The position numbers and the translations under genes are program-made. From Lachnospiraceae bacterium (GTDB taxonomy: Bacteria; Bacillota; Clostridia; Lachnospirales; Lachnospiraceae): a stretch of 64,000 nucleotides of DNA. Under the pieces are notes generated by a model that saw only the letters and a program-made list of their open reading frames with translations, made no database searches and was not told the origin of the DNA. The stretch lies in assembly GCA_017552985.1 (NCBI GenBank), contig JAFZNO010000093.1, positions 1 through 64,000 of the forward strand, given 5' to 3'. Shown here piece after piece: positions 1 to 64,000 of this stretch (the stretch's first letter is position 1; each line of letters begins with the position of its first letter).

Positions 1-262
1 CGTCGCGATAACGCTGCGCAAGACAGCCGCAGGCGATCAGGGCCTTGACCGACCCGTTCTTCCGCCTCTCCGCGAATTCCAAAAGCGTATTGATGCTCTC
101 CTCCTTGGCATCCCCAATGAAGCAACAGGTGTTGACGATCACTGCCTCCGCCTCTTCCTCATCATCGGTAAAGGAATGCCCTTTTGACTCCAAGAGTCCA
201 AGCATCATCTCCGTATCTACCAAATTCTTGTCACATCCCAGCGACGTAAATAGTATCTTCAA
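1..262 (-). CDS. rimO: Ribosomal protein S12 methylthiotransferase RimO, N-terminal part
   Basis: Radical-SAM enzyme that methylthiolates an aspartate of ribosomal protein S12. Only the first 87 codons are inside the window; the gene runs off the left edge, so the radical-SAM CxxxCxxC motif is not seen. The translated start carries SLGCDKNLVDTEMM and further on VIVNTCCFIGDAKEE, the cysteine-bearing signatures of the MTTase N-terminal (UPF0004) domain that binds an auxiliary iron-sulfur cluster. The chosen start is TTG at 260-262, because a TGAGG ribosome binding site lies 7 nt upstream and no ATG is available in frame. It is downstream of rpoZ, separated from it by a terminator-like hairpin. 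Confidence 0.9.
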   Translation of the reverse strand, partial: MKILFTSLGCDKNLVDTEMMLGLLESKGHSFTDDEEEAEAVIVNTCCFIGDAKEESINTLLEFAERRKNGSVKALIACGCLAQRYRD

Positions 263-281
263 ATCCAAACCTCACTAACAA

Positions 282-318
282 AAAGTAGCCGGTGCGCGAG
301 GCTCCGGCTGCTCCTTCT
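282..318 (-). terminator. Intrinsic terminator after rpoZ
   Basis: On the minus strand the sequence AGCAGCCGG pairs with CCGGCTACT across a short loop and is followed by TTTTTG. It closes the yicC-remA-gmk-rpoZ transcript and insulates rimO, although some read-through is likely since only ~20 nt separate it from the rimO start. Confidence 0.7.
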
Positions 319-331
319 GGCAATCACCCTA

Positions 332-571
332 TTATTTCGTCTCGTCGTCTCCAAGAATCTTGATCTTTCCAGCGTTCAGCTCGTCTACTGCAATGGAAAG
401 AGGCTTCTTGCCCTTCTCGTCTACCAGAGGCTCATCTCCGGAAATGATCTGGCGTGCTCTCTTTGCCGTTGCCATAACGATGGAATAACGGCTGTTGACC
501 ACGGGAGTCTCACCAGGCTCAACCTCGCTGTTTACTACCTTCATCAAATCTGTATAAGACGGATGCAACAT
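332..571 (-). CDS. rpoZ: RNA polymerase omega subunit
   Basis: Small subunit that promotes assembly and stability of RNA polymerase by binding beta-prime. The 79-residue product begins MLHPSYTDLMKVVNSEVEPG and contains NSRYSIVMATAKRARQI, the conserved omega core. An in-frame GTG nine nt further upstream (580) has its own AAAGGA and could add three residues. I prefer the ATG at 571 because it is the usual family start and has AAGGTG six nt before it. It is the last gene of the yicC-remA-gmk-rpoZ order that is conserved across Firmicutes. Confidence 0.93.
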   Translation of the reverse strand: MLHPSYTDLMKVVNSEVEPGETPVVNSRYSIVMATAKRARQIISGDEPLVDEKGKKPLSIAVDELNAGKIKILGDDETK

Positions 572-613
572 GTCACTCACCTTGTCCTTTCTAAAAATAT
601 TTCCTGCTTAATC

Positions 614-1246
614 CTATTCCAGGCGGAAGTCCTTCATTTCCTCCCGGATGCGTGCAATGAAATCCTTTCTCCTCACGGGTTCGTTGCGGGCTGCCTCGAT
701 CATGGCATGCAACTCCTTCACGCAAAGCTCCAGATCATCATTGATCACGATATAATCATAGGCATCCATGCCTTCTGATTCCTCATAAGCCCGGGACAAA
801 CGCTTTGCAATGACTTCGCTGGTCTCGGTTCCGCGCCCTTCCAAGCGGCGCTTTAATTCTGCCGCACAGGGCGGCGTCACAAACAAAAGAAGCGATTCGG
901 GAAACTTTTCCTTGATCTGCAGGGCACCCTGGATCTCAATCTCTAAGATCACGTCCTTCCCCGCCGCAAGCTGCTCCTCCACGTACGCCCTGGGCGTTCC
1001 GTAATAATTCTCGCAATAGGTAGCATACTCGATCAGACCGTTCTCCGCAATGGTTTTTTCAAATTTCTCCCTGTCCACGAAGAAATATTCCACGCCGTCC
1101 CGCTCCCCCTCCCGGGGTTTTCTGGTCGTCATGGAAATGGACAAAGCATAGTTGTCGTATGTCTGCAGGAGCTTTTTTACAAGCGTTCCCTTGCCCGCCC
1201 CGGAAAAACCGGAGATCACCATCAAAATACCCTTCTTTGCTTCCAC
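614..1246 (-). CDS. gmk: Guanylate kinase
   Basis: Phosphorylates GMP to GDP with ATP in guanine nucleotide synthesis and recycling. The 210-residue product has the P-loop GFSGAGKG at residues 13-20, the GMP-binding stretch TTRKPREGERDGVEYFFV and the lid region RGTETSEVIAKRL. The start is taken as GTG at 1244-1246: it is preceded by a perfect AGGAGG six nt upstream and gives the normal family length. A longer reading from 1297 would overlap remA by 50 nt and add an unconserved tail. The remA stop codon (1248-1250) lies one base upstream, so the two genes are probably translationally coupled. Confidence 0.95.
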   Translation of the reverse strand: MEAKKGILMVISGFSGAGKGTLVKKLLQTYDNYALSISMTTRKPREGERDGVEYFFVDREKFEKTIAENGLIEYATYCENYYGTPRAYVEEQLAAGKDVILEIEIQGALQIKEKFPESLLLFVTPPCAAELKRRLEGRGTETSEVIAKRLSRAYEESEGMDAYDYIVINDDLELCVKELHAMIEAARNEPVRRKDFIARIREEMKDFRLE

Positions 1247-1247
1247 G

Positions 1248-1511
1248 TCAATCCTCCTCATCCTCCGGAACAAGCCCCTCTTGGGCGCGCCCGGCAATGG
1301 TTTCCGGGAGCAATGCCGAGAGCACTACCTGACTGTTCTCCATCACAAGCACGGATTTCGTCTTCCGCCCCTGCGTGGCGTCAATGGCCATGCCCGTCTC
1401 CTTCGCCTTTTGCACCAAGCGCTTTATGGGCGCCGCGTCCGGACTGACGATGGCAATGATCTTTTCCGTATTCACAATGTTTCCAAAACCTACGTGAATT
1501 AATTTATTCAT
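1248..1511 (-). CDS. remA: RemA-family DNA-binding regulator (DUF370)
   Basis: 87-residue member of the RemA/DUF370 family. In Bacillus subtilis RemA is an oligomeric DNA-binding activator of biofilm matrix and osmoprotection genes; here the target genes are unknown. The N-terminus MNKLIHVGFGNIVNTEKIIAIVS and the segment GRKTKSVLVMENSQVVLSAL match the family closely. It sits between yicC and gmk, its standard place in Clostridia and Bacilli. There is only one base between the yicC stop... and its own ATG on the same strand, and no clear ribosome binding site, which points to coupling with yicC. Confidence 0.9.
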   Translation of the reverse strand: MNKLIHVGFGNIVNTEKIIAIVSPDAAPIKRLVQKAKETGMAIDATQGRKTKSVLVMENSQVVLSALLPETIAGRAQEGLVPEDEED

Positions 1512-1512
1512 C

Positions 1513-2391
1513 TTATTCTATGTTTTGTATCTGTTCCCTTACTTTTTCGATCTCGGTCTTGAGCTCGATGCCGCAGTTGGAGATTTCAAGGTCGTTGGAT
1601 TTCGACAGAATGGTGTTGGCCTCGCGGTTCATCTCCTGTGCGATGAAATCCAGCTTTCTTCCGATGCTGCCGCCTTCGATCAGGGCATTCTTCGTGGTTT
1701 CCACGTGACTGCGGAGACGCACCATCTCCTCGTCCACGCAAACCTTATCCGCAAAGATCGTGACCTCCGTGACAAGGCGCGCCTCATCCACGGTGTTGTC
1801 ACCAAGCATCTCCTTCACCTTCTCCTGAAGCTTCTGGCGATACTCTGCTATGATCTGAGGGCTTCTCTGCGCAATGAAGTCAACAAGCTTTAGCATGTTG
1901 TCCAACTTTGCGATCAAGTCGTTTTTCAGGTTTTCGCCCTCCGCGATCCTGCTCTGCACAAACATCTCAGAAGCTCCGTCCAGTGCCTTTTTCAGTTCCT
2001 TCCAGATCTCTTCCTCGTCGCCCTCATTCTCCTCCATGGTAAACACGTCCGGATACTTGGACAGCGTGGAAACCCGGATGTCGTCATCCAGGCCAAAATC
2101 CTGCTGGATCTGACGCAGATACTTCAGATACTCTGCAGCAAGCTCTTTATTGTAATGCACGTTGGAGGTATTCTCGGACAGATCCTCATACGTGATGAAA
2201 AGATCCACCTTACCTCTGGAAATATAATTCTTTAATTCATTCCGGATGGAAGATTCAAAGAAATTCAGTTTCTTTGGCATCTTCACGTTCACGTCCAGAT
2301 AACGGTGATTCACGGCTTTCATTTCCACCGTAAACTTCCTGTTATTCTCCGTAACCTCACATCGGCCGAAACCGGTCATGCTCTTAATCAT
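1513..2391 (-). CDS. yicC: YicC/YloC-family endoribonuclease
   Basis: 292-residue YicC/YloC protein. Family members are endoribonucleases involved in small-RNA and mRNA turnover and stationary-phase survival. The product begins MIKSMTGFGRCEV, the typical family start, carries KMPKKLNFFESSIRNELKNYISRGKVDLF near residues 40-75, and ends with the conserved C-terminal block beginning GRKLDFIAQEMNREANT. The ATG at 2391 is preceded by GGAAGGGAT; a further-upstream reading adds a non-conserved 15-residue tail. First gene of the operon with remA, gmk and rpoZ. Confidence 0.92.
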   Translation of the reverse strand: MIKSMTGFGRCEVTENNRKFTVEMKAVNHRYLDVNVKMPKKLNFFESSIRNELKNYISRGKVDLFITYEDLSENTSNVHYNKELAAEYLKYLRQIQQDFGLDDDIRVSTLSKYPDVFTMEENEGDEEEIWKELKKALDGASEMFVQSRIAEGENLKNDLIAKLDNMLKLVDFIAQRSPQIIAEYRQKLQEKVKEMLGDNTVDEARLVTEVTIFADKVCVDEEMVRLRSHVETTKNALIEGGSIGRKLDFIAQEMNREANTILSKSNDLEISNCGIELKTEIEKVREQIQNIE

Positions 2392-2477
2392 GTTTGCTAT
2401 CCCTTCCGCGCGTAATCCATACCCGTCAGATTGCACGCCTCGTTATATTATATTCCAAACTCGCGACCTCGTCAAGA

Positions 2478-4751
2478 CTAACGTCTCTTAGCCTTTCGGA
2501 CGGCCTTTCGGACTTCCGTCACCTGCATGCGCAGAGCCTCATAATCCCTCTCCGTCTCCGGGGCAAAGAAAGTAAGATACAACTCTTCCCGAAGCTTCTC
2601 CGGCAGGATCACGCCGTACCTTTCCGCCATCCAGTCAAGCTCTTCCTTCGGCGTGGTAAGCGCGCAGAATCCTTCGTCCCGATCCTTCAGATATTTTGTC
2701 AGCCGGCCGTATTCCAACTGCACTCTCTCCTTTCCGGAGAGTTTTGATTCACGCCATCTCTGACTGAGCCGCCGGATCAAAAAGAATGCTGCCACTGCAA
2801 GAATAATTATACCCAAGATGCCGGCGCCGCCTGCCAGGATATTTTCTAAGTATCTGGCAATGGCCTGCTGCCCCTGCTCGTCCTGCTCTCCCTGCTGGCC
2901 TCCTGCCCCAAGAATTGCTTCCCAGAAGGCTCCTGTCTCTTCCTCTTCGCTTTCAAGTGCTGCCGGCGTTACCTCAACGACAACCCATCCCTTGCCCTCT
3001 ACGAACATCTCGATCCAGGCATGTCCGTGGGCATCCGGAATCTCCAGCTCCACAAGTGCCGTATCTCCCAAGGGCGAATAGCCGTCATAATAATCCTCGT
3101 AGGGAACGTCCTCAAGAAGCTTACCGTCATTCACGACGTCCGTATAGGTAAAGACGTAACCTTCCACGTAGCGTGCGGGAATACCCATGTTTCTCAGCAT
3201 CATGGTGCCTGCCGACGCAAAGTGAGAGCAATACCCCTTTTTATTTTTTGAAAGGAAATAAGAAATATAATCCATGCCGCCAAAATAATAACCAGGCCTC
3301 AAGGTATATCGATAATCCCTCGCAAAATATGCCTTTAGCTGCTCCGCGATCTCCTCAGGCGTTCCAGAAAGCCCGGCATCCTTACAGGCATTGACAACCG
3401 CATTGCGGCAATTCACGGGAACCATCAGGAAGCGGTCACTTACCTTCTCGCCACCCAGGCCCGGCACGGGCTCGTCATTCACCTTCGGATAGTAAACGTA
3501 ACGGGCTCCGTACTTACTGTCAGGTATCAGTTCGTCTCCCGAAAGTTGCTGCACCTCTCTCAGATCCGTATAGTAAGGGTCATACGTGTAGGTTTTTGCC
3601 CTAAGATTGAATACCTCCATGACACCGCGCGGCTGCAGATTGGGATCCTGCTCATATAATGCCTTCCGGCTGTCCCTCACCTTGTCAAGGATTTCGTCTG
3701 CCACTCCGCTCGTTTTAAGGTTGCTCCAACGCTTTCCGTCATAATCCACGCCGACAAAAGCCTGCAAATACGTGGGTTCCATGCTGTAAGGCGTAAATCG
3801 CACGACCAGATCCGTCTCATTATCCGGCATCAACATGGAATTTTGAGACAGCTCACCTTCACTGATTCCGCCGCCGGCTGAACTGTTCATGAGCATGGCC
3901 ATGAGACCATACTGCGCGTACGTCACTGCCGTTACCTCCGTCGATTCCTTTATTGGATTCTTCGGGATGACGGATCGGAATCTTATCTGTGGCAAAAAGA
4001 CCGCAAACAAAAGAACCGCGACGCCCGCAACTGCCGTGCCAACAGGTAAGGCCTGTTTGATCTGCGCGGCCACGTGTTTTTTCACCTTACCGCACTGCAG
4101 GATCCCCAGAGTCACGTATCCTGAAAGGAGCAGGAACAGATAAACTGCGGAAGGCGTCTTGTCAAAATAGATTGGAACCAAATAGATCGGGAACGTTATA
4201 AGAACCGTTCTGACGAGACTCGCCTTATATTGCAGCCGGATGACCATCAAAATGGCTACGACAAAACCCACAAACAGTGCAATGGCAGTGATCGTCATAT
4301 ACGCGTCATCCACTTGCAGGTTATAAAGTCCGGCGCCGGTAATGCCCAAATATGCCTGCGCGGCTTCATACATTTCATTGATCACGGCGTATGCGCCGCT
4401 GTTTAAGATCCAGAAACGCTTCACCGCAACGTAGGCATAGACGATAAAGATTCCGATCACGCACAGGTTGGTAAACCACTTTCTTCCCGTCTCGTAAATA
4501 AATGACAGCAAGAGGGACAGACCCAATATCCCAAACATGCAGGTCATCAAGTTATATCTTATGCCATAGGCGTCCAAAAAGCCTCCGACGGCCCCAAAAG
4601 AGATCATGAAAACAAGCACCGCCTCCGCCAGCGCTGCCCAAACGTCATATGTTCTCTTTTTATTGCCGTCCGTCAGTTCGATCTGGGAAGGCTCACGTTT
4701 TCTCCATCTGACTCTCCCCTTACCGGACGTATTCTCCCTTAAACTTTCCAT
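2478..4751 (-). CDS. Membrane transglutaminase-like protein (TgpA type)
   Basis: 757-residue membrane protein. About seven hydrophobic segments occupy residues ~36-252. An extracytoplasmic papain-like transglutaminase core follows, with Cys508 in KKGYCSHFAS, His577 in HGHAWIEMF and the acidic residue in VVVEVTP, so the Cys-His-acid triad is complete. A further transmembrane segment (~650) precedes a cytoplasmic DUF4129-like tail. Family members may crosslink or hydrolyse peptides at the cell surface; the substrate is unknown. It overlaps the DUF58 gene by 32 nt and ends a MoxR-DUF58-transglutaminase operon, an arrangement seen in many bacteria. The overlap and the weak ribosome binding site suggest coupled translation. 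Confidence 0.85.
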   Translation of the reverse strand: MESLRENTSGKGRVRWRKREPSQIELTDGNKKRTYDVWAALAEAVLVFMISFGAVGGFLDAYGIRYNLMTCMFGILGLSLLLSFIYETGRKWFTNLCVIGIFIVYAYVAVKRFWILNSGAYAVINEMYEAAQAYLGITGAGLYNLQVDDAYMTITAIALFVGFVVAILMVIRLQYKASLVRTVLITFPIYLVPIYFDKTPSAVYLFLLLSGYVTLGILQCGKVKKHVAAQIKQALPVGTAVAGVAVLLFAVFLPQIRFRSVIPKNPIKESTEVTAVTYAQYGLMAMLMNSSAGGGISEGELSQNSMLMPDNETDLVVRFTPYSMEPTYLQAFVGVDYDGKRWSNLKTSGVADEILDKVRDSRKALYEQDPNLQPRGVMEVFNLRAKTYTYDPYYTDLREVQQLSGDELIPDSKYGARYVYYPKVNDEPVPGLGGEKVSDRFLMVPVNCRNAVVNACKDAGLSGTPEEIAEQLKAYFARDYRYTLRPGYYFGGMDYISYFLSKNKKGYCSHFASAGTMMLRNMGIPARYVEGYVFTYTDVVNDGKLLEDVPYEDYYDGYSPLGDTALVELEIPDAHGHAWIEMFVEGKGWVVVEVTPAALESEEEETGAFWEAILGAGGQQGEQDEQGQQAIARYLENILAGGAGILGIIILAVAAFFLIRRLSQRWRESKLSGKERVQLEYGRLTKYLKDRDEGFCALTTPKEELDWMAERYGVILPEKLREELYLTFFAPETERDYEALRMQVTEVRKAVRKAKRR

Positions 4752-5745
4752 GCTTCACCACAACGTATGCTTCTCCGGGATACTCAGTTTCCATGGCATT
4801 TCTCACCTGTCCCGGATTCTTCTTTCCACTGATGCTTAAAATCTCGTCAATGATGCTTGCCAGTTCCCCTTCTTCCGCCAGATACCGTGCCTCCAGGCGA
4901 CCTCCGTACCCCATCCAGCAGAGCCTGATGGGATAACCTTTGTCAAGGAGTCGCAATCCCAAGCCGTGAAGGGAACTCATGAGCGCGTCATTCTCCGCCG
5001 GATCCTCCGTAAGCGCAAGCAAGACGTTGATCTTGTCCCTTCCCGAAGAAAGACGCTCCCGTACCATCGTTCGTCCCGTCTTCGCCGTGAGCTTCCAGTG
5101 AATGCTCTTTAGTTCATCCCCTGGAACGTACTCTCGGATCTCGAAGTCCGGATTGACGTCCGTACCATGTTTTTTCGTTTCATTTTCGTCAGGAAAATTT
5201 TCCACGCACGTCGTCAGGTCTTCCTCCACCGGTGAAATCTCCGGCGTAACGACTACCCCCGCATCTTTATGCGCCGGGATTTCCATGCTGCATATGCCAA
5301 GCCAGTCCCACGCGACAAACTCCGTCAGATTAACCTCCACGCGTCCTACGTGATGGCTGAGGAGCTGATGCTCAACGGCAATGCTCGTCCCTGGGGCCGC
5401 CCAGACCCGTTCCTTCTTTTTTTCCTCGTACTCCGTAAACACGTTACGGACCACGTACGTCACGTCAGCCGCAAATCCCAGGTATCTGCCATTGTTTTTG
5501 ACCCGGATGCTCACTGGTACGGAATGCTCACGGCCTATTCCGAGGGCCGGAAGCGACGCCTGCACCAACAGTGCGTCCCGCTGGAAATAAAGTGCGCCGA
5601 TGCTGATTGGAACAAAAGCAATGACAATAACCAGCATGATGGTGAGTTCATAACCGCGAAAGAACCACCACAGGCCGAACGTCACAAGAAACAAGATGAC
5701 GTAGCGCAGGATTCCCCATATGCGAAACGTTAGTTTCTTTTTCAT
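4720..5745 (-). CDS. DUF58 domain-containing membrane-anchored protein
   Basis: 341-residue DUF58 protein whose molecular role is not established. Two N-terminal hydrophobic segments (starting GILRYVILFLVTFG) are followed by a von Willebrand-A-like DUF58 domain containing IREYVPGDELKSIHWKLTAK, the signature block of the family. The start is ATG at 5745, overlapping the stop of the upstream MoxR gene; the longer reading from 5844 lies wholly within moxR. DUF58 proteins are partners of MoxR AAA ATPases, which are thought to act as chaperones for metal insertion or complex assembly. The downstream gene is the transglutaminase. Confidence 0.85.
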   Translation of the reverse strand: MKKKLTFRIWGILRYVILFLVTFGLWWFFRGYELTIMLVIVIAFVPISIGALYFQRDALLVQASLPALGIGREHSVPVSIRVKNNGRYLGFAADVTYVVRNVFTEYEEKKKERVWAAPGTSIAVEHQLLSHHVGRVEVNLTEFVAWDWLGICSMEIPAHKDAGVVVTPEISPVEEDLTTCVENFPDENETKKHGTDVNPDFEIREYVPGDELKSIHWKLTAKTGRTMVRERLSSGRDKINVLLALTEDPAENDALMSSLHGLGLRLLDKGYPIRLCWMGYGGRLEARYLAEEGELASIIDEILSISGKKNPGQVRNAMETEYPGEAYVVVKHGKFKGEYVR

Positions 5746-6665
5746 CCAATTGCCCGAATCCTTTCCGTGATTTCCCGGATAATTCCGGGAATGCTGGTTC
5801 CCTCTGCTCTCGCCATGGCGCTTAAGTGAATCCTGTGCGCCCAAACCTCCGGGATTACCGCCAGTACGTCCTCAGGGATCACAAACTCTCCTCCGCGGAT
5901 CAGCGCCATGGCCCGCGCCATCTTAAGCAGCGCTATGCTTCCTCTGGGGCTTACGCCGAGCGCGATCCTGGGATCCCGCCTCGTTTCCTCCGTCAGGTTG
6001 ACGATATATTCATGCATGTTGTCCGACACGTGCATCTGTCTCGCTTGCTCCCGAAGTTCCAAAAGCCTCTCGGCGGTGAGAACCGGCTGCACAAGCTCCA
6101 ACCCTTTTCCCGCGCTCTCCTTTAAGATTTCCACGGCCGCCTTGTGTTCCGGATATCCCAGGGTCAGACAGATCAGAAAACGGTCCAGCTGGGATTCCGG
6201 CAGAAGCTGCGTTCCCGAAGAACCATACGGATTCTCCGTCGCGATGACCGTAAATGGATTCGGCAAGTCATGCGTAATGCCGTCCACCGTAACGTGACCT
6301 TCTTCCATGACTTCCAAAAGTGCCGATTGCGTCTTGGAAGACGTTCTGTTCAATTCATCAGCCAGAAACAGATTGCTGAATATGGCTCCCGGCTTGTATT
6401 CAAAAGTCCCCTGCGCTCCGTTGTACATCGTAAAGCCAACAATGTCACTCGGGAGCACGTCCGGCGTAAATTGCATTCTCCGGTACTCTAGCTCCATGGC
6501 CTTTCCAAGCGCCATGGCCAGCGTTGTCTTTCCAACGCCCGGTATGTCCTCCAAAAGCACGTGACCGCCCGCGAGCACTGCCGCAAGCACCTTCCGGATC
6601 ACGTCGTCCTTACCCTTCACTACCTGTCTAACCTGTATTACAACTTGTTCTAATTCCGCATTCAT
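5742..6665 (-). CDS. MoxR-family AAA ATPase
   Basis: 307-residue AAA ATPase of the MoxR family. Walker A is GVGKTT at residues 43-48 and Walker B is LADELNR at ~101-107, followed by sensor 1 (IATENPYGSSGTQLLPESQLDRF), typical of MoxR. These ATPases act as chaperones together with DUF58/VWA proteins. The ATG at 6665 has GGAGGAATGACAA upstream, and a promoter lies at 6707-6735, so this is the first gene of the three-gene operon. The C-terminal lid ends in the MoxR-typical PEDVLAVIPEVWAHRI block. Confidence 0.9.
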   Translation of the reverse strand: MNAELEQVVIQVRQVVKGKDDVIRKVLAAVLAGGHVLLEDIPGVGKTTLAMALGKAMELEYRRMQFTPDVLPSDIVGFTMYNGAQGTFEYKPGAIFSNLFLADELNRTSSKTQSALLEVMEEGHVTVDGITHDLPNPFTVIATENPYGSSGTQLLPESQLDRFLICLTLGYPEHKAAVEILKESAGKGLELVQPVLTAERLLELREQARQMHVSDNMHEYIVNLTEETRRDPRIALGVSPRGSIALLKMARAMALIRGGEFVIPEDVLAVIPEVWAHRIHLSAMARAEGTSIPGIIREITERIRAIG

Positions 6666-6706
6666 TTGTCATTCCTCCAAAAGCGATCAGTCTCTCTTCT
6701 TTTTCT

Positions 6707-6735
6707 ATTATATCATAAGCTTTCACGTCGGTAAA
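6707..6735 (-). promoter_or_regulatory. Promoter of the MoxR-DUF58-transglutaminase operon
   Basis: On the minus strand a TATAAT -10 box (6707-6712) follows a TTTACC -35 box (6730-6735) with a 17-nt spacer, about 40 nt upstream of the MoxR start codon. Confidence 0.7.
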
Positions 6736-6769
6736 CGGATTATTTTGGTCTGTTTCTTGGCAAACAAAT

Positions 6770-6797
6770 GAAGCGGCAAGCTCTCGCTTGCCGCTTC
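6770..6797 (-). terminator. Hairpin terminator after the surface-protein/mini-protein genes
   Basis: Perfect 11-bp stem GAAGCGGCAAG / CTTGCCGCTTC with a 6-nt loop, followed on the minus strand by ATTTGTTTG. The U-rich tail is imperfect, so termination may be partial. Confidence 0.6.
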
Positions 6798-6825
6798 CCA
6801 AAGAAAAACACTTTGTTTCGAACGT

Positions 6826-6954
6826 TCAGAATCCTGCCGTAGGGGTTTCCGGATCGTCAGTGCTTGTGGTGATCACGTCTTCTTCCTCAAACAAAATGAT
6901 CTCCATTTCCGGCTCTTCATATTCCTTGATCATCTCTTTTACCTCTTTCCTCAT
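6826..6954 (-). CDS. 42-residue acidic mini-protein, translationally coupled
   Basis: Short ORF encoding 42 residues: it begins MRKEVKEMIKEYEEPEMEI, continues ILFEEEDVITTSTDDPETP and ends TAGF. No cysteines and no hydrophobic segment. The ATG overlaps the TAA of the upstream surface-protein gene by one base (TAATG), with AGGAAGTGAATA before it, a classic stop-start coupling. The D-V pair uses GAC GTG, which fits the codon-pair habit of real genes in this window. I recall short peptides of the form YExPExEI-x-FExEDVIxTS in gut Clostridia, but assign no function. It could be a secreted-protein companion, a processed peptide, or a regulator. Confidence 0.65.
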   Translation of the reverse strand: MRKEVKEMIKEYEEPEMEIILFEEEDVITTSTDDPETPTAGF

Positions 6955-8936
6955 TATTCACTTCCTGATGCAACCCCGTACAGGTAAAACGCCTTGACGA
7001 GATCGGTCAAAGTTTCATCCTCAGGACAATTCCTTAACACATTGTATACGTAAGTCATGGCACAGAAGGTCACCTGATATCCGTCAATGTCCACCACGTG
7101 CTCTATTGTCAATTTGTTGGCGCCGAGTTTAGGCACTTCAACGTAGTAGGCACCATTCTTTTTCTTTGGCGTCACGTCGTTGCCGTCTAACTTTACGGCG
7201 TGGTTATCGATGGAATCCGTCACCTGGAAATAAAGCCTAAAGCTGGTGGATTCCTCCAACAGAAGGGTAGCTCCGGTGAGCGTTACGGCATCTGGTTTCT
7301 CTCCTGCAAATTTCACGCGGAAGCGGGAAATCTCATCGCTTTCATAAGTGAGATCCGGCAAGGCATTGATTCCCTCTGGAAATTCATCGGAATACTTCCA
7401 TTTTGCCGCATGCGCGCCATAGGTTCTGATTGCCCTAAGCCATGCCTGATCCGTTGCATTGAGCGTGGAATAAACGTCATGATAGTATTGCTCTATGGAA
7501 TAATGCAGAATACCATTTTCAATCTCTTCTCCCGAGGTGTTCTTGAAAAACCGGATTGTATTGTCCTGCGCATCGACGATCTTGATCGTACAATCACGGT
7601 TCATGTGAAATGCCTTTAATCCATATGAGATTTTGTATTGTCCATTCACTTTCGTCAGGTCGGAAAATGCTATTCTCTTTTCGCCGACCGGTCCGTTAAG
7701 AACCACCTGTGCGCCATTCTCCGCCAACGCATCCGGAAGGATTACGTAATAATTCAGTCCAATGTCTCCGCCCAAAGTGAGGTTCGCTCCGGATATCTTT
7801 GCGCATCCCTCTGGCACGTAAGGCAGCAATGTCTTTCCCTTTAGCGCAGAAGTACCTGCCGTGGCAGCCAAGACCTCCGTCTCCCCGTTCATATACACAA
7901 AATCCCTGGCAAACGTTACGCTTCCGCCATAAAAACTAGCATACACGCTGTCCGTAAGCTTATCCCAGGATAGCGAGATTGTCGCGTCATTGCCGTCATG
8001 AAACTTCGCCGTTGCACTTCCGCAGCCGGGGCCAATTCCGTAATTGTTAAACCTGGTTCCGCCGGAATACGTGCCAGAATCACTGATTGCCTCCACCATT
8101 CCTCCGGTAATGACAATGGTGCCTCCGTCTCCGCCGTCGACGTTACTCCGGTTGGAACCTCCGCCGCCAATGCCGGCACCTTGCTTATTACCATAAGCCT
8201 TCACGGTGCCGCCGTGGATCGAGATTGTCCCCGCGTTGCCTTGATGGCCTACGCCCGTAATGTTTGCACCGCCGCCAATTCCGGCTGCATTATATCCTGC
8301 CCGGGCAGTCACGTTTCCGCCGTTGATCACGATGGTCGAACCCACGACGTTAGAGCTGGGATCCCCAATCCCTGCTGCCGAATTACCACCCTGGGAATAG
8401 ATTGTTCCTCCGTTGATGATTACCGTGCCCCTGACGTAAGTATCCTGATAACCGTCTTGTAGCAAGCCATTCGAAATCAGGGGATTGTATCCTCCGAGAC
8501 CAGGCTGACTGGTATCGGCCGAAGCACTCAACTGTCCCGTGTCCCCGGACTGTCCGTAAATCCATAGCGTGCCATATGCGGTAATACCCTTTTTGGCATA
8601 GAGCCGGGCTCCATCGCACAAGATCAGATGCACCTCTCCCACTGCCTGGATGCGATTGTTTACCGTAACGTCGGAATTCACTACGTAATATCCATTTTGC
8701 ATTCGTGTGGTGTCATCCGTGACAACGGTATACTCACTGACGCTCAGGGTTTCCGAAATCACGTGATTTGTGTTTTCGTCATAGGTACGGTTTACGTAAT
8801 ACACGATGCCTTCCGCCCTTGCCGTCGAAACAAAAGGATTGTTCACGATGCCTCCCAGGTTACAGAAAGCACAACATGCCACAAGCCCAGCCGTTACAAA
8901 TGCCGTTAACGTCCTGCGAAAATATCTGTACGTCAT
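6954..8936 (-). CDS. Secreted beta-helix surface protein
   Basis: 660-residue exported protein. A signal peptide (hydrophobic FVTAGLVACCAFCNLGG, then STARA/EG cleavage site) is followed by a glycine-rich region (~150-330) of repeated blocks such as TIVINGGNVTARAGYNAAGI and GTISIHGGTVKAYGNKQGAG, which predict a right-handed beta-helix or carbohydrate-binding fold. The C-terminal half (~390-655) starts GANLTLGGDIGLNYYVILPD and ends LTDLVKAFYLYGVASGSE, a domain I recognise as common in clostridial surface proteins but without known activity. No LPxTG or S-layer anchor is seen. Function is probably polysaccharide or surface binding; specificity unknown. Confidence 0.75.
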   Translation of the reverse strand: MTYRYFRRTLTAFVTAGLVACCAFCNLGGIVNNPFVSTARAEGIVYYVNRTYDENTNHVISETLSVSEYTVVTDDTTRMQNGYYVVNSDVTVNNRIQAVGEVHLILCDGARLYAKKGITAYGTLWIYGQSGDTGQLSASADTSQPGLGGYNPLISNGLLQDGYQDTYVRGTVIINGGTIYSQGGNSAAGIGDPSSNVVGSTIVINGGNVTARAGYNAAGIGGGANITGVGHQGNAGTISIHGGTVKAYGNKQGAGIGGGGSNRSNVDGGDGGTIVITGGMVEAISDSGTYSGGTRFNNYGIGPGCGSATAKFHDGNDATISLSWDKLTDSVYASFYGGSVTFARDFVYMNGETEVLAATAGTSALKGKTLLPYVPEGCAKISGANLTLGGDIGLNYYVILPDALAENGAQVVLNGPVGEKRIAFSDLTKVNGQYKISYGLKAFHMNRDCTIKIVDAQDNTIRFFKNTSGEEIENGILHYSIEQYYHDVYSTLNATDQAWLRAIRTYGAHAAKWKYSDEFPEGINALPDLTYESDEISRFRVKFAGEKPDAVTLTGATLLLEESTSFRLYFQVTDSIDNHAVKLDGNDVTPKKKNGAYYVEVPKLGANKLTIEHVVDIDGYQVTFCAMTYVYNVLRNCPEDETLTDLVKAFYLYGVASGSE

Positions 8937-9056
8937 CCCTTCACTTCCTCTCTCCAGATGGATTGTTCAAGTAAAAAAAATATTGTGGATCATAAAAAAA
9001 TCATAACGTAACCCGCCCGAAAAGTCTTATGCTGCCAGCGTAATTTCACGCAAAAA

Positions 9057-9086
9057 GAGCGGGATCGCTTCACTCGGATCCCGCTC
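9057..9086 (-). terminator. Intrinsic terminator of the kinase-HTH-lipoprotein operon
   Basis: GAGCGGGATC pairs with GATCCCGCTC (10 bp) and is followed on the minus strand by TTTTTG. It lies about 10 nt after the lipoprotein stop codon. Confidence 0.85.
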
Positions 9087-9096
9087 CTAAAACTCA

Positions 9097-10302
9097 TTAT
9101 TTATAGACATATGCAGACATGCCATTCTTGCCGTACGTCATTAATCCTTCCGGTATTTCCTCCTCTGGCACTGCCATGACCTCACAATCAAAATCCGGGT
9201 TGGAAAACAATTCCCTCGTCCCGTCCATTACTGCCTTTTCCAGGCCGATCACGGCATGCGTGTCATAGATTGCCGTGGAATCATGAATAAAACTCATGTA
9301 CACGGGAGGCATAAAATCATTCCCCCTTGCCGAGATCAAAAGGATCTTTGCCGCATCTTCCACCTTAATGCTCTCTTTGATGATCTCCGTCAACTCATCA
9401 AGATCCTTCGCGCGTGCAGGCACGTAAGATTCCTTCCTCTTATCTGTCTTGAAATCTCTTGCAAGCTGGGCAAAATCGACGTAATAATACGTGCCGTCCT
9501 CATAAAACCAAGTCTTTGTCTTCACTCCATAGCCGAGCACGTATACGTAACCCCAATCCTCAAAATCATCCTTCAAAAGATACGCTGCCAAATTTGACAT
9601 GTCATCTGAGAACCCAAAACCATTTAGCATAACCATTTCCGGCGGCACAAAACTAAGCCATTCACTATATGCCGTTGCGAGCACGGGCATGTCGGGACTG
9701 TACGCAAACCCGCTGACCTGAAGATAGGTGATCACGTCTTGGATCGTATTGATCTTTTGTTGCCAAAAGGCCGGATCCAAAATACCGCCTGCGCCCTGAA
9801 GGATCGCCTCCAGCTCATTCGGCTCCCATTCATAAGTGAGCTCCGCCTGCCGGCCGTCATTAAACGTGGTCACGGCGAACTGCCATTCCCCGACCACGGC
9901 TTCCCCACGCTTTTGCGCGATCGTGACAAGCCCTTCCTTCCAGCCGGTAACCACGCCATCCTCTACCGTTGCGACGCTGTCATCCGATGACGTCCAGACG
10001 CTTTTCTCCGTATCTTCCGCGTTTAGGTCGCGCGGTTTTCCAAGAAAAACCACCTCCCTGCCTTTTCCCACGGTCTCTCTGTAGGACGTCTGAAATTGAG
10101 ATGCCGTAACAACGTTTCTTTGATGATACACAATTTTCTCCGACCGTTCCTTCAACTGATCATCTTCCATAACCGTTACCGACTGCGTTGCCTGTTGCCC
10201 TCCTTCCGAAGTTCTTTCCGACTGCACCGGTTGCGCGTTCTCCGCACAGGCCGTCAGCGTCAATCCCGTCAGGCAAATTGCCAATAGTCTCCCAAATCGC
10301 AT
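9097..10302 (-). CDS. Lipoprotein with Ig-like domain and degenerate transglutaminase-like domain
   Basis: 401-residue lipoprotein: signal peptide RLLAICLTGLTLTAC with lipobox Cys19. Residues ~85-150 (TSSDDSVATVEDGVVTGWKEGLVTIAQ) look like a bacterial Ig-like (Big_2) domain. Residues ~165-300 have the layout of a transglutaminase-like domain (GFGFSDDMSNLAAYLLKDD, KTWFYEDGTYYYVDFAQ), but the nucleophilic Cys and the His appear replaced, so I infer a non-catalytic binding version. Third gene after the Ser/Thr kinase and the HTH protein. It may be the extracellular partner or reporter of the kinase; this is inference. Confidence 0.65.
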   Translation of the reverse strand: MRFGRLLAICLTGLTLTACAENAQPVQSERTSEGGQQATQSVTVMEDDQLKERSEKIVYHQRNVVTASQFQTSYRETVGKGREVVFLGKPRDLNAEDTEKSVWTSSDDSVATVEDGVVTGWKEGLVTIAQKRGEAVVGEWQFAVTTFNDGRQAELTYEWEPNELEAILQGAGGILDPAFWQQKINTIQDVITYLQVSGFAYSPDMPVLATAYSEWLSFVPPEMVMLNGFGFSDDMSNLAAYLLKDDFEDWGYVYVLGYGVKTKTWFYEDGTYYYVDFAQLARDFKTDKRKESYVPARAKDLDELTEIIKESIKVEDAAKILLISARGNDFMPPVYMSFIHDSTAIYDTHAVIGLEKAVMDGTRELFSNPDFDCEVMAVPEEEIPEGLMTYGKNGMSAYVYK

Positions 10303-10349
10303 CGTTGCATTCCCGTTCCTTTCCCCTTATTTCCAAACGCTTAGCGCCG

Positions 10350-10793
10350 TTATTTTCCCATGACCCTTAAGCCTTTTTCATGCAAAAGAGTATTTAATTC
10401 ATCCACCGGCGTCTGATTTTTTAATGCATAAAGCACGTACGCATCCCGTGCATCCCTGGGATACAGCAAGGCAAGCCCGGCATGCCTCAGCGCCCTTTGC
10501 GTCTCGTCAATTGTCATCGGAAATGCAAGGCATATCATTAACAGAATGTCCCTGGAAGGCGTCTTTTTGTCACTCTGAAAAATCTCATATCCGTAATTAC
10601 TCCCCACAAGTCCCGCCTTGCGAAAAACGTCTGCCTTTTTCACTTGATAACGTTCCAGCATTGTTCGCAAATAAGCGGACAGGGAACCCTGCATCATCTC
10701 CTCTGCGTTTAACGTAACAAACTCCTGCATGGTCACGCCATCCGCAATATCATGCATTAGCTCCTCCGTTGTCTTTTGAAACGTCATCTCCAT
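10350..10793 (-). CDS. Helix-turn-helix protein of unknown role
   Basis: 147-residue soluble protein. Residues ~40-110 (LSAYLRTMLERYQVKKADVF, then a segment ending KTPSRDILLMICLAFPMT) resemble an XRE-like DNA-binding fold. The rest of the protein is helical with no further recognised domain. The ATG at 10793 has GGGAGG nine nt upstream. It lies between the kinase and the lipoprotein with short gaps, so the three are one operon; it may relay kinase output to DNA. No phosphorylation site can be assigned from sequence. Confidence 0.6.
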   Translation of the reverse strand: MEMTFQKTTEELMHDIADGVTMQEFVTLNAEEMMQGSLSAYLRTMLERYQVKKADVFRKAGLVGSNYGYEIFQSDKKTPSRDILLMICLAFPMTIDETQRALRHAGLALLYPRDARDAYVLYALKNQTPVDELNTLLHEKGLRVMGK

Positions 10794-10843
10794 TACTGGC
10801 TTCCTCCCTTTAACGTTTTCCCGTCCCGTGAAATGCAGTGCCT

Positions 10844-12457
10844 TTACGGAATGATGATGACCCTCCCATAGGCCTTCCTGCCATTCTCCATTTCAATCGT
10901 GATCTCTGCCGACTGATCCACGCCCTCAAAAAAATCCTTTTTTAAGATCACGCCTTTGCCATCAAGCGTAAAAAAACAACCATTCCCCCGTACTTCCTCT
11001 CCGTCGCGTAACACCTTACGGATCGTCCACGGCGTATTATAGACGTAAAAAAACGCATCATTGTCAAGGGAGGGACTGTAATACTGTATGGGTTGTAAAA
11101 GCCGGACCCCAAAATCATCCACCTTTTCCTCTTCCCCATGCACCTGAAGATAACGGCAAAACTCCCAGTCCTCTTTATAATGCAACTGAAAGGCCAGCAA
11201 ATAAATGCCGGGATTCAGTTTCCCCAATGCCTCAGCTTTTAAGCAGAGCATGCTGTCACGAATCTCAAAACTGTCTTGCGCAAGCCTTAAACTCTCCAAA
11301 ACCTTCTCTCCGTCCGCGAAATACCGTTCGAGACGGATATTATCGATTGATGCATATTCACATCGGTGATCCTGGATCAGGATTGCCTGCGGGCATGCTT
11401 TCAAAACACGAAGAAGTGGATACTGCGTACCAATTGCGCATTCCTGCTCCGGCCGAAAGAATCCGTCCGCGCCCTCAGCGTCATAGGGGATGGGAAGATC
11501 CTCTAATTTTTTCCTCTTCGCCTTTGTTTCGTCGTCAGCGCGGCGGACTCTGCTGCCGATGCCCCGTGCATGATATTCCTCCGGCAACACGTCGAAATCG
11601 GATACGTACGTTGCCCACTCGTCCGTCAGCTTCTCCTTTACGCTCTCGTCCCCAGCTTTGCGCATGGCTCCCCAGACTGGAATCGCGAGAAGCAATGCCG
11701 CCGCAACGCTTGCAGCTACAAACGTAAGCTTTTTACCCGTTTTCGCGCCCCGTACCTTCTTCAGCGCCGTGATCATCTCGTCGGCACTCTGAAACCTTTC
11801 TTTGGGGTCAAACATGGTTGCCTTGTCCAAAAACGCTTTCATTCTCTTTTGCATCCGCTTCGTAAGTACCATTTTTTCGGCAACCTGCGAACACACGATA
11901 CCAACGGAATACAGATCGCTCCGCACGTCCGTCTGCTGGTATCCGAACTGCTCCGGTGCTGCATATCCGCGTGTTCCAAGACACGCCGTGTCCCTGTCCT
12001 TCTCCTGGTCACTTAACGATCTTGCGGAATCGAAGTCTAATAATTTTAACGCCCCATCCTTTGTGATGATGACATTCTCAGGTTTCACGTCCCTGTGAAT
12101 TACCGGTGGCTCCATCTGATGCAACACGCGGACCGCCTTTAGAAGTTCTTCCAGATAAAAGAACCCGTTCAGGACGCTGACTTCCCCTTCCAATATGCGG
12201 TCAAGCGTCCGCCCTTCCAAATATTCTTCCGTGACAAGCGTTTCCCCGTCTGCACTTTGAATCTCTTTGACCCGTGGAAAATAGGCGCAATGGAGCTTTT
12301 CGACGCGACGATAGAGATCCGCGTGCCCCTCGCCCTCCAATCTCTTAAATATCACCATGTCCTGCTTTTCATCAACTGCCAGGAAGACCTTTGATTTCTC
12401 GCGATCTGACAATGCCGTGATAATGCTGAGTCCTTTCTCCTTCGGTTCCCGTGCCAT
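10844..12457 (-). CDS. Membrane Ser/Thr protein kinase (Hanks type)
   Basis: 537-residue protein. Cytoplasmic kinase domain: catalytic-lysine strand VIFKRL (Lys38), HRDVKPEN at 121-128 and a DFD metal-binding motif at 141-143 in place of DFG. GTRGYAAPEQFGYQQTDVRSD gives the activation loop and APE motif. The usual glycine-rich loop is poorly conserved (LSIITALSDREKSKVFLA). One transmembrane segment (LTFVAASVAAALLLAIPVWG) leads to a ~250-residue extracellular domain with no PASTA repeats and no family I recognise. The start at 12457 lies just downstream of a TATAAT promoter; longer in-frame readings cross that promoter and are rejected. First gene of the kinase-HTH-lipoprotein operon. Confidence 0.85.
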   Translation of the reverse strand: MAREPKEKGLSIITALSDREKSKVFLAVDEKQDMVIFKRLEGEGHADLYRRVEKLHCAYFPRVKEIQSADGETLVTEEYLEGRTLDRILEGEVSVLNGFFYLEELLKAVRVLHQMEPPVIHRDVKPENVIITKDGALKLLDFDSARSLSDQEKDRDTACLGTRGYAAPEQFGYQQTDVRSDLYSVGIVCSQVAEKMVLTKRMQKRMKAFLDKATMFDPKERFQSADEMITALKKVRGAKTGKKLTFVAASVAAALLLAIPVWGAMRKAGDESVKEKLTDEWATYVSDFDVLPEEYHARGIGSRVRRADDETKAKRKKLEDLPIPYDAEGADGFFRPEQECAIGTQYPLLRVLKACPQAILIQDHRCEYASIDNIRLERYFADGEKVLESLRLAQDSFEIRDSMLCLKAEALGKLNPGIYLLAFQLHYKEDWEFCRYLQVHGEEEKVDDFGVRLLQPIQYYSPSLDNDAFFYVYNTPWTIRKVLRDGEEVRGNGCFFTLDGKGVILKKDFFEGVDQSAEITIEMENGRKAYGRVIIIP

Positions 12458-12490
12458 ATCCTCTCCACTTATCTTCAGCCATTTTCTCAT

Positions 12491-12519
12491 ATTATAGCCC
12501 ATGCCCAAACAAAAAACAA
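12491..12519 (-). promoter_or_regulatory. Promoter of the kinase operon
   Basis: Minus-strand TATAAT (12491-12496) with TTGTTT (12514-12519) at a 17-nt spacing. Transcription would begin near 12484, about 27 nt before the chosen kinase start codon, which rules out the longer N-terminal readings. Confidence 0.75.
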
Positions 12520-12541
12520 TTCTATCTCCAAATATTGCATA

Positions 12542-12570
12542 TTGAAAAAACAGAACATACGTTCTATAAT
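12542..12570 (+). promoter_or_regulatory. Strong promoter of the small plus-strand gene
   Basis: TTGAAA (12542-12547), 17-nt spacer, TATAAT (12565-12570). The start point would be near 12577. The region between this and the opposing kinase promoter is only ~25 nt, so a protein bound here could affect both. Confidence 0.8.
12552..12565. promoter_or_regulatory. Candidate LexA (SOS) operator
   Basis: AGAACATACGTTCT has perfect arms AGAAC and GTTCT around a 4-base centre, matching the Gram-positive LexA box core GAAC-N4-GTTC. It sits inside the spacer and first base of the -10 box of the plus-strand promoter, exactly where a repressor would block initiation. Assignment is by motif only. Confidence 0.6.
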
Positions 12571-12619
12571 TGCTTTGTAAACATATTATTTGATCTAAAT
12601 CAAGAAAGGAGGGAGCGCC

Positions 12620-12898
12620 ATGGAAAAACCAATTGAAGTCATCTGCCAGCACAAGACGGACGGCACCATACTGCCCATCAAGATCAAATGCGATGACGAG
12701 GACGGCGAATATCACGTCTACAGGATTCTCAGCTTCCGCGAGCTTGCCCCGGGCGAATCCTCCGTGACTTTGCCCAGCACCATCAACGCGACAAAAGTCC
12801 TTCGCCGCTTTGACTGCAAGATCCACGTATTCGGAAAGGAAAAGTGCGTCTCCCTTCTCTACAACACCTGCACGGGAAGATGGGACTTGCGCGCCTAA
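12620..12898 (+). CDS. Small protein of unknown function, possibly SOS-regulated
   Basis: 92-residue soluble protein beginning MEKPIEVICQHKTDGTILPI with four cysteines (residues 9, 24, 67 and ~77) and an overall beta-rich look (IHVFGKEKCVSLLYNT near the end). I do not recognise a named family. It is a real gene: AAAGGAGGGAG ribosome binding site, strong consensus promoter, and both H-V pairs use CAC GTN as other genes here do. The LexA-like box within its promoter suggests induction by DNA damage. About 100 nt without a clear terminator separates it from rqcH, so the two may be co-transcribed. Confidence 0.75.
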   Translation: MEKPIEVICQHKTDGTILPIKIKCDDEDGEYHVYRILSFRELAPGESSVTLPSTINATKVLRRFDCKIHVFGKEKCVSLLYNTCTGRWDLRA

Positions 12899-12997
12899 CC
12901 TTTAAGGAGTAAAATAAGAAGTCGCAATCCCTGTTGTTGAAATATCCAGATTCTAAACAGCCTCGCGTCAAACCGCAGGCGCGAAACGGAGGTACTT

Positions 12998-14818
12998 ATG
13001 GCATTCGACGGCCTTACCATAGCAAATATCGCTTATGAATTGAATCGCGAACTCACGGGGGCGCGGCTTTACAAAATCGCGCAGCCGGAGGCGGACGAAC
13101 TTCTTTTGACCCTCAAAACCACAGACGGGCAAAAGCGTCTTTTGATCTCTGCCGACGCTTCCCTCCCCTTGGTTTATCTCACGGACGACAATAAACCAAG
13201 TCCCATGACTGCGCCCAATTTCTGCATGTTGCTCCGGAAGCACCTGCAAAACGGACGAATCACGGGGATCTCACAGCCTGGCTTGGAGCGCATACTCCAT
13301 ATCGACGTGGAGCATCTGGACGAGATGGGCGACCTGTGCCGCAAAACCTTGGTCATCGAGATCATGGGAAAGCACAGCAACGTGATCTTTGTAAACGGCG
13401 ACGGCACCATCCTGGACAGCATTAAGCACGTCTCCGCTGCCGTCAGCAGCGTCCGCGAAGTGCTTCCCGGAAAACCTTATTTTGTTGCGAACACGCAGGA
13501 CAAGCTGGACCTTTTTGCCATGACGGAGGAGGAATTCCGGGATCGTCTTGCATCCAAGCCTCTGCCCGCCTATAAGGCCCTCTACGGCTCCGTCACGGGC
13601 ATCTCTCCCATCCTGGCGCAGGAGCTCTGCCATCGCGCGGGCATCGACGGCGACAGGCCAACCGCCGCCATGGACGACGCGGCATACGCAAAACTCTTCC
13701 AAGTCATGACGGCGCTGAAAGCCATGATTGAAAACGGAAGTTTTTCTCCCTGTGTGGCCTATGACGGGAAGCATCCGGCGGAATACGCCGCCATTCCCCT
13801 GACCATCTATGGTGCGCGGGAAGACGGAAACGTGCCGCCCTCCTCCCAAACCGTTCCTGGTGAAGGCTATCCCTCCGCGTCCCAAACCGTTCCCGGTGAA
13901 GGCTACCGGGTGGAGCCCTTCCCTTCCATGTCCGCCCTGCTGGAATACTATTATGCCGAAAAGAATGCCCAGACGCGCATCCACCAAAGGTCCGCTGACC
14001 TGCGCCGCGTCGTGCAGACGATCCTGGAGCGCAACGTGAAGAAATATGACCTGCAGCTTCAGCAGATCAAGGATACGGAAAAGCGGGAAACCTACCGCAT
14101 TTACGGCGAATTACTAAATACCTACGGTTACAACGCGGCTCCCGGAGCGAAATCCTTGGAAGCCTTGAATTACTATACCAATGAAACCATCCAGATCCCT
14201 TTGGATCCCACGCTCACCGCCAAGGAGAATGCCCAGAGATACTTTGACCGCTACGGAAAGATGAAGCGTACGTACGAAGCCCTGACAACCCTCACGGAGG
14301 AAGTCAAGGCAGAGATCGATCATCTGGAATCCATCGCCACCTCCCTGGAGATCGCCCAGAAGGAAGAAGACTTGACGCAGATCAAGGAAGAACTCATCGA
14401 GAGCGGTTATATCCACAGGAAAGGTCCCGCCAAGAAGGTGAAGGTCACCAGCAAACCCTTCCACTACGTTAGCAGTGACGGTTTTGACATTTACGTGGGA
14501 AAGAACAATTTCCAGAATGACCAGCTGACTTTCCAATTCGCAACGGGCAATGATTGGTGGTTTCACGCAAAAAAAATCCCCGGCTCTCACGTCATCGTAA
14601 AGACCGAGGGAAAGGAACTCCCCGACCGCACCTTCGAGGAGGCTGCGCGCCTTGCCGCATACTACTCCAAGGGCCGTGAGCAGGATAAGGTCGAGATCGA
14701 CTACGTCCAGAAAAAGCACGTAAAAAAGCCCAGCGGTGCAAAGCCGGGCTTTGTAGTATACTATACCAATTTCTCCATGGCCGTGCCAAGCGACATTACC
14801 GGACTCATACAACAATAA
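12998..14818 (+). CDS. rqcH: Rqc2/RqcH-type ribosome quality control protein (NFACT family)
   Basis: 606-residue NFACT protein. RqcH binds stalled 50S subunits and directs C-terminal alanine tailing of the nascent chain. NFACT-N domain: MAFDGLTIANIAYELNREL through GKHSNVIFVNGDG (~1-135). A helix-hairpin-helix region and a coiled coil (~330-440) follow. The C-terminal NFACT-R/DUF814 domain contains SSDGFDIYVGKNNFQNDQLT and NDWWFHAKKIPGSHVIV (~480-600). Older annotations call the family fibronectin-binding. An insertion near residue 285 holds a 12-residue tandem duplication (SQTVPGEGY twice), unusual for the family. Ribosome binding site CGGAGG. Confidence 0.9.
   Translation: MAFDGLTIANIAYELNRELTGARLYKIAQPEADELLLTLKTTDGQKRLLISADASLPLVYLTDDNKPSPMTAPNFCMLLRKHLQNGRITGISQPGLERILHIDVEHLDEMGDLCRKTLVIEIMGKHSNVIFVNGDGTILDSIKHVSAAVSSVREVLPGKPYFVANTQDKLDLFAMTEEEFRDRLASKPLPAYKALYGSVTGISPILAQELCHRAGIDGDRPTAAMDDAAYAKLFQVMTALKAMIENGSFSPCVAYDGKHPAEYAAIPLTIYGAREDGNVPPSSQTVPGEGYPSASQTVPGEGYRVEPFPSMSALLEYYYAEKNAQTRIHQRSADLRRVVQTILERNVKKYDLQLQQIKDTEKRETYRIYGELLNTYGYNAAPGAKSLEALNYYTNETIQIPLDPTLTAKENAQRYFDRYGKMKRTYEALTTLTEEVKAEIDHLESIATSLEIAQKEEDLTQIKEELIESGYIHRKGPAKKVKVTSKPFHYVSSDGFDIYVGKNNFQNDQLTFQFATGNDWWFHAKKIPGSHVIVKTEGKELPDRTFEEAARLAAYYSKGREQDKVEIDYVQKKHVKKPSGAKPGFVVYYTNFSMAVPSDITGLIQQ
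13844..13906 (+). repeat. 36-nt in-frame tandem duplication within rqcH
   Basis: TCCCAAACCGTTCCTGGTGA at 13844 recurs at 13880 with one base change (CCTGG to CCCGG), encoding two copies of SQTVPGEGY. The 36-nt period keeps the frame. It lies in a linker between domains and looks recent. Confidence 0.9.
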
Positions 14819-14885
14819 CTACGGTCATCCTGTTCTTTCAACAGCCCGCATTTTCGGTCAGCCCGTGTTTTCCGACGACCTCGGT

Positions 14886-16538
14886 TTACAACAACTTACA
14901 TTTTTTTGCGATTCTTACAAGGACGTGCCCCTTGGGCAGGTCCTTTAATTCTTCCTCCGTCAAAGTCTTCAGTGCCAACAGAACCACAAAATATACGATC
15001 ACGGCAAAAATCACGGCTGGAATCACGGCAATCCTGGGAGACTTGATCGCCTTCAAAAGGAGTTCATACGCTCCCCTTGCCGCGCCGCCCATAATCAGGG
15101 AAGCGACGATTGGAAGGAGAAAAGAGGTCTTCCACTCCTGCCGATAATCGATAACCCTGCGCAAGGCAGCCTGATTCAATAAACACATAATGGCGGCATA
15201 TAAGGTATTTGTGATGGCGACGCCATAAATATCCACGTCTGTAACCATCAGCAGCGCAAAGGTGATCACCGTCTGAACGCCCAGGGCAACGCCTGCGTTG
15301 ATCACGGGAACGTTAACCTTGCCAAGTCCCTGCAAAATGGAATTGCTCAGCGTGGACAGGGCATACAGGACGACCGCAGGCGCAAGCACCATGAGGACTC
15401 TCGCCGCCAAGGTCACGACCTCGTCCGTTCTAGGGAATAAGATATAAATGAGCGGCTTCGCCAAAACAAACAGCCCCACTGCTGACGGAATGGAAATGAT
15501 CATCGTCGTCTTTACGGCCTTGTGAATCTTTTCCTTTGTCATCTGCACGTCCCCGGAGGCAGAAGCCTGCGCAACGGAAGGGATCATCGCAGACGCCATC
15601 GCCGTCGCAAAGGCGATCGGAATGTTAAACATGGTAATGGAAACGCCGTAGGTGCCATAATTGGTATACTGCTGAACGCTGTCCTGTTCCCTCAGGTTCG
15701 GTACCAGCTTCGTGTAGAGATAGTTGACTACGGTGGAATTCAAATTATAGATCGCCGTACTCATGATAAACGGCGTTACGACCATCGTGATCGAGCGGAT
15801 CATGCTTCCGTAGGAGTCAACGCGTTCACTGTTATCTTTCTGGATCCGCCTTAGGATCATCTTCCTGTTCAGGAAATAGATCCACGTCATAAAGAGCAGC
15901 CCGATCAAAACGCCAACGCCCGTTCCCGTAGCACTTCCCATGGCGCCAAGGACGGCACTCTTGATCTCCGGACTCTCATTTGCGAGAAAACTCTTCGAAA
16001 TGCCCCACTGGATCAGGATCCAGGCGCCGCCGATGCTGACGACGGCATTGGCAAACTGTTCCATGATCTGGGAAACGGAGGTCTGCACCATACTGCGGTG
16101 CGCCTGGAAATACCCTCTGAGAACGCCCAGTATGCCGTAAATAAAAATCGTCGGGGCGAACGTGCGAAGCACCGGAACGGCCATCGGCTCCACAAACCAC
16201 TCCGCGCAGAAAAACAAAAACAGGCTGGCAATCCATCCGACCACCAGCACGTATCCCATTGCACAATAAAAAAGCCGGTGGGCGTTGCGATACTCCCGCA
16301 CGGCCAGTTTTGGCGCGATCAGCTTAGATATGGCAGAGGGAATGCTGTAGGAGGATACCAATAGCACAATGGTGTAATACCCATAAGCTGCGTGATAATA
16401 TCCAAAGCCCGTTTCCCCGATCACGGCAACCAAAGGGCTCTTATACAAGAGCCCTATGATTCTTGATATAATGCCCGCCGCGGCCAAGATTCCCGCCTGC
16501 GCCACAAAATTATCTTTTGTCTTGCTTTGATTTGCCAT
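14886..16538 (-). CDS. MOP-superfamily lipid flippase (SpoVB/YtgP-MurJ type)
   Basis: 550-residue polytopic membrane protein with about 14 predicted segments, of the MOP (MATE/MviN) exporter superfamily. The N-terminus FVAQAGILAAAGIISRIIGL and the block GIFGVLRGYFQAHRSM-like ILGVLRGYFQAHRSMVQTSV match clostridial SpoVB/YtgP proteins, which flip lipid-linked cell-wall precursors or act in spore cortex synthesis. It cannot be separated from general polysaccharide flippases by sequence alone. Convergent with rqcH; 22 nt after glgA, with which it is probably co-transcribed. The ribosome binding site is weak. Confidence 0.8.
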   Translation of the reverse strand: MANQSKTKDNFVAQAGILAAAGIISRIIGLLYKSPLVAVIGETGFGYYHAAYGYYTIVLLVSSYSIPSAISKLIAPKLAVREYRNAHRLFYCAMGYVLVVGWIASLFLFFCAEWFVEPMAVPVLRTFAPTIFIYGILGVLRGYFQAHRSMVQTSVSQIMEQFANAVVSIGGAWILIQWGISKSFLANESPEIKSAVLGAMGSATGTGVGVLIGLLFMTWIYFLNRKMILRRIQKDNSERVDSYGSMIRSITMVVTPFIMSTAIYNLNSTVVNYLYTKLVPNLREQDSVQQYTNYGTYGVSITMFNIPIAFATAMASAMIPSVAQASASGDVQMTKEKIHKAVKTTMIISIPSAVGLFVLAKPLIYILFPRTDEVVTLAARVLMVLAPAVVLYALSTLSNSILQGLGKVNVPVINAGVALGVQTVITFALLMVTDVDIYGVAITNTLYAAIMCLLNQAALRRVIDYRQEWKTSFLLPIVASLIMGGAARGAYELLLKAIKSPRIAVIPAVIFAVIVYFVVLLALKTLTEEELKDLPKGHVLVRIAKKCKLL

Positions 16539-16560
16539 TTCTTACGTCATCCGTGGCCGG

Positions 16561-18006
16561 TCAACCGATCAGCCAGTCATACATCTCCTGATATTTCTTC
16601 GCGGATACGTCCCAAGAGAAATCTGCCGCCATGGCGCGATCCACCATCTTGTTCCACTCCCGCTTTCTGTCGTAATAAACGTGCTCCGCATAACGAATCG
16701 TGCGTAACATCTCATGGGCATTGTAATTCGTAAAGCTAAAGCCCGTGCCGGTGCTCTCAAACTCGTTGTATGGCTCCACGGTATCCTTGAGTCCACCCGT
16801 CTCACGAACAATGGGGATAGTTCCATACCGAAGGCTCATGAGCTGGCTCAGTCCGCAGGGCTCAAACAGGGACGGCATGAGGAATGCGTCGCTGGCTGCG
16901 TAGATCCTGTGGGACAGCTCCTCGGAATAATAAATGTTCGCCGAAACCTTGTTCTGGTACTTCCAGTCAAAATGGCGGAACATGTTTTCATAGCGATCCT
17001 CGCCGGTACCAAGCACCACGATCTGGACGTCGTCCTGACAGAGTTCATCCATCACGTAGGATACCAGGTCAAGACCCTTTTGATCCGTCAGTCTCGAGAT
17101 GAGACCGATCATCATCTTATTCTCGCCCTTGGTCAATCCAAGCTGCTCCTGCAATGCCAGCTTGTTCTTTACCTTTTCCTTGCGGAAATTCACGGCATCA
17201 TACTGCTTCACTATGTATTTGTCCGTCGTGGGATTAAAATCCGTATAGTCAATACCATTGACAATGCCTCGCAGGTCATGGCTTCTGGCGCGAAGCAAAC
17301 CGTCAAGTCCCTCGCCGTAGAACTGGGTCTTGATCTCCTCCGCGTAGGTCTCGCTCACGGTGGTCACCGCGTCCGCAAAGACAATGCCGCCCTTCAACAG
17401 ATTGGCATCCTTGTATGCCTCCAGCTTATCGGAGGTAAAGTAATAATCCGGCAGTCCCGTGATGGACTGTACCGTCTTTACGTCCCATTTCCCTTGGAAT
17501 TTCAGGTTATGGATCGTCATAATGGACTTGATGCTTGCAAAGAACAGGTCTCCGCGGAATCTTTCTTTCAGATATACGGGGATCAGGCCTGTCTGCCAGT
17601 CATGACAATGGATCACGTCAGGCTGGAATCCAATAAGCGGCAGGGCCGACAGCACTGCCTTGGAGAAGAATGCAAACTTCTCGATCTCATAACAGGGATC
17701 GTCACAATAGGGCTTCGGTCCGCCAAAATAATGCTCGTTGTCAATGAAATAATAGTGCACGCCGTCCACGATCGCTTCCTCGATGCCAACGTAGACGCTC
17801 TGCCAGTTGTAATCCATGTAAAAATTAGTGATAAAACTAATCTTTTCTTTCATCTCCTGCTTGATGCAGGTATATTTGGGTAAAATGACCCGGATGTCAA
17901 AATAGTTCTTATCAATGCATTTCGGCAGGGATCCGACAACGTCCGCAAGCCCGCCGGTTTTCACAAAAGGTACGCCCTCTGATGCAGCAAATAAAATTTT
18001 TTTCAT
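16561..18006 (-). CDS. glgA: Glycogen synthase (ADP-glucose starch/glycogen glucosyltransferase)
   Basis: 481-residue GT5 glycosyltransferase that extends alpha-1,4-glucan from ADP-glucose. Substrate-binding motif KTGGLADVVGSLP at residues 16-28, HDWQTGLIP near 142-150, and the C-terminal nucleotide/catalytic block LFEPCGLSQLMSLRYGT. Length is normal. GGAGGG precedes the ATG by six nt. No other glycogen genes are adjacent; the flippase follows closely on the same strand. Confidence 0.94.
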   Translation of the reverse strand: MKKILFAASEGVPFVKTGGLADVVGSLPKCIDKNYFDIRVILPKYTCIKQEMKEKISFITNFYMDYNWQSVYVGIEEAIVDGVHYYFIDNEHYFGGPKPYCDDPCYEIEKFAFFSKAVLSALPLIGFQPDVIHCHDWQTGLIPVYLKERFRGDLFFASIKSIMTIHNLKFQGKWDVKTVQSITGLPDYYFTSDKLEAYKDANLLKGGIVFADAVTTVSETYAEEIKTQFYGEGLDGLLRARSHDLRGIVNGIDYTDFNPTTDKYIVKQYDAVNFRKEKVKNKLALQEQLGLTKGENKMMIGLISRLTDQKGLDLVSYVMDELCQDDVQIVVLGTGEDRYENMFRHFDWKYQNKVSANIYYSEELSHRIYAASDAFLMPSLFEPCGLSQLMSLRYGTIPIVRETGGLKDTVEPYNEFESTGTGFSFTNYNAHEMLRTIRYAEHVYYDRKREWNKMVDRAMAADFSWDVSAKKYQEMYDWLIG

Positions 18007-18130
18007 TAGAAACCCTCCAGCGAAAAAAAACTTATACTACAGAAACAGTATACTACGTATTCAAAAAATAAGAAAGAGGGTTGCCGATTTTTCCGAAAAA
18101 ACTATGCAATTTGCACAAAAGCTGACGATT

Positions 18131-18649
18131 TCACCGATAGGACAGCCGGATTCTGTCTGCGATCAGGGCAATGAATTCCGAATTGGTCGGTTTCCCTTTG
18201 CTCGTGTCGATCGTGTACCCAAACAGGGCGTCCAGAGTTTCCGTCCTGCCCCTGCTCCAGGCCACCTCGATGGCATGGCGTATGGCTCTCTCCACCCTGC
18301 TCGGCGTGGTCTGAAAACGCTTTGCGATGGTGGGATACAGAATTTTCGTGATGGAGCTGATCATGCCCGCGTCCCGCACTGACATCATGATGGCCTCCCG
18401 CAGATACTGGTACCCCTTGATGTGTGCCGGCACGCCGATCTCATGGATCATTGCCGTCACTTCCTGCTCTAAATCCTTTTCCTCCGGCAGCTTTGCCGCA
18501 GCCTGGATTTCCTTTCCCCTGCCAGCCGGCATCTCCTTGGACGGCACCGTGATCATGATCTGAAACTCCTTATTCGCATTCAGAAGGTCCCCTAAGAGCT
18601 TTTGTACTTTTTCATTGTCTTTTGTGGAAGTAACGTTCCATTGCTCCAT
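18131..18649 (-). CDS. Spo0A-type DNA-binding protein lacking the receiver domain
   Basis: 172-residue protein. Residues ~67-172 are a clear Spo0A C-terminal effector domain: [40 protein letters not shown] and [20 protein letters not shown], including the recognition helix. The first ~65 residues are not a receiver: no DD pocket, phospho-Asp or Lys is visible, and no receiver is encoded upstream. The start at 18649 has GGAGGT ten nt upstream; an earlier ATG at 18700 has none. The stretch between contains CAT GTC, a pair almost never used for H-V in genes here, supporting the shorter form. It may be a constitutive or ligand-controlled relative of Spo0A, or a decoy at Spo0A boxes. Confidence 0.8.
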
Positions 18650-18827
18650 GACATGTTTTACCTCCGCATTCCTACTTTTTTCGCTCCAGAAAGTCGTCAT
18701 GCTTCATTGTAATGGTTTCTTTGCGCCTTCTCAACAGCAATCCGTCGCAAAAAAGCGACAGTTTCCACAATCTTCGCCATGATCCGCAAAGATCGTCCGC
18801 ACTTTTCCCGAAAAACGTCAGAATCAC

Positions 18828-18856
18828 TTGTTGAAAAATCCAATTTGCGCTATACT
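18828..18856 (+). promoter_or_regulatory. Promoter of the DUF4317 gene
   Basis: TTGTTG (18828-18833), 17-nt spacer, TATACT (18851-18856), about 45 nt upstream of the start codon. A reading with TTGAAA at 18831 would give only a 14-nt spacer. Confidence 0.65.
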
Positions 18857-18903
18857 GGCGATAGCATGAACCATACTTTTACATTCAGAAAGGACGTACA
18901 AAC

Positions 18904-20049
18904 ATGATCAAACAAGAGATCGCCGAGATCAAAAAACTCTTTAGCCCCAAGAAATGTTCCATCGACCGCATCTGCGGTTGCTACGTGGACGGCGAAAAAA
19001 ATAAAAAGACACAGTTCTCCCAAGCATTTCTGGCCCTGCCCGAGGAAGAAATGTTTAAATATTTTGAGATCTTGAAGAAATCTCTCTCCGGCACCATCGG
19101 AAAGAATCTCTTGAACCTGGAATTTCCCCTTGCCAGCGAATCGGCCGGCGGCACGCAGGAATTTCTGTATCGCTTAAAACAGAGTGGCCTTAAGGATGAC
19201 GCCCTCTTGGAGCAGTTCTATGACCAGATCATCTCCACCTACGAGTACGTGGGCAATTATCTGATCTTACTCATCCATGACTGCTATGACGTGCCGAAGC
19301 ACACCCTGGACGGCGTGGAAAACGAAGACGCCTCCGAGGAGGTTTATGAGTACGTGCTTGCCTGCGTTTGTCCCGTGGAGCTCAGCAAGCCGGGCCTCTC
19401 CTACAATCCCGAGGAAAACGCCTTCCAGAACCGCATCCGCGACTGGGTGGTCAGCATGCCCCAGATGGGCTTCCTGTTCCCTGCCTTTAACGATCGCAGC
19501 ACGGACCTGCACTCCGTTCTCTACTATACCAAGGACGGCGAGGACTTAAAGGATGGCCTCGTGGACGCCATCTTAGGCTGTCCTCTGCCCCTTTCCGCCG
19601 GAAGCCAGAAAGAGACCTTCCACGCCATCATTGAGGAAACCCTGGAAGATGCCTGCGACATTGAAATTGTGAAAAACATTCATGACAAACTGACCGAAAT
19701 GGTCGAAGAACACAAGCTGAAGGAAGATCCCGCTCCCCTCGTGCTCGACAAGGAAGAAGTGAAAACAATCCTTGCGGACAGCGGCGTATCCAATGAAAAG
19801 CTCTCTCACTTCGAAGAGCATTATGAAGAGACGGCCGGGGACGACACGCCCCTGTTTGTCAATAACGTCATGAACGCCAAGAGCTTCGAGGTTAAGACTC
19901 CCGACGTCGTTGTCAAGGTAAAACCTGAGCGGACAGACCTGATCGAAACCCGCGTCATCGATGGGCGCCAGTGCCTTGTCATCGCCTTAGACGGCACCGT
20001 TGAAGTCAATGGAATCACTGTCCGGAAATCCCTCGCGGATCCCGAATAA
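18904..20049 (+). CDS. DUF4317 family protein
   Basis: 381-residue protein of the DUF4317 family, widespread in Lachnospiraceae and without known function. Hallmarks are the start MIKQEIAEIKKLFSPKKCSI, RICGCYVDGEKNK, and the middle block ending IRDWVVSMPQMGFLFPAFND. The C-terminal ~50 residues (TRVIDGRQCLVIALDGTVEVNG) form a small beta domain. No signal peptide or membrane segment, so it is cytoplasmic. AGAAAGGA ribosome binding site. Single-gene transcript with its own promoter and terminator. Confidence 0.85.
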   Translation: MIKQEIAEIKKLFSPKKCSIDRICGCYVDGEKNKKTQFSQAFLALPEEEMFKYFEILKKSLSGTIGKNLLNLEFPLASESAGGTQEFLYRLKQSGLKDDALLEQFYDQIISTYEYVGNYLILLIHDCYDVPKHTLDGVENEDASEEVYEYVLACVCPVELSKPGLSYNPEENAFQNRIRDWVVSMPQMGFLFPAFNDRSTDLHSVLYYTKDGEDLKDGLVDAILGCPLPLSAGSQKETFHAIIEETLEDACDIEIVKNIHDKLTEMVEEHKLKEDPAPLVLDKEEVKTILADSGVSNEKLSHFEEHYEETAGDDTPLFVNNVMNAKSFEVKTPDVVVKVKPERTDLIETRVIDGRQCLVIALDGTVEVNGITVRKSLADPE

Positions 20050-20053
20050 AAAA

Positions 20054-20096
20054 ATAGGGTCACGGTGACGTGTCTGATGACGCGGCCGTGACCCTA
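20054..20096. terminator. Bidirectional terminator between convergent genes
   Basis: ATAGGGTCACGG / CCGTGACCCTAT, a perfect 12-bp stem with a ~19-nt loop. On the minus strand it is followed by seven T, a strong terminator for the zinc-ribbon gene; on the plus strand it directly follows the DUF4317 stop. Confidence 0.85.
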
Positions 20097-20112
20097 TCCT
20101 AATTCAATTCAA

Positions 20113-21195
20113 TCAATAACTCGATTCATAAACGTCTATGTACATCTGGCTATTTCGCTGAAAATCAACTTTAACTCTCTTCTTTTCCTTCGTATTGCTT
20201 CCATAAAAATTGTCTGAACCGTTACGGAAATATCCCTCAAAACCTGCGTTAATGCATTCCTGAACGTAAGCTTCAAACTGCTCTCTCGTCACTTCTCCAA
20301 CGTAAATGGAAATACCGTTCTTGCTCAGTTCGTCCAGACAGCTTTTTTCTGCCGTAGGCACCGGCACGGAATTGAGCAGCTCAGAATCCGGCCAGTTAAA
20401 GTCCCTCCAGGTAAGCCCTTTGTCAAGATCTACTCTGATATCGTCTGAATATTTGCTGTATTCCACGGAGAGCTTATTATCGTTCTCATCATATGCCAAA
20501 TAACTGTCATCCGTCTCTTCCGCGTCTATCGAATAACCACATTCCTTACACTTTTTAACGTATTGGTCATAGTCCGCTTTTTTCGCGGAGAACGTCGCTG
20601 AGAATCCGCTCGTGGTTGAAGAAGTATATTTCAGCTTTCCTTCCGGCTTCGGAAGATCGCTGCCAAGTCCCTGCGTCGGCCAGCTCGCATACTTGCTGGA
20701 ACCACCGTCGAATTCATGCAATAACGCTCCAAACCAGAAGAAAACAAGAATGCCCGTAAGAATGAGGCAAATCCTTTTTACCAACAGCTGCTTTGGATTC
20801 CTGCTCACCCGATGCTTTTTTTTCATGACAATGGCCGTGATCATCAGAGCCAGCTGAAACAACGAGATAAAACCAACCGCCTTTTCATCCGTAAAGATCA
20901 AAAACGAAAAGAAACCTACAATAATGCAGAAAATGATTTGCAGGACAAGGATGATAACGTCCTTTGCCTTCTGCCCCGCAGAGTTTGCGTTCTTTTGGTT
21001 CGCTTGGTTTTGGAAATTTTTCTGCGCTTCCTGAATGCTTTCCTTTCGCACGTCCCGGATGGCGTCATGCAACATTCCCTGCAACTCAGCCTTAGATACG
21101 CCGTCAAACGGCTCCGTAGCCTCGCAATAGGGACATACAAAAACCTTTCTCTCCTGATCTACGCGCATTACCGCGTTACAATTCTTACAATTCAT
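20113..21195 (-). CDS. Zinc-ribbon membrane protein with DUF6591-like repeats
   Basis: 360-residue protein. An N-terminal zinc ribbon CxxC...CxxC (MNCKNCNAVM...FVCPYCEA) is followed by a helical linker. Three or so hydrophobic segments occupy ~85-170 (VIILVLQIIFCIIVGFFSFL, ICLILTGILVFFWFGALL). The ~190-residue extracytoplasmic part has two similar halves, each built around a YxxYVKKCKECGYSID / FEAYVQECINAGFEGYF motif, the DUF6591-like pattern. Function unknown. The ATG at 21195 is chosen over an in-frame TTG at 21210 because GGGAGA lies seven nt before it. Confidence 0.75.
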   Translation of the reverse strand: MNCKNCNAVMRVDQERKVFVCPYCEATEPFDGVSKAELQGMLHDAIRDVRKESIQEAQKNFQNQANQKNANSAGQKAKDVIILVLQIIFCIIVGFFSFLIFTDEKAVGFISLFQLALMITAIVMKKKHRVSRNPKQLLVKRICLILTGILVFFWFGALLHEFDGGSSKYASWPTQGLGSDLPKPEGKLKYTSSTTSGFSATFSAKKADYDQYVKKCKECGYSIDAEETDDSYLAYDENDNKLSVEYSKYSDDIRVDLDKGLTWRDFNWPDSELLNSVPVPTAEKSCLDELSKNGISIYVGEVTREQFEAYVQECINAGFEGYFRNGSDNFYGSNTKEKKRVKVDFQRNSQMYIDVYESSY

Positions 21196-21297
21196 AACAA
21201 ATTCTCCCAAACTTCGATATTACTGATAGAATTGTAACATTGAAATCGTATTTTTGCAATCGGTTCCGCACATTCTTTAAAATCGCGTAACAAAAAA

Positions 21298-21324
21298 CGT
21301 GAGCCCGGATTGACCAGACTCACG
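21298..21324 (-). terminator. Intrinsic terminator after cysK
   Basis: CGTGAG / CTCACG stem followed on the minus strand by TTTTTTG, 15 nt after the cysK stop codon. Confidence 0.75.
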
Positions 21325-21339
21325 CCATTTCTTTTCAGA

Positions 21340-22275
21340 TTAGTCTTCCGTAAACAATGCGGTGGAATAATATCTGTCGCCGCTGTCAGGAAGAAGCGCC
21401 ACGATCACCTTGCCCTTATTCTCAGGTCTCTTTGCAAGCTCGATCGCGCCATACAGGGACGCGCCGGAGGAAATGCCTACGGAGATGCCTTCCTTCTTTG
21501 CAAGAAGCTTTGCGGTTGCAAATGCAGCGTCATTGGGTGCCTTGATGATCTCATCATAGATCTTGGTATTCAGCACGTCAGGAACGAAACCTGCGCCGAT
21601 GCCCTGGATCTTATGAGCGCCGGCCTTGCCCTCGGAAAGAACGGGGGAGCTCTCAGGCTCTAATGCCACGATTTTCACGTTCGGATTCTGCTCCTTCAAG
21701 TACTCACCGGTACCAGTTAAGGTTCCGCCAGTACCTACGCCGGCGATAAATACGTCAACGTTACCGTCCGTGTCATTCCAGATCTCGGGACCAGTCGTTG
21801 CCCTGTGGATCGCAGGATTTGCGGGATTGACAAACTGTCCGGGAATAAAGCTGCCTGGAATTTCCTTTGCAAGCTCTTCCGCCTTTGCGATGGCACCCTT
21901 CATGCCCTTTGCGCCCTCGGTCAAAACGATCTCAGCGCCATATGCCTTCAGGATGTTTCTGCGCTCAACGCTCATGGTCTCAGGCATGGTCAGGATAATG
22001 CGATATCCCTTTGCGGCGGCAATGGCTGCAAGACCAATTCCGGTATTGCCGCTAGTGGGCTCGATGATCACGGAATCTTTCTTCAAAAGCCCCTTCTCCT
22101 CAGCATCCTCGATCATGGCCTTCGCGATACGATCCTTAACGCTTCCTGCGGGATTGAAGTACTCCAGCTTTACAAGAATCGTTGCTTCCAGTCCAAGTTC
22201 CTTCTCAATATTCACAACCTCCACCAGGGGAGTGTTTCCGATCAGTCCTAACGTTCCTTTATAAATCTTAGCCAT
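21340..22275 (-). CDS. cysK: Cysteine synthase A (O-acetylserine sulfhydrylase)
   Basis: 311-residue PLP enzyme making L-cysteine from O-acetyl-L-serine and sulfide. PLP lysine Lys47 lies in AGSVKDR, the substrate loop is TSGNTG at 74-79, and [20 protein letters not shown] is the phosphate-binding glycine loop. Normal length, cytoplasmic. GAGAGGATGG ribosome binding site. Lies 130 nt downstream of metY on the same strand, with a palindromic repeat between them; probably at least partly co-transcribed and hence under the same attenuator. Part of the sulfur region. Confidence 0.95.
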
Positions 22276-22353
22276 AATTCCATCCTCTCTTTCTTAGGGT
22301 CTCGCCCTATTATACACTTTTCTCTAATTTTTTTCTACCCTTTTTGAGCTGTG

Positions 22354-22398
22354 GGGACGGGGTTTGCAGACCATTTTTTGCACCCTTAACCCCGTCCC
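22354..22398. repeat. REP-like palindrome, copy 1
   Basis: GGGACGGGGTT and AACCCCGTCCC are perfect 11-bp arms 45 nt end to end, with a T-rich centre (ACCATTTTTTGC). A second copy with the same spacing is at 48382-48427. Both lie directly after a minus-strand stop codon. Confidence 0.8.
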
Positions 22399-22404
22399 TG
22401 GGGT

Positions 22405-23691
22405 TCATGCTCTTGCGCCTGCAAATCCGTTCTCGAGATCTGCAATGATGTCATCGATATGCTCCGTGCCAATGGAAAGACGGATCGTATTCTGCTTGAT
22501 GCCCTGATCTGCGAGCTCCTCGTCAGAAAGCTGGGAGTGGGTCGTGGATGCGGGATGGATCACAAGGCTCTTTACGTCAGCCACGTTAGCAAGCAGGGAG
22601 AAGATCTTCAGGTTGTCAATGAACTTCCAAGCTTCTTCACGGCCACCCTTGATCTCAAAGGTAAAGATGGAACCGCCGCCATTCGGGAAGAATTTCTTGT
22701 AGAGTTCATGATCGGGATGATCCTCCAGGGAAGGATGATTTACCTTCTCTACCTGAGGGTGATTCTTTAAGAACTCTACAACCTTCTTCGTGTTCTCCAC
22801 GTGTCTGTCCAGTCTCAGGGATAGGGTCTCAACGCCCTGCAGAAGCAGGAATGCGTTGAAGGGAGAAATGGTTGCACCCGTGTCGCGAAGGAGGATTGCG
22901 CGAATATAGGTTACGAATGCAGCCGGGCCTACAACGTCGTAAAAGCTTACGCCGTGATAGCTGGGGTTCGGTGCGGCAATGTTCGGATACTTTCCGCTTG
23001 CCTTCCAGTCAAACTTACCGGACTCAATGATAATGCCGCCGAGGGTCGTTCCGTGGCCGCCGATAAACTTCGTCGCGGAATGAACCACGATGTCTGCGCC
23101 ATGCTCGATGGGTCTGAACAGATAAGGAGTTCCAAAGGTATTGTCAACTACCAGGGGAAGTCCGTGCTTGTGTGCGATCTCTGCAATGGCGTCAACGTTG
23201 GGGATATCGCTGTTGGGATTGCCAAGGGTCTCCAAATAGATGGCTCTGGTATTCTCCTGAATGGCTCCCTCAACCTCTGCCAGATTATGTGCGTCTACGA
23301 AGGTCGTGGTGATGCCATACTGAGGAAGCGTATGGGAAAGAAGGTTGAAGCTTCCGCCGTAGATGGTCTTCTGTGCTACCACGTGACCGCCGTTTGCTGC
23401 CAGGGCCTCAATGGCATAGGAGATGGCTGCCGCGCCGGAGGCAAGTGCCAATGCAGCGCTGCCGCCCTCCAAAGCGGCGATTCTCTTCTCGAGAACGTCC
23501 TGGGTGCTATTGGTAAGTCTTCCGTAAATGTTACCTGCATCTGCAAGACCGAAACGGTCTGCCGCGTGCTTGCTGTTATGGAATACGTAAGAAGTGGTCT
23601 GATAAATGGGTACTGCCCTGGAATCGGTTGCGGGATCCGCCTGCTCCTGACCAACGTGTAACTGTAAGGTTTCAAATTTGTAATTGCTCAT
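22405..23691 (-). CDS. metY: O-acetylhomoserine aminocarboxypropyltransferase (sulfhydrylase)
   Basis: 428-residue PLP enzyme of the Cys/Met metabolism family; converts O-acetylhomoserine and sulfide to homocysteine. PLP lysine Lys208 is in HSATKFIGGHGTTLGG; the start FETLQLHVGQEQADPATDSR and the insertion FDWKASGKYPNIAAPNPSYHG are typical of MetY rather than of cystathionine synthases. AAAGGAG ribosome binding site. Its ~370-nt leader contains a poly-Cys upstream ORF, an antiterminator/terminator pair and an Rrf2-type operator at the promoter, so expression is expected to rise when cysteine is short. Confidence 0.93.
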   Translation of the reverse strand: MSNYKFETLQLHVGQEQADPATDSRAVPIYQTTSYVFHNSKHAADRFGLADAGNIYGRLTNSTQDVLEKRIAALEGGSAALALASGAAAISYAIEALAANGGHVVAQKTIYGGSFNLLSHTLPQYGITTTFVDAHNLAEVEGAIQENTRAIYLETLGNPNSDIPNVDAIAEIAHKHGLPLVVDNTFGTPYLFRPIEHGADIVVHSATKFIGGHGTTLGGIIIESGKFDWKASGKYPNIAAPNPSYHGVSFYDVVGPAAFVTYIRAILLRDTGATISPFNAFLLLQGVETLSLRLDRHVENTKKVVEFLKNHPQVEKVNHPSLEDHPDHELYKKFFPNGGGSIFTFEIKGGREEAWKFIDNLKIFSLLANVADVKSLVIHPASTTHSQLSDEELADQGIKQNTIRLSIGTEHIDDIIADLENGFAGARA

Positions 23692-23818
23692 AATCGTAAT
23701 CTCCTTTTGTTTTCATTTCTATTTTCGCATTATTAATATTCAGTTGTTATGAAATTTCACTTGAGTTTCTTCCTCACTCATAAAACCCGTCTGCCTTCGG
23801 CATCCGTCATCGCTTCGC

Positions 23819-23851
23819 AAAAATGCCCGGGCTTTTTACTCCCGGGCATTT
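23819..23851 (-). terminator. Attenuator terminator in the metY leader (regions 3:4)
   Basis: AAATGCCCGGG (23841-23851) pairs perfectly with CCCGGGCATTT (23821-23831) over a 9-nt loop AGTAAAAAG, followed by a run of five T on the minus strand. It ends transcription ~130 nt before metY unless region 3 is captured by the upstream region 2. Confidence 0.9.
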
Positions 23852-23942
23852 GGCATTCTCTTCTGCTTAGCTTCTACATCGCAGTTCATCAAGGCGTGCT
23901 AACGGACAGCGCAGCGCCCCAGCCAAATTTAATGCCCGGGAG
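23839..23942 (-). promoter_or_regulatory. Antiterminator pairing in the metY leader (regions 2:3)
   Basis: CTCCCGGGCATT (region 2, 23931-23942, inside the leader ORF) is perfectly complementary to AATGCCCGGGAG (region 3, 23839-23850). This 12-bp helix uses the same bases as the terminator stem, so only one can form. Region 2 begins 14 nt after the last of three Cys codons, just beyond the footprint of a ribosome stalled there. Confidence 0.8.
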
Positions 23943-24004
23943 TTTCGCATTCGCAGACAACAACACATGCCGTTATTCTTTTTGAGATTCTGAATTGTAA
24001 GCAT
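23867..24004 (-). CDS. Cysteine-rich leader peptide of metY
   Basis: 45-residue upstream ORF with a strong AGGAGG eight nt before its ATG. It begins MLTIQNLKKNNGM, then three consecutive Cys codons (TGT TGT TGT, residues 14-16, at 23957-23965), then LRMRNSRALNLAG; two further Cys at 33 and 43. The stop TAA (23867-23869) lies 16 nt before region 3. Product is probably not functional in itself: translation speed through the Cys run is the signal. Low Cys-tRNA would stall the ribosome, leave region 2 free and let transcription reach metY. Confidence 0.8.
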   Translation of the reverse strand: MLTIQNLKKNNGMCCCLRMRNSRALNLAGALRCPLARLDELRCRS

Positions 24005-24065
24005 ATCTCACGCCTCCTAACGAATTTGCTACACGAAACTGTCTACCGTCAACTTCGATATTGTG

Positions 24066-24098
24066 ATCATATCACTATTAGCCTACTATGTCAATAGG
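24066..24098 (-). promoter_or_regulatory. metY promoter with Rrf2 (CymR/IscR-like) operator
   Basis: Minus strand: TTGACA (-35, 24089-24094), 17-nt spacer, TATGAT (-10, 24066-24071). The operator CCTATTGACATAGTAGG (24082-24098) covers the -35 box. The same operator and spacing occur at nifS (35438-35454) and at the rrf2 gene (37853-37869), pointing to a shared repressor. Confidence 0.85.
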
Positions 24099-24118
24099 TT
24101 TTGTGAGATTTTTTTAAT

Positions 24119-25303
24119 TTATTCCTGAAACCCTTTTTTCAGTCTGTCTAAAGCCTCCTTTAGCGTGCTTCTGCCCGTTGCAAGATTGATGCGTTCAAAG
24201 CCAGTTCCCGTCTTTCCAAAAATGTGGCCGTCATCCAGCCAAAGCTTCGCCTTCTTGAGGATTCGCTCCGACAATTCCTCACCGCAAAGTCCAAAAGCAC
24301 GGAAATCCAGCCATACAAGATACGTTCCCTCAGGTTCAACAACCTTTATCTCCGGGAGTTCCCTTTGCAGATACTCCTTCAGAAATTGGAGATTCTCCTG
24401 GATATACTTCCATGCGGCCCTGTACCATTCCTCACCATGCTGATAGGCAACCTTGCATGCCTCCACGCCAAAGGCATTGAGCTGACTGTAGCCTGCTGCC
24501 TGGATCTGCTTTCGTAGTGCCCTCCTGAGCTTTTGATCCGGCACGATGATGTTTGCGATCTGCAGTCCCGCAAGGTTGAAGGTCTTGCTGACGGAGGTGC
24601 AGGTGATGCAAAACTCCTTTGCCCGCTCGTCCGCATTCAGAAATGGCACGTGCTTGTGCCCCGGGTATATAAAATCCTCATGGATCTCGTCGCTCACAAC
24701 GATCACGCCATGCCGTACGCAGATCTCCGCAAGCCTTTGCAGCTCCTCCTTCGTCCATACCCTGCCGACGGGATTGTGCGGACTGCAAAGCATAAAGAGC
24801 TTCACGCGATATTCCTTGATCTTGTTTTCAAAATCTTCGAAATCAACGTGATAGATTCCATTCTCCGGCACAAGATCACTGCTGATCACCTTACGGCCAT
24901 TATCCTGCACAACCTCCGTCAGGGGATAATATACCGGCTGCTGGATCAGCACGTAATCCCCAGCCTCCGTATAGGCCTTCACCGCCATTGCCAAGGCAAA
25001 GACAACGCCCGGCGTCTTTAATACCCACTGGGGCTCCACGTCCAGATCGTGATGGGATTTCATCCAATCCCGCAGAGCTTCAAAGTAATCCTCCCGCGTT
25101 TCCGTGTAACCAAAGATCCCGTGTCTCGCCCGCTCCTCCAAGGCATCCAAGATGAAGCTGGAGGTCTTAAAGTCCATGTCAGCGACCCAAAGCGGAAGCA
25201 CGTCCGCAGGCTTCCCCCTGCGCACTGCAAAATCATATTTCAGGCTGTCCGTATTCCGGCGCTCCACCACTTCGTCAAAATTCAAATTTCTTTCCTGCTC
25301 CAT
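24119..25303 (-). CDS. PatB/MalY-type C-S lyase (cystathionine beta-lyase family)
   Basis: 394-residue fold-type I PLP enzyme of the MalY/PatB class, which cleaves the C-S bond of cystathionine, cysteine or related thioethers to pyruvate, ammonia and a thiol. PLP lysine Lys240 in TSVSKTFNLAGLQ; LPLWVADMDFKT and CSPHNPVGRVWTKEEL are class signatures. Start ATG at 25303 with AAGGTGG five nt before it; an in-frame GTG at 25312 lies inside that site. Last gene of the seven-gene cystine/cysteine operon. The exact substrate (cystathionine, cystine, S-alkylcysteine) cannot be told from sequence. Confidence 0.88.
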   Translation of the reverse strand: MEQERNLNFDEVVERRNTDSLKYDFAVRRGKPADVLPLWVADMDFKTSSFILDALEERARHGIFGYTETREDYFEALRDWMKSHHDLDVEPQWVLKTPGVVFALAMAVKAYTEAGDYVLIQQPVYYPLTEVVQDNGRKVISSDLVPENGIYHVDFEDFENKIKEYRVKLFMLCSPHNPVGRVWTKEELQRLAEICVRHGVIVVSDEIHEDFIYPGHKHVPFLNADERAKEFCITCTSVSKTFNLAGLQIANIIVPDQKLRRALRKQIQAAGYSQLNAFGVEACKVAYQHGEEWYRAAWKYIQENLQFLKEYLQRELPEIKVVEPEGTYLVWLDFRAFGLCGEELSERILKKAKLWLDDGHIFGKTGTGFERINLATGRSTLKEALDRLKKGFQE

Positions 25304-25407
25304 CTCGTCCACCTTCTTTCAAGTCGCCCTTGCGATTTCTTTGTTTCTTTCCTAATTCTCTTCCAAGCCTCTGGCTTGCCTCTTGATACCGCCTTATGAC
25401 TTAACCG

Positions 25408-27204
25408 TCATTTGTCAAAACTGTCAAATGCCTGCTCCAGATCCGCGATCAAATCCTTCGTATCCTCAATACCCGCAGATAATCTCAACACGCGCTCCGT
25501 GATGCCGTTGGCAAGTCTTACTTCCTCCGGCACGTCCGCATGTGTCTGCGTCGTCGGATAGGTGAGCAGCGTCTCCACGCCGCCTAAGCTCTCCGCAAAA
25601 GGAATCAGCTTTGTATTCTTCAATACGTGATGCGCCAGTTCCTTGCTCTCCAACTCAAAGGTCAGCATGGAACCAAATCCGCTGGCCTGCGACTTACAGA
25701 TCTCATGCGCTTCCGTCCCGGGAATTCCAGGGTAATAGACCTTCTTTACCTCAGGCCTCTGCAGAAGCCAGTTAGCGATTGCCTTTGCATTCGCCTGCGC
25801 TTTCTCCATGCGAAGCGGCAAGGTCTTGATGCCGCGCAGGATGAGCCAGCTGTCAAACGGCGCCAAACCCGATCCCACCGTTTTGATGAGGAATCTCATC
25901 CGCTCCGAGATCTCCTGCGATTTCGTTACGATAAAGCCTGCCAGGGTGTCATTATGTCCGCCAAGGAATTTCGTGCCGCTGTGGATCACGACGTCCGCTC
26001 CCAGTTCCAAAGGTTTCTGGAAATAGGGAGACAAGAAGGTATTGTCCACGATCAGCAGTAAGCCGTAACGCTTTGCGATCTCCGCTGCCTTCCTTACGTC
26101 CGTCACGTTCATCATGGGATTCGTCGGCGTTTCGATAAAGATGGCCTTCGTATTCTCCTTGACGAATGCCTCCAGATTCTCCTTGCTGCAATTTACGTGA
26201 GAGAAAGTGATCCCGTTCTTCACGCATACGTTGCGGAACAAGCGGATGCTGCCGCCATAAAGGTCTGCATCTGCAATGATATGGTCTCCAGGCTTAAAAA
26301 TCTCCATCAGCGCCGTGATGGCTGCCATGCCGGTGCTGAATGCCAGCGCGTCAATTCCGCCCTCCAAGGCTGCCACCACCTTTTCCACCTGCGCCCTGGT
26401 TGGATTCTGCAATCTACCGTAATCAAAGCCCGTGCTCTTGCCAACCTCAGGATGCTCAAAGGTAGCCGATTGATAAATGGGGAAGCTGATGGCACCAGTG
26501 ACGTCAGCCACGGGACGCTCCTTGTTTCCGTATACGCACTTCGTTGCGAAGCCAAAGCCCTTATCCGCGCCCGCAACGCTTCCGGTGCTCCCTGCCGCTT
26601 CCGCCGCGCTATTGACCGGCACACTTACCTTCGTCAAATCTTCCGCCGCGCTCCCGGCCTGCTCCCGTACTCTCTCTTCGCCAGCCTTAAGCGCCGCCTC
26701 ATCCAAGTACTTTTCCACGAGCACGCAAGTAAAGTTTGGATGAAATCCCGCCGGTCTGACGGGCTTTTCGCCCTCTTCCTTCTTCCGCGGCGCGTCATAG
26801 GCATGGGCGGAAACCTCTGGGTTATAAACGTAACCACACTTTTCGTAAAAGCCCTGCGCCCTGTCCTGGCTGGAAATAACAATGTGCGAAATGCCTTTCT
26901 CAGCGATCCACTGCTCTGCCGCCTCGATCATCACGCGGCCATAGCCACCCTTTTGCTTTTCGCGGACCGTGCAGACGCGTTCGATCTTCGCCACGTCCTT
27001 TTTGGGATAAGCGATGCGAAGTCCGGAAACGGGCTTATGATCCTCCACCACGAGAATTCCCTGAAAGTCTTCCGTTCCCTTATCACCGTTAAATTCCATT
27101 TCTACCGGAATTCCCTGCCCCACGCAAAATGCGTCCGTCCTGATATAATTATATGCATGCAACTGCCAAATTGGAGAATCTCCCGTCACTCTGTAAACTT
27201 CCAT
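25408..27204 (-). CDS. GNAT acetyltransferase fused to cystathionine synthase/lyase
   Basis: 598-residue two-domain protein. Residues 1-~165 form a GNAT N-acetyltransferase domain: acetyl-CoA loop VREKQKGGYGRVMIEAAE and C-terminal strand RAQGFYEKCGYVY. An Ala/Gly-rich linker (~170-215, NSAAEAAGSTGSVAGA) leads to a complete Cys/Met-metabolism PLP domain (~220-598) with Lys412 in HSGTKFLGGHND and the DYGRLQNPTRAQVEK substrate motif, matching cystathionine gamma-synthase/beta-lyase. One ORF without a frameshift, so a true fusion. The GNAT may acetylate an amino-acid thioether or homoserine-like substrate; this is inference. AAGGAG ribosome binding site. Confidence 0.88.
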   Translation of the reverse strand: MEVYRVTGDSPIWQLHAYNYIRTDAFCVGQGIPVEMEFNGDKGTEDFQGILVVEDHKPVSGLRIAYPKKDVAKIERVCTVREKQKGGYGRVMIEAAEQWIAEKGISHIVISSQDRAQGFYEKCGYVYNPEVSAHAYDAPRKKEEGEKPVRPAGFHPNFTCVLVEKYLDEAALKAGEERVREQAGSAAEDLTKVSVPVNSAAEAAGSTGSVAGADKGFGFATKCVYGNKERPVADVTGAISFPIYQSATFEHPEVGKSTGFDYGRLQNPTRAQVEKVVAALEGGIDALAFSTGMAAITALMEIFKPGDHIIADADLYGGSIRLFRNVCVKNGITFSHVNCSKENLEAFVKENTKAIFIETPTNPMMNVTDVRKAAEIAKRYGLLLIVDNTFLSPYFQKPLELGADVVIHSGTKFLGGHNDTLAGFIVTKSQEISERMRFLIKTVGSGLAPFDSWLILRGIKTLPLRMEKAQANAKAIANWLLQRPEVKKVYYPGIPGTEAHEICKSQASGFGSMLTFELESKELAHHVLKNTKLIPFAESLGGVETLLTYPTTQTHADVPEEVRLANGITERVLRLSAGIEDTKDLIADLEQAFDSFDK

Positions 27205-27277
27205 CTTACGTCTCCTTTACGTCATCTATCAGCTTGCGTTCTCCGCACGCCTCTTCAGCTTTATAATCCTTGCGTCA

Positions 27278-28426
27278 CTAAAGACTCGTCATCAATCTCA
27301 GCGTCAGTTCAGCGGATCTCGTAAGCTCCGCCGCCGTCGTATACTCATCCGTACCATGACTGTTCTCCATGGCATTTGCAATGACGATGGTATCCACTCC
27401 GCCTTCATTTAACCTGTTAGCATCGCTTCCTCCGTACGTCGTTATCGTCTCCGGATGCTCCAGCGTCGTCACCTCCTTTGCCGCCGCAAGAAAGCGTTTG
27501 ACGACGTTCTTTCTTTTCGAAATGCCGTAGGACCTTATGTGTTCCGTCAATCCAAACTCTATCGCTCCGCCGTATTTCTTGGCTGCCTTTTCAAAGATTT
27601 CCCTGATCAGGTCTGCCTCGCAGAGTGCTCTCTCATGCTCTAGGCATCGGATTTCCCCTTCGATCCAAATCTCTTCGGGAACAATGTTTCTTCCGCTTCC
27701 GCCGCTGATCGTTCCAAAGTTTACCGTGAGATTTTCATAGACCCGTCCGGTCCTGATATTGGCCAAGGCATCCGCTGCAATGCTAAGTGCATTAATACCC
27801 TTCTCTGGATTAAATCCCGCGTGCGCTGCCCTGCCCTTCACCCCAATCTTTAGGGAGAGGATGGAAGGTGCCGCCGTCGCTGCCGTCCCGACAGGCCCCG
27901 TCAAATCCAGCACGTAGCCTTCCTTTGCCTTAATTTTCTTGTAATCCAGGAACCTGCTGCCGCTGCAGTAGGGTTCCTCCGCCACCGTAAAAAGAATTTC
28001 CAGGTCGGGATGGGGAAGCTTCTTTTCCTTGATGACCGTCAGGGCTTCTATAATGGAGACCAGCCCGGAAACGTCATCCGCGCCGAGCACCGTATTCCCT
28101 GCGGAAGTGATCCTCCCGTCATCATGAAGGATCGCTTTCTTTCCAGTCCCTGGATTTACCGTATCCATATGGGAGGAGAAAAGGATCGGATCACCAGTTC
28201 CTTTTAAGTATGCATAGAGATTCGACGCAGTCTTGGTTCTGGACGCATCTTCTTCCAATAGCTTACGTTTTGCGTCATCTTCCTCCACGCTAAGCCCCAG
28301 GCTCTCCAGCTTTTCCTTCAGATAGTTTGCGATCTCTTCTTCCTGATAAGAAGGGGCGTCGAAGGAGGTCAGTTTGAAGAATTCCTCTAGGATCCGATCC
28401 TTGTTTACGCTTACTTTATTTGCCAT
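27278..28426 (-). CDS. M20-family metallopeptidase (PepT-like)
   Basis: 382-residue M20 zinc peptidase related to peptidase T. Metal and catalytic residues: SSHMDTV (His and Asp), LGADDVSG (bridging Asp) and VAEEPYCSG (catalytic Glu pair), then the dimerisation domain with GRAAHAGFNPEKGINA, and the C-terminal metal His in NAMENSHGTDEY. In the context of an amino-acid importer and PLP lyases it may release cysteine from small peptides or from N-acylated cysteine. GAGAGGAAG ribosome binding site; 33 nt after the ABC ATPase. Confidence 0.85.
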   Translation of the reverse strand: MANKVSVNKDRILEEFFKLTSFDAPSYQEEEIANYLKEKLESLGLSVEEDDAKRKLLEEDASRTKTASNLYAYLKGTGDPILFSSHMDTVNPGTGKKAILHDDGRITSAGNTVLGADDVSGLVSIIEALTVIKEKKLPHPDLEILFTVAEEPYCSGSRFLDYKKIKAKEGYVLDLTGPVGTAATAAPSILSLKIGVKGRAAHAGFNPEKGINALSIAADALANIRTGRVYENLTVNFGTISGGSGRNIVPEEIWIEGEIRCLEHERALCEADLIREIFEKAAKKYGGAIEFGLTEHIRSYGISKRKNVVKRFLAAAKEVTTLEHPETITTYGGSDANRLNEGGVDTIVIANAMENSHGTDEYTTAAELTRSAELTLRLMTSL

Positions 28427-28459
28427 TCACTTCACTTCCTCTCTAGGGACTCATCTGAT

Positions 28460-29242
28460 TTAGATCACGTATTCCGGTTCCTCCAGAAGACTCATCTTCC
28501 TTAAGAAATCCCTTGTCCGCTCTTGTTTGGGAGCCGTAAACACTTCCTTGGGCGTGCCGTCCTCCACGATCTTTCCGTGGTCCAGGAAAATGCATCTGGT
28601 GGCAACCTTACGGATAAATGCCATCTCATGGGATACCAAGATCATGGTATGTCCCTCTTCTGCGAGTTGCTTGATCGTCTCCAGCACCTCACCCACAAGC
28701 TCTGGATCCAGCGCGGACGTTGGCTCATCCATCAAGATCAGGTCCGGCTTCATTGCCAGTACTCTGGCGATGGCAACGCGCTGCTGCTGACCGCCGGAAA
28801 GATGTTTGGGATAATGGTTGGCCCACTGCGTCATGCCCACTCTGTCCAGTTCCTTCAGCGCGATCTCTCTCGCCTCTTCCTTGCTCTTTTTCTGTACGGT
28901 GATCAGTCCTTCCATTACATTTTCCAGCGCCGTCTTCTTTTGAAACAGGTTAAATCTCTGGAAGACCATGCCGGTTCTCTGGCGAAGCTGCGTCACGTTC
29001 TTCAGGTTTGACTTCTTCGCATTAGACAGATCGATCTGACTCTCCCCGATCTCAATGGATCCGCTCTCCGGAACCTCCAGTTGGTTGATGCAGCGAAGAA
29101 GCGTAGATTTTCCGGTGCCAGACGGTCCGATCACGCCCAACACGTCGCCCTCGTTGATGGTAAGGTCAATGCCATCCAAAACAACGTTATTGTTGAATTT
29201 CTTTTTCAGATCCTTTATGACAAACCTCTGTTTTTCTGCCAT
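28460..29242 (-). CDS. Polar amino-acid ABC transporter, ATP-binding subunit (probable cystine importer)
   Basis: 260-residue ABC ATPase of the PAAT family (GlnQ/TcyC/TcyN type). Walker A GPSGTGKST at ~37-45, Q-loop, signature LSGGQQQR, Walker B LILMDEPTSALDPE, H-loop SHEMAF. Overlaps the permease gene by 28 nt with GGGAGGTG before the ATG. Substrate is inferred as cystine or cysteine from the neighbouring sulfur enzymes and the poly-Cys attenuator; related systems also carry other polar amino acids. Confidence 0.9.
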   Translation of the reverse strand: MAEKQRFVIKDLKKKFNNNVVLDGIDLTINEGDVLGVIGPSGTGKSTLLRCINQLEVPESGSIEIGESQIDLSNAKKSNLKNVTQLRQRTGMVFQRFNLFQKKTALENVMEGLITVQKKSKEEAREIALKELDRVGMTQWANHYPKHLSGGQQQRVAIARVLAMKPDLILMDEPTSALDPELVGEVLETIKQLAEEGHTMILVSHEMAFIRKVATRCIFLDHGKIVEDGTPKEVFTAPKQERTRDFLRKMSLLEEPEYVI

Positions 29243-30048
29243 GCCAATTCACCTCCCAGCCTCTTATGGTTTGCGGCATATGCCTTTGCCTTGGATTTGG
29301 GGCTCCTAAGGCTTTCCAACTCCTCCGGACTGATCTGTTCCACCTGCTCCGGAATGGAAATCTTCTTTTCCACAAATTTCAAAATCTTTTCGAATAGAAT
29401 CGTGATCGCCCAGTAAATGATCGCCAGGGATACGTAAACCTCAAAGTATCTGTAATTTCTGCCGGACAAAATCTTTCCTTCCGCCGTCATCTCCACCACC
29501 GCACAGGTGAATGCAAGTGACGTTCCCTTGATGGCGTTGATAAAGGAATTTCCAAGGGACGGAAGTGCCACGGAGAGTGCTTCCGGGATAATGATCCTTC
29601 GGAGGGACTGCCATCCCGTCATGCCAATGGCTGCCGCCGCCTCATGCTGTCCCTTGTCTACGGAGAGAAGCGCTGCCCGGAACACCTCCGCGTCAAAGGC
29701 TGACTGGTTAAAGCCAAGCGCCAAAACCGCATATACAAAGCCCGGGATCGCAGCCACCTTTAGGTCGCTCCCCGTCTGCTGGTTGATATACTTTAACAGC
29801 ATCGGCACGCCAAAGTAAGCAATGTATAACTGCACCAGCACGGGCGTGCCGCGCACCAGCGATACGTAAAAGGTTGCCAGCTTATCCAGCACCTTCACCT
29901 TCTTGATCTTGATGATGGCGATCAAAAGTCCCAAGAGCATTCCAAATACCGTGGAAGCGATCGCCAATTCCATGGTGATCGGGAGATATTTCAGCAGATC
30001 CGGGATCTGGGTGAATACTAACTTAAAATCGAATATTTTTCCTGTCAT
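29215..30048 (-). CDS. Polar amino-acid ABC transporter, permease subunit
   Basis: 277-residue HisMQ-type permease with about five membrane segments and the EAA motif EVFRAALLSVDKGQHEAAAA that docks the ATPase. LVRGTPVLVQLYIAYFG is a typical PAAT permease signature. The C-terminal ~35 residues (KFVEKKISIPEQVEQISPEE onward) form a hydrophilic tail beyond the usual end. GGAGGGAGTG ribosome binding site; overlaps the ATPase gene. Confidence 0.9.
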   Translation of the reverse strand: MTGKIFDFKLVFTQIPDLLKYLPITMELAIASTVFGMLLGLLIAIIKIKKVKVLDKLATFYVSLVRGTPVLVQLYIAYFGVPMLLKYINQQTGSDLKVAAIPGFVYAVLALGFNQSAFDAEVFRAALLSVDKGQHEAAAAIGMTGWQSLRRIIIPEALSVALPSLGNSFINAIKGTSLAFTCAVVEMTAEGKILSGRNYRYFEVYVSLAIIYWAITILFEKILKFVEKKISIPEQVEQISPEELESLRSPKSKAKAYAANHKRLGGELAWQKNRGLS

Positions 30049-30094
30049 TTTCTCACTCCCTCCTTTGCGTTTTCCGCAAGTCAGATATTGGAAA

Positions 30095-30116
30095 GGGCGG
30101 CACTTCTTGGCCGCCC
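30095..30116 (-). terminator. Intercistronic hairpin between binding-protein and permease genes
   Basis: GGGCGGC / GCCGCCC stem with an 8-nt loop followed by TTTCC on the minus strand, 12 nt after the binding-protein stop. Weak tail suggests partial termination or 3-prime protection, giving more binding protein than permease as in many importers. Confidence 0.6.
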
Positions 30117-30128
30117 GTATTCAAAGCT

Positions 30129-31052
30129 TTAGTTGATGGTGCTTTCAAAATCCTCTGCCGCAGGAGTCGTGGTGTATCCAAAATACTGCTCAGACAGCTT
30201 CTCGAGGGTGCCGTCCTGATAGAGTTCCTTGATCGCCACGTTAATGTCATCGCGGAGCTTCTTGCCCTTCTCGTCCTTTGCGTAGAGATAGTAGGTGTTT
30301 ACGGTAGGCAGAATGTCTGCAAGTGCCTCTTCTTCAAGCGTTACCTTCTTGATTCCCTGGAACTGATACTCCTCAAAGTACGCAGAGATCATCGGACCGT
30401 CGTCGAGCGTAAAGTCTGCCGCGCCGTCTGCCACCTGCTGGTATCTAACGACAACGCCTGCATCGGAATAGATCAGCTTGATCTGCTCATCCGGATGCTC
30501 CTCATTCCACTGCTCGAGAGCCGCAGTATCGCCGCCGGATGCGCCAACGATCACGGAATATCCTCTTGCCGCCGCGTCATGCAGATCCTTTAAGGGCTCG
30601 TCATTCTCTCTCTGTACGAAAGCCTTGTCCGTGATCTTATAAGGATAGGAGAAGTAATAGGATTCGCCTCTCTGCTCGCGCCATACCCAGTTGCCTACGG
30701 TAACGTCATAGAGTCCGGAGAGAACGCCGGTAAGACCGTCCGTTGCGGAAACGTACTCTGCTTCATACTGAGGAAGTCTGTCGATCGCCTCCTTGAATAC
30801 GGCATAGTCGAAGCCATCCGGCGTGCCGTCCTCATTTACGTAAAGGTAGGGTGCGGGACCCTGGCTTACGTGAACCTTGATCTTAGTTACTTCTGCGTTG
30901 CCGGCGGCTTCACCTGCGGCCGAGCTCTCCGTCTTCTGCTCCGCCCCTGCCGCACTGGCCTTGGGGGCGGCATTGCCGCATCCCGCAAGGGTACCACTCA
31001 ATAAAGAAACACTAAATGCTGCTGCCAATATGCTCAAAATTTTCTTTTTCAT
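30129..31052 (-). CDS. Amino-acid ABC transporter substrate-binding lipoprotein
   Basis: 307-residue SBP_bac_3 lipoprotein. Signal peptide KKKILSILAAAFSVSLLSG with lipobox LAGC, then an Ala/Ser/Glu-rich linker, then a bilobal periplasmic-type domain (PYLYVNEDGTPDGFDYAVFK, VGASGGDTAALEQWNEEHPD, DGPMISAYF). Start ATG at 31052 is chosen because AGGAGG lies eight nt upstream; an in-frame ATG six nt earlier is too close to it. Ligand presumed cystine or cysteine from context. Confidence 0.88.
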   Translation of the reverse strand: MKKKILSILAAAFSVSLLSGTLAGCGNAAPKASAAGAEQKTESSAAGEAAGNAEVTKIKVHVSQGPAPYLYVNEDGTPDGFDYAVFKEAIDRLPQYEAEYVSATDGLTGVLSGLYDVTVGNWVWREQRGESYYFSYPYKITDKAFVQRENDEPLKDLHDAAARGYSVIVGASGGDTAALEQWNEEHPDEQIKLIYSDAGVVVRYQQVADGAADFTLDDGPMISAYFEEYQFQGIKKVTLEEEALADILPTVNTYYLYAKDEKGKKLRDDINVAIKELYQDGTLEKLSEQYFGYTTTPAAEDFESTIN

Positions 31053-31079
31053 AATCATTTCCTCCTATGATCGCTCGTC

Positions 31080-32312
31080 TTATTTGTTGCTCAAAAGTCC
31101 CTTTAAGGGATTTACGGTTACGTCAAAATCAGGTCTGTAATTAGTGGGCTCTCTGTCCTCCCAAGAAGGAGAATTCCAGATGGTCTTGGAAATCTCGGAC
31201 TGATAATCCTCAGGAGTCTCTCCTGCAGGATGCTTTAAGAACAGGTTCTCAGGATCTGCGGAAAGCTTTGCTCTCTCATGATCGGTCTTCCAAAGCTCCT
31301 CGAAGGGAATCAGGGGCACGATGCGCTCCTCATAACCCTTGAAGAATCCCTTGCCACCGCCAATGCCGCGGCCCTCGCGGAAGAAGGTATACTTTGCAAA
31401 CTGAGGGATGGAATAAAGCTCTCTGATATATCCCCAAATGTTCTTGTACTCCGTGATCCTCTTCTTCATGGGACCAATGGATCTAAAGTATCCGGTCTCC
31501 CATCTCACCAGGGATACGTAAGCCCGGATGTCAGAATCCGTTACGTAATCGCCGAAGATGAAACGATTGGTCTCCAGTCTCTTGTCCAGCTTCTCAAGGG
31601 AATCAAAGAAATCTTCGTAGCCCTCGTTGTATGCTTCCCATGACACACCAAACGCCATGCGGTAATGACCGTTATTGATATGAGGGAAGAGCCAGTCATT
31701 GAACTCATCGATCTCTTTTCTGTACTTCTTGGGATACAGGTCCGGTGCGTCCACTGGCTGGAACTTTCTGAACTGTACCTCAATGTAGTTGGATAATCTG
31801 TGGTAATCATTGTTGACTGCCTTCTTTTCAACAACGTCTACGAAAGTCGGCGTCGTTGCGCGTCCCTTGTAATCGGGATTTGCATTCTTATAAAATTCAG
31901 AGAGGAAGTGAACTCCCGTGATGGGATCCTTGTAATCCTTCTGGTCTGCGAAGCCATGACCATATTTGTTGGTCTCGCCGGAATGGCTCGTGGTCTGGTC
32001 TGCGATCACGTCCTGCAGTCCCAACAGATCTCTTGCGATCACGGGGCGGTTGGACCAGTTGCATCCGTGTGCCCAATAAATGGCGAAGCGATTTGCCTCT
32101 GCCTTGTGCTCGCCCTCCTTGTCACCGAAGGGAACGATGAAGGAGTTGGGCTGGCGTACGAAAACGCCTCTCTCATTGGTCTCATCCTTCTGCTCGTTCG
32201 GTCTGGGTGCCAGGCCTCCTGCCTCTGCCGCGAACTTCTCGGCAAGTTCATCCGTATAATCCGTTTTTACGTCCTGTGCTTTATGAAAACTTAAACTGCA
32301 ACTATTTCCCAT
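31080..32312 (-). CDS. Xi-class glutathione S-transferase-like reductase (glutathionyl-hydroquinone reductase family)
   Basis: 410-residue protein of the ECM4/YqjG family. The active-site segment reads HGCNWSNRPVIARDLLG, aligning the nucleophilic Cys with the CPWAHR motif of glutathionyl-hydroquinone reductases. TTPTFVDVVEKK and the C-terminal helical domain (FNDWLFPHINNGHYRMAFGV, EKLDKRLETNRFIFGDYVTD) follow. Such enzymes reductively remove glutathione or other thiols from conjugates. Most Clostridia make no glutathione, so the thiol here may be cysteine or another. ATG at 32312 has AAGGAG upstream; longer readings would extend through the attenuator terminator. First gene of the sulfur operon. 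Confidence 0.85.
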   Translation of the reverse strand: MGNSCSLSFHKAQDVKTDYTDELAEKFAAEAGGLAPRPNEQKDETNERGVFVRQPNSFIVPFGDKEGEHKAEANRFAIYWAHGCNWSNRPVIARDLLGLQDVIADQTTSHSGETNKYGHGFADQKDYKDPITGVHFLSEFYKNANPDYKGRATTPTFVDVVEKKAVNNDYHRLSNYIEVQFRKFQPVDAPDLYPKKYRKEIDEFNDWLFPHINNGHYRMAFGVSWEAYNEGYEDFFDSLEKLDKRLETNRFIFGDYVTDSDIRAYVSLVRWETGYFRSIGPMKKRITEYKNIWGYIRELYSIPQFAKYTFFREGRGIGGGKGFFKGYEERIVPLIPFEELWKTDHERAKLSADPENLFLKHPAGETPEDYQSEISKTIWNSPSWEDREPTNYRPDFDVTVNPLKGLLSNK

Positions 32313-32396
32313 GGTTTTGATCTCCTTTTCGATTTTGATTGTTATGTTAGAAAACATAAAACCGATTGCTTCGTGCTTCGCACTCTCGCATTTTGG

Positions 32397-32436
32397 CAAT
32401 AAAAATAGCAGCTCACGTTCCGTGAAACTGCCTGCT
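32397..32436 (-). terminator. Attenuator terminator ahead of the cystine operon
   Basis: On the minus strand GCAG-TT-TCACG, loop GAA, CGTGA-G-CTGC forms a bulged stem (TCACG/CGTGA plus GCAG/CTGC) followed by TATTTTTATT. It lies ~90 nt before the first gene and shares bases with the alternative helix at 32420-32461. Confidence 0.75.
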
Positions 32437-32461
32437 GATCGCATTGCTTATTGTTTCATGG
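32420..32461 (-). promoter_or_regulatory. Antiterminator pairing ahead of the cystine operon
   Basis: CCATGAAAC (32453-32461) can pair with GTTTCACGG (32420-32428), 8 of 9 positions. It removes the TCACG arm from the terminator. CCATGAAAC starts 5 nt after the stop codon of the poly-Cys leader ORF, so a ribosome that completes the ORF covers it, whereas one stalled in the Cys run leaves it free. Confidence 0.7.
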
Positions 32462-32466
32462 ATACT

Positions 32467-32520
32467 CTAAGTAAACTGTATGAACCTACGCATCATGCAG
32501 CAACAGCAACACATCATCAT
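32467..32520 (-). CDS. Poly-cysteine leader peptide of the cystine operon
   Basis: 17-residue ORF reading MMMCCCCCMMRRFIQFT: five consecutive Cys codons (TGT TGC TGT TGC TGC, 32497-32511). AAAGGAG lies six nt before the first ATG. The frame is open further upstream, with an in-frame ATG (MTRAELRVKENT...) that has its own AAAGGAG, so the peptide could be 29 residues or more; the Cys run and stop codon are the same. The stop TAG (32467-32469) lies directly before the antiterminator arm. As in trp/his-type leaders, supply of the charged tRNA, here Cys-tRNA, would decide between read-through and termination. Confidence 0.8.
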   Translation of the reverse strand: MMMCCCCCMMRRFIQFT

Positions 32521-32635
32521 CGTATTCTCCTTTACTCTTAATTCTGCTCTAGTCATCGCCATTGCTCCTTTCTCCATGTTCTCTTTCATGGCTTTCATTT
32601 ATTTCGTGCGACGTATCGTCGCTTGCGATGAATTG

Positions 32636-32663
32636 ATCATAATACTTTGCAAGCGAATTGTAA
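32636..32663 (-). promoter_or_regulatory. Promoter of the cystine operon
   Basis: TTTACA (32658-32663), 16-nt spacer, TATGAT (32636-32641) on the minus strand, giving a ~315-nt leader that contains the poly-Cys ORF and the attenuator. Confidence 0.6.
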
Positions 32664-32685
32664 ATTACGTGACTTCTATCGCTCG

Positions 32686-32702
32686 TGATAAACTATGGTT
32701 AT
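32686..32702. promoter_or_regulatory. Candidate LysR-type operator
   Basis: GATAAACTATGGTTATC: perfect arms GATAA/TTATC around 7 nt, the T-N11-A form bound by LysR regulators. It lies 23 nt upstream of the -35 box of the cystine operon and just downstream of the lysR gene, so activation of the operon by that LysR protein is plausible. Confidence 0.5.
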
Positions 32703-32717
32703 CGCGCAAGTCAAAAC

Positions 32718-32749
32718 AAAACCCCATTGACAAACGTGCCAATGGGGTT
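32718..32749 (-). terminator. Intrinsic terminator after lysR
   Basis: AAACCCCATTG / CAATGGGGTTT, 11-bp perfect stem with a 10-nt loop, followed on the minus strand by TTGTTTTG. Confidence 0.85.
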
Positions 32750-32771
32750 TACTTTCAACGCATTGCGAAGC

Positions 32772-33677
32772 TTACAGTTCCCGATAGCTAAGGAGTTCTT
32801 CCACGTAGGCCTTGCCATAGGCGGAAAGCTTGCTGCCCTTTCTCGTAATGTATCCGATGGTCAACGGATCCTCTTCCTTCAATTTGATGGACACAAGCCC
32901 CTGCAGGATCGCGTCATCCTCGGAAAGCATGCCGGAACCAATGGAATATCCCTTTAAGCCGGCGATCAGCTCCATGGTGGTTGCCCTGTCGTCCGACTTG
33001 ATCAGCTTTGTAAAATCATAGTCTGCCATCGCTTCCTCAGTTAGATAAAAATTACTGTCATCCGTCTGATCAAAGACCACGCATGGATACTCCCGGAGTT
33101 CTTCCAGTGAGATCTCCTTCCAGCCTGCGAAGGGATGTCCCTTCCAAACGTACGCATATGTCTCCCTCTGCATCAACGGCACAAATTCCAGCTGATATTC
33201 CTTTAGCAGCTTTTTCAAAACCTTTTCATTATTTCCGGAATACGAAACAACGCCAACCTCACTCTTTAAGTCCCTGACGTTTTCCAAAACTTCCCGCGTC
33301 TTCGTCTCATGAATGGAGAAGGAATATTTCTCCGGCTGAAATCTGCTGATCACGTTGGAAAAAGAACGGATGGCAAAATTATAATGCTGCGTCGACACGG
33401 AAAAACGTTCCTTCTCCTTGTCAGAGGACAGATAGCGCTCCTCCAGGATCTCATACTGGCCAAGCACCTTCTTTGCATAGGTGACAAACTCCCTGCCATC
33501 CTGCGTCAGGGCAATGCCCTTATTGGAGCGTTCAAAGATCATGATGCCCAGCTCCGTTTCGAGATCCGTGATGGAACTCGAGAGCGCCGGCTGCGACACG
33601 TAGAGCTTCGTCGCCGCCTCACGCATGGAAGGCGACGCCGCAACCGTAAGCACGTATTTTAGTTGATTTAAATTCAT
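32772..33677 (-). CDS. LysR-family transcriptional regulator
   Basis: 301-residue LysR regulator: N-terminal winged helix MNLNQLKYVLTVAASPSMRE with recognition helix VSQPALSSSITDLETELGI, then a two-lobe effector domain (~90-300) including KSEVGVVSYSGNN and LKGYSIGSGMLSEDDAILQG. GGAGGAGGTG ribosome binding site. It lies upstream of the cystine operon on the same strand with its own terminator, and a LysR-type palindrome precedes the operon promoter. In Bacillus and Lactococcus, LysR proteins (YtlI, CmbR) activate cystine/cysteine uptake operons; by analogy this is a candidate activator. Effector unknown. Confidence 0.88.
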   Translation of the reverse strand: MNLNQLKYVLTVAASPSMREAATKLYVSQPALSSSITDLETELGIMIFERSNKGIALTQDGREFVTYAKKVLGQYEILEERYLSSDKEKERFSVSTQHYNFAIRSFSNVISRFQPEKYSFSIHETKTREVLENVRDLKSEVGVVSYSGNNEKVLKKLLKEYQLEFVPLMQRETYAYVWKGHPFAGWKEISLEELREYPCVVFDQTDDSNFYLTEEAMADYDFTKLIKSDDRATTMELIAGLKGYSIGSGMLSEDDAILQGLVSIKLKEEDPLTIGYITRKGSKLSAYGKAYVEELLSYREL

Positions 33678-33761
33678 GACGGCACCTCCTCCCCACTTTC
33701 TTCCGTAAGACCATAAAGCATTCCGTAAAGTCTGCGATCTATCCCTTCAAGGGTTGTGCGC

Positions 33762-34142
33762 TTAATTCTCTGCCTTTTTCTTGTAATAGTCATTTAACGC
33801 GGAGCGGATGGCCTCCTCCGCAAGGACGGAGCAGTGCATCTTATAATCCGGCAGTCCGTCCAATGCCTCCGCAACGGCCTTGTTCGTCAGCTGCATTGCT
33901 TCTGACACAGGTTTTCCCTTGATGAGCTCAGTTGCCATGGAGCTTGACGCGATCGCGCTGCCGCATCCAAAGGTCTCGAATTTTACGTCCGAAATAATGT
34001 CATCATCAATCTTCAAATACATCTTCATGATGTCGCCACATTTTGCATTGCCAACCTCGCCGACGCCGTCCGCATTTTCGATCACGCCCACGTTGCGCGG
34101 ATTGCGGAAATGATCCATTACCTTTTCACTGTATAATGCCAT
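33762..34142 (-). CDS. iscU: Iron-sulfur cluster scaffold IscU/NifU
   Basis: 126-residue IscU-type scaffold on which iron-sulfur clusters are built before transfer. The three cluster ligands are Cys35 (NAKCGD), Cys60 (FGCGSA) and Cys104 (MHCSVL), with Asp37 conserved. Compact form as in Clostridia, without the NifU C-terminal domains. AGGAGG ribosome binding site; 37 nt downstream of nifS, its sulfur donor, in the same operon. Confidence 0.94.
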   Translation of the reverse strand: MALYSEKVMDHFRNPRNVGVIENADGVGEVGNAKCGDIMKMYLKIDDDIISDVKFETFGCGSAIASSSMATELIKGKPVSEAMQLTNKAVAEALDGLPDYKMHCSVLAEEAIRSALNDYYKKKAEN

Positions 34143-34179
34143 GATACGTTCCTCCTAAATCCATTCTCTTTTTTTCATA

Positions 34180-35364
34180 TTACAGAATAAACGGTTTCTT
34201 CCCAGCCATGAGATCTCTCCAGATTGGCGAGAAGCTCCTAAGATATTCCACAACCTCTTTTACGGACTGGATGATCTCATCAACCTGTTCTTCCGTCACG
34301 TCCTCGCCTAAGGTCAATCTGAGGGACCCGTGTGCCACGTCGTGTACCCTTCCGATGGCAAGAAGCACGTGGGAAGGATCCAAAGATCCTGAGGTGCAGG
34401 CACTGCCGGAGGACGCGGAAATTCCCTTGTCGTCCAAAAGAAGCAGCAGGGACTCTCCCTCAATTCCCTCAAAACAGAAATTCACGTTGCCCGGTAGTCT
34501 CTTTGTCTCATGGCCATTCAGCGCGGAATGAGGGATCTCACGAAGTCCCGCGATCAACTGGTCGCGTCTTTTCTTAAGCTTCTCACTGTTTTCCTCCAGA
34601 TGCTCCGCCGCTTCCTTTAACGCGGCAGCCATGGCCGCAATGCCGGGAACATTCTCCGTGCCGGCCCTCTTTCCGCGTTCCTGCGCGCCGCCCTCGATCA
34701 GATTGGAAAGCAGAACGCCCTTCTTTGCATATAAGAAGCCTACGCCCTTGGGCCCATGGAATTTATGCGCCGAGGAAGAAAGCAGGTCAATATTGTCATC
34801 CGCCACGTTTACGGGAACGTGTGCGATGGCCTGAACCGCATCCGTGTGGAAAAGCACGCCGTGCTTTCTGCAAATTGCCCCGATCTCCCGGATCGGCTGA
34901 ATCGTTCCGATCTCGTTATTCGCGTACATAATGGTCACCAGGCAGGTATCCTCGCGGATGGCAGCCTCAAGCTCCTCCGGGCGGACCAATCCGTCCTCGT
35001 GCACGTCAAGAAGCGTGACGTCGTACCCTTCCTTCTTTAATTTCTCCAAGGTATGAAGCACTGCGTGATGCTCAAAGGCAGAGGAAATAATATGCTTCTT
35101 TCCCTTTCTCGCTCCAATCTTTGCGGCAGAGATGATCGCCTGGTTATCCGCCTCGCTTCCCCCGGAGGTAAACAAAATCTCCTTGGGATCTGCCCCGATC
35201 ACTTCAGCCACGTCCTTTCTCGCCTGTTCCAAAACCTCCTTGGCTCTCTGTCCGATGGTATAGAGGCTCGAGGGATTTCCAAAGGTTTCATTCATGAGGG
35301 AAACCATGGTCTCGATCGCGCGGGGACTCATTTTTGTAGTTGCGGCATTATCAGCATATATCAC
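34180..35364 (-). CDS. nifS: Cysteine desulfurase (NifS/IscS)
   Basis: 394-residue class V aminotransferase fold enzyme that removes sulfur from L-cysteine as a persulfide for cluster assembly. MIYADNAATTKMSPRAIETM at the start, PLP lysine in LLSSSAHKFHGPKG (~residue 203), and the persulfide-forming Cys in SSGSACTSGSLDPSHVL. Start is GTG at 35364 with AAGGAG eight nt upstream. Divergent from an IscR-like gene; the intergenic region carries overlapping operator-promoters. It consumes cysteine, so repression by a cysteine- or cluster-responsive Rrf2 protein makes sense. Confidence 0.93.
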   Translation of the reverse strand: MIYADNAATTKMSPRAIETMVSLMNETFGNPSSLYTIGQRAKEVLEQARKDVAEVIGADPKEILFTSGGSEADNQAIISAAKIGARKGKKHIISSAFEHHAVLHTLEKLKKEGYDVTLLDVHEDGLVRPEELEAAIREDTCLVTIMYANNEIGTIQPIREIGAICRKHGVLFHTDAVQAIAHVPVNVADDNIDLLSSSAHKFHGPKGVGFLYAKKGVLLSNLIEGGAQERGKRAGTENVPGIAAMAAALKEAAEHLEENSEKLKKRRDQLIAGLREIPHSALNGHETKRLPGNVNFCFEGIEGESLLLLLDDKGISASSGSACTSGSLDPSHVLLAIGRVHDVAHGSLRLTLGEDVTEEQVDEIIQSVKEVVEYLRSFSPIWRDLMAGKKPFIL

Positions 35365-35421
35365 GATATGATCTCCTTTTCTTGTTCTTTTGAATAAATA
35401 TTATCCTTGTAACGTATTTGA

Positions 35422-35454
35422 ATTATATTCCTATTTACCTACCGTGTCAATAGG
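35422..35454 (-). promoter_or_regulatory. nifS-iscU promoter with Rrf2 operator
   Basis: Minus strand: TTGACA (35445-35450), 17-nt spacer, TATAAT (35422-35427). CCTATTGACACGGTAGG (35438-35454) over the -35 box matches the metY and rrf2 operators at 15 of 17 positions. Confidence 0.85.
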
Positions 35455-35469
35455 TTTATGAAAAATGAC

Positions 35470-35498
35470 TTGATTTACCTACTTACCCGAGGTATAAT
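35470..35498 (+). promoter_or_regulatory. Promoter of the iscR-like gene
   Basis: TTGATT (35470-35475), 17-nt spacer, TATAAT (35493-35498). ACCTACTTACCCGAGGTA within the spacer is a variant of the operator half (CCTAC), consistent with autoregulation. Confidence 0.75.
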
Positions 35499-35534
35499 AG
35501 GGTAAATAATAATCCTTGTAAAGGCGGTGATTCC

Positions 35535-35981
35535 ATGATTACAACCAAAGGACGCTATGCCCTGCGCGTCATGATCGATCTGGCTGAGAATAACGGACAT
35601 GAAGTGTTTGTTCCCCTAAAAGACATTGCGGAAAGACAAGAGATTTCGAAAAAGTATCTCGAGATCATCGTAAAAGACATGGTGACGGGTGATCTGCTCA
35701 TCGGTGCCAGCGGAAAAGGCGGTGGCTACAAATTATGTCGCAAGCCTGAAGAATACAGCGTTGGCGAAATTCTGGAGGTCATGGAAGGAAAGCTCTCTTC
35801 CGTCAGCTGTCTGTCGGGCGACTTTAATGACTGCCCGAGAAAAAACAGCTGTCACACTCTGCCCATGTGGACTGAGTACGACAACATGGTTCATGATTTC
35901 TTCTACAAGAAAAAACTTACGGACCTATTGAAACCCTCAGCAAAAGCCCCATCCCAGAAAACAAAGAAGGCCAAGGCGTAA
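35535..35981 (+). CDS. iscR: Rrf2-family regulator, IscR-like
   Basis: 148-residue Rrf2 winged-helix protein. Start MITTKGRYALRVMIDLAENN and recognition helix around EISKKYLEIIVKDM. Three cysteines at 92, 100 and 106 (C-x7-C-x5-C) resemble the cluster ligands of IscR, so it probably senses Fe-S status. It is divergent from nifS-iscU, the usual IscR target. Lys-rich C-terminal tail. AAGGCGG ribosome binding site. Whether it or the second Rrf2 protein (37361-37807) binds the three shared operators cannot be decided from sequence. Confidence 0.85.
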   Translation: MITTKGRYALRVMIDLAENNGHEVFVPLKDIAERQEISKKYLEIIVKDMVTGDLLIGASGKGGGYKLCRKPEEYSVGEILEVMEGKLSSVSCLSGDFNDCPRKNSCHTLPMWTEYDNMVHDFFYKKKLTDLLKPSAKAPSQKTKKAKA

Positions 35982-35993
35982 CCGCCTGGCCTT
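35967..35993 (+). terminator. Intrinsic terminator of the iscR-like gene
   Basis: AAGGCCAAGGCG / CGCCTGGCCTT stem with one bulge, overlapping the stop codon, followed by TTTCTTTTTCTTTTTT. Confidence 0.85.
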
Positions 35994-36018
35994 TTCTTTT
36001 TCTTTTTTACAAGCGCGT

Positions 36019-37188
36019 TTATAGCATGATTCCGTTTACCACCGCGCGCACTCTGTGATGATGATAAAGCTCCTCGTTCGGACGCATGTTGTGCATGTAT
36101 GCGACGGAGAATTTTGCAACGGGATCCGCTTCCACCCAAATGCCCGTGCCGCCAGTCCAGCCAAAGTTGCCAAGATGTCCGTTATGACCATACTTCTGCG
36201 TAAGAAGCGTCCGAAAGCCCAATCCGTAACCATAGCCAGCCAGATAGTCATTCTCAAAATCAGCCATCTGAACGGGACCAAGCTGGTTTTCATGAAGCAT
36301 TGCCACCGTGCCGCTGCCCAGGAATTTCTTTCCCTTATAAGTGCCGCCGTTCGCCAGCATCTGCATGAATACCGCAAAGTCATGGGCGCTGATGAGAAGA
36401 TTCGGGCGGGCACCCGCGGGCACGCTCTCAGGATTCAGTGCCGAGAAGTCCGTTGCCCTCTCAAACTGTCCCGGTCCCTTCTTTGCGTAATTCGTTACGA
36501 TGCGGTCCTGATTCCAAGGGCGGGCAAACGTATCTGCATCCTCAAGCTCCAAAGGATCGATAAGGCGATCCTTAAAGACCTCCCGCAAGGGCTTTCCCTC
36601 AAACGTCTCGACGAGAACACCCGTAATTTCAGAGCCAAAACCGTACTGCCAGTGAGAACCCGGCTCAAACATCACGGGAACGTTGGCCATGACGCGCACT
36701 TCCTCAGCGATGGTGCTGGGTCCCTTCTTCAGAAGCTCCGCCATCTGTCTGCTCATGGCAGCCAGCGTCGGCGTCGTCGGATTTGCTGACGGCACCATGC
36801 AATACGGAAGCCCACACGACATGGCAACCGCATCCCGGATGGTGATCGGTTTCTCCAACGGTTCCACTACGATCTCCCCGTTTGGACGCATGACGTATTT
36901 CTGCGTATTCTTCCACTCCGGCAGATAGTAATACAGCGGATCGCTGAAAAGGAACTTTCCTTCTTCGTAGATCATGCCAAGAATGGCGTAAGTAAACAGC
37001 TTCGTCGTGGAAGCCTGGCTGAACATGCTGTGGACGTCCACCTTCTTCCCGGATTCAACGTCCGCGTATCCGGCCTCGCCGTGGTAGATCATTTCATCCC
37101 CCTGCATGATTGCTACCGCGCAGCCTGGATTCGTTCCCTGCTCAACAAAACCCTTTAACAAATTGTCCAATCTTGAGAAATCCTTCAT
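36019..37188 (-). CDS. Serine hydrolase of the beta-lactamase (class C-like) family
   Basis: 389-residue cytoplasmic protein (no signal peptide) of the beta-lactamase/esterase family. Nucleophile motif S-x-x-K in FSQASTTKLF; a Tyr motif in WQYGFGSEITG; and GHLGNFGWTGGTGIWV near the C-terminus as the third catalytic element. Lack of export argues against antibiotic resistance; family members are often esterases or peptidases. ATG at 37188 with GGGGAGG upstream is chosen; 15 nt of in-frame sequence before it cover that site. Gene stands alone between the two Rrf2 regulators. Confidence 0.8.
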   Translation of the reverse strand: MKDFSRLDNLLKGFVEQGTNPGCAVAIMQGDEMIYHGEAGYADVESGKKVDVHSMFSQASTTKLFTYAILGMIYEEGKFLFSDPLYYYLPEWKNTQKYVMRPNGEIVVEPLEKPITIRDAVAMSCGLPYCMVPSANPTTPTLAAMSRQMAELLKKGPSTIAEEVRVMANVPVMFEPGSHWQYGFGSEITGVLVETFEGKPLREVFKDRLIDPLELEDADTFARPWNQDRIVTNYAKKGPGQFERATDFSALNPESVPAGARPNLLISAHDFAVFMQMLANGGTYKGKKFLGSGTVAMLHENQLGPVQMADFENDYLAGYGYGLGFRTLLTQKYGHNGHLGNFGWTGGTGIWVEADPVAKFSVAYMHNMRPNEELYHHHRVRAVVNGIML

Positions 37189-37314
37189 AAAACGCCTCCC
37201 CACAATGATGATTTTTTGAAAGAAACACCTGAATCTATTGTAAGTATAACGTTTTACCTAATTCCCGTCAACGCGTCATTAAGACCTGTTTCTTAGTCAA
37301 ATCCCTTGCTGAAA

Positions 37315-37356
37315 CAGAAGGCATCTTCCCAGCCTTCGGCCGGGCCCCTCCTTCTG
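37315..37356 (-). terminator. Hairpin after the second rrf2 gene
   Basis: CAGAAGG / CCTTCTG outer stem enclosing CCC-A-GCC-TTC-GGC-C-GGG. The minus-strand tail TTTCAGC is weak, so this is a probable but not strong terminator. Confidence 0.45.
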
Positions 37357-37360
37357 TATA

Positions 37361-37807
37361 TTAGATCACGTACATGTCCCATGCGCCGGAAGTTTTACCT
37401 TTGCATTCCGCAAGGAATTCCGCCAGCGTTACTTTCTCCGCATACTCGCGAAGCAGGCCGTTTAATCTCATCCAGAGACATTCATTGATGCAACAGCGCA
37501 GCGCGCCCGCGCGCCCCTCTTCCACGGGTTCCATGTCTGCAAGAATGTCAGCATCCAACGCATTGATCACGTCGGAAAGCTTTACGTTTGCGGCAGGACG
37601 TGACAGACGATAACCTCCCCGCAAGCCCTTTTGTGCACGGATCAAACCCGCCTGACGCAGGAGCGGCAGAATCTGTTCCAAATATTTCTGGGAAACGTTT
37701 TGTCTCTCTGAGATCTCTGCAGTTGACACGCTGATTCCGTTTTCCGAATGGATCGCAATGTCCAAAAGCGCCATGACGCCATATTCTACTCTAGTTGAAA
37801 CGATCAT
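37361..37807 (-). CDS. Rrf2-family regulator, CymR-like
   Basis: 148-residue Rrf2 winged-helix protein: STRVEYGVMALLDIAIHS, recognition helix NVSQKYLEQILPLLRQAGLI, wing KGLRGGYRLSR. Cysteines at 105, 106 and 110 (RCCINECLW) do not have IscR spacing. In Bacillus and Staphylococcus the Rrf2 protein CymR represses cystine uptake and cysteine synthesis genes, acting with CysK. Its own promoter carries the CCTATTGACATAGTAGG operator also found at metY and nifS, so it is the best candidate for the repressor of that set. AAAGGAGGG ribosome binding site. Confidence 0.85.
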   Translation of the reverse strand: MIVSTRVEYGVMALLDIAIHSENGISVSTAEISERQNVSQKYLEQILPLLRQAGLIRAQKGLRGGYRLSRPAANVKLSDVINALDADILADMEPVEEGRAGALRCCINECLWMRLNGLLREYAEKVTLAEFLAECKGKTSGAWDMYVI

Positions 37808-37836
37808 GATCCGTCCCTCCTTTCCAGAATATAAAC

Positions 37837-37869
37837 ATCATATATCCATTTTCCTACTATGTCAATAGG
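37837..37869 (-). promoter_or_regulatory. rrf2 promoter with its own operator
   Basis: Minus strand: TTGACA (37860-37865), 17-nt spacer, TATGAT (37837-37842); operator CCTATTGACATAGTAGG at 37853-37869 is identical to the one at metY over all 17 bases. Suggests autoregulation. Confidence 0.85.
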
Positions 37870-37896
37870 TATTATGGTATTTGTAGGAATTTTGTA

Positions 37897-39231
37897 TTAT
37901 GGTCTGCCATATCCGCCGCCAGGGAAACTCCATCCGCCCTGGGCATCATTTTTCTGGGTCACGGGTGCGGAGCCCAGCGTGATCTCCACGCTCTTTTCAA
38001 CATATTCATTTCCTTCCAAAACCTGAAGGGTAACCTCTACGGTCTCTCCTGCCGCATAATACTCCAATCTTTCCTGAAGCCCGGTAAGGCTTGTGATGCG
38101 AACGCCGTCAAACTTGGTGATAATGCTCTTCGCGGTGATCCCTGCCTCACTTGCGGGAGAATCCTCTGCAACGTAAGTTACGTATATGCCCTGCGGAATT
38201 CCGTATGCAGCAGAGATCTGTTCCGTAACGTCCTCTCCGTTGATTCCCACGTAGGATGCATTCTCAGAGGAAACCTTTTCTCTGGTGGTACGGTTCATAA
38301 GATCTTCAATGATCGGCGTGGCCGTGGTGATGGAGATGGCATATCCCATGCCTTCCACCTCCGTGGAGCTAAACTTCGCGGAATTAATTCCAACCACTTC
38401 TCCGTTCATGTTAAGAAGTGCGCCGCCGGAATTGCCGGGATTGATCGCTGCATCCGTCTGGATCATGATCGCATCCGTCGTGTCGATCTGGCGGTTCAGT
38501 GCGCTGACGATTCCCGTCGTCACGGATTGGCCGTAACCAAGCGCGTTACCGATTGCCACAACCTGCTCTCCAACCTTAAGCGCATCAGAGTTGCCAATTT
38601 TTGCCACCTTGATCACGTCAGCGGTTTCTTCCTTTACGTCAGAAAGCTTTACTGCGATGACTGCCAGATCATTGTCAGGATCCGTTCCCTTGATGATCGC
38701 CTCGCAAACCTCTTCATCCACGAAACATACGGAAAGCGTTGTCGCATCTTCCACCACGTGATTGTTGGTCACGATCAAAAGCTCATTTTCGTTTTGTCCA
38801 ATAATGATGCCCGTTCCGCTGCTCTTCAGTTCCTGGGTCTGACCTCTGCCAAACCTTCCAAAATAGTTCTGCACTTCCTGAACGCTGACGTTGGTGATGG
38901 ATACCATGGCCGGCATCATTCCCTCAGCAATGTCGCTGACGTCAAGATTCAATGAGGACTGTCCGTCTCCAGCGGAGAAAGATACGTTGGAAAGGGTGAC
39001 CGAAGGTTTCGATTCCGTAGTTTCTTCCGTCTCCTGCTTTGCTTCCTCAAGAATGCTGCCAAGGCTCTTCTCTTCCGAGACGTACGCAACGGTTTCCGAT
39101 GCTCCCGTCCCTTGATTCAGATACGTATTTACTCCATAAAAGGCTGCCGCGGATGATCCTCCGAATAGCACGCCGCACAGCGTCGTAACGCAGATTCTTT
39201 TTACTATTGTTCCTCTTTTCTTTTCACTCAT
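37897..39231 (-). CDS. htrA: HtrA/DegP-type membrane serine protease
   Basis: 444-residue trypsin-like protease with an N-terminal membrane anchor (KRICVTTLCGVLFGGSSAAA). Catalytic triad: His in VTNNHVVEDA, Asp in DPDNDLAVIAV, Ser in NPGNSGGALLN. One PDZ domain (~335-425) begins YVGINGEDVTEQISAAYGIP. HtrA proteases degrade misfolded envelope proteins. The C-terminus is Gly-rich and lacks further domains. Start ATG at 39231 with GGAGG eight nt upstream. Single-gene unit. Confidence 0.93.
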   Translation of the reverse strand: MSEKKRGTIVKRICVTTLCGVLFGGSSAAAFYGVNTYLNQGTGASETVAYVSEEKSLGSILEEAKQETEETTESKPSVTLSNVSFSAGDGQSSLNLDVSDIAEGMMPAMVSITNVSVQEVQNYFGRFGRGQTQELKSSGTGIIIGQNENELLIVTNNHVVEDATTLSVCFVDEEVCEAIIKGTDPDNDLAVIAVKLSDVKEETADVIKVAKIGNSDALKVGEQVVAIGNALGYGQSVTTGIVSALNRQIDTTDAIMIQTDAAINPGNSGGALLNMNGEVVGINSAKFSSTEVEGMGYAISITTATPIIEDLMNRTTREKVSSENASYVGINGEDVTEQISAAYGIPQGIYVTYVAEDSPASEAGITAKSIITKFDGVRITSLTGLQERLEYYAAGETVEVTLQVLEGNEYVEKSVEITLGSAPVTQKNDAQGGWSFPGGGYGRP

Positions 39232-39311
39232 TTGTAACACCTCCCGTGCTTGACTTCTCTTACAATATATCCCCCCAATCTTAAGTGAACCTTAAAAGGA
39301 AAAAAATGTGC

Positions 39312-39346
39312 AAAAAAATTTGGGTCAGGGGGAACCTGACCCAAAT
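39312..39346 (-). terminator. Intrinsic terminator after the EAL-domain gene
   Basis: ATTTGGGTCAGG / CCTGACCCAAAT, 12-bp perfect stem with a 5-nt loop, followed by seven T on the minus strand. Confidence 0.9.
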
Positions 39347-39359
39347 AAACCATATGCTT

Positions 39360-41276
39360 TTATTTCCATGCGCGTTTTGTAAAGTAATTACGCAGTTCCG
39401 AGATCGGGATGGGACGGGAATATTTATATCCCTGCAGATAGGACGCGCACATGTCCGTACAGCGTTTCTCATCGCCCTCCGTCTCCACGCCTTCATATAA
39501 TACGGAAAAATCTAAGGAAGAGAACATGCATGCAAGGCTGCCAACCATCTTTTCGGACCTTTCGTCTCCTTCCGACGCAACGACAAGAGACTTATCAAAC
39601 TTGATAATGTCGAAGGGAAGCTCCAAAATTCTCTCCACGTTGGAATAACCCGTTCCAAAATCGTCCAGATAAATCCGGATGCCCCGCTCGCGAAGCTCGT
39701 TGATCTTGTTCTTTACCACGACAAAATCATGCTCCGTCTGTGATTCCGTGATCTCGATCGCAATCTTGTCATCCGGCACGCTGCTGTCACGGATGATCGC
39801 AAATACGTCATCCACAAAGGACAAGTCATGCATTTCCGTGATGGACACGTTGACGGACACACGGTTCACTTCATATCCTTCATGGATCAGCTTGCCGATC
39901 TCCTCACAGGTCTTATAAAGCATGATCTTCGTAAGGCCATGGATCAAGCCATTTTCCTCCGCAATGGGAATAAACTGCTCGGGATAAATGATCCCTCGCT
40001 TGGGAACGTCCAACCGCATCAGCGCTTCCGCGGTGTCGTATTTCTCCTCCTTTAGGTTATAGACTGGCTGACAATAAGCAAGTACCCGCTTGTCCTTCAG
40101 ATCCCCCTTCTTGCATATGTCATTCAGTTCATCCAAAAGGTTCTCGTACTCTTCGTATTCGCTGACGTCCTTTTCCTTGATCACGTGAATGTCATTCATC
40201 TTCATGTGCTGTTGAATGTTTTTGATGAAGCGGACGTATTCATTCTTTCTGCTGATCTTCTCAACGGAATCTCCCACAATGATCTTGTAATCATAGCGAA
40301 ACTTTTCATATTCCAAGTGAAATGCCTCGATCATTGCTTTCAGTTTTTGCTTGTAATCAGCGTTCAGACTCCTTTTGGCAATAAAGATCACGTGACCGTT
40401 ACTTATCTGGAACAATACGCAACCCCTGAAATACGCGCTAGCAAACTTGCGGATCGTTTCCTGCAGCTCCTTCGAAAGCTTCTTCCCGTCCACCTCAAAG
40501 TCAGGAAGGTAAAGGCTCACCACGATCATGGGAATTCCCTTTTCGTAGTAATAACTGACCGTGTCCTCAAGGCCCTTGGAATTGATGGAACCAATCTCAA
40601 GATCATAGGGATTGGAATGGATCAAATACAGCATGGCAATGGATGGCAGCAAAAACGTGCCAACCGTAAAGGAAGTATTGCCAAACCGTCCCTGCACGTA
40701 CAAAAGCAAAAAAGAGATTGCCATGGTTCCGTAAAAACCCATCATGACTCTTTTGTAGATTCTTTTCCTATAGATCATGAGCAAGGCAATGATCAGAATG
40801 ATAAAGGATAAATATCCGTACGTGAAAATGTTTTTTCCATTGATGGCCACGCCTGACTCATTCACGCGAAACCCGTCGCCCATTAAGGAGGATACGACGT
40901 CAGCGATTATTACAACGAAGAACAAGCCAAAACCAACGCTGACCGTCAAACGTTTTTTGTCACTCTCAAGCCGCATGACCTCCGTGACGTAAATCACGTA
41001 CAGCAATAAAATGGCAAACAGCGTTGCATGATATACCATGCGCAGTCCATAGATCACCGAATAGTTGCCATCCTTGATGAACGGAAATATATTATGATAG
41101 GCCATGTTCGTAAGTGCCGCAAAAAACGTGAAAACAACAATGCTTAGATACACTCCAAACACTTTTGTGCGATTCACGTAGGAGGCCGAAAGCAACACAA
41201 AGATCACGAGACTGATGGCCATCACCAAAATGTCTCCTACCGGAGTATAGTTGTCAAAATAGATTTGTAAACCCAT
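39360..41276 (-). CDS. Membrane-anchored EAL-domain c-di-GMP phosphodiesterase
   Basis: 638-residue protein. Seven or so N-terminal hydrophobic segments (~10-225) are followed by a degenerate GGDEF-like region (~230-375) without the GGDEF motif, and a full EAL domain (~390-635). EAL catalytic positions are intact: AEALMR, VNVSITEM, IEITESQ, YLDDFGTGYSN, IIKFDKSL and YEGVETE. It should hydrolyse c-di-GMP, with the membrane part sensing an unknown signal. GGAAGAG ribosome binding site. Alone in its transcript. Confidence 0.88.
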   Translation of the reverse strand: MGLQIYFDNYTPVGDILVMAISLVIFVLLSASYVNRTKVFGVYLSIVVFTFFAALTNMAYHNIFPFIKDGNYSVIYGLRMVYHATLFAILLLYVIYVTEVMRLESDKKRLTVSVGFGLFFVVIIADVVSSLMGDGFRVNESGVAINGKNIFTYGYLSFIILIIALLMIYRKRIYKRVMMGFYGTMAISFLLLYVQGRFGNTSFTVGTFLLPSIAMLYLIHSNPYDLEIGSINSKGLEDTVSYYYEKGIPMIVVSLYLPDFEVDGKKLSKELQETIRKFASAYFRGCVLFQISNGHVIFIAKRSLNADYKQKLKAMIEAFHLEYEKFRYDYKIIVGDSVEKISRKNEYVRFIKNIQQHMKMNDIHVIKEKDVSEYEEYENLLDELNDICKKGDLKDKRVLAYCQPVYNLKEEKYDTAEALMRLDVPKRGIIYPEQFIPIAEENGLIHGLTKIMLYKTCEEIGKLIHEGYEVNRVSVNVSITEMHDLSFVDDVFAIIRDSSVPDDKIAIEITESQTEHDFVVVKNKINELRERGIRIYLDDFGTGYSNVERILELPFDIIKFDKSLVVASEGDERSEKMVGSLACMFSSLDFSVLYEGVETEGDEKRCTDMCASYLQGYKYSRPIPISELRNYFTKRAWK

Positions 41277-41357
41277 AGCTCTTCCGCTTCTCTCAACTCG
41301 CTTATTTTTCTGTCCGCAATAATATATTATAACATTTTTACACTTGTTTGTATAGTA

Positions 41358-42449
41358 TTAGTTCCCTTCCACGGTAATGATCACGTATTCCGACCACGTG
41401 CCCGTCTTAAAAGGAATCTCCCAGTCTGAGATGCCGGAGGTCACGATGAAATCCACGTTCCCCCGCCTTACGTGACCGTAAACGAGATCATCCACGCGCA
41501 CTATCCTGCTCAGGATTGTCCACGGCACCAGTTGTCCGCCGTGGGTATGCCCGGAAACCACAAGATCCGCCGCCGACGTCTCCTCTCTCTCGTAATCGTT
41601 GGGTTCATGATTGATGACGATGACGTATTTGCTCTCGTCAATGCCTGCCAAAAACTCATTTACGTCCTTTCGCTGGGAGTCATAGCAGTCGCGCCGTCCT
41701 GCAACGTAGTATCTGTCATCGACGAGGACGTACTCATCTTCCAAGACGTAAACGCCATTTTTTTCCAGAATTTGCCGTATGTCTTTCTTATTAAAATCCC
41801 GTCCCCCGTGATAGCCGGGATCATGATTTCCATAGGCATACCAAACGCCATGCCGCAGGTTTATCCTTCCAAGGGCTTCACATGCCTTTTCAAAATCATC
41901 CCTCTTCGTGGAGTCATCGACAAAATCTCCCGCGATCAAAAGGAGGTCCGGATCTTGTTTTTGGATCGTTTGCAAGTGCTTTTCGAAGCCTTCCGCGTCA
42001 AACGTCGTCCCCAAATGAACGTCGGCGATCATGGCGATCTTAATCCCGCCAACCTGCTTCTTGGTCTGCAGCACGTAATCCTTCTGCCATACGTGATTAC
42101 ACAAGAAGTATCCAATGACGAGATAGATCACGGCAGTGAGAACTGCAAGCCATCCCTGCCAATAAACCCTCGTTTTGGGAATGCGCTTCCCAAAGATCTT
42201 TCCCAATGCGTTAAACAGCAGGAAGAAAAAAACAAAATGAAGGCCAATGATCACGGCATTGATCGCAGAAAAAACAAAGCCTGCCAAAACCGTCAGTAAA
42301 GCCAGGATCAGGAAGGAAATACAGTAGCTTAGGAATTTCCTCTTGCCTGCCATCTTTTTGATCAAGCCAAATCTCGCCACGGCTACCGTAAGGTATGCGA
42401 TCCCGACGAGAAAGCCCAGCGCAAAAGCGCTCATGACCATCATCCACAT
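41358..42449 (-). CDS. Membrane metallophosphoesterase (calcineurin-like)
   Basis: 363-residue protein with four N-terminal membrane segments (~1-135) and a metallophosphoesterase domain (~140-360) with all metal ligands: IADVHLG, AGDFVDD, YGNHDPGYHGG, VINHEPND and SGHTHGGQ. Family members of this layout (YaeI/YkuE-like) may act on UDP-diacylglucosamine-type lipids or other phosphoesters; substrate unknown. GGGGGAA ribosome binding site. Followed upstream by the VanY-like gene at 23 nt, likely one operon. Confidence 0.85.
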   Translation of the reverse strand: MWMMVMSAFALGFLVGIAYLTVAVARFGLIKKMAGKRKFLSYCISFLILALLTVLAGFVFSAINAVIIGLHFVFFFLLFNALGKIFGKRIPKTRVYWQGWLAVLTAVIYLVIGYFLCNHVWQKDYVLQTKKQVGGIKIAMIADVHLGTTFDAEGFEKHLQTIQKQDPDLLLIAGDFVDDSTKRDDFEKACEALGRINLRHGVWYAYGNHDPGYHGGRDFNKKDIRQILEKNGVYVLEDEYVLVDDRYYVAGRRDCYDSQRKDVNEFLAGIDESKYVIVINHEPNDYEREETSAADLVVSGHTHGGQLVPWTILSRIVRVDDLVYGHVRRGNVDFIVTSGISDWEIPFKTGTWSEYVIITVEGN

Positions 42450-42471
42450 AAGCTTCCCCCGTTAAAGTCCT

Positions 42472-43653
42472 CTAACGCGCCGCCAGCCAGTCTTCAAAAG
42501 AAAAGGCCGGCATTGCCATGATCTCTTTTGCCGCTTCTGCGCTGCCAACGTAACGAACGTGCCATGGCTCATAAGTATAATCAACGGTTCCGTCCGTTCT
42601 CCCGGGATACCGGAGAATAAACCCATGATCCGCAAGCCTTGCGTGAATCTTTTTCCACACCTCCGGATACTTTACCAGATCCTCGTTCTCATATACCTCC
42701 ACGCCGTCCAAACGAAAATACAGATCGAGCGCAAGTCCCGTGTGATGCTCGGAATACCCCGGCGTCGCCACGGTTCTCTTGGCATAGGCCGCGCCGTACT
42801 TTTCCGTGAAGCGGTCCATGATCTCCTGCTGGTAGGCAACGCTTCTGTATGCGGAATCCAGATCCACGTCAATGCCTTCGTTTTCCAAAAGATCATCCTT
42901 TAGCTCCAAATATGCCTTGTATGCCGTCCGCTCGGTCCAGACCGTATCTCCGACGGAGTTGACCATGGAAACCAGGTCCAGATCCTCCTCCCATCCCTCC
43001 GGCAGGGCATGCTTTTTATCGATCAGTACGTAATAATCAATCTCCTTAGAAGAAATGCTTTCCGTCTGCACGCTCTCCTCTCCCTTTGGCACGTTCTGAA
43101 TGCTACAGATACTCTCTTCCATCTGCTTCACTTTCCAATATACGTCCGGATCCCGCATCACGTACGGCGTGATCCAAAGTACGTAAGCGTCGCCGTTCTC
43201 CGATAGCAGATAATAATTTACCTCGCCATGCGGCCAATCCACCTTGACAAGCTCTCGTCCACCGCAATTTACGATTTCCGTCTTTTGACCATTATTCTTC
43301 GTGATCAGTTCCGCAAGGGCCTTTGTATCGGGCTTGCTAACCTGGTCCCATCTTTGCAATGACATCGAAAGGGAATCACTGTTTCCCTCAAATACGTAAT
43401 TGAGCTCCCCTTCCTTCTTAGGCTCCGCCGCCAATTCCTTAGGAATCTGCATGGCAAAGTCCAGCGTCTCAGCGCAAAGCCAAACTGTTTCCATGCGCCG
43501 TTCCTCCTCTGGCTCCGGCGTAATGGTAACGCCCTCAAAGGGAGCCGTCGCATCGGTACTATCCAAATTATCAGGCTGTTTTTCCTTGGCTTCGCATGCC
43601 GCCAGCAAAAACAGAAGGCAGACCAAAAGCCACGCATAAATCCTTTTTTTCAT
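42472..43653 (-). CDS. VanY-type D-alanyl-D-alanine carboxypeptidase lipoprotein
   Basis: 393-residue lipoprotein: signal peptide AWLLVCLLFLLAAC with lipobox Cys. The N-terminal ~150 residues form an unrecognised lipoprotein-like domain; the C-terminal M15B peptidase domain has YRSVAYQQEIMDRF, PGYSEHHTGLALDL (zinc His and Asp) and YEPWHVRYVG (zinc His). Such enzymes trim the terminal D-Ala of peptidoglycan stems. No other vancomycin-resistance genes are near, so a housekeeping wall role is likely. ATG at 43653 chosen; GGGGGA lies before it. Confidence 0.87.
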   Translation of the reverse strand: MKKRIYAWLLVCLLFLLAACEAKEKQPDNLDSTDATAPFEGVTITPEPEEERRMETVWLCAETLDFAMQIPKELAAEPKKEGELNYVFEGNSDSLSMSLQRWDQVSKPDTKALAELITKNNGQKTEIVNCGGRELVKVDWPHGEVNYYLLSENGDAYVLWITPYVMRDPDVYWKVKQMEESICSIQNVPKGEESVQTESISSKEIDYYVLIDKKHALPEGWEEDLDLVSMVNSVGDTVWTERTAYKAYLELKDDLLENEGIDVDLDSAYRSVAYQQEIMDRFTEKYGAAYAKRTVATPGYSEHHTGLALDLYFRLDGVEVYENEDLVKYPEVWKKIHARLADHGFILRYPGRTDGTVDYTYEPWHVRYVGSAEAAKEIMAMPAFSFEDWLAAR

Positions 43654-43695
43654 GTGTTCCCCCATCCTTCCGCCTCGGCATCCATACGTGCCGCG

Positions 43696-44169
43696 TTACA
43701 GGATCAGTTCCATGCCAACCTTTTGGGGTTTCAACCCCATCGCCTCATAGAATTTCATGGCAGAAGGATTGCAGGTCCAGACGTTCAGCGTCACGTTGTA
43801 AAAGCCCTGTGCCTTCGCAAATTCCACCACGTGTTCATACAATGCCCTTCCTACGCCCTGACCGCGCGCCGCCTCGTCAACGCATATGTCGTCAACGTAT
43901 AGCGTTCTTACGTCCGTGAGCACGCTGTCATTCAAAATCTGCTTATAGATCGTGAAGGCATGTCCCAGGACGACGCCCTGCTCATCCTCGCAGACAAACA
44001 CCGGCGTCTCGTCACTTGCGAAGATCTCTTTCAGTTCCTCCGCATTGTATTTCGTCGCCGGCCCCTTAAACAGATCCGGGCGTCCATTATGATGCACCAT
44101 GTCCACCTGCACCAGTAGTTCCAATACTCTAGGTACGTCTTTCTCTTCTGCCCTTCTTACGTGCGTCAA
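43696..44169 (-). CDS. GNAT family N-acetyltransferase
   Basis: 157-residue single-domain GNAT. Acetyl-CoA loop in VDEAARGQGVGRALYEHVVE and the C-terminal NVWTCNPSAMKFYEAMGL typical of the fold. Start is TTG at 44169 with AGGAGG eight nt upstream. Substrate unknown; neighbouring genes give no clue. Confidence 0.85.
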   Translation of the reverse strand: MTHVRRAEEKDVPRVLELLVQVDMVHHNGRPDLFKGPATKYNAEELKEIFASDETPVFVCEDEQGVVLGHAFTIYKQILNDSVLTDVRTLYVDDICVDEAARGQGVGRALYEHVVEFAKAQGFYNVTLNVWTCNPSAMKFYEAMGLKPQKVGMELIL

Positions 44170-44205
44170 ATTCTTATCCTCCTGCGCCAGCCGTGCGCAT
44201 AATCT

Positions 44206-45093
44206 TTATTTCTCAAGTTCCGCTTCCTGATGCGATTTTTTTAATGCGTGGTGCCAGCGGATGAATGCCGTGCCAATAATGATCACGTAACCGACAACGC
44301 TCCATGCATTGGGCGTTTCATTTAAGAACAGCATGCCCAAGATCGCCGCAAAAATAACCTGCGTGTAATCAAATACGGAAATCTCCTTTGCCGGCGCAAA
44401 TTTATAGGCCGACGTAATGCCAAACTGCCCAAGGGATGCCGCCACTCCTGCCATGATCAGGCAGAGCCACTGTCTTCCCGTCATGGGATGATAGTCAAAG
44501 AGCAAAAACGGCGCCGTGACCAGACAAGAAAACAGGGAAAAGCACAGTACGATGATGGAAGTGCGTTCTCCCTTGCCGCCCAGCCGTCTTACGAATACGT
44601 AGGCCGTGCCCGCGCCAAATCCGCCATATAAGCCGATCAGTGCCGGCACGACGGACACGTCACCGCCCGGCCGGATAATGAACAGCGCACCGATAAATGC
44701 GATCACCGTTGCCGCCACGTCCATCAGCTTCGGTTTTTCCTTCAAAACGGGAATGGAGATCAAAATGGCAAAGAAGGGGGACAGCTTGTTCAGCATGTTG
44801 GCATCCGCGATCCCAAGTCTGTCGATCGCATAAAAATTACAGATCAGACCGCTGGTGCCGAACAGGCAACGGAGCGCTATATCTCCCCAACTGCCCTTTT
44901 TTACGTGAAATTTTTCTTCGCTCCTAAGCAGCAAGATGACGGTGATCACCGCCGCAAACGCATTCCGGAAAAAGGCCTTTTGCATGGTCGGCACGTCGCC
45001 GGAAAGCCTGACAAAAAACGTCATCAGCGAAAACCCGAACGCCGCCGCCAAGATGCACAATATTCCCTTGATCCTCGAATTGTATTGTTTCAT
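44206..45093 (-). CDS. DMT-superfamily transporter (EamA)
   Basis: 295-residue membrane protein with ten predicted segments as two EamA repeats (first from GILCILAAAFGFSLMTFFVR, second from VPALIGLYGGFGAGTAYVFV). Drug/metabolite exporters of this family move amino acids or other small molecules; substrate unknown. Ends in a hydrophilic tail HHALKKSHQEAELEK. Weak ribosome binding site. Confidence 0.85.
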   Translation of the reverse strand: MKQYNSRIKGILCILAAAFGFSLMTFFVRLSGDVPTMQKAFFRNAFAAVITVILLLRSEEKFHVKKGSWGDIALRCLFGTSGLICNFYAIDRLGIADANMLNKLSPFFAILISIPVLKEKPKLMDVAATVIAFIGALFIIRPGGDVSVVPALIGLYGGFGAGTAYVFVRRLGGKGERTSIIVLCFSLFSCLVTAPFLLFDYHPMTGRQWLCLIMAGVAASLGQFGITSAYKFAPAKEISVFDYTQVIFAAILGMLFLNETPNAWSVVGYVIIIGTAFIRWHHALKKSHQEAELEK

Positions 45094-45185
45094 TACTTTC
45101 TACCCAAGTCCATTCGCCTTTAATTCGCATCCATTTTTCATTATATGATGAACAAAGGGGGACTTCAACTATTTTCGCCATAAAA

Positions 45186-45229
45186 TTAGGTCACGGGAGC
45201 ATGTCTCATGACACGTTCCCATGACCTAA
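45186..45229 (-). terminator. Terminator after purF
   Basis: TTAGGTCACGGGA / TCCCATGACCTAA, 13 bp with one mismatch and an inner CATG-TCT-CATG hairpin, followed by TTTTATGG on the minus strand. Confidence 0.7.
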
Positions 45230-45240
45230 ACCACGGCCTG

Positions 45241-48362
<3,122 letters not shown>

Positions 48363-48381
48363 TCAACTAAAAGTAACCTCC

Positions 48382-48427
48382 GGGACGGAGTTAGCAGTCC
48401 ATTATTTTGATCCATGAACCCCGTCCC
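48382..48427. repeat. REP-like palindrome, copy 2
   Basis: GGGACGGAGTT and AACCCCGTCCC, 46 nt end to end with a T-rich centre (CCATTATTTTG). One mismatch in the left arm relative to copy 1 (22354-22398). Lies 8 nt after the asnB stop, before pyrG. Confidence 0.8.
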
Positions 48428-48434
48428 CATGGTC

Positions 48435-50051
48435 CTACTTGCCGCTGTCACCGTAGTTCGAAAGAACTCTGGCGGAAGGATCATTCACGTTACAGCCTTC
48501 CCAACTCTTATTGGGCATCCAGAAGTCGACGATCATCTCTGCCTGGCCGGGATAGTACTTCTCGAAAATGTCACGATACAGCAGAGATTCTTTGGTGAAG
48601 GGTCTTGCGTGATCATATTTAAGGCAACCCTTCTCGAACTCTTCCTGGGTATATTTCTTCTCCGCATATTCCTTCAGGTAATCCACCATGGAATGTCCAA
48701 CCGCATCGGAGAACGCTGCCTTCTCACGCCACAGGATCTCATAAGGCAGGTAATCGCCCTCCTCAAATGCATGACGGAGCAAATACTTTCCCTTGCCATA
48801 GGTGTTGATCTTCTTCGCAGGATCAATGCTCATCACGTACTGCACGAAATCAAGATCGCCAAAGGGTACGCGGGCTTCAAGGGAGTTTACGGAGATGCAG
48901 CGGTCCGCACGCAACACGTCGTACACGTGGAGCTCATGCAATCTCTTGACTGCCTCCTCCTGGAAGGCCTCCGCTGAAGGAGCAAAGTCCGTATATTTAT
49001 AACCAAAAAGTTCATCCGAAATCTCGCCGGTAAGCAGCACGCGCACGTCCGTCTGCTCGTGAATTGCCTTGCAGACCAGGTACATTCCCATGCTGGCACG
49101 GATCGTCGTGATGTCGAACGTGCCAAGGAGCTTGATCACCTTTTCCAGACTGGAGATGACGTCCTCGGGCGTCATGAAGACTTCTTTGTGATCACTGCCA
49201 ATGTAATCCGCAACCTGCTTTGCATATTTCAGATCGATGGCATCCTCGCTCATGCCGATGGCGAAGGTTCTGATCGGCTTATCCGATTTCTTCGCCGCAA
49301 TGGCGCATACCAAAGAGGAATCCAGACCTCCGGAAAGAAGGAATCCAACCTTCGCATCCGCGATCAGTCTCTTCTCAACGCCGGCCACCAATTTATCATG
49401 AATGTTTTTGCAAACCGTCTCCAGGTCATCCTTGCAAACCTGATCTACCTTCGTTATGTCTCTGTAGCAATGGAATTTCTCTGCCTCATGCTCCGGATCG
49501 TAAGTAGTGTCGCTGCTCACGTAATAATAGCCGGGCGGGAACGGCATAACGCGCTTTACAAGCTTCACCAGGTTCTTGGCTTCGCTGGCAAACACGATCG
49601 TTCCCTTGTCATCATAGCCATAGTACAGAGGGCGGATCCCGATGGGATCTCTTGCGGCAAGATACCGTCCATTCTCTCCGTCATAGATCACGCATGCAAA
49701 TTCCGCATCCAGCTTTGCAAACATGTCCGTTCCATATTCTTTATACATGGGAAGCAGGATCTCGCAATCACTGTCGCTGGCAAACGTATATCCCTTTTGC
49801 TTCAGCGCTTCCCTCTCTTTTTCGAATCCGTATAATTCGCCGTTGCATACGACGTAATTCTTTCCCAGCGAAAAGGGCTGCATGCCTTCCGGCGTAAGTC
49901 CCATGATCGCCAATCTGTGAAATCCTAAAAGTCCGGCTCCCGTATCCACGATCCGGCTGTCATCCGGGCCCCTGGAGATGGTCTCCTGAAAGCCCTCCCT
50001 AAACTTTTGAAGGCTGACGCCTTTTCCACAATAACCCATAATCGAACACAT
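48435..50051 (-). CDS. asnB: Asparagine synthase (glutamine-hydrolysing)
   Basis: 538-residue enzyme converting aspartate and glutamine to asparagine. N-terminal class II glutaminase with nucleophile Cys2 (MCSIMGYCG) and SRGPDDS; C-terminal synthetase with PP-loop FLLSGGLDSSLVCAI. Shorter than AsnB of 610+ residues but like E. coli AsnB. GTGGAGG ribosome binding site. Follows the Amt-PII gene on the same strand with a stem-loop between, in keeping with a nitrogen-related operon. Confidence 0.93.
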   Translation of the reverse strand: MCSIMGYCGKGVSLQKFREGFQETISRGPDDSRIVDTGAGLLGFHRLAIMGLTPEGMQPFSLGKNYVVCNGELYGFEKEREALKQKGYTFASDSDCEILLPMYKEYGTDMFAKLDAEFACVIYDGENGRYLAARDPIGIRPLYYGYDDKGTIVFASEAKNLVKLVKRVMPFPPGYYYVSSDTTYDPEHEAEKFHCYRDITKVDQVCKDDLETVCKNIHDKLVAGVEKRLIADAKVGFLLSGGLDSSLVCAIAAKKSDKPIRTFAIGMSEDAIDLKYAKQVADYIGSDHKEVFMTPEDVISSLEKVIKLLGTFDITTIRASMGMYLVCKAIHEQTDVRVLLTGEISDELFGYKYTDFAPSAEAFQEEAVKRLHELHVYDVLRADRCISVNSLEARVPFGDLDFVQYVMSIDPAKKINTYGKGKYLLRHAFEEGDYLPYEILWREKAAFSDAVGHSMVDYLKEYAEKKYTQEEFEKGCLKYDHARPFTKESLLYRDIFEKYYPGQAEMIVDFWMPNKSWEGCNVNDPSARVLSNYGDSGK

Positions 50052-50078
50052 ATCTATGAAACCTCCACAAACTGCATC

Positions 50079-50120
50079 GCCGGCAGCACCGAAGCATTTT
50101 GAAACACTCCGTCTGCCGGC
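50079..50120. other. Stem-loop between amt-PII and asnB
   Basis: GCCGGCAG / CTGCCGGC, 8 bp with a ~26-nt loop, in the 100-nt gap. No U-run on the minus strand, so it is more likely an mRNA processing or stability element than a terminator. Confidence 0.45.
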
Positions 50121-50152
50121 TCTTGCATTATTATTTTTTATGTTTAATTGAT

Positions 50153-51955
50153 TTACTCTACGTCTTGAAGCGCTGCAAATCCTTCTTCTCCGGTACGAAC
50201 CTTGATAACGTTCTCCACGCCGTATACAAAGATCTTACCATCGCCGATGTGTCCTGTATAAAGGGCCTTCTTCGCTGCCTCGATCACCTTATCTACGGGG
50301 ATCTCGCTGACTACGACTTCAACCTTTACCTTAGGAAGGAGCGTTGCATCCATCTCGACGCCACGGTACTTCTCGCCTGCACCCTTCTGGATGCCGCAAC
50401 CCATGACGTTGACAACGGTCATGCCGGTAACGCCCAGGTCATTCAATGCCTTCTTTAATACTTCGTAACGGGTCATCTTCGCAATGATGACAACCTTATG
50501 GATTCCGGTATCCACAACCTCAGGAAGCTTGGTAACGCTGACTGCTGCTTTCTTCTTTGCCTCGCTGGCTTCTTCGTAAACGTCGCTGCCGAGGTTCGTG
50601 TTCTCGTTGATCTCCATGGTCATGGTGTTGGAAACGTCCATGATAGCGAATCCGGAGTATGCACTTGCCAAGCCATGCTCGGTTGCATCCAGACCGGTGA
50701 TCTCCTCTTCCTCAGTAACTCTCAGACCAAAGATGGCCTTGATGACAACAAAGGTAATGGTGATGGATACTACCGTCCAACCTGCCGTTGCAAACAAACC
50801 TAAGAACTGAATGCCCAACTGCTGGAAACCGCCGCCGTAGAAGAGGCCGGCACCTGCGATCTGGTTTGCGCCAAAGCTTACGCCGTCGCCAAGTCCTCTT
50901 GCAAATGCAGGAGCAGAAGGCGTTGCAAACAGACCAACTGCGATCGTACCCCAGATACCGTTCAGCATGTGAACTGCAACTGCACCAACGGGATCATCCA
51001 CGCGAAGCTTGTAATCCAGGAACCAAACACCAAAACATACCAGAAGTCCGGCAACTGCGCCGATCACGATCGCACCAAAGGCATCACATACGTCACAAGG
51101 AGCGGTGATTGCCACAAGACCTGCAAGAGATGCGTTCAAACACATGGACACGTCGGGCTTGCCATATTTGATCCAGGTGAAGATCATGCAGACAACCGTT
51201 GCGATCGCAGGTGCGATGGTGGTCGTTACAAAAATGGCACCGAGCTCATCGATGGTTACTGCTGCCGCGCCGTTGAATCCATACCAGCCAAGCCACAGAA
51301 TAAATACGCCAAGGCATCCAATGGGAAGGTTGTGTCCGGGGAAAGCATTGACCTTTGTGATCTTTCCTGCTTTGTCCTTTACGAACTTACCAATACGGGG
51401 ACCAACCATCATGGCACCGATGAAAGCACAGATACCGCCAACCATGTGGATACAGTTGGAACCTGCGAAATCATGGAATCCCATCTGTGCAAGGAATCCG
51501 CCGCCCCAGGTCCAGTGTGCCTCAATGGGGTAAATGATTGCGGAAATGATTGCAGAATACACGCAGTAGCTTAAGAACTTGGTTCTTTCTGCCATGGCTC
51601 CGGAAACGATCGTCGCCGTGGTAGCACAGAATACTAAGTTAAAAATGAAGTTCGACCAGTCAAAGTGAGCGAAATCTGTAAACACGTCAAATCCGGGTTT
51701 TCCGATAATGCCCATCAGGTCTTCGCCTAAAAACAATCCAAAACCGATCAGGATAAAGGTACAGGTACCAATACAAAAATCCATCAGGTTCTTCATTAAG
51801 ATGTTGCCGGAGTTCTTTGCCCTTGCAAAACCGGCCTCCACCATTGCAAATCCAGCCTGCATCCAGAACACCAATGCAGCACCGATCAAAAACCATACTC
51901 CAAATACTTCGGAAGAAGTCACTTCTTGAACTAAAGAACGAATCTCCTCACTCAT
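50153..51955 (-). CDS. Ammonium transporter fused to a PII signalling protein
   Basis: 600-residue fusion. Residues 1-~415 are an Amt channel with about eleven membrane segments (GAALVFWMQAGFAMVEAGFA, GTIAVGLFATPSAPAFARGL). An acidic linker (~415-465) leads to a full PII domain (~468-600): VVIIAKMTRYEVLKKALNDL, GVTGMTVVNVMGCGIQKGAG, PKVKVEVVVSEIPVDKVIEA and the TGHIGDGKIFV nucleotide loop. In free PII the partner GlnK plugs Amt reversibly; here it is tethered. The T-loop reads EKYRGVEMD: the uridylylation Tyr51 position appears to be Met, so control would be by ATP/ADP/2-oxoglutarate only. AAGGAG ribosome binding site. Confidence 0.9.
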   Translation of the reverse strand: MSEEIRSLVQEVTSSEVFGVWFLIGAALVFWMQAGFAMVEAGFARAKNSGNILMKNLMDFCIGTCTFILIGFGLFLGEDLMGIIGKPGFDVFTDFAHFDWSNFIFNLVFCATTATIVSGAMAERTKFLSYCVYSAIISAIIYPIEAHWTWGGGFLAQMGFHDFAGSNCIHMVGGICAFIGAMMVGPRIGKFVKDKAGKITKVNAFPGHNLPIGCLGVFILWLGWYGFNGAAAVTIDELGAIFVTTTIAPAIATVVCMIFTWIKYGKPDVSMCLNASLAGLVAITAPCDVCDAFGAIVIGAVAGLLVCFGVWFLDYKLRVDDPVGAVAVHMLNGIWGTIAVGLFATPSAPAFARGLGDGVSFGANQIAGAGLFYGGGFQQLGIQFLGLFATAGWTVVSITITFVVIKAIFGLRVTEEEEITGLDATEHGLASAYSGFAIMDVSNTMTMEINENTNLGSDVYEEASEAKKKAAVSVTKLPEVVDTGIHKVVIIAKMTRYEVLKKALNDLGVTGMTVVNVMGCGIQKGAGEKYRGVEMDATLLPKVKVEVVVSEIPVDKVIEAAKKALYTGHIGDGKIFVYGVENVIKVRTGEEGFAALQDVE

Positions 51956-52101
51956 AATCTTCTCTCCTTGTCTACTCCCGTCTCGTCGTGAGGACTCTCG
52001 TTTTACTTACCATAAGAGCACACGACGGCTATTTCTTGTCATCCCCAATTACATTCCAATTATTGCCATTCTCACTCTCATTATCGTTCATTTTCTTTTC
52101 T

Positions 52102-52285
52102 CCCTAATCATTTCAAACAACACTTACTAATCAACTTATTACTTACTTTCAAACTCCCTTGCCCTGCAAGCTATCACCGTCAATTCTTACGGTGCTTCCT
52201 CTCGCCAAGCAATTCAATGTCACTTCTTAAGATAACTCTCTCTTGCCCTACGAATCACCAATAACACTTCTTACGGGCTTCCTTC
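52102..52285 (-). repeat. Degenerate ~42-nt tandem repeats in the glnA-amt intergenic region
   Basis: Units starting near 52159, 52202 and 52243 (and a weaker one near 52104) share a pattern that on the plus strand reads TTGCCCT...AATCACCAAT..CACTTCTTACGG. Units 52159 and 52243 are most alike (TTGCCCT and CTTACGG ends, 35 nt apart). The second unit can fold CACCGT/ACGGTG on the minus strand. They lie in the 5-prime leader of the amt-PII gene. The rest of the gap (51956-52101) holds the ribosome binding site, a CGTCGTG/CACGACG stem near the start, and nothing else I can name. Confidence 0.5.
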
Positions 52286-52300
52286 TTGGCTTTCAAGTAT

Positions 52301-52480
52301 CTCGAGGGGACGGTTTGAACTCTCCTCCTCAGGCATGTGTCCCAAGCGTCGGTACTTAGTTGACGTATGCGGATGAATCCATTTTACTTAATGGATTCAT
52401 CCAGCGGCAACTTAGTACCGCTACGCTGGACTCATAGCGCGAGCGTGCCTGGGGAGGATGGGTTCAAACCAAGCCCCGAG
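52301..52480. repeat. 180-nt nested palindrome directly after glnA
   Basis: Four nested arm pairs: GGTTTGAAC/GTTCAAACC (52312-52320/52462-52470, perfect), CTCCTCAGGCA/TGCCTGGGGAG (52325-52335/52446-52456, one G-U), CGGTACTTAGTTG/CAACTTAGTACCG (52350-52362/52408-52420, one mismatch) and GGATGAATCCATT/AATGGATTCATCC (52371-52383/52390-52402, perfect). It starts 4 nt after the glnA stop. No U-run follows, so not a simple terminator; MITE-like or a structured RNA. Confidence 0.75.
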
Positions 52481-52483
52481 TCC

Positions 52484-54580
52484 TTACTTAACCCCAAACA
52501 GAAGATCACCGTAAGAAGGATAAGGCCAGTAGTCCTTGGCGGTGATGGTCTCGGCTTCGTCGACGGGCTTTCTCAGCTCTGCCATCTTAGGTAATACCTT
52601 GTCGCGGATCAGCTCGGATTCCTTGATGGTATCCTTTGCTTTGGAAAGTCCTGCAACTGCCTTCTCAAGCTCTCCGATCTTTCCATAGATCTCATCCGTC
52701 AATCCGGACAGCTTGCTAACCAGCTCGGTCTCGTACTTGCATGCCAGCTTGCTGTTGAGTGCCTTCTTCGTTGCGGCGCTGCCTGCAACGTCTGCGGTAA
52801 AGCTCTCGATTGCCGGAACGATCTGGGTCTTTGCCATCTCGATCATGGTGTTTGCCTCGATGGTTACAGTCTTGTTGTAGTTCTCCAGCATGATCTCGCA
52901 TCTGGACTTCAGTTCTGCCTCGGAGAATACCTTGTGGCTGGTGAGCATCTTTACGTTCTTCGCATCCAGCAGATGAGGCATGCAGTCTGCGGTAGTTCTG
53001 TAGTTCAGAAGTCCTCTCTTCTCGGTTGCTTCCTTGATCCAGCTGTCATCATAACCGTTGCCGTTGAAGATGATGTGCTTGTGATCCTTGATGGTCTTGC
53101 GGATCATTTCATGCAGTGCGCTCTCGAAATCTTTTGCCTTCTCAAGGCGGTCTGCGTAGATCTTTAAGGATTCAGCAACTGCTGCGTTCAGCATGATGTT
53201 TGCACATGCGATGCTGTTGGAGGAACCAAGCATTCTGAACTCAAATTTGTTTCCGGTGAATGCAAAAGGTGAAGTTCTGTTTCTGTCGGTCGTGTCTCTG
53301 TTGAACTTCGGAAGCACGTCTACGCCGAGCTTCATAACGGTCTTTTCCGTTCCCTTATAAGGCTTGCCGGTCTCAATTGCATCCATGACTGCGCTCAGCT
53401 CATCGCCAAGGAAGATGGAAATAACTGCGGGCGGTGCCTCGTTCGCGCCAAGTCTGTGATCGTTTCCCGCGGTTGCAACGGAAAGTCTCAGCAGATCCTG
53501 ATAATCATCCACTGCCTTGATGACTGCACAACAGAACAGTAAGAACTGTGCGTTTTCATAAGGCGTGTCGCCAGGCGAAAGAAGATTGATGCCGGTATCG
53601 GTTGCGATGGACCAGTTGTTGTGCTTACCGCTTCCGTTTACGCCTGCGAAAGGCTTCTCATGAAGGAGGCATACCAGACCGTGCTTTGCAGCAACCTTCT
53701 GCATGATCTCCATGGTCAACTGGTTGTGATCCGTTGCAATGTTCGTGGTGCTGTAGATGGGTGCCAGCTCATGCTGTGCAGGTGCCACCTCGTTGTGCTC
53801 CGTCTTTGCAAGGATGCCGAGCTTCCAAAGCTCCTGGTTCAGATCCTCCATGTATGCCTGAACTCTGGGCTTGATCACGCCGAAGTAATGGTCATCCATC
53901 TCCTGTCCCTTAGGAGGCTTTGCTCCGAAAAGGGTTCTGCCGGTGAACCGGAGGTCAGGACGAAGATCATACATTTCCTTGGTGATCAGGAAGTACTCCT
54001 GCTCGGGACCTACGGAAGATCTCACGCACTTAGCGGTGTCATTTCCGAAGAGTCTTAAAATTCTCAGTGCCTGCTTGTTCAATGCTTCCATGGAACGAAG
54101 CAGCGGTGTTTTCTTATCCAGCGCCTCACCGCCGTATGAACAGAATGCGGTGGGAATGCAAAGCGTCTTGCCTTTAATGAATGCATAGGAGGTAGGATCC
54201 CATGCGGTATATCCTCTAGCCTCGAAGGTAGCTCTAAGACCTCCGCTCGGGAAGGAAGATGCATCAGGCTCGCCCTGAATGAGTTCCTTTCCTGAAAACT
54301 CCATCAGCACGCCGCCGTCGGGTGCGGGTGAGATAAAGCTGTCATGCTTCTCAGCAGTAATTCCGGTCAGAGGCTGGAACCAATGGGTATAATGGGTGGC
54401 GCCGTTTGCTACCGCCCAATCCCTCATGGCGACCGCAACTGCATTTGCTACGCTCTCATCCAGCTTTGCGCCTTCATCGATCGTCTTCTTCAGCGAATTA
54501 TAAACCTTTGCGGACAAATTCGCTTTCATCACCCTGTCATCAAAAACCAAACTGCCAAAATAATCTAAAACTGTTCCCAT
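52484..54580 (-). CDS. glnA: Glutamine synthetase type III
   Basis: 698-residue type III (GlnN) glutamine synthetase, the large dodecameric form common in Clostridia and Bacteroidetes; makes glutamine from glutamate and ammonia. Class signatures: [20 protein letters not shown] near 60-80, [10 protein letters not shown] (metal Glu), [34 protein letters not shown] and [25 protein letters not shown] ribosome binding site. It has its own strong promoter and a leader with two tandem hairpins, so control at the RNA level is likely. Confidence 0.95.
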
Positions 54581-54684
54581 GGTTATTTCCTCCCTAATTT
54601 TTTCTTGAACCCTGCTCTTCCATGCTGTCGGAAATCAGTTGAAGAATTGCATGCCTTTCGTTCACTTGATTTCTCGGCATTAGT

Positions 54685-54724
54685 AAAGGCGCCGGGGGTG
54701 ATTTTACACACCTGCGGCGCCTTT
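54685..54724 (-). promoter_or_regulatory. glnA leader hairpin 2
   Basis: AAAGGCGCCG / CGGCGCCTTT, 10-bp perfect stem with an inner GGTG/CACC, about 100 nt before the glnA start. Its left arm CAAAGGCG repeats the beginning of hairpin 1. Only three U follow, so it would be a barrier or protein-binding site rather than a strong terminator. Confidence 0.6.
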
Positions 54725-54760
54725 GCCTCTGCCTATGTTGATTAGGGTTTTTGTATAAAG

Positions 54761-54798
54761 AAAAAGCGTCTGGGAACATATCGTTCGCAGACGCCTTT
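54761..54798 (-). terminator. glnA leader hairpin 1 (attenuator-like terminator)
   Basis: AAAGGCGTCTG / CAGACGCTTT with a 15-nt loop, followed by TTTTTC, lying only ~10-45 nt downstream of the mapped promoter start. A terminator this early in a leader implies regulated read-through; no leader peptide is seen, so a protein (for example an ANTAR antiterminator) or small ligand would be needed. Confidence 0.65.
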
Positions 54799-54813
54799 GT
54801 CTTTATGTAGCGA

Positions 54814-54842
54814 ATCATACGCCACTTTTTTCCGTTTGTCAA
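54814..54842 (-). promoter_or_regulatory. glnA promoter
   Basis: TTGACA (54837-54842), 17-nt spacer, TATGAT (54814-54819) on the minus strand. Transcription would start near 54807, giving a ~225-nt leader with two hairpins. From here to 54969 I see only AT-rich sequence. Confidence 0.85.
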
Positions 54843-54969
54843 TCCCTTTTTTCAAATTTTTTGTCCTTTTTTCATTTGTGTCGCTAACTTGATAAAACAC
54901 GGGCCTTCCGGAATGTTTTGCTTTCATAAATCGATGGGGTGTCGCGATACGTTTCCGCCATGGAAAAGC

Positions 54970-55869
54970 TTATAAAAAAATGATCCGAATCTCAAAATCA
55001 CCATTTTCATTGATGCTTGCGCTGATTTTTCCGTTATACTTTTCCACAATGCGTTTTACGACGTATAGCCCAAGGCCGCTTCCCGGCTGATCTCCTGAAG
55101 CACTGCGATAAAAAGGCTGAAATATAGAATTCACGTCCATCTCAGTAAGAAGTTCCCCATCATTCGAAAAGACTAGTTCGATGCCATTTTCTTCCATCTT
55201 TGTGAGCCTGATCGAGATCCGGCCACGTGCATACTTTTTTGCATTGGAATATAGATTCTCCAGCAGACGCAATATGTCCACCTCAACCGCAGATAATTCA
55301 CAACCATCCTCTGCCACGTCCGCATGAAATTCGATCCCTGCTTCCTCAATCCATTCATACTGTGCAAGCGTTACTTCTTCAAGCATGCGCTTTAATGAGA
55401 GTTTGGAAAGCTCCTCTGTTTTTCCTTCCACAAGTGACAGGGCAAAGAATTCATCGGAAAGCTCTTTTAAGTACGTTGTCTTTGCCATGGCCTTTTCCAG
55501 ATATGAGCAGCTGCGCGGGGACAGTCCCTGATCCTGCGCGATCATCTGCATGTATCCGCTGGCAGCGGTGAGCGGCGTTCGAAAGTCATGGGAGATGCCG
55601 GCAACCATGGTTTTCACGGCCTGTCTCTCCTCCTCCGCCTTCTTGATCAAGGTCTGCTCCTCATCAACATAGGCCTGCAATTCCTTTGCGAGTTCCACCG
55701 TTCCCTTGTCGAACTGTTCCACGCGGATCAGACGATTTTGTTTTTGTTCCCGGATTTCCTTAAGTTGCCTTGTAAAAAGCGCAAGCTGGCGCCTGCGTCG
55801 CACTAACCTGATGACTAGCACGGCACACGCGCCCAGCAATATGAAGCATAAAGGCATCCAAATTGTCAT
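54970..55869 (-). CDS. Sensor histidine kinase
   Basis: 299-residue kinase with one N-terminal membrane segment (PLCFILLGACAVLVIRLV) and almost no extracellular part, then a coiled linker, H-box GISHDFRTPLTAASGYMQ, N-box ENLYSNAKKYA and G-boxes (GSGLGLYVVKRIVEKYNG). Intramembrane-sensing type often paired with ABC transporters that detect antimicrobial peptides. Overlaps the permease stop by 4 nt. A Y-V pair here is TAT GTT, against the habit of the window, hinting at different ancestry. Confidence 0.88.
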   Translation of the reverse strand: MTIWMPLCFILLGACAVLVIRLVRRRRQLALFTRQLKEIREQKQNRLIRVEQFDKGTVELAKELQAYVDEEQTLIKKAEEERQAVKTMVAGISHDFRTPLTAASGYMQMIAQDQGLSPRSCSYLEKAMAKTTYLKELSDEFFALSLVEGKTEELSKLSLKRMLEEVTLAQYEWIEEAGIEFHADVAEDGCELSAVEVDILRLLENLYSNAKKYARGRISIRLTKMEENGIELVFSNDGELLTEMDVNSIFQPFYRSASGDQPGSGLGLYVVKRIVEKYNGKISASINENGDFEIRIIFL

Positions 55870-56609
55870 GCGATCTTTCTCTTTCTGATCCCCAAATCAA
55901 TGATAAAATACCAAAGTGCAAACTCAATAACAAATCCAAGCAATACGTGCACGATCATCATGCCGTCGATGGGCTCCGTGATAATGATCATCAACTGATT
56001 CGTCAGACTCATATAACTGAAATGGAGTCCCAATTCCGGCATTTTCATGATCGTTCCAAACAGCCACGTAAAGAACGGGAAAACCATAATATCTACAATC
56101 CAAAATCTCATGAAGCAGGTAACGATGCCCGTTTTGGACTTTCTGACAACCAGTAGAATCAGTACGCTGCAAAAAGCAACGCGTGCCAGCGCAACGATCA
56201 GTAATAACAATCTGCCAACCACATGGTCAAAGCTTCCAAGGCCCCATCTGAAGCCTGCAAAAATATAGTATCCGCAGCCCGTAACAAACGTCAACGCAAG
56301 GAATAAGATTCCGTCCGTCAGGATCTTGCTAAACACGATCGAAAACGGGCTATTTCCAGCCATGATCTCATAGTATCCAAGCTTTCCCTGATCATAAAGC
56401 GTTCCCGCAACGCTCGCAAAAAGCGGCGGATACAGCATCATGATCGCCATGATCATCATACCGCTTTGTTGCAACTGCGTTCCAAGATCCGCCCCAACAT
56501 AATTAATAGCCGTAATGACTGGGATCAAGCCACAAATGACAGTGCAAATAACTAAAAAACTAATGTGTTTTCCCAAACGATAGCTTTCCGCTTTTATTAA
56601 TCGATTCAT
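55866..56609 (-). CDS. ABC-2 type transporter permease
   Basis: 247-residue permease with six predicted membrane segments (HISFLVICTVICGLIPVITA to FVIEFALWYFIIDLG). With the ATPase just upstream it forms an ABC transporter of the type seen in lantibiotic immunity and antibiotic export. Pairs Y-V (TAT GTT) and H-V (CAT GTG) depart from the codon-pair habit of the other genes. Overlaps both neighbours by 4 nt. Confidence 0.8.
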   Translation of the reverse strand: MNRLIKAESYRLGKHISFLVICTVICGLIPVITAINYVGADLGTQLQQSGMMIMAIMMLYPPLFASVAGTLYDQGKLGYYEIMAGNSPFSIVFSKILTDGILFLALTFVTGCGYYIFAGFRWGLGSFDHVVGRLLLLIVALARVAFCSVLILLVVRKSKTGIVTCFMRFWIVDIMVFPFFTWLFGTIMKMPELGLHFSYMSLTNQLMIIITEPIDGMMIVHVLLGFVIEFALWYFIIDLGIRKRKIA

Positions 56610-57511
56610 GATTTTTCACCCACCTTCCCGATGTAGTACTCCTCCAATGACTCCCCTTCCAGATTGAAACGGGTGATGATCAGTCCCTGATCCGTAACGG
56701 TCTTGGATATCTTTTTGAGTTCGTCCAGACGCTCATAGATCATGATCTCGTTATCATGGGTGATCTTGTAATCGTGAATGTTCAATTTTTCTTCAATGAC
56801 CGTCGCCGTCCGCGTGACGTCATCCGTCTGCAGCGCAAGGCGCGTGTGCGTCTTTTGTAAAAGCTCCTCGTGAGAAAGCTCCTCAACCAGCTTTCCCTCC
56901 CTGATGATCGCATAATCCGTGCAGAGCTCAGACAGCTCCTTCAGGATGTGGCTGGAGATCAGGATGGTCACTTTTCTTGTCCTTACCAGCTCCATTAACA
57001 TGTTACGGATGTCAATGATGCCCTCAGGATCCAGTCCGTTAATCGGCTCATCCAATACCATGATCTCAGGCCCCGGCAGCATAGACATCGCCAGGCCAAG
57101 GCGCTGCCTCATGCCCAGTGAAAATTGTCCTGCAATCTTTTTTCCCGTGTTTTCCAGTCCCACAAAGGCCAGCAGTTCATCTATTCGACCTTGGTCAGGA
57201 ATGCCGCGAAGCCTCCGGATATACTCCATGTTCTGCCTTGCAGTCATGCTCAGATCCATATAGGGTTCCTCAATGATGAAACTAACCCGGTCCCGCATCT
57301 TATCGAGATTCTCCGATCCGAAAAACCGGATCTTACCCGAATCTGCTCCCGTCAGTCCCGCCATCATCTTCATCACCGTGGTTTTACCGGCTCCGTTCGG
57401 CCCGATGAGTCCATACACGTGACCCTTTTCCATTTTCAGTGAAAAGCCGTCCACAACTTTTTTTCTGCCGTAGCTTTTGGACAGCTGATCTAGTTCCATT
57501 ACGTATTCCAT
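56606..57511 (-). CDS. ABC transporter ATP-binding protein
   Basis: 301-residue ATPase: Walker A GPNGAGKTT, signature FSLGMRQRLGLAMS, Walker B IMVLDEPINGLDPE, H-loop ISSHILKELSE, and a ~75-residue C-terminal extension typical of drug or lantibiotic exporters. ATG at 57511 has AAGGAGG eight nt before it; the in-frame sequence upstream of that is not conserved. Operon with the permease, kinase and response regulator. Confidence 0.88.
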   Translation of the reverse strand: MEYVMELDQLSKSYGRKKVVDGFSLKMEKGHVYGLIGPNGAGKTTVMKMMAGLTGADSGKIRFFGSENLDKMRDRVSFIIEEPYMDLSMTARQNMEYIRRLRGIPDQGRIDELLAFVGLENTGKKIAGQFSLGMRQRLGLAMSMLPGPEIMVLDEPINGLDPEGIIDIRNMLMELVRTRKVTILISSHILKELSELCTDYAIIREGKLVEELSHEELLQKTHTRLALQTDDVTRTATVIEEKLNIHDYKITHDNEIMIYERLDELKKISKTVTDQGLIITRFNLEGESLEEYYIGKVGEKS

Positions 57512-57586
57512 GGTTTCTTCCTCCTTTTCTGAAGTCAGTTTATCCAAGAAACGTTCAGAAAAGGTTAAGATAATACTTAACGTTGG

Positions 57587-58282
57587 TTAATTTGCAAGCC
57601 TGTAACCCATTCCCCATACGGTTTCGATATATTCCTCAGAATCGTTTGCGGCAAGCTTGCTGCGCAAGTTACTTACGTGAACCTTTACTGCATTATCATC
57701 ATAGTTTCCGCTGTCCTCATCCCATAAGGAATCAAAAATGTTCGAGCGTGAAAAGATTTTATTCGGATTGGAAAGCAATAGCTTTAAGATCTCATATTCT
57801 TTCACCGTGAGCGTCAATTCCTTCCCGCATACGTAGGCCCTGCCTTCCTTTACGTGAAGGCTCAGGTTCTTATGCGTAAGAACGTCCTGATCATCACTTC
57901 GCCTGCCGCTCCTTCGAAGGAGCGCCTCGATGCGCACAAGCACTTCTCCCAGGTCGAAGGGTTTTGTGACGTAATCGTCCGCGCCGATGCGGATCACGTC
58001 GATCTTTGTCTGTACCATGTCCTTTGCAGACAAAACCATTACCGGAACGTCCGAGTGCTCCCGAAGCTCCTTAAGCACCTGATCACCGCTTTTGTACGGC
58101 AACATGATGTCCAAAAGGATCAGATCGCTCTGTGAATCCAATGCCTTCCTAAGCCCTTCCATGCCATTCGATGCCGTTTCCACCGCATATCCGTTATCGG
58201 TCAGAAACGAGCTCAAAAGCTCACTTATTTCATTGTCGTCCTCTACCAAAAGAATCTTTTTTGAGCCATTCCGTTCAGCCAT
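57587..58282 (-). CDS. OmpR-family response regulator
   Basis: 231-residue regulator. Receiver: acidic pocket VEDDNE, phospho-Asp in LILLDIMLP, Lys in VTKPFDLGE. C-terminal OmpR winged helix (~130-231) with LTVKEYEILKLLLSNPNKIF and SNLRSKLAANDSEEYIETVW. Partner of the kinase at 54970; it should control the ABC genes of this cassette. ATG at 58282 preceded by GAGAGGGAACC. Confidence 0.9.
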   Translation of the reverse strand: MAERNGSKKILLVEDDNEISELLSSFLTDNGYAVETASNGMEGLRKALDSQSDLILLDIMLPYKSGDQVLKELREHSDVPVMVLSAKDMVQTKIDVIRIGADDYVTKPFDLGEVLVRIEALLRRSGRRSDDQDVLTHKNLSLHVKEGRAYVCGKELTLTVKEYEILKLLLSNPNKIFSRSNIFDSLWDEDSGNYDDNAVKVHVSNLRSKLAANDSEEYIETVWGMGYRLAN

Positions 58283-58301
58283 CAAGGTTCCCTCTCACTC
58301 A

Positions 58302-58877
58302 TTATTTAATCAGGATAAACATAAGTAAATTAATGACAAGCGCGATTGCGGCATACGCGATTGTGATCAGCGTTTTCTGGTAAGGACGTTTCGCTTCCTC
58401 CTTCACCGCTTCCATCTCATCCAGTCGTTTTCCTTCCATAAAGGCCACGATTTCCCGATATGTCTGTATGTTTAGCTCTTTTTTCTTCTTTTCCACGACC
58501 ACGGCCACTGCCATGGTGATGACGGCCAGGCACAGCCAAATGCCAACGCCCCAGAATCGCAGCAATTTGACCAAAAGAACCGGCGTGATAATCATAAGCA
58601 TGCTCAGGCAGGAAAATACTCGCCCCAGGCGATCAAATTCCTTCTGATCCTCCATCTTGATCATTTCCTTGATCTCCTCCACGTCGCCCTTTAGCAGGGC
58701 ATCGACGGAAACGCCGAAGACCTCGCTCATGCGAAGAAGGCTGTTAATGTCCGGATAATTCTTGCCGGTCTCCCAGTTGGAAATGGTCTGTCTGGAGACA
58801 AAAATCTTTTCCGCAAGCGCATCCTGCGATAGCCCCGCTTCCGTCCTGTATTTTTTCATCTGATTGCTCAGTTCCAT
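58302..58877 (-). CDS. XRE-type regulator with membrane segments
   Basis: 191-residue protein. N-terminal Cro/C1 helix-turn-helix (~6-60, SQDALAEKIFVSRQTISNWE) then a linker and three hydrophobic segments (VFSCLSMLMIITPVLLVKLL, VGIWLCLAVITMAVAVVVE, ITIAYAAIALVINLLMFILI). A membrane-tethered DNA-binding protein, possibly a substrate or partner of the adjacent M50 membrane proteases. ATG at 58877 with GAGGAG nine nt upstream. Confidence 0.82.
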   Translation of the reverse strand: MELSNQMKKYRTEAGLSQDALAEKIFVSRQTISNWETGKNYPDINSLLRMSEVFGVSVDALLKGDVEEIKEMIKMEDQKEFDRLGRVFSCLSMLMIITPVLLVKLLRFWGVGIWLCLAVITMAVAVVVEKKKKELNIQTYREIVAFMEGKRLDEMEAVKEEAKRPYQKTLITIAYAAIALVINLLMFILIK

Positions 58878-58948
58878 GTTGCAACTCTCCTCTGGTAATT
58901 GATTCCTCAATCATTCTACCATGAGGAGCATTATTTGAAAAGCACCGT

Positions 58949-59680
58949 TTAGTCTTCCATGACGCACATGTCCGTGACAGCCTTTGGAACGTCCTTTTTG
59001 ATCTGCTCCATGTTGCCCCGCCGGAGTTTCATTTCCTCTTCGTTTTGATCCTTCTTGGCATTCAACCATGCATAGTAGTGACCCAGGAACTGAAACGCAA
59101 CGTCATCCGAGGAAGTCATGGCCTGAATACCCTGTTCGTCGTAGCGGCCGTTCGGGTTCATCTTCTCCAAAAATCCTGCTTCAAACACGGCCTTCTCTTC
59201 TTCAGCCGTTTTCCCGCCCTTCATGATCCTAAGGAACCTTCCGCCGTCGGAATAAAGGATTCCGGTCTTCGTCTTGGGATTTAGGCAAAAGAATCCCATG
59301 CCGATCGGTATGAAGGTCATCATTGCCCGGAAAACGGTAACGCCCCAAAATAAGGAAATGCCACAGAGCATTCCGAACAAAATGGAAGCTAACGGACCTG
59401 CAAGCAGCGTCCTGGCAAACTTTTTGAGATTCGCCTCACTCTGCTCCGTGGGAGCGGCCCCGCCAATGCCACACCACAGCAGGATATTCTTTTCGATCCC
59501 CAAACGTAACTTGCCATTTTCGCCCCAATATAATTTTAACGGACCCACCACCAGGAGTTCAAATTTCCAGCCCTGCGCCAAGCCGGCAACCACGTGACCG
59601 CCCTCGTGCACGATCCCCGAAACAAAATATGCAACGATCCAACTTCCAATACATTCCAGAACGGTCTTCATAACTTCCAT
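58949..59680 (-). CDS. M50-family (site-2 protease-like) membrane protein, copy A
   Basis: 243-residue membrane protein with the zinc motif HEGGHVVAGLAQGWKFELLV (HExxH) in the first membrane segment and a second conserved block GILYSDGGRFLRIMKGGKTA, which may supply the third ligand Asp. About five membrane segments; cytosolic C-terminus. Close paralogue of the next gene upstream, sharing the whole layout. Substrate unknown; candidates are the membrane-bound XRE protein or a signal peptide. No PDZ domain. Confidence 0.8.
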   Translation of the reverse strand: MEVMKTVLECIGSWIVAYFVSGIVHEGGHVVAGLAQGWKFELLVVGPLKLYWGENGKLRLGIEKNILLWCGIGGAAPTEQSEANLKKFARTLLAGPLASILFGMLCGISLFWGVTVFRAMMTFIPIGMGFFCLNPKTKTGILYSDGGRFLRIMKGGKTAEEEKAVFEAGFLEKMNPNGRYDEQGIQAMTSSDDVAFQFLGHYYAWLNAKKDQNEEEMKLRRGNMEQIKKDVPKAVTDMCVMED

Positions 59681-59695
59681 CTTTTCTTCCTCCGA

Positions 59696-60430
59696 TTAAT
59701 TCTCTACCACGCACATGTCTGCGATTGCCTGGGGAACGTCTTTCCTAAGAGTCTCCATCACGGCGATCTGCTCCTTCATTTCCTCTGCATCGTCTTCCTT
59801 CTTTGCATTCAGGTATGCATAATAGTGACCCATGTAGCTAAAAGACTTATCCTCGGAAGCAATCAGGGTTTCAATGCCCTTCACGTCATATTTCTCTTCT
59901 GGAGAAAATGTTGCGTGCATGGCAGCATCAAAAAGTGCCTTCTCCTCTTCATATGTTTTTCCGCCCTTAACGATCCTAAGGTATCTTCCTCCGTCCGTAT
60001 AAAAAAGTCCCGTCTTTGCATTCGGAAGCAGGCAGGCAGATCCCATGGAGATCGGCATAAAGGTCATCAGCATCACGAAAAGACTCGGATGAAAAATCAG
60101 GCATATTCCGCTAATTCCTCCCAAAACGAACGAAGCAATGGGACCCGCCAATAAAATCTTCGCATATGCCTTGAGATTTTCATCTGATTTCTCCCTGGGA
60201 ATTGTACCGCCAAGGCCACCCCAAAGAGCCGGGTTCTTTTCGATTCCAATCTTAACTTTATCATCTTTCTCATCGCGATAGATTTTTATCGGTCCAATCA
60301 CCATAATCGCGAATTTCCATCCCTGTACCAGACCTGCAATCACGTGTCCGCCTTCATGAATGATCGTGGATGCCATCATTGCAACAAATCCAAATCCGAT
60401 TACTTTCAAAATTAAAACGATAAGTTCCAT
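59696..60430 (-). CDS. M50-family (site-2 protease-like) membrane protein, copy B
   Basis: 244-residue paralogue of copy A: HEGGHVIAGLVQGWKFAIMV, then GLFYTDGGRYLRIVKGGKTY and a C-terminus DVPQAIADMCVVEN matching DVPKAVTDMCVMED of copy A. Start ATG at 60430 with GGAGG eight nt upstream; a longer reading would add a lysine/asparagine-rich tail with no support. The gap of 15 nt to copy A shows one operon that continues into the XRE, two-component and ABC genes. No promoter of clear consensus is seen in the 140 nt upstream. Confidence 0.8.
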   Translation of the reverse strand: MELIVLILKVIGFGFVAMMASTIIHEGGHVIAGLVQGWKFAIMVIGPIKIYRDEKDDKVKIGIEKNPALWGGLGGTIPREKSDENLKAYAKILLAGPIASFVLGGISGICLIFHPSLFVMLMTFMPISMGSACLLPNAKTGLFYTDGGRYLRIVKGGKTYEEEKALFDAAMHATFSPEEKYDVKGIETLIASEDKSFSYMGHYYAYLNAKKEDDAEEMKEQIAVMETLRKDVPQAIADMCVVEN

Positions 60431-60573
60431 TTTTCTTTCCTCCAAGATTGTATTTTTTTTGTATTTTTGATTTTTGTTTTTGCTCGGTTTTGTTTCCCCC
60501 TCGCTTGATCTCACCATATCGTTTTCCCGGCTTTTTGTCTATCAAAGGTCTTTGTCATTTGGCAAAAACGCAC

Positions 60574-60604
60574 AAAAAAAGGACGTCAAAAGTTTTTGAC
60601 GTCC
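60574..60604. terminator. Terminator after gltD
   Basis: GGACGTCAAAA / TTTTTGACGTCC stem, followed on the minus strand by seven T (60574-60580). On the plus strand a C/T-rich tail follows as well. It separates gltBD from the M50 operon. Confidence 0.85.
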
Positions 60605-60677
60605 CCTTTTTTCGGGCTTTTTCGGGCATTTTTACCAAAATGCCCCTATTCAATAACTATCGATATTTATTTTAGGA

Positions 60678-62249
60678 TTACAAGTTCGTATACCCCATCA
60701 ATGCCGCGTCAACTTCCTTTGCCGCACCTCTGCCTTCCGCGATTGCCCACACAACGAGGGACTGTCCCCGGTGCATGTCGCCTGCCGTGAAGATTTTCTT
60801 CTTGGAGGTGTGATATCCGCAGGGCGAGGTTTTTACGTTCGTCCGTCCGTCAACTTCCACCCCAAAGGCTTCCGTGACGTAGGATTCACTTCCAAGGAAT
60901 CCTGCGGCAATGAGAACGAGCTGGGCGGGTACCGTCTTCTCAGAACCTGCCACGGGAACCATGTTCATTCTTCCCGTTTTCTCATCCTTCTTCGCCTCGA
61001 GGGAAACTAAAACCACTTCTTTCAGGTTCCCCTTCTCGTCCTTCACAAATTCTTTTACGGTCGTCTGGTAGACTCTGGGATCCTCACCAAACTTCCAGAT
61101 GGCCTCCTCCTGGCCGTAATCCACTTTCAGGATCCTGGGCCACTCGGGCCATGGATTCGACGGTAATCTCGTCTCTGAAGGCTTCGGCATCATCTCAAGC
61201 TGCGTCACGGACCTTGCTCCAAGTCTGATGCAACTGCCGACACAGTCATTTCCCGTGTCACCGCCGCCGATCACGATCACGTCCTTATCCTTTGCCAACT
61301 CATAAGGAACCTTCTTAAAATCAGAATCCAAAAGACTCTTCGTCACTTGTCCTAGGAAGTCAACTGCAAAATAGATGCCCTTTGCATCTCTTCCGGGTGC
61401 GTTGATGTCTCTGGGATGCGATGCGCCGCACGCCAAAATGATGGCGTCATATTCCTTTTCCAGCTCTGCGGGATCAATCCGTACCGTTCCGTCTTCCCAC
61501 GTCTCAGCGCTTGTTGCTTCTCCTTTTTTACCAGTCTTGGATGGTTGCACGGCATCACTTTTCGCTGCCGCGCCTACGTTCGCATTCACGACGAACTTGA
61601 CTCCAGCCTCCTCCATGAGTTTCACGCGTCTGTCGATCACGGACTTTTCCAGCTTCATGTTGGGAATGCCGTAGCGGAGAAGTCCGCCCACGCGGTCCTT
61701 TCTCTCATATACCGTCACTTCATGACCGCGTCTGTTCAGAAGCTGCGCTGCAGCAAGTCCGGAAGGACCGCTTCCGATGACTGCGACCTTCTTTCCCGTG
61801 CGAACCTTCGGTGCTACCTCCTTCACAAGATCATGCTCATAGGCATATTCGATCACGGTCTTCTCATTTTCTTTCGTCGATACCGGTGCGTCATGCAATC
61901 CGCAGGTACATGCAGCCTCGCACAGGGCGGGACACACCCTGCAGGTGAATTCCGGAAAGCTGTGGGTCACGGAGAGACGGTCATATGCCTGCTCCAAACG
62001 CCCCCGGAACACCAAGTCATTCACCTCCGGCACCAGATTGTGCAAAGGACATCCTGAAGCCATGCCCGCGATCATCACTCCCGCCTGACAAAAAGGCACG
62101 CCGCAGTCCATGCACCTCGCTGCCTGCTTCTTCTGCTCCTCCAGTGAAAGCCTTCCATGAAACTCATGGAAATCCTTCACCCTTTCTTTTTCCTGTATCA
62201 CCGGTCCGTCAACTCTCTCATATTCCAAAAAACCTGTCGCCTTACCCAT
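60678..62249 (-). CDS. gltD: Glutamate synthase small subunit
   Basis: 523-residue NADPH-dependent subunit; passes electrons through 4Fe-4S clusters and FAD to the large subunit. N-terminal cluster ligands CMDCGVPFC, GCPLHNLVPE, CRVCPALCEAAC; FAD site VIGSGPSGLAAAQLL; NADPH site VIGGGDTGNDC. An insertion near residue 245 (AAAKSDAVQPSKTGKKGEAT) of ~35 residues is not usual for GltD. Start ATG at 62249 with GGGAGGAG upstream; the 11 extra residues of the longer reading are not conserved. Downstream of gltB, separated by an unusual repeat array. Confidence 0.93.
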   Translation of the reverse strand: MGKATGFLEYERVDGPVIQEKERVKDFHEFHGRLSLEEQKKQAARCMDCGVPFCQAGVMIAGMASGCPLHNLVPEVNDLVFRGRLEQAYDRLSVTHSFPEFTCRVCPALCEAACTCGLHDAPVSTKENEKTVIEYAYEHDLVKEVAPKVRTGKKVAVIGSGPSGLAAAQLLNRRGHEVTVYERKDRVGGLLRYGIPNMKLEKSVIDRRVKLMEEAGVKFVVNANVGAAAKSDAVQPSKTGKKGEATSAETWEDGTVRIDPAELEKEYDAIILACGASHPRDINAPGRDAKGIYFAVDFLGQVTKSLLDSDFKKVPYELAKDKDVIVIGGGDTGNDCVGSCIRLGARSVTQLEMMPKPSETRLPSNPWPEWPRILKVDYGQEEAIWKFGEDPRVYQTTVKEFVKDEKGNLKEVVLVSLEAKKDEKTGRMNMVPVAGSEKTVPAQLVLIAAGFLGSESYVTEAFGVEVDGRTNVKTSPCGYHTSKKKIFTAGDMHRGQSLVVWAIAEGRGAAKEVDAALMGYTNL

Positions 62250-62295
62250 TGCCGCTCCTCCCTTATCAACATATATCATCAACTTTCGTTTCTGA

Positions 62296-62663
62296 TTACC
62301 CGCGTTTCTCTGGCCTTCCTGGGTATATTGCTTCTTTATTTGCTAAAATTACCCGCGTTTCTCTGGCCTTCGTGGGTATTTTGCTTTTTACTTCACATAT
62401 TTACCCACACTCATAAAACCTCTGGGTATATACTCAACTTCTGCCACTTTATACCCACGCATTTCCATCATCCGTGGGTATAATCAAGCTTTCTACTACA
62501 TTTTTACCCAATATCTTCCAATATCTCTGGGTAATCTTATCCGATTAATATATTTTTACCCAAACGACCTCAACATTATGGGTAAATTATCATCAAAATT
62601 GTTTATATACCCAGCCATTCCCATCTAAGCGGGTATTTACTCAGCTTTTTAGGCCATATACCC
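62296..62663. repeat. Periodic TACCC/GGGTA repeat array between gltB and gltD
   Basis: Eight TACCC sites start at 62297, 62350, 62402, 62452, 62505, 62557, 62608 and 62659 (steps 53, 52, 50, 53, 52, 51, 51). Seven GGGTA sites follow them at 62321, 62374, 62424, 62476, 62529, 62580 and 62631, each ~24 nt on. The first two units are nearly identical over 30 nt (ACCCGCGTTTCTCTGGCCTT); later units share only the ends. Intervening DNA is T-rich. Each unit is a 5-bp inverted repeat of 27-29 nt. No ORF spans it. Confidence 0.9.
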
Positions 62664-62673
62664 AACATAACGT

Positions 62674-64000
62674 TTATTTCATCATTTCCGTGAAGGCTTC
62701 GATCTGCGCTTCCTCGTGGCTCATTCCCTGCTCCTCATTCTTTGCGGTGAGTCTAAGCATCTCTTTGTAGTCCGAAGGAATGATCTTCTTGAAGTGAGCA
62801 ACCTGTTGATCGAAATCAGCCAGGATCTTCTGCGCCTTCTTCGAACCCGTCGCCGCAACGTGCTTCTCCAGAATCCTGTGGAGCTCCTCACGGTCTGCCT
62901 TCGTGTCCACGACTTCCATGTTTACGAGTTGCTTATTGAGGTTACGATAGAGCTTATTTCCTTCATCGAGCACGTATGCCACGCCGCCGCTCATGCCTGC
63001 CGCAAAGTTCTTGCCGGTCGGTCCAAGGATGACAACGCGTCCGCCGGTCATGTACTCACAGCCATGCTCTCCAACGCCTTCGGCGACTGCCGTTACGCCA
63101 GAGTTACGGATGCAGAAACGCTCGCCTGCCATACCTGCGATATAAGCTTCACCGGAGGTTGCGCCATAGAGTGCCACGTTGCCGATGATAATGTTTTCAG
63201 AAGGATCATACTTTGCCTCTTCCGGCACTTTGACGATGAGCTTGCCGCCGGATAAGCCCTTTCCAAAGTAATCATTACCGTCGCCAGTCAGTCTCAAGGT
63301 CAGGCCCTTGGGCAAGAATGCGCCAAAGCTCTGTCCGCCTGCGCCCTCGCAATCGATCACGATCGTATCCTCGGGAAGTCCCTCAGGATGCTTTCTGGTG
63401 ATCTCCGCGCCAAGAAGCGTGCCAAACGTTCTGTCAACGTTGGTGATCTTAATGGATTTCTCGCATGCCGTGCCCTTCTCAAGCGCCGCCTTGATCTCCT
63501 TTGCCTTAAGCAGTACGCTTTCATCCTTTGTCTGCGCCAGCTTGAAATCATATCTCTTATCAGGCTGGAAGGTCTGCTGGTCTCTTGCCACGCCGCTCAT
63601 GTCCATCAAGATCCTGCTAAGATCCATCTTGTCATCCGCATCCAAGGAGTTGCCTTTCTTGGCTTCCAAAAGATCCGTGCGGCCAACCAGCTCGCTCAAG
63701 CGACGAACGCCGAGCTTTGCCATGTATTCGCGAACCTGTCTCGCGATGAATCTCATGAAGTTTTCAACGTATTCCGGCTTACCTGCGAAACGCTTTCTGA
63801 GCTCAGGGTTCTGCGTTGCGATGCCCATGGGGCAGGTATCCTGATGACACACTCTCATCATCACGCAGCCCAGCGTCACCAGGGGAGCGGTTGCGAAACC
63901 AAATTCCTCCGCGCCAAGGATCGCTGCGATCGCCACGTCGCGACCGGTCATCAGCTTACCGTCCGTCTCGATCACGACCTGATTACGAAGGCCGTTTGCT
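62674..64000 (-). CDS. gltB: Glutamate synthase large subunit, C-terminal part
   Basis: C-terminal ~440 residues; the gene continues beyond the right edge. The enzyme transfers the amide of glutamine to 2-oxoglutarate. Visible: end of the FMN barrel (NQVVIETDGKLMTGRDVAIA), 3Fe-4S ligands in CVMMRVCHQDTCPMGIATQ, and the GXGXG beta-helix domain (DCEGAGGQSFGAFLPKGLTL, GNVALYGATSGEAYIAG). The frame is open to base 64000. Followed by the repeat array and gltD on the same strand. Confidence 0.95.
   Translation of the reverse strand, partial: ANGLRNQVVIETDGKLMTGRDVAIAAILGAEEFGFATAPLVTLGCVMMRVCHQDTCPMGIATQNPELRKRFAGKPEYVENFMRFIARQVREYMAKLGVRRLSELVGRTDLLEAKKGNSLDADDKMDLSRILMDMSGVARDQQTFQPDKRYDFKLAQTKDESVLLKAKEIKAALEKGTACEKSIKITNVDRTFGTLLGAEITRKHPEGLPEDTIVIDCEGAGGQSFGAFLPKGLTLRLTGDGNDYFGKGLSGGKLIVKVPEEAKYDPSENIIIGNVALYGATSGEAYIAGMAGERFCIRNSGVTAVAEGVGEHGCEYMTGGRVVILGPTGKNFAAGMSGGVAYVLDEGNKLYRNLNKQLVNMEVVDTKADREELHRILEKHVAATGSKKAQKILADFDQQVAHFKKIIPSDYKEMLRLTAKNEEQGMSHEEAQIEAFTEMMK

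Follow-up and report, generated by a model that had tools for sequence, protein, structure and literature searches.

A probable ribosome-mediated cysteine attenuator upstream of a cystine-uptake operon in a Lachnospiraceae bacterium, and its relation to other short Cys-codon leaders

The window analysed here, a stretch of 64,000 nucleotides from a Lachnospiraceae bacterium (GCA_017552985.1, contig JAFZNO010000093.1), carries on its minus strand a block of seven genes that presumably form one operon, judging from short gaps and a common strand. A LysR-type gene lies upstream, and inspection of the sequence confirmed a Cys-rich leader at 32397-32533, minus strand, with the operon block downstream of it. 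The genes of the block are as follows.

31080-32312, minus strand: first operon gene, GST-like (glutathionyl-hydroquinone-reductase-like), 410 aa; Pfam GST_C_2, 2.3e-06
30129-31058, minus strand: solute-binding protein, family 3, from domain-model searches
29215-30048, minus strand: ABC permease; best NCBIfam model a cystine permease, 178.4 bits, below the cut-off of 300
28460-29242, minus strand: ABC ATPase; best NCBIfam model cystine TcyN, 341.7 bits, below the cut-off of 406
24119-28426, minus strand: remaining presumed operon genes (short gaps, common strand), assigned by domain-model searches as the next three
27278-28426, minus strand: M20 peptidase
25408-27204, minus strand: GNAT-cystathionine enzyme fusion
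24119-25312, minus strand: PatB-type C-S lyase

The GST-like protein matched no NCBIfam family; its PDB relatives include 3m1g (E 1.1e-48) and yqjG, 3r3e (2.7e-36). In the fusion protein, a GNAT acetyltransferase domain is joined to the N-terminus of a cystathionine-type PLP enzyme. An earlier, sequence-only reading of this DNA had placed the leader at the head of a cystine uptake operon; cystine-type transporter genes are indeed present, but the first gene is GST-like. The codons of the leader match what the operon would supply, with five Cys codons ahead of a cystine-type ABC transporter, a C-S lyase and cystathionine-type enzymes. The leader region comprises the following elements, in the direction of transcription.

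32750-32719, minus strand: terminator-like hairpin behind the LysR-type gene and ahead of the promoter-like site
32636-32664, minus strand: promoter-like site TTTACA-17-TATGAT, from a consensus scan
32565-32571, minus strand: AAAGGAG, ribosome-binding-site-like, recurring in 9 of 11 orthologous leaders
32467-32562, minus strand: probable full leader ORF, MAMTRAELRVKENTMMMCCCCCMMRRFIQFT plus stop, predicted from the sequence and orthologues
32520-32467, minus strand: 17-codon ORF, MMMCCCCCMMRRFIQFT plus stop, with its own AAAGGAG at 32533-32527
32497-32511, minus strand: five consecutive Cys codons, TGT TGC TGT TGC TGC
32469-32467, minus strand: stop codon TAG of the leader ORF
32453-32477, minus strand: segment 1, antiterminator 5' arm, comprising AGTTTAC (last codons) and the post-stop CCATGAAAC (32461-32453), from folding and duplex prediction
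32420-32428, minus strand: segment 2, GTTTCACGG, common to antiterminator and terminator, from sequence and folding
32408-32431, minus strand: intrinsic terminator stem-loop GCAGTTTCACG-GAA-CGTGAGCTGC with one bulge, from folding; co-varies in 12 leaders
32398-32407, minus strand: T-rich tract TATTTTTATT

The 17-residue ORF with five Cys codons described in the sequence-only reading is present. It is, to judge from its relatives, probably the tail of a 29-31-codon ORF, because 9 of the 11 orthologous leaders (not L073 and L080) and the related leader L113 have an AAAGGAG-type site farther upstream, followed by a start in the same frame that gives peptides of 27-31 residues. The 15-mer encoding the five cysteines occurs as one exact copy in the 3.86-Mb genome. 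The same reading had the stop codon abutting the antiterminator arm; the arm does lie just behind the stop, but 5 intervening nucleotides separate the two, the CCATGAAAC:GTTTCACGG pairing contains one A.C mismatch, and the arm extends into the ORF, the best alternative fold (the fifth) lengthening this pairing with AGTTTAC. Two blemishes of the terminator, its bulged stem and interrupted T tract, count against an attenuator. The 142-nt leader as a whole is unremarkable in stability (z -1.40; 22 of 200 shuffles as stable), and the 71-nt antiterminator segment is unusually stable (z -2.63; 2 of 200 shuffles). The consensus scan found one promoter-like site where 1.5 are expected in shuffles of the region; a similar TTTACA...TATGAT was seen by eye in L066. 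Between the terminator and the first gene stands another hairpin, GAGAGTGCGAAGCACGAAGCAATCGG (32387-32362, minus strand), of which the genome has a single copy when as many as 3 mismatches are allowed.

Does the leader recur before the same gene in other genomes? Contigs were scanned with an alignment of eight GST-like proteins and the best 80 of 245 relatives were taken, by title mostly Lachnospiraceae and other Clostridia, many from the rumen, with some Treponema and others. The 21 closest loci, whose GST-like proteins are 85-98% identical, served as the orthologue set, and their upstream regions were read by eye. The leader type of the cystine operon, referred to as type B, is found in 11 of these (L062-L066, L069, L070, L072, L073, L079 and L080). 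The leaders of L062-L065 are near-copies of the window leader, and several others are clearly different in sequence, with Cys clusters that read CCCCC, CCCMC, CCCLC, CCRMCC, CCRMC or CCLC across the 11 loci. Across the leader groups the peptides have the Cys/Met cluster in common and little else. One locus (L071) instead has a metY-type (type A) leader before the GST-like gene, one (L082) a different CCCC leader, and one (L081), by eye, a two-Cys remnant with a hairpin. The remaining seven (L067, L068 and L074-L078) have no leader in the upstream regions read, which counts against the attenuator reading; L067 and L068 appear by eye to be operon-internal. An additional type B member is L113 from Fusicatenibacter saccharivorans, the same leader as L003.

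Among the best 80 loci (888,895 bases, both strands), 53 ORFs led by a ribosome-binding site contain a Cys cluster. All 27 that are accompanied by a terminator-like hairpin lie on the strand of the gene, against 14 of the 26 without a hairpin (12 opposite); some of the 27 resemble chance frames (L094, L109, the second in L115, and L118). An earlier search of the family had found the GST-like gene in 17 of 299 genomes (E up to 1e-30), and in an earlier set of 31 loci, many of them paralogues of 34-50% identity, a CCC ORF lay within 700 nt only in the window's own entry (two overlapping loci), L003, L004 and L006, with a type A-like leader recognized by eye in L005 and L013.

To assess pairing in the type B leaders, 12 of them were placed in a plain MAFFT alignment; L063 was omitted as near-identical to L062. 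Standard pairs fill 85.8% of the 120 terminator cells, compared with 29-48% when the arms are slid, and none of 500 shuffles scored as high. Cells with double changes number 13 against 5.5 in shuffles (0 of 500 reaching 13). Five pairs have changed on both sides, a count that 47 of 500 shuffles reach and that weighs against the attenuator reading. In the window leader, the 20 nt that follow the stop codon are predicted to pair with the terminator 5' arm in a duplex of -10.7 kcal/mol (p 0.006, 2000 shuffles of these 20 nt), and p ranges from 0.005 to 0.42 in the other 11 leaders (2000 mononucleotide shuffles each). Taken alone, L065 (0.08), L069 (0.11), L070 (0.22) and L113 (0.42) are not significant, which also counts against; combined over 8 representatives of the 12, including the window, Fisher's p is 1.9e-5. 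The exclusive pairing of the arm with the terminator 5' arm, as originally proposed, thus held across the set as a whole.

In the folding calculations the ribosome was modelled as covering the RNA to 12 nt past the first base of the A-site codon. At equilibrium, a ribosome stalled on the fourth or fifth Cys codon of the window leader leaves the terminator at 0.20-0.24 and the antiterminator at 0.54-0.58; with the ribosome at the stop codon the terminator stands at 0.88, as it also does without a ribosome. Stalls on the first three Cys codons still favour the terminator (0.81-0.87 at equilibrium), which counts against the model. With all RNA made, the terminator dominates at equilibrium in every state in 6 of the 12 leaders (L066, L069, L070, L073, L079 and L080), whereas the terminator of L113, under the definition used, stays weak (0.01-0.11) whatever the state. 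Equilibrium folding alone is too blunt for this question, and capture of the terminator 5' arm was therefore modelled before the 3' arm is made. Under these conditions capture in the window leader is 0.73-0.75 at every stall, 0.20 with the ribosome at the stop codon and 0.14 without a ribosome. The proposed masking of the arm by a ribosome that has reached the stop codon is clear in the model for the window leader, and state-dependent capture extends to only 7 of the 12 (the window, L062, L064, L065, L066, L073 and L080, some with small drops), with none in L069, L070, L072, L079 and L113. As modelled, the mechanism is well supported for the window leader and less uniformly in its relatives; either the arm of the latter sits farther behind the stop codon, or the model is too simple.

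That 11 of 21 orthologous loci keep the Cys cluster and the terminator while peptide and stems change, and that the stems co-vary, supports the attenuator reading. In conjunction with the folding results, we consider it highly likely that the cystine-operon leader is a ribosome-mediated (trp-type) transcription attenuator, very probably one that turns the operon on when sulfur amino acids become scarce. We infer promoter use, translation, termination in vivo and Cys-tRNA as the signal, and propose the following model. RNA polymerase would start upstream, and a ribosome would translate the short Cys/Met-rich leader ORF. With plentiful Cys-tRNA, the ribosome would reach the stop codon and cover the arm at and just behind it, so that the terminator at 32431-32408 could form and transcription would end near 32400. 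With scarce Cys-tRNA, the ribosome would stall on the Cys codons and leave the arm free to pair with the emerging 5' half of the terminator, allowing read-through into the GST-like, cystine-transport and cystathionine/C-S-lyase genes.

The window contains another leader of this general kind, upstream of metY.

23819-24004, minus strand: second Cys leader (type A), of metY; ORF 24004-23867, CCC-LRM-xx-SRA

In the folding model it behaves as a clean three-segment attenuator: segment 1 lies inside the ORF and is paired with segment 2 as long as the ribosome occupies the Cys codons or is missing altogether, and once the ribosome has moved on, segment 2 joins segment 3 in the terminator. A type A alignment was built from 19 of 24 pattern rows, after the removal of L033, L034 and L065, in which a T run was not recognized, L049, which lacks a partner segment, and L087, whose tail is truncated. 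CGAATG and TCCCGG are present in 19 of 19 aligned leaders, the pattern not having demanded these exact codons, and the Arg codon is always CGA. The 15-pair antiterminator has 94.4% standard pairs, compared with 22-50% when slid; its covariation score is reached by 0 of 500 shuffles and its count of double-changed pairs by 87 of 500.

Covariance models of type A (R1) and type B (R2) were then searched against genomes, with approximately 10 candidates scored per genome for R1. R1 detected the leader in 42 of 299 family genomes (E up to 0.01, own genome counted; 10 of the 42 had supplied 11 of the 19 seeds), in 10 of 291 class genomes and in 2 of 249 phylum genomes (E up to 0.001, own genome counted in each). 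A simple pattern recognized the motif in 37 of 44 R1 loci and missed 7. For 35 of the 37, the first long ORF behind the motif is MetY-like (19), a transporter gene of SBP3, NlpA or permease type (11), CysK (2, one of them partial), a cystathionine-type enzyme (2) or GST-like (1). The exceptions are L162, where a type A leader precedes a pyruvate-formate-lyase-like gene, and L217, a spurious match. Without the 9 seed loci, which had been found via the metY or GST-like gene, the count is 26 of 28, with MetY-like in 11.

Loci of the type A family, which stands before metY and other sulfur genes, include the window (23819-24004, minus strand), L142-L171, L210-L222 and L233. In L157 and L159 the gene behind the leader encodes a family-3 solute-binding protein that also carries a fused NlpA (MetQ-type) domain, as though cysteine and methionine uptake were combined in a single gene. 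In L213 the ORF ends just before segment 1 (CCRMR-stop), a geometry that resembles the cystine-operon leader.

The covariance search seeded by each leader, which the sequence-only reading had suggested, bears out its view that the two leaders are unrelated. With filters off and E values of up to 10 admitted, R1 did not match 32397-32533, and the metY leader scored no better than E 4.9 with R2. Because the models do not cross-match, the cystine-operon and metY leaders are unrelated at the covariance-model level. The type B leaders of L073 and L080 have the string TGTTGTCGAATG in common with type A.

With E values of up to 0.1 admitted, R2 matched 39 of the 299 genomes, strongly only in G000 and G118, both in the model by construction. 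The 28 other loci of the 30 were read by eye, and L184, L185, L187, L190, L194 and L200 were judged real Cys leaders; the genes behind all six were confirmed as sulfur genes. L183 has a Cys-rich ORF ahead of a gene without an NCBIfam match, and the remaining loci of the 28 were judged not to be Cys leaders. L184, L185 and L187 have short leader ORFs of MMMCC or MMMLCC type ahead of MetN-type ATPases. CCCCQTV..NTVYFSY-like peptides in L082, L115, L194 and L200 may represent a third leader type, which precedes cysK in L194 and L200 and the GST-like gene in L082.

What is the relevance of the methionine codons in these leaders? The ribosome may stall on Cys codons or on neighbouring Met codons, a dual sensing that would extend the attenuator reading rather than oppose it, and to which we give not quite an even chance. 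Of the non-Cys residues that follow the Cys run, Met accounts for 28 of 109 in 11 type B leaders (L062 and L063 omitted) and for 17 of 69 in 7 representatives. In 11 other leaders, which were chosen by eye after the fact, it makes up 21 of 179 residues; the figure for 13 genes from the window is 62 of 4545. Across 22 leaders, 49 ATG triplets are in frame and the two remaining frames have 6 and 7, and in 29 of 36 type A leaders the residue just ahead of the first Cys is Met. Cys-cluster ORFs without a terminator have Met at only 2 of 261 positions, a control that used 24 of 26 ORFs (two type A leaders dropped) and is weakened by the many near-identical antisense frames of one gene among them. 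Three leaders stand before MetN-type ATPases, and several type A leaders before NlpA/MetQ-type genes. A shortage of Met-tRNA would, however, hit initiation too, ATG repeats near the start may be alternative starts, and L113 has no Met behind its Cys run. The codon counts suggest a sensor that reads both sulfur amino acids, and we infer Met as the second signal; part of the Met excess could stem from spare start codons or from RNA constraints.

It is very unlikely that the leader encodes a functional Cys-rich peptide, for instance one that binds metals or thiols, with the terminator merely its own. Such a peptide would explain why there is a proper ORF and a ribosome-binding-site-like sequence ahead of it, but not the variation between orthologue groups in length and in residues outside the Cys/Met cluster; the peptide has no NCBIfam match up to E 10, and the post-stop arm still pairs with the terminator.

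Very unlikely, too, is control by a ligand- or tRNA-binding leader (a T-box or riboswitch) or by a general sensor of starvation or pausing instead of the decoding of Cys codons. The genome does contain 10 T-box matches (RF00230), 4 of them over the cut-off, but all 10 lie on other contigs, and no Rfam family, the T-box included, is over its cut-off in the window. In 11 further loci no Rfam family exceeded its cut-off except a tRNA. What the leaders have in common is the Cys cluster. The sole Rfam match within 32300-32700 at E up to 1 is a sub-threshold hit to the Clostridiales-1 RNA (RF01699), best conserved in the hairpin at 32387-32362 behind the terminator; at 24.6 bits against a gathering score of 48, membership was rejected, and the four Clostridiales-1 matches over the cut-off in the genome are all on other contigs.

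The coincidence of an ordinary terminator with an accidental poly-Cys reading frame is extremely unlikely. Loose Cys ORFs are no rarity: a rule that asks for a ribosome-binding site, an ORF of up to 60 codons and 3 Cys in 5 codons picks out 5 in the window, and in 20 shuffles 1.55 on average and 6 at most. But the leader recurs before the same gene with changed sequence, its stems co-vary and Cys ORFs show strand bias. A run of five TGY codons, present once in the window, was seen in 0 of 60 dinucleotide shuffles. The looser Cys-ORF rule is not significant alone.

The attenuator reading of the cystine-operon leader may be part of a larger story, which possibly lies in the number of independent leader families and in the Met codons. 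We tentatively propose, with somewhat less than even confidence, that in many Clostridia several unrelated short-ORF families, the window and metY leaders among them, count Cys and Met codons, arose more than once and stand where T-boxes and S-boxes are expected. If true, a Cys (perhaps Met) sensor before cystine-uptake, metY, cysK, MetQ-type and cystathionine-enzyme genes would alter how the sulfur regulon is read in many gut and rumen bacteria. The leader families vary enough to ask how attenuators repeatedly arise and replace T-boxes, and they offer concrete sites for testing sulfur control.

Classical ribosome-mediated attenuators are the trp, his and ilv leaders of Proteobacteria. As in these, a short ORF carries codons of the regulated amino acid, antiterminator and terminator exclude one another, and the position of the ribosome would decide between them; unlike them, the leader described here uses Cys (and Met) codons, occurs in Clostridia and has most of its first arm behind the stop codon. 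In mycobacteria, polycysteine short ORFs are reportedly cysteine-responsive, going by the title of a 2020 study by Canestrari. In the accessible text of two other sources, mycobacterial short ORFs with runs of Cys codons lie upstream of sulfur operons and respond to cysteine (PMC9094748, PMC1262725), and no conserved terminator hairpin was detected in Mycobacterium (Seliverstov 2005, PMC1262725). As described there, the mycobacterial ORFs are leaderless, whereas here a ribosome-binding-site-like sequence precedes both candidate starts, the promoter-like site lies approximately 74 nt upstream, and an intrinsic terminator follows.

The uORFC-8-2 motif of Rhodobacterales has tandem Cys codons and a proposed attenuation with a terminator stem (Brewer 2021, PMC8632094); in the accessible part of that report it occurs only upstream of alphaproteobacterial cysS, and we liken it to the present leader by description, not by fold. 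Closer in phylogeny, a Cys-specific T-box of C. perfringens, as described in the available text, stops transcription of genes for cysteine synthesis and uptake prematurely when cysteine is in excess, and metK and metT are under S-box riboswitches (PMC2940859). This T-box does the same job and differs in reading uncharged tRNA directly, without translation. The replacement of a T-box by a classical leader peptide in Firmicutes has a parallel in hisS of bacilli, which in the accessible text has histidine leader peptides (Naville and Gautheret 2010, PMC2965389), the differences being the amino acid and the bacilli. Our literature search, with most subscription papers outside its reach, found no Cys attenuator in Clostridia. 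Within the literature thus covered, attenuation itself, Cys-codon leaders in mycobacteria and Rhodobacterales, and leader peptides replacing T-boxes are already known, and what is new here is a probable Cys attenuator in Clostridia.
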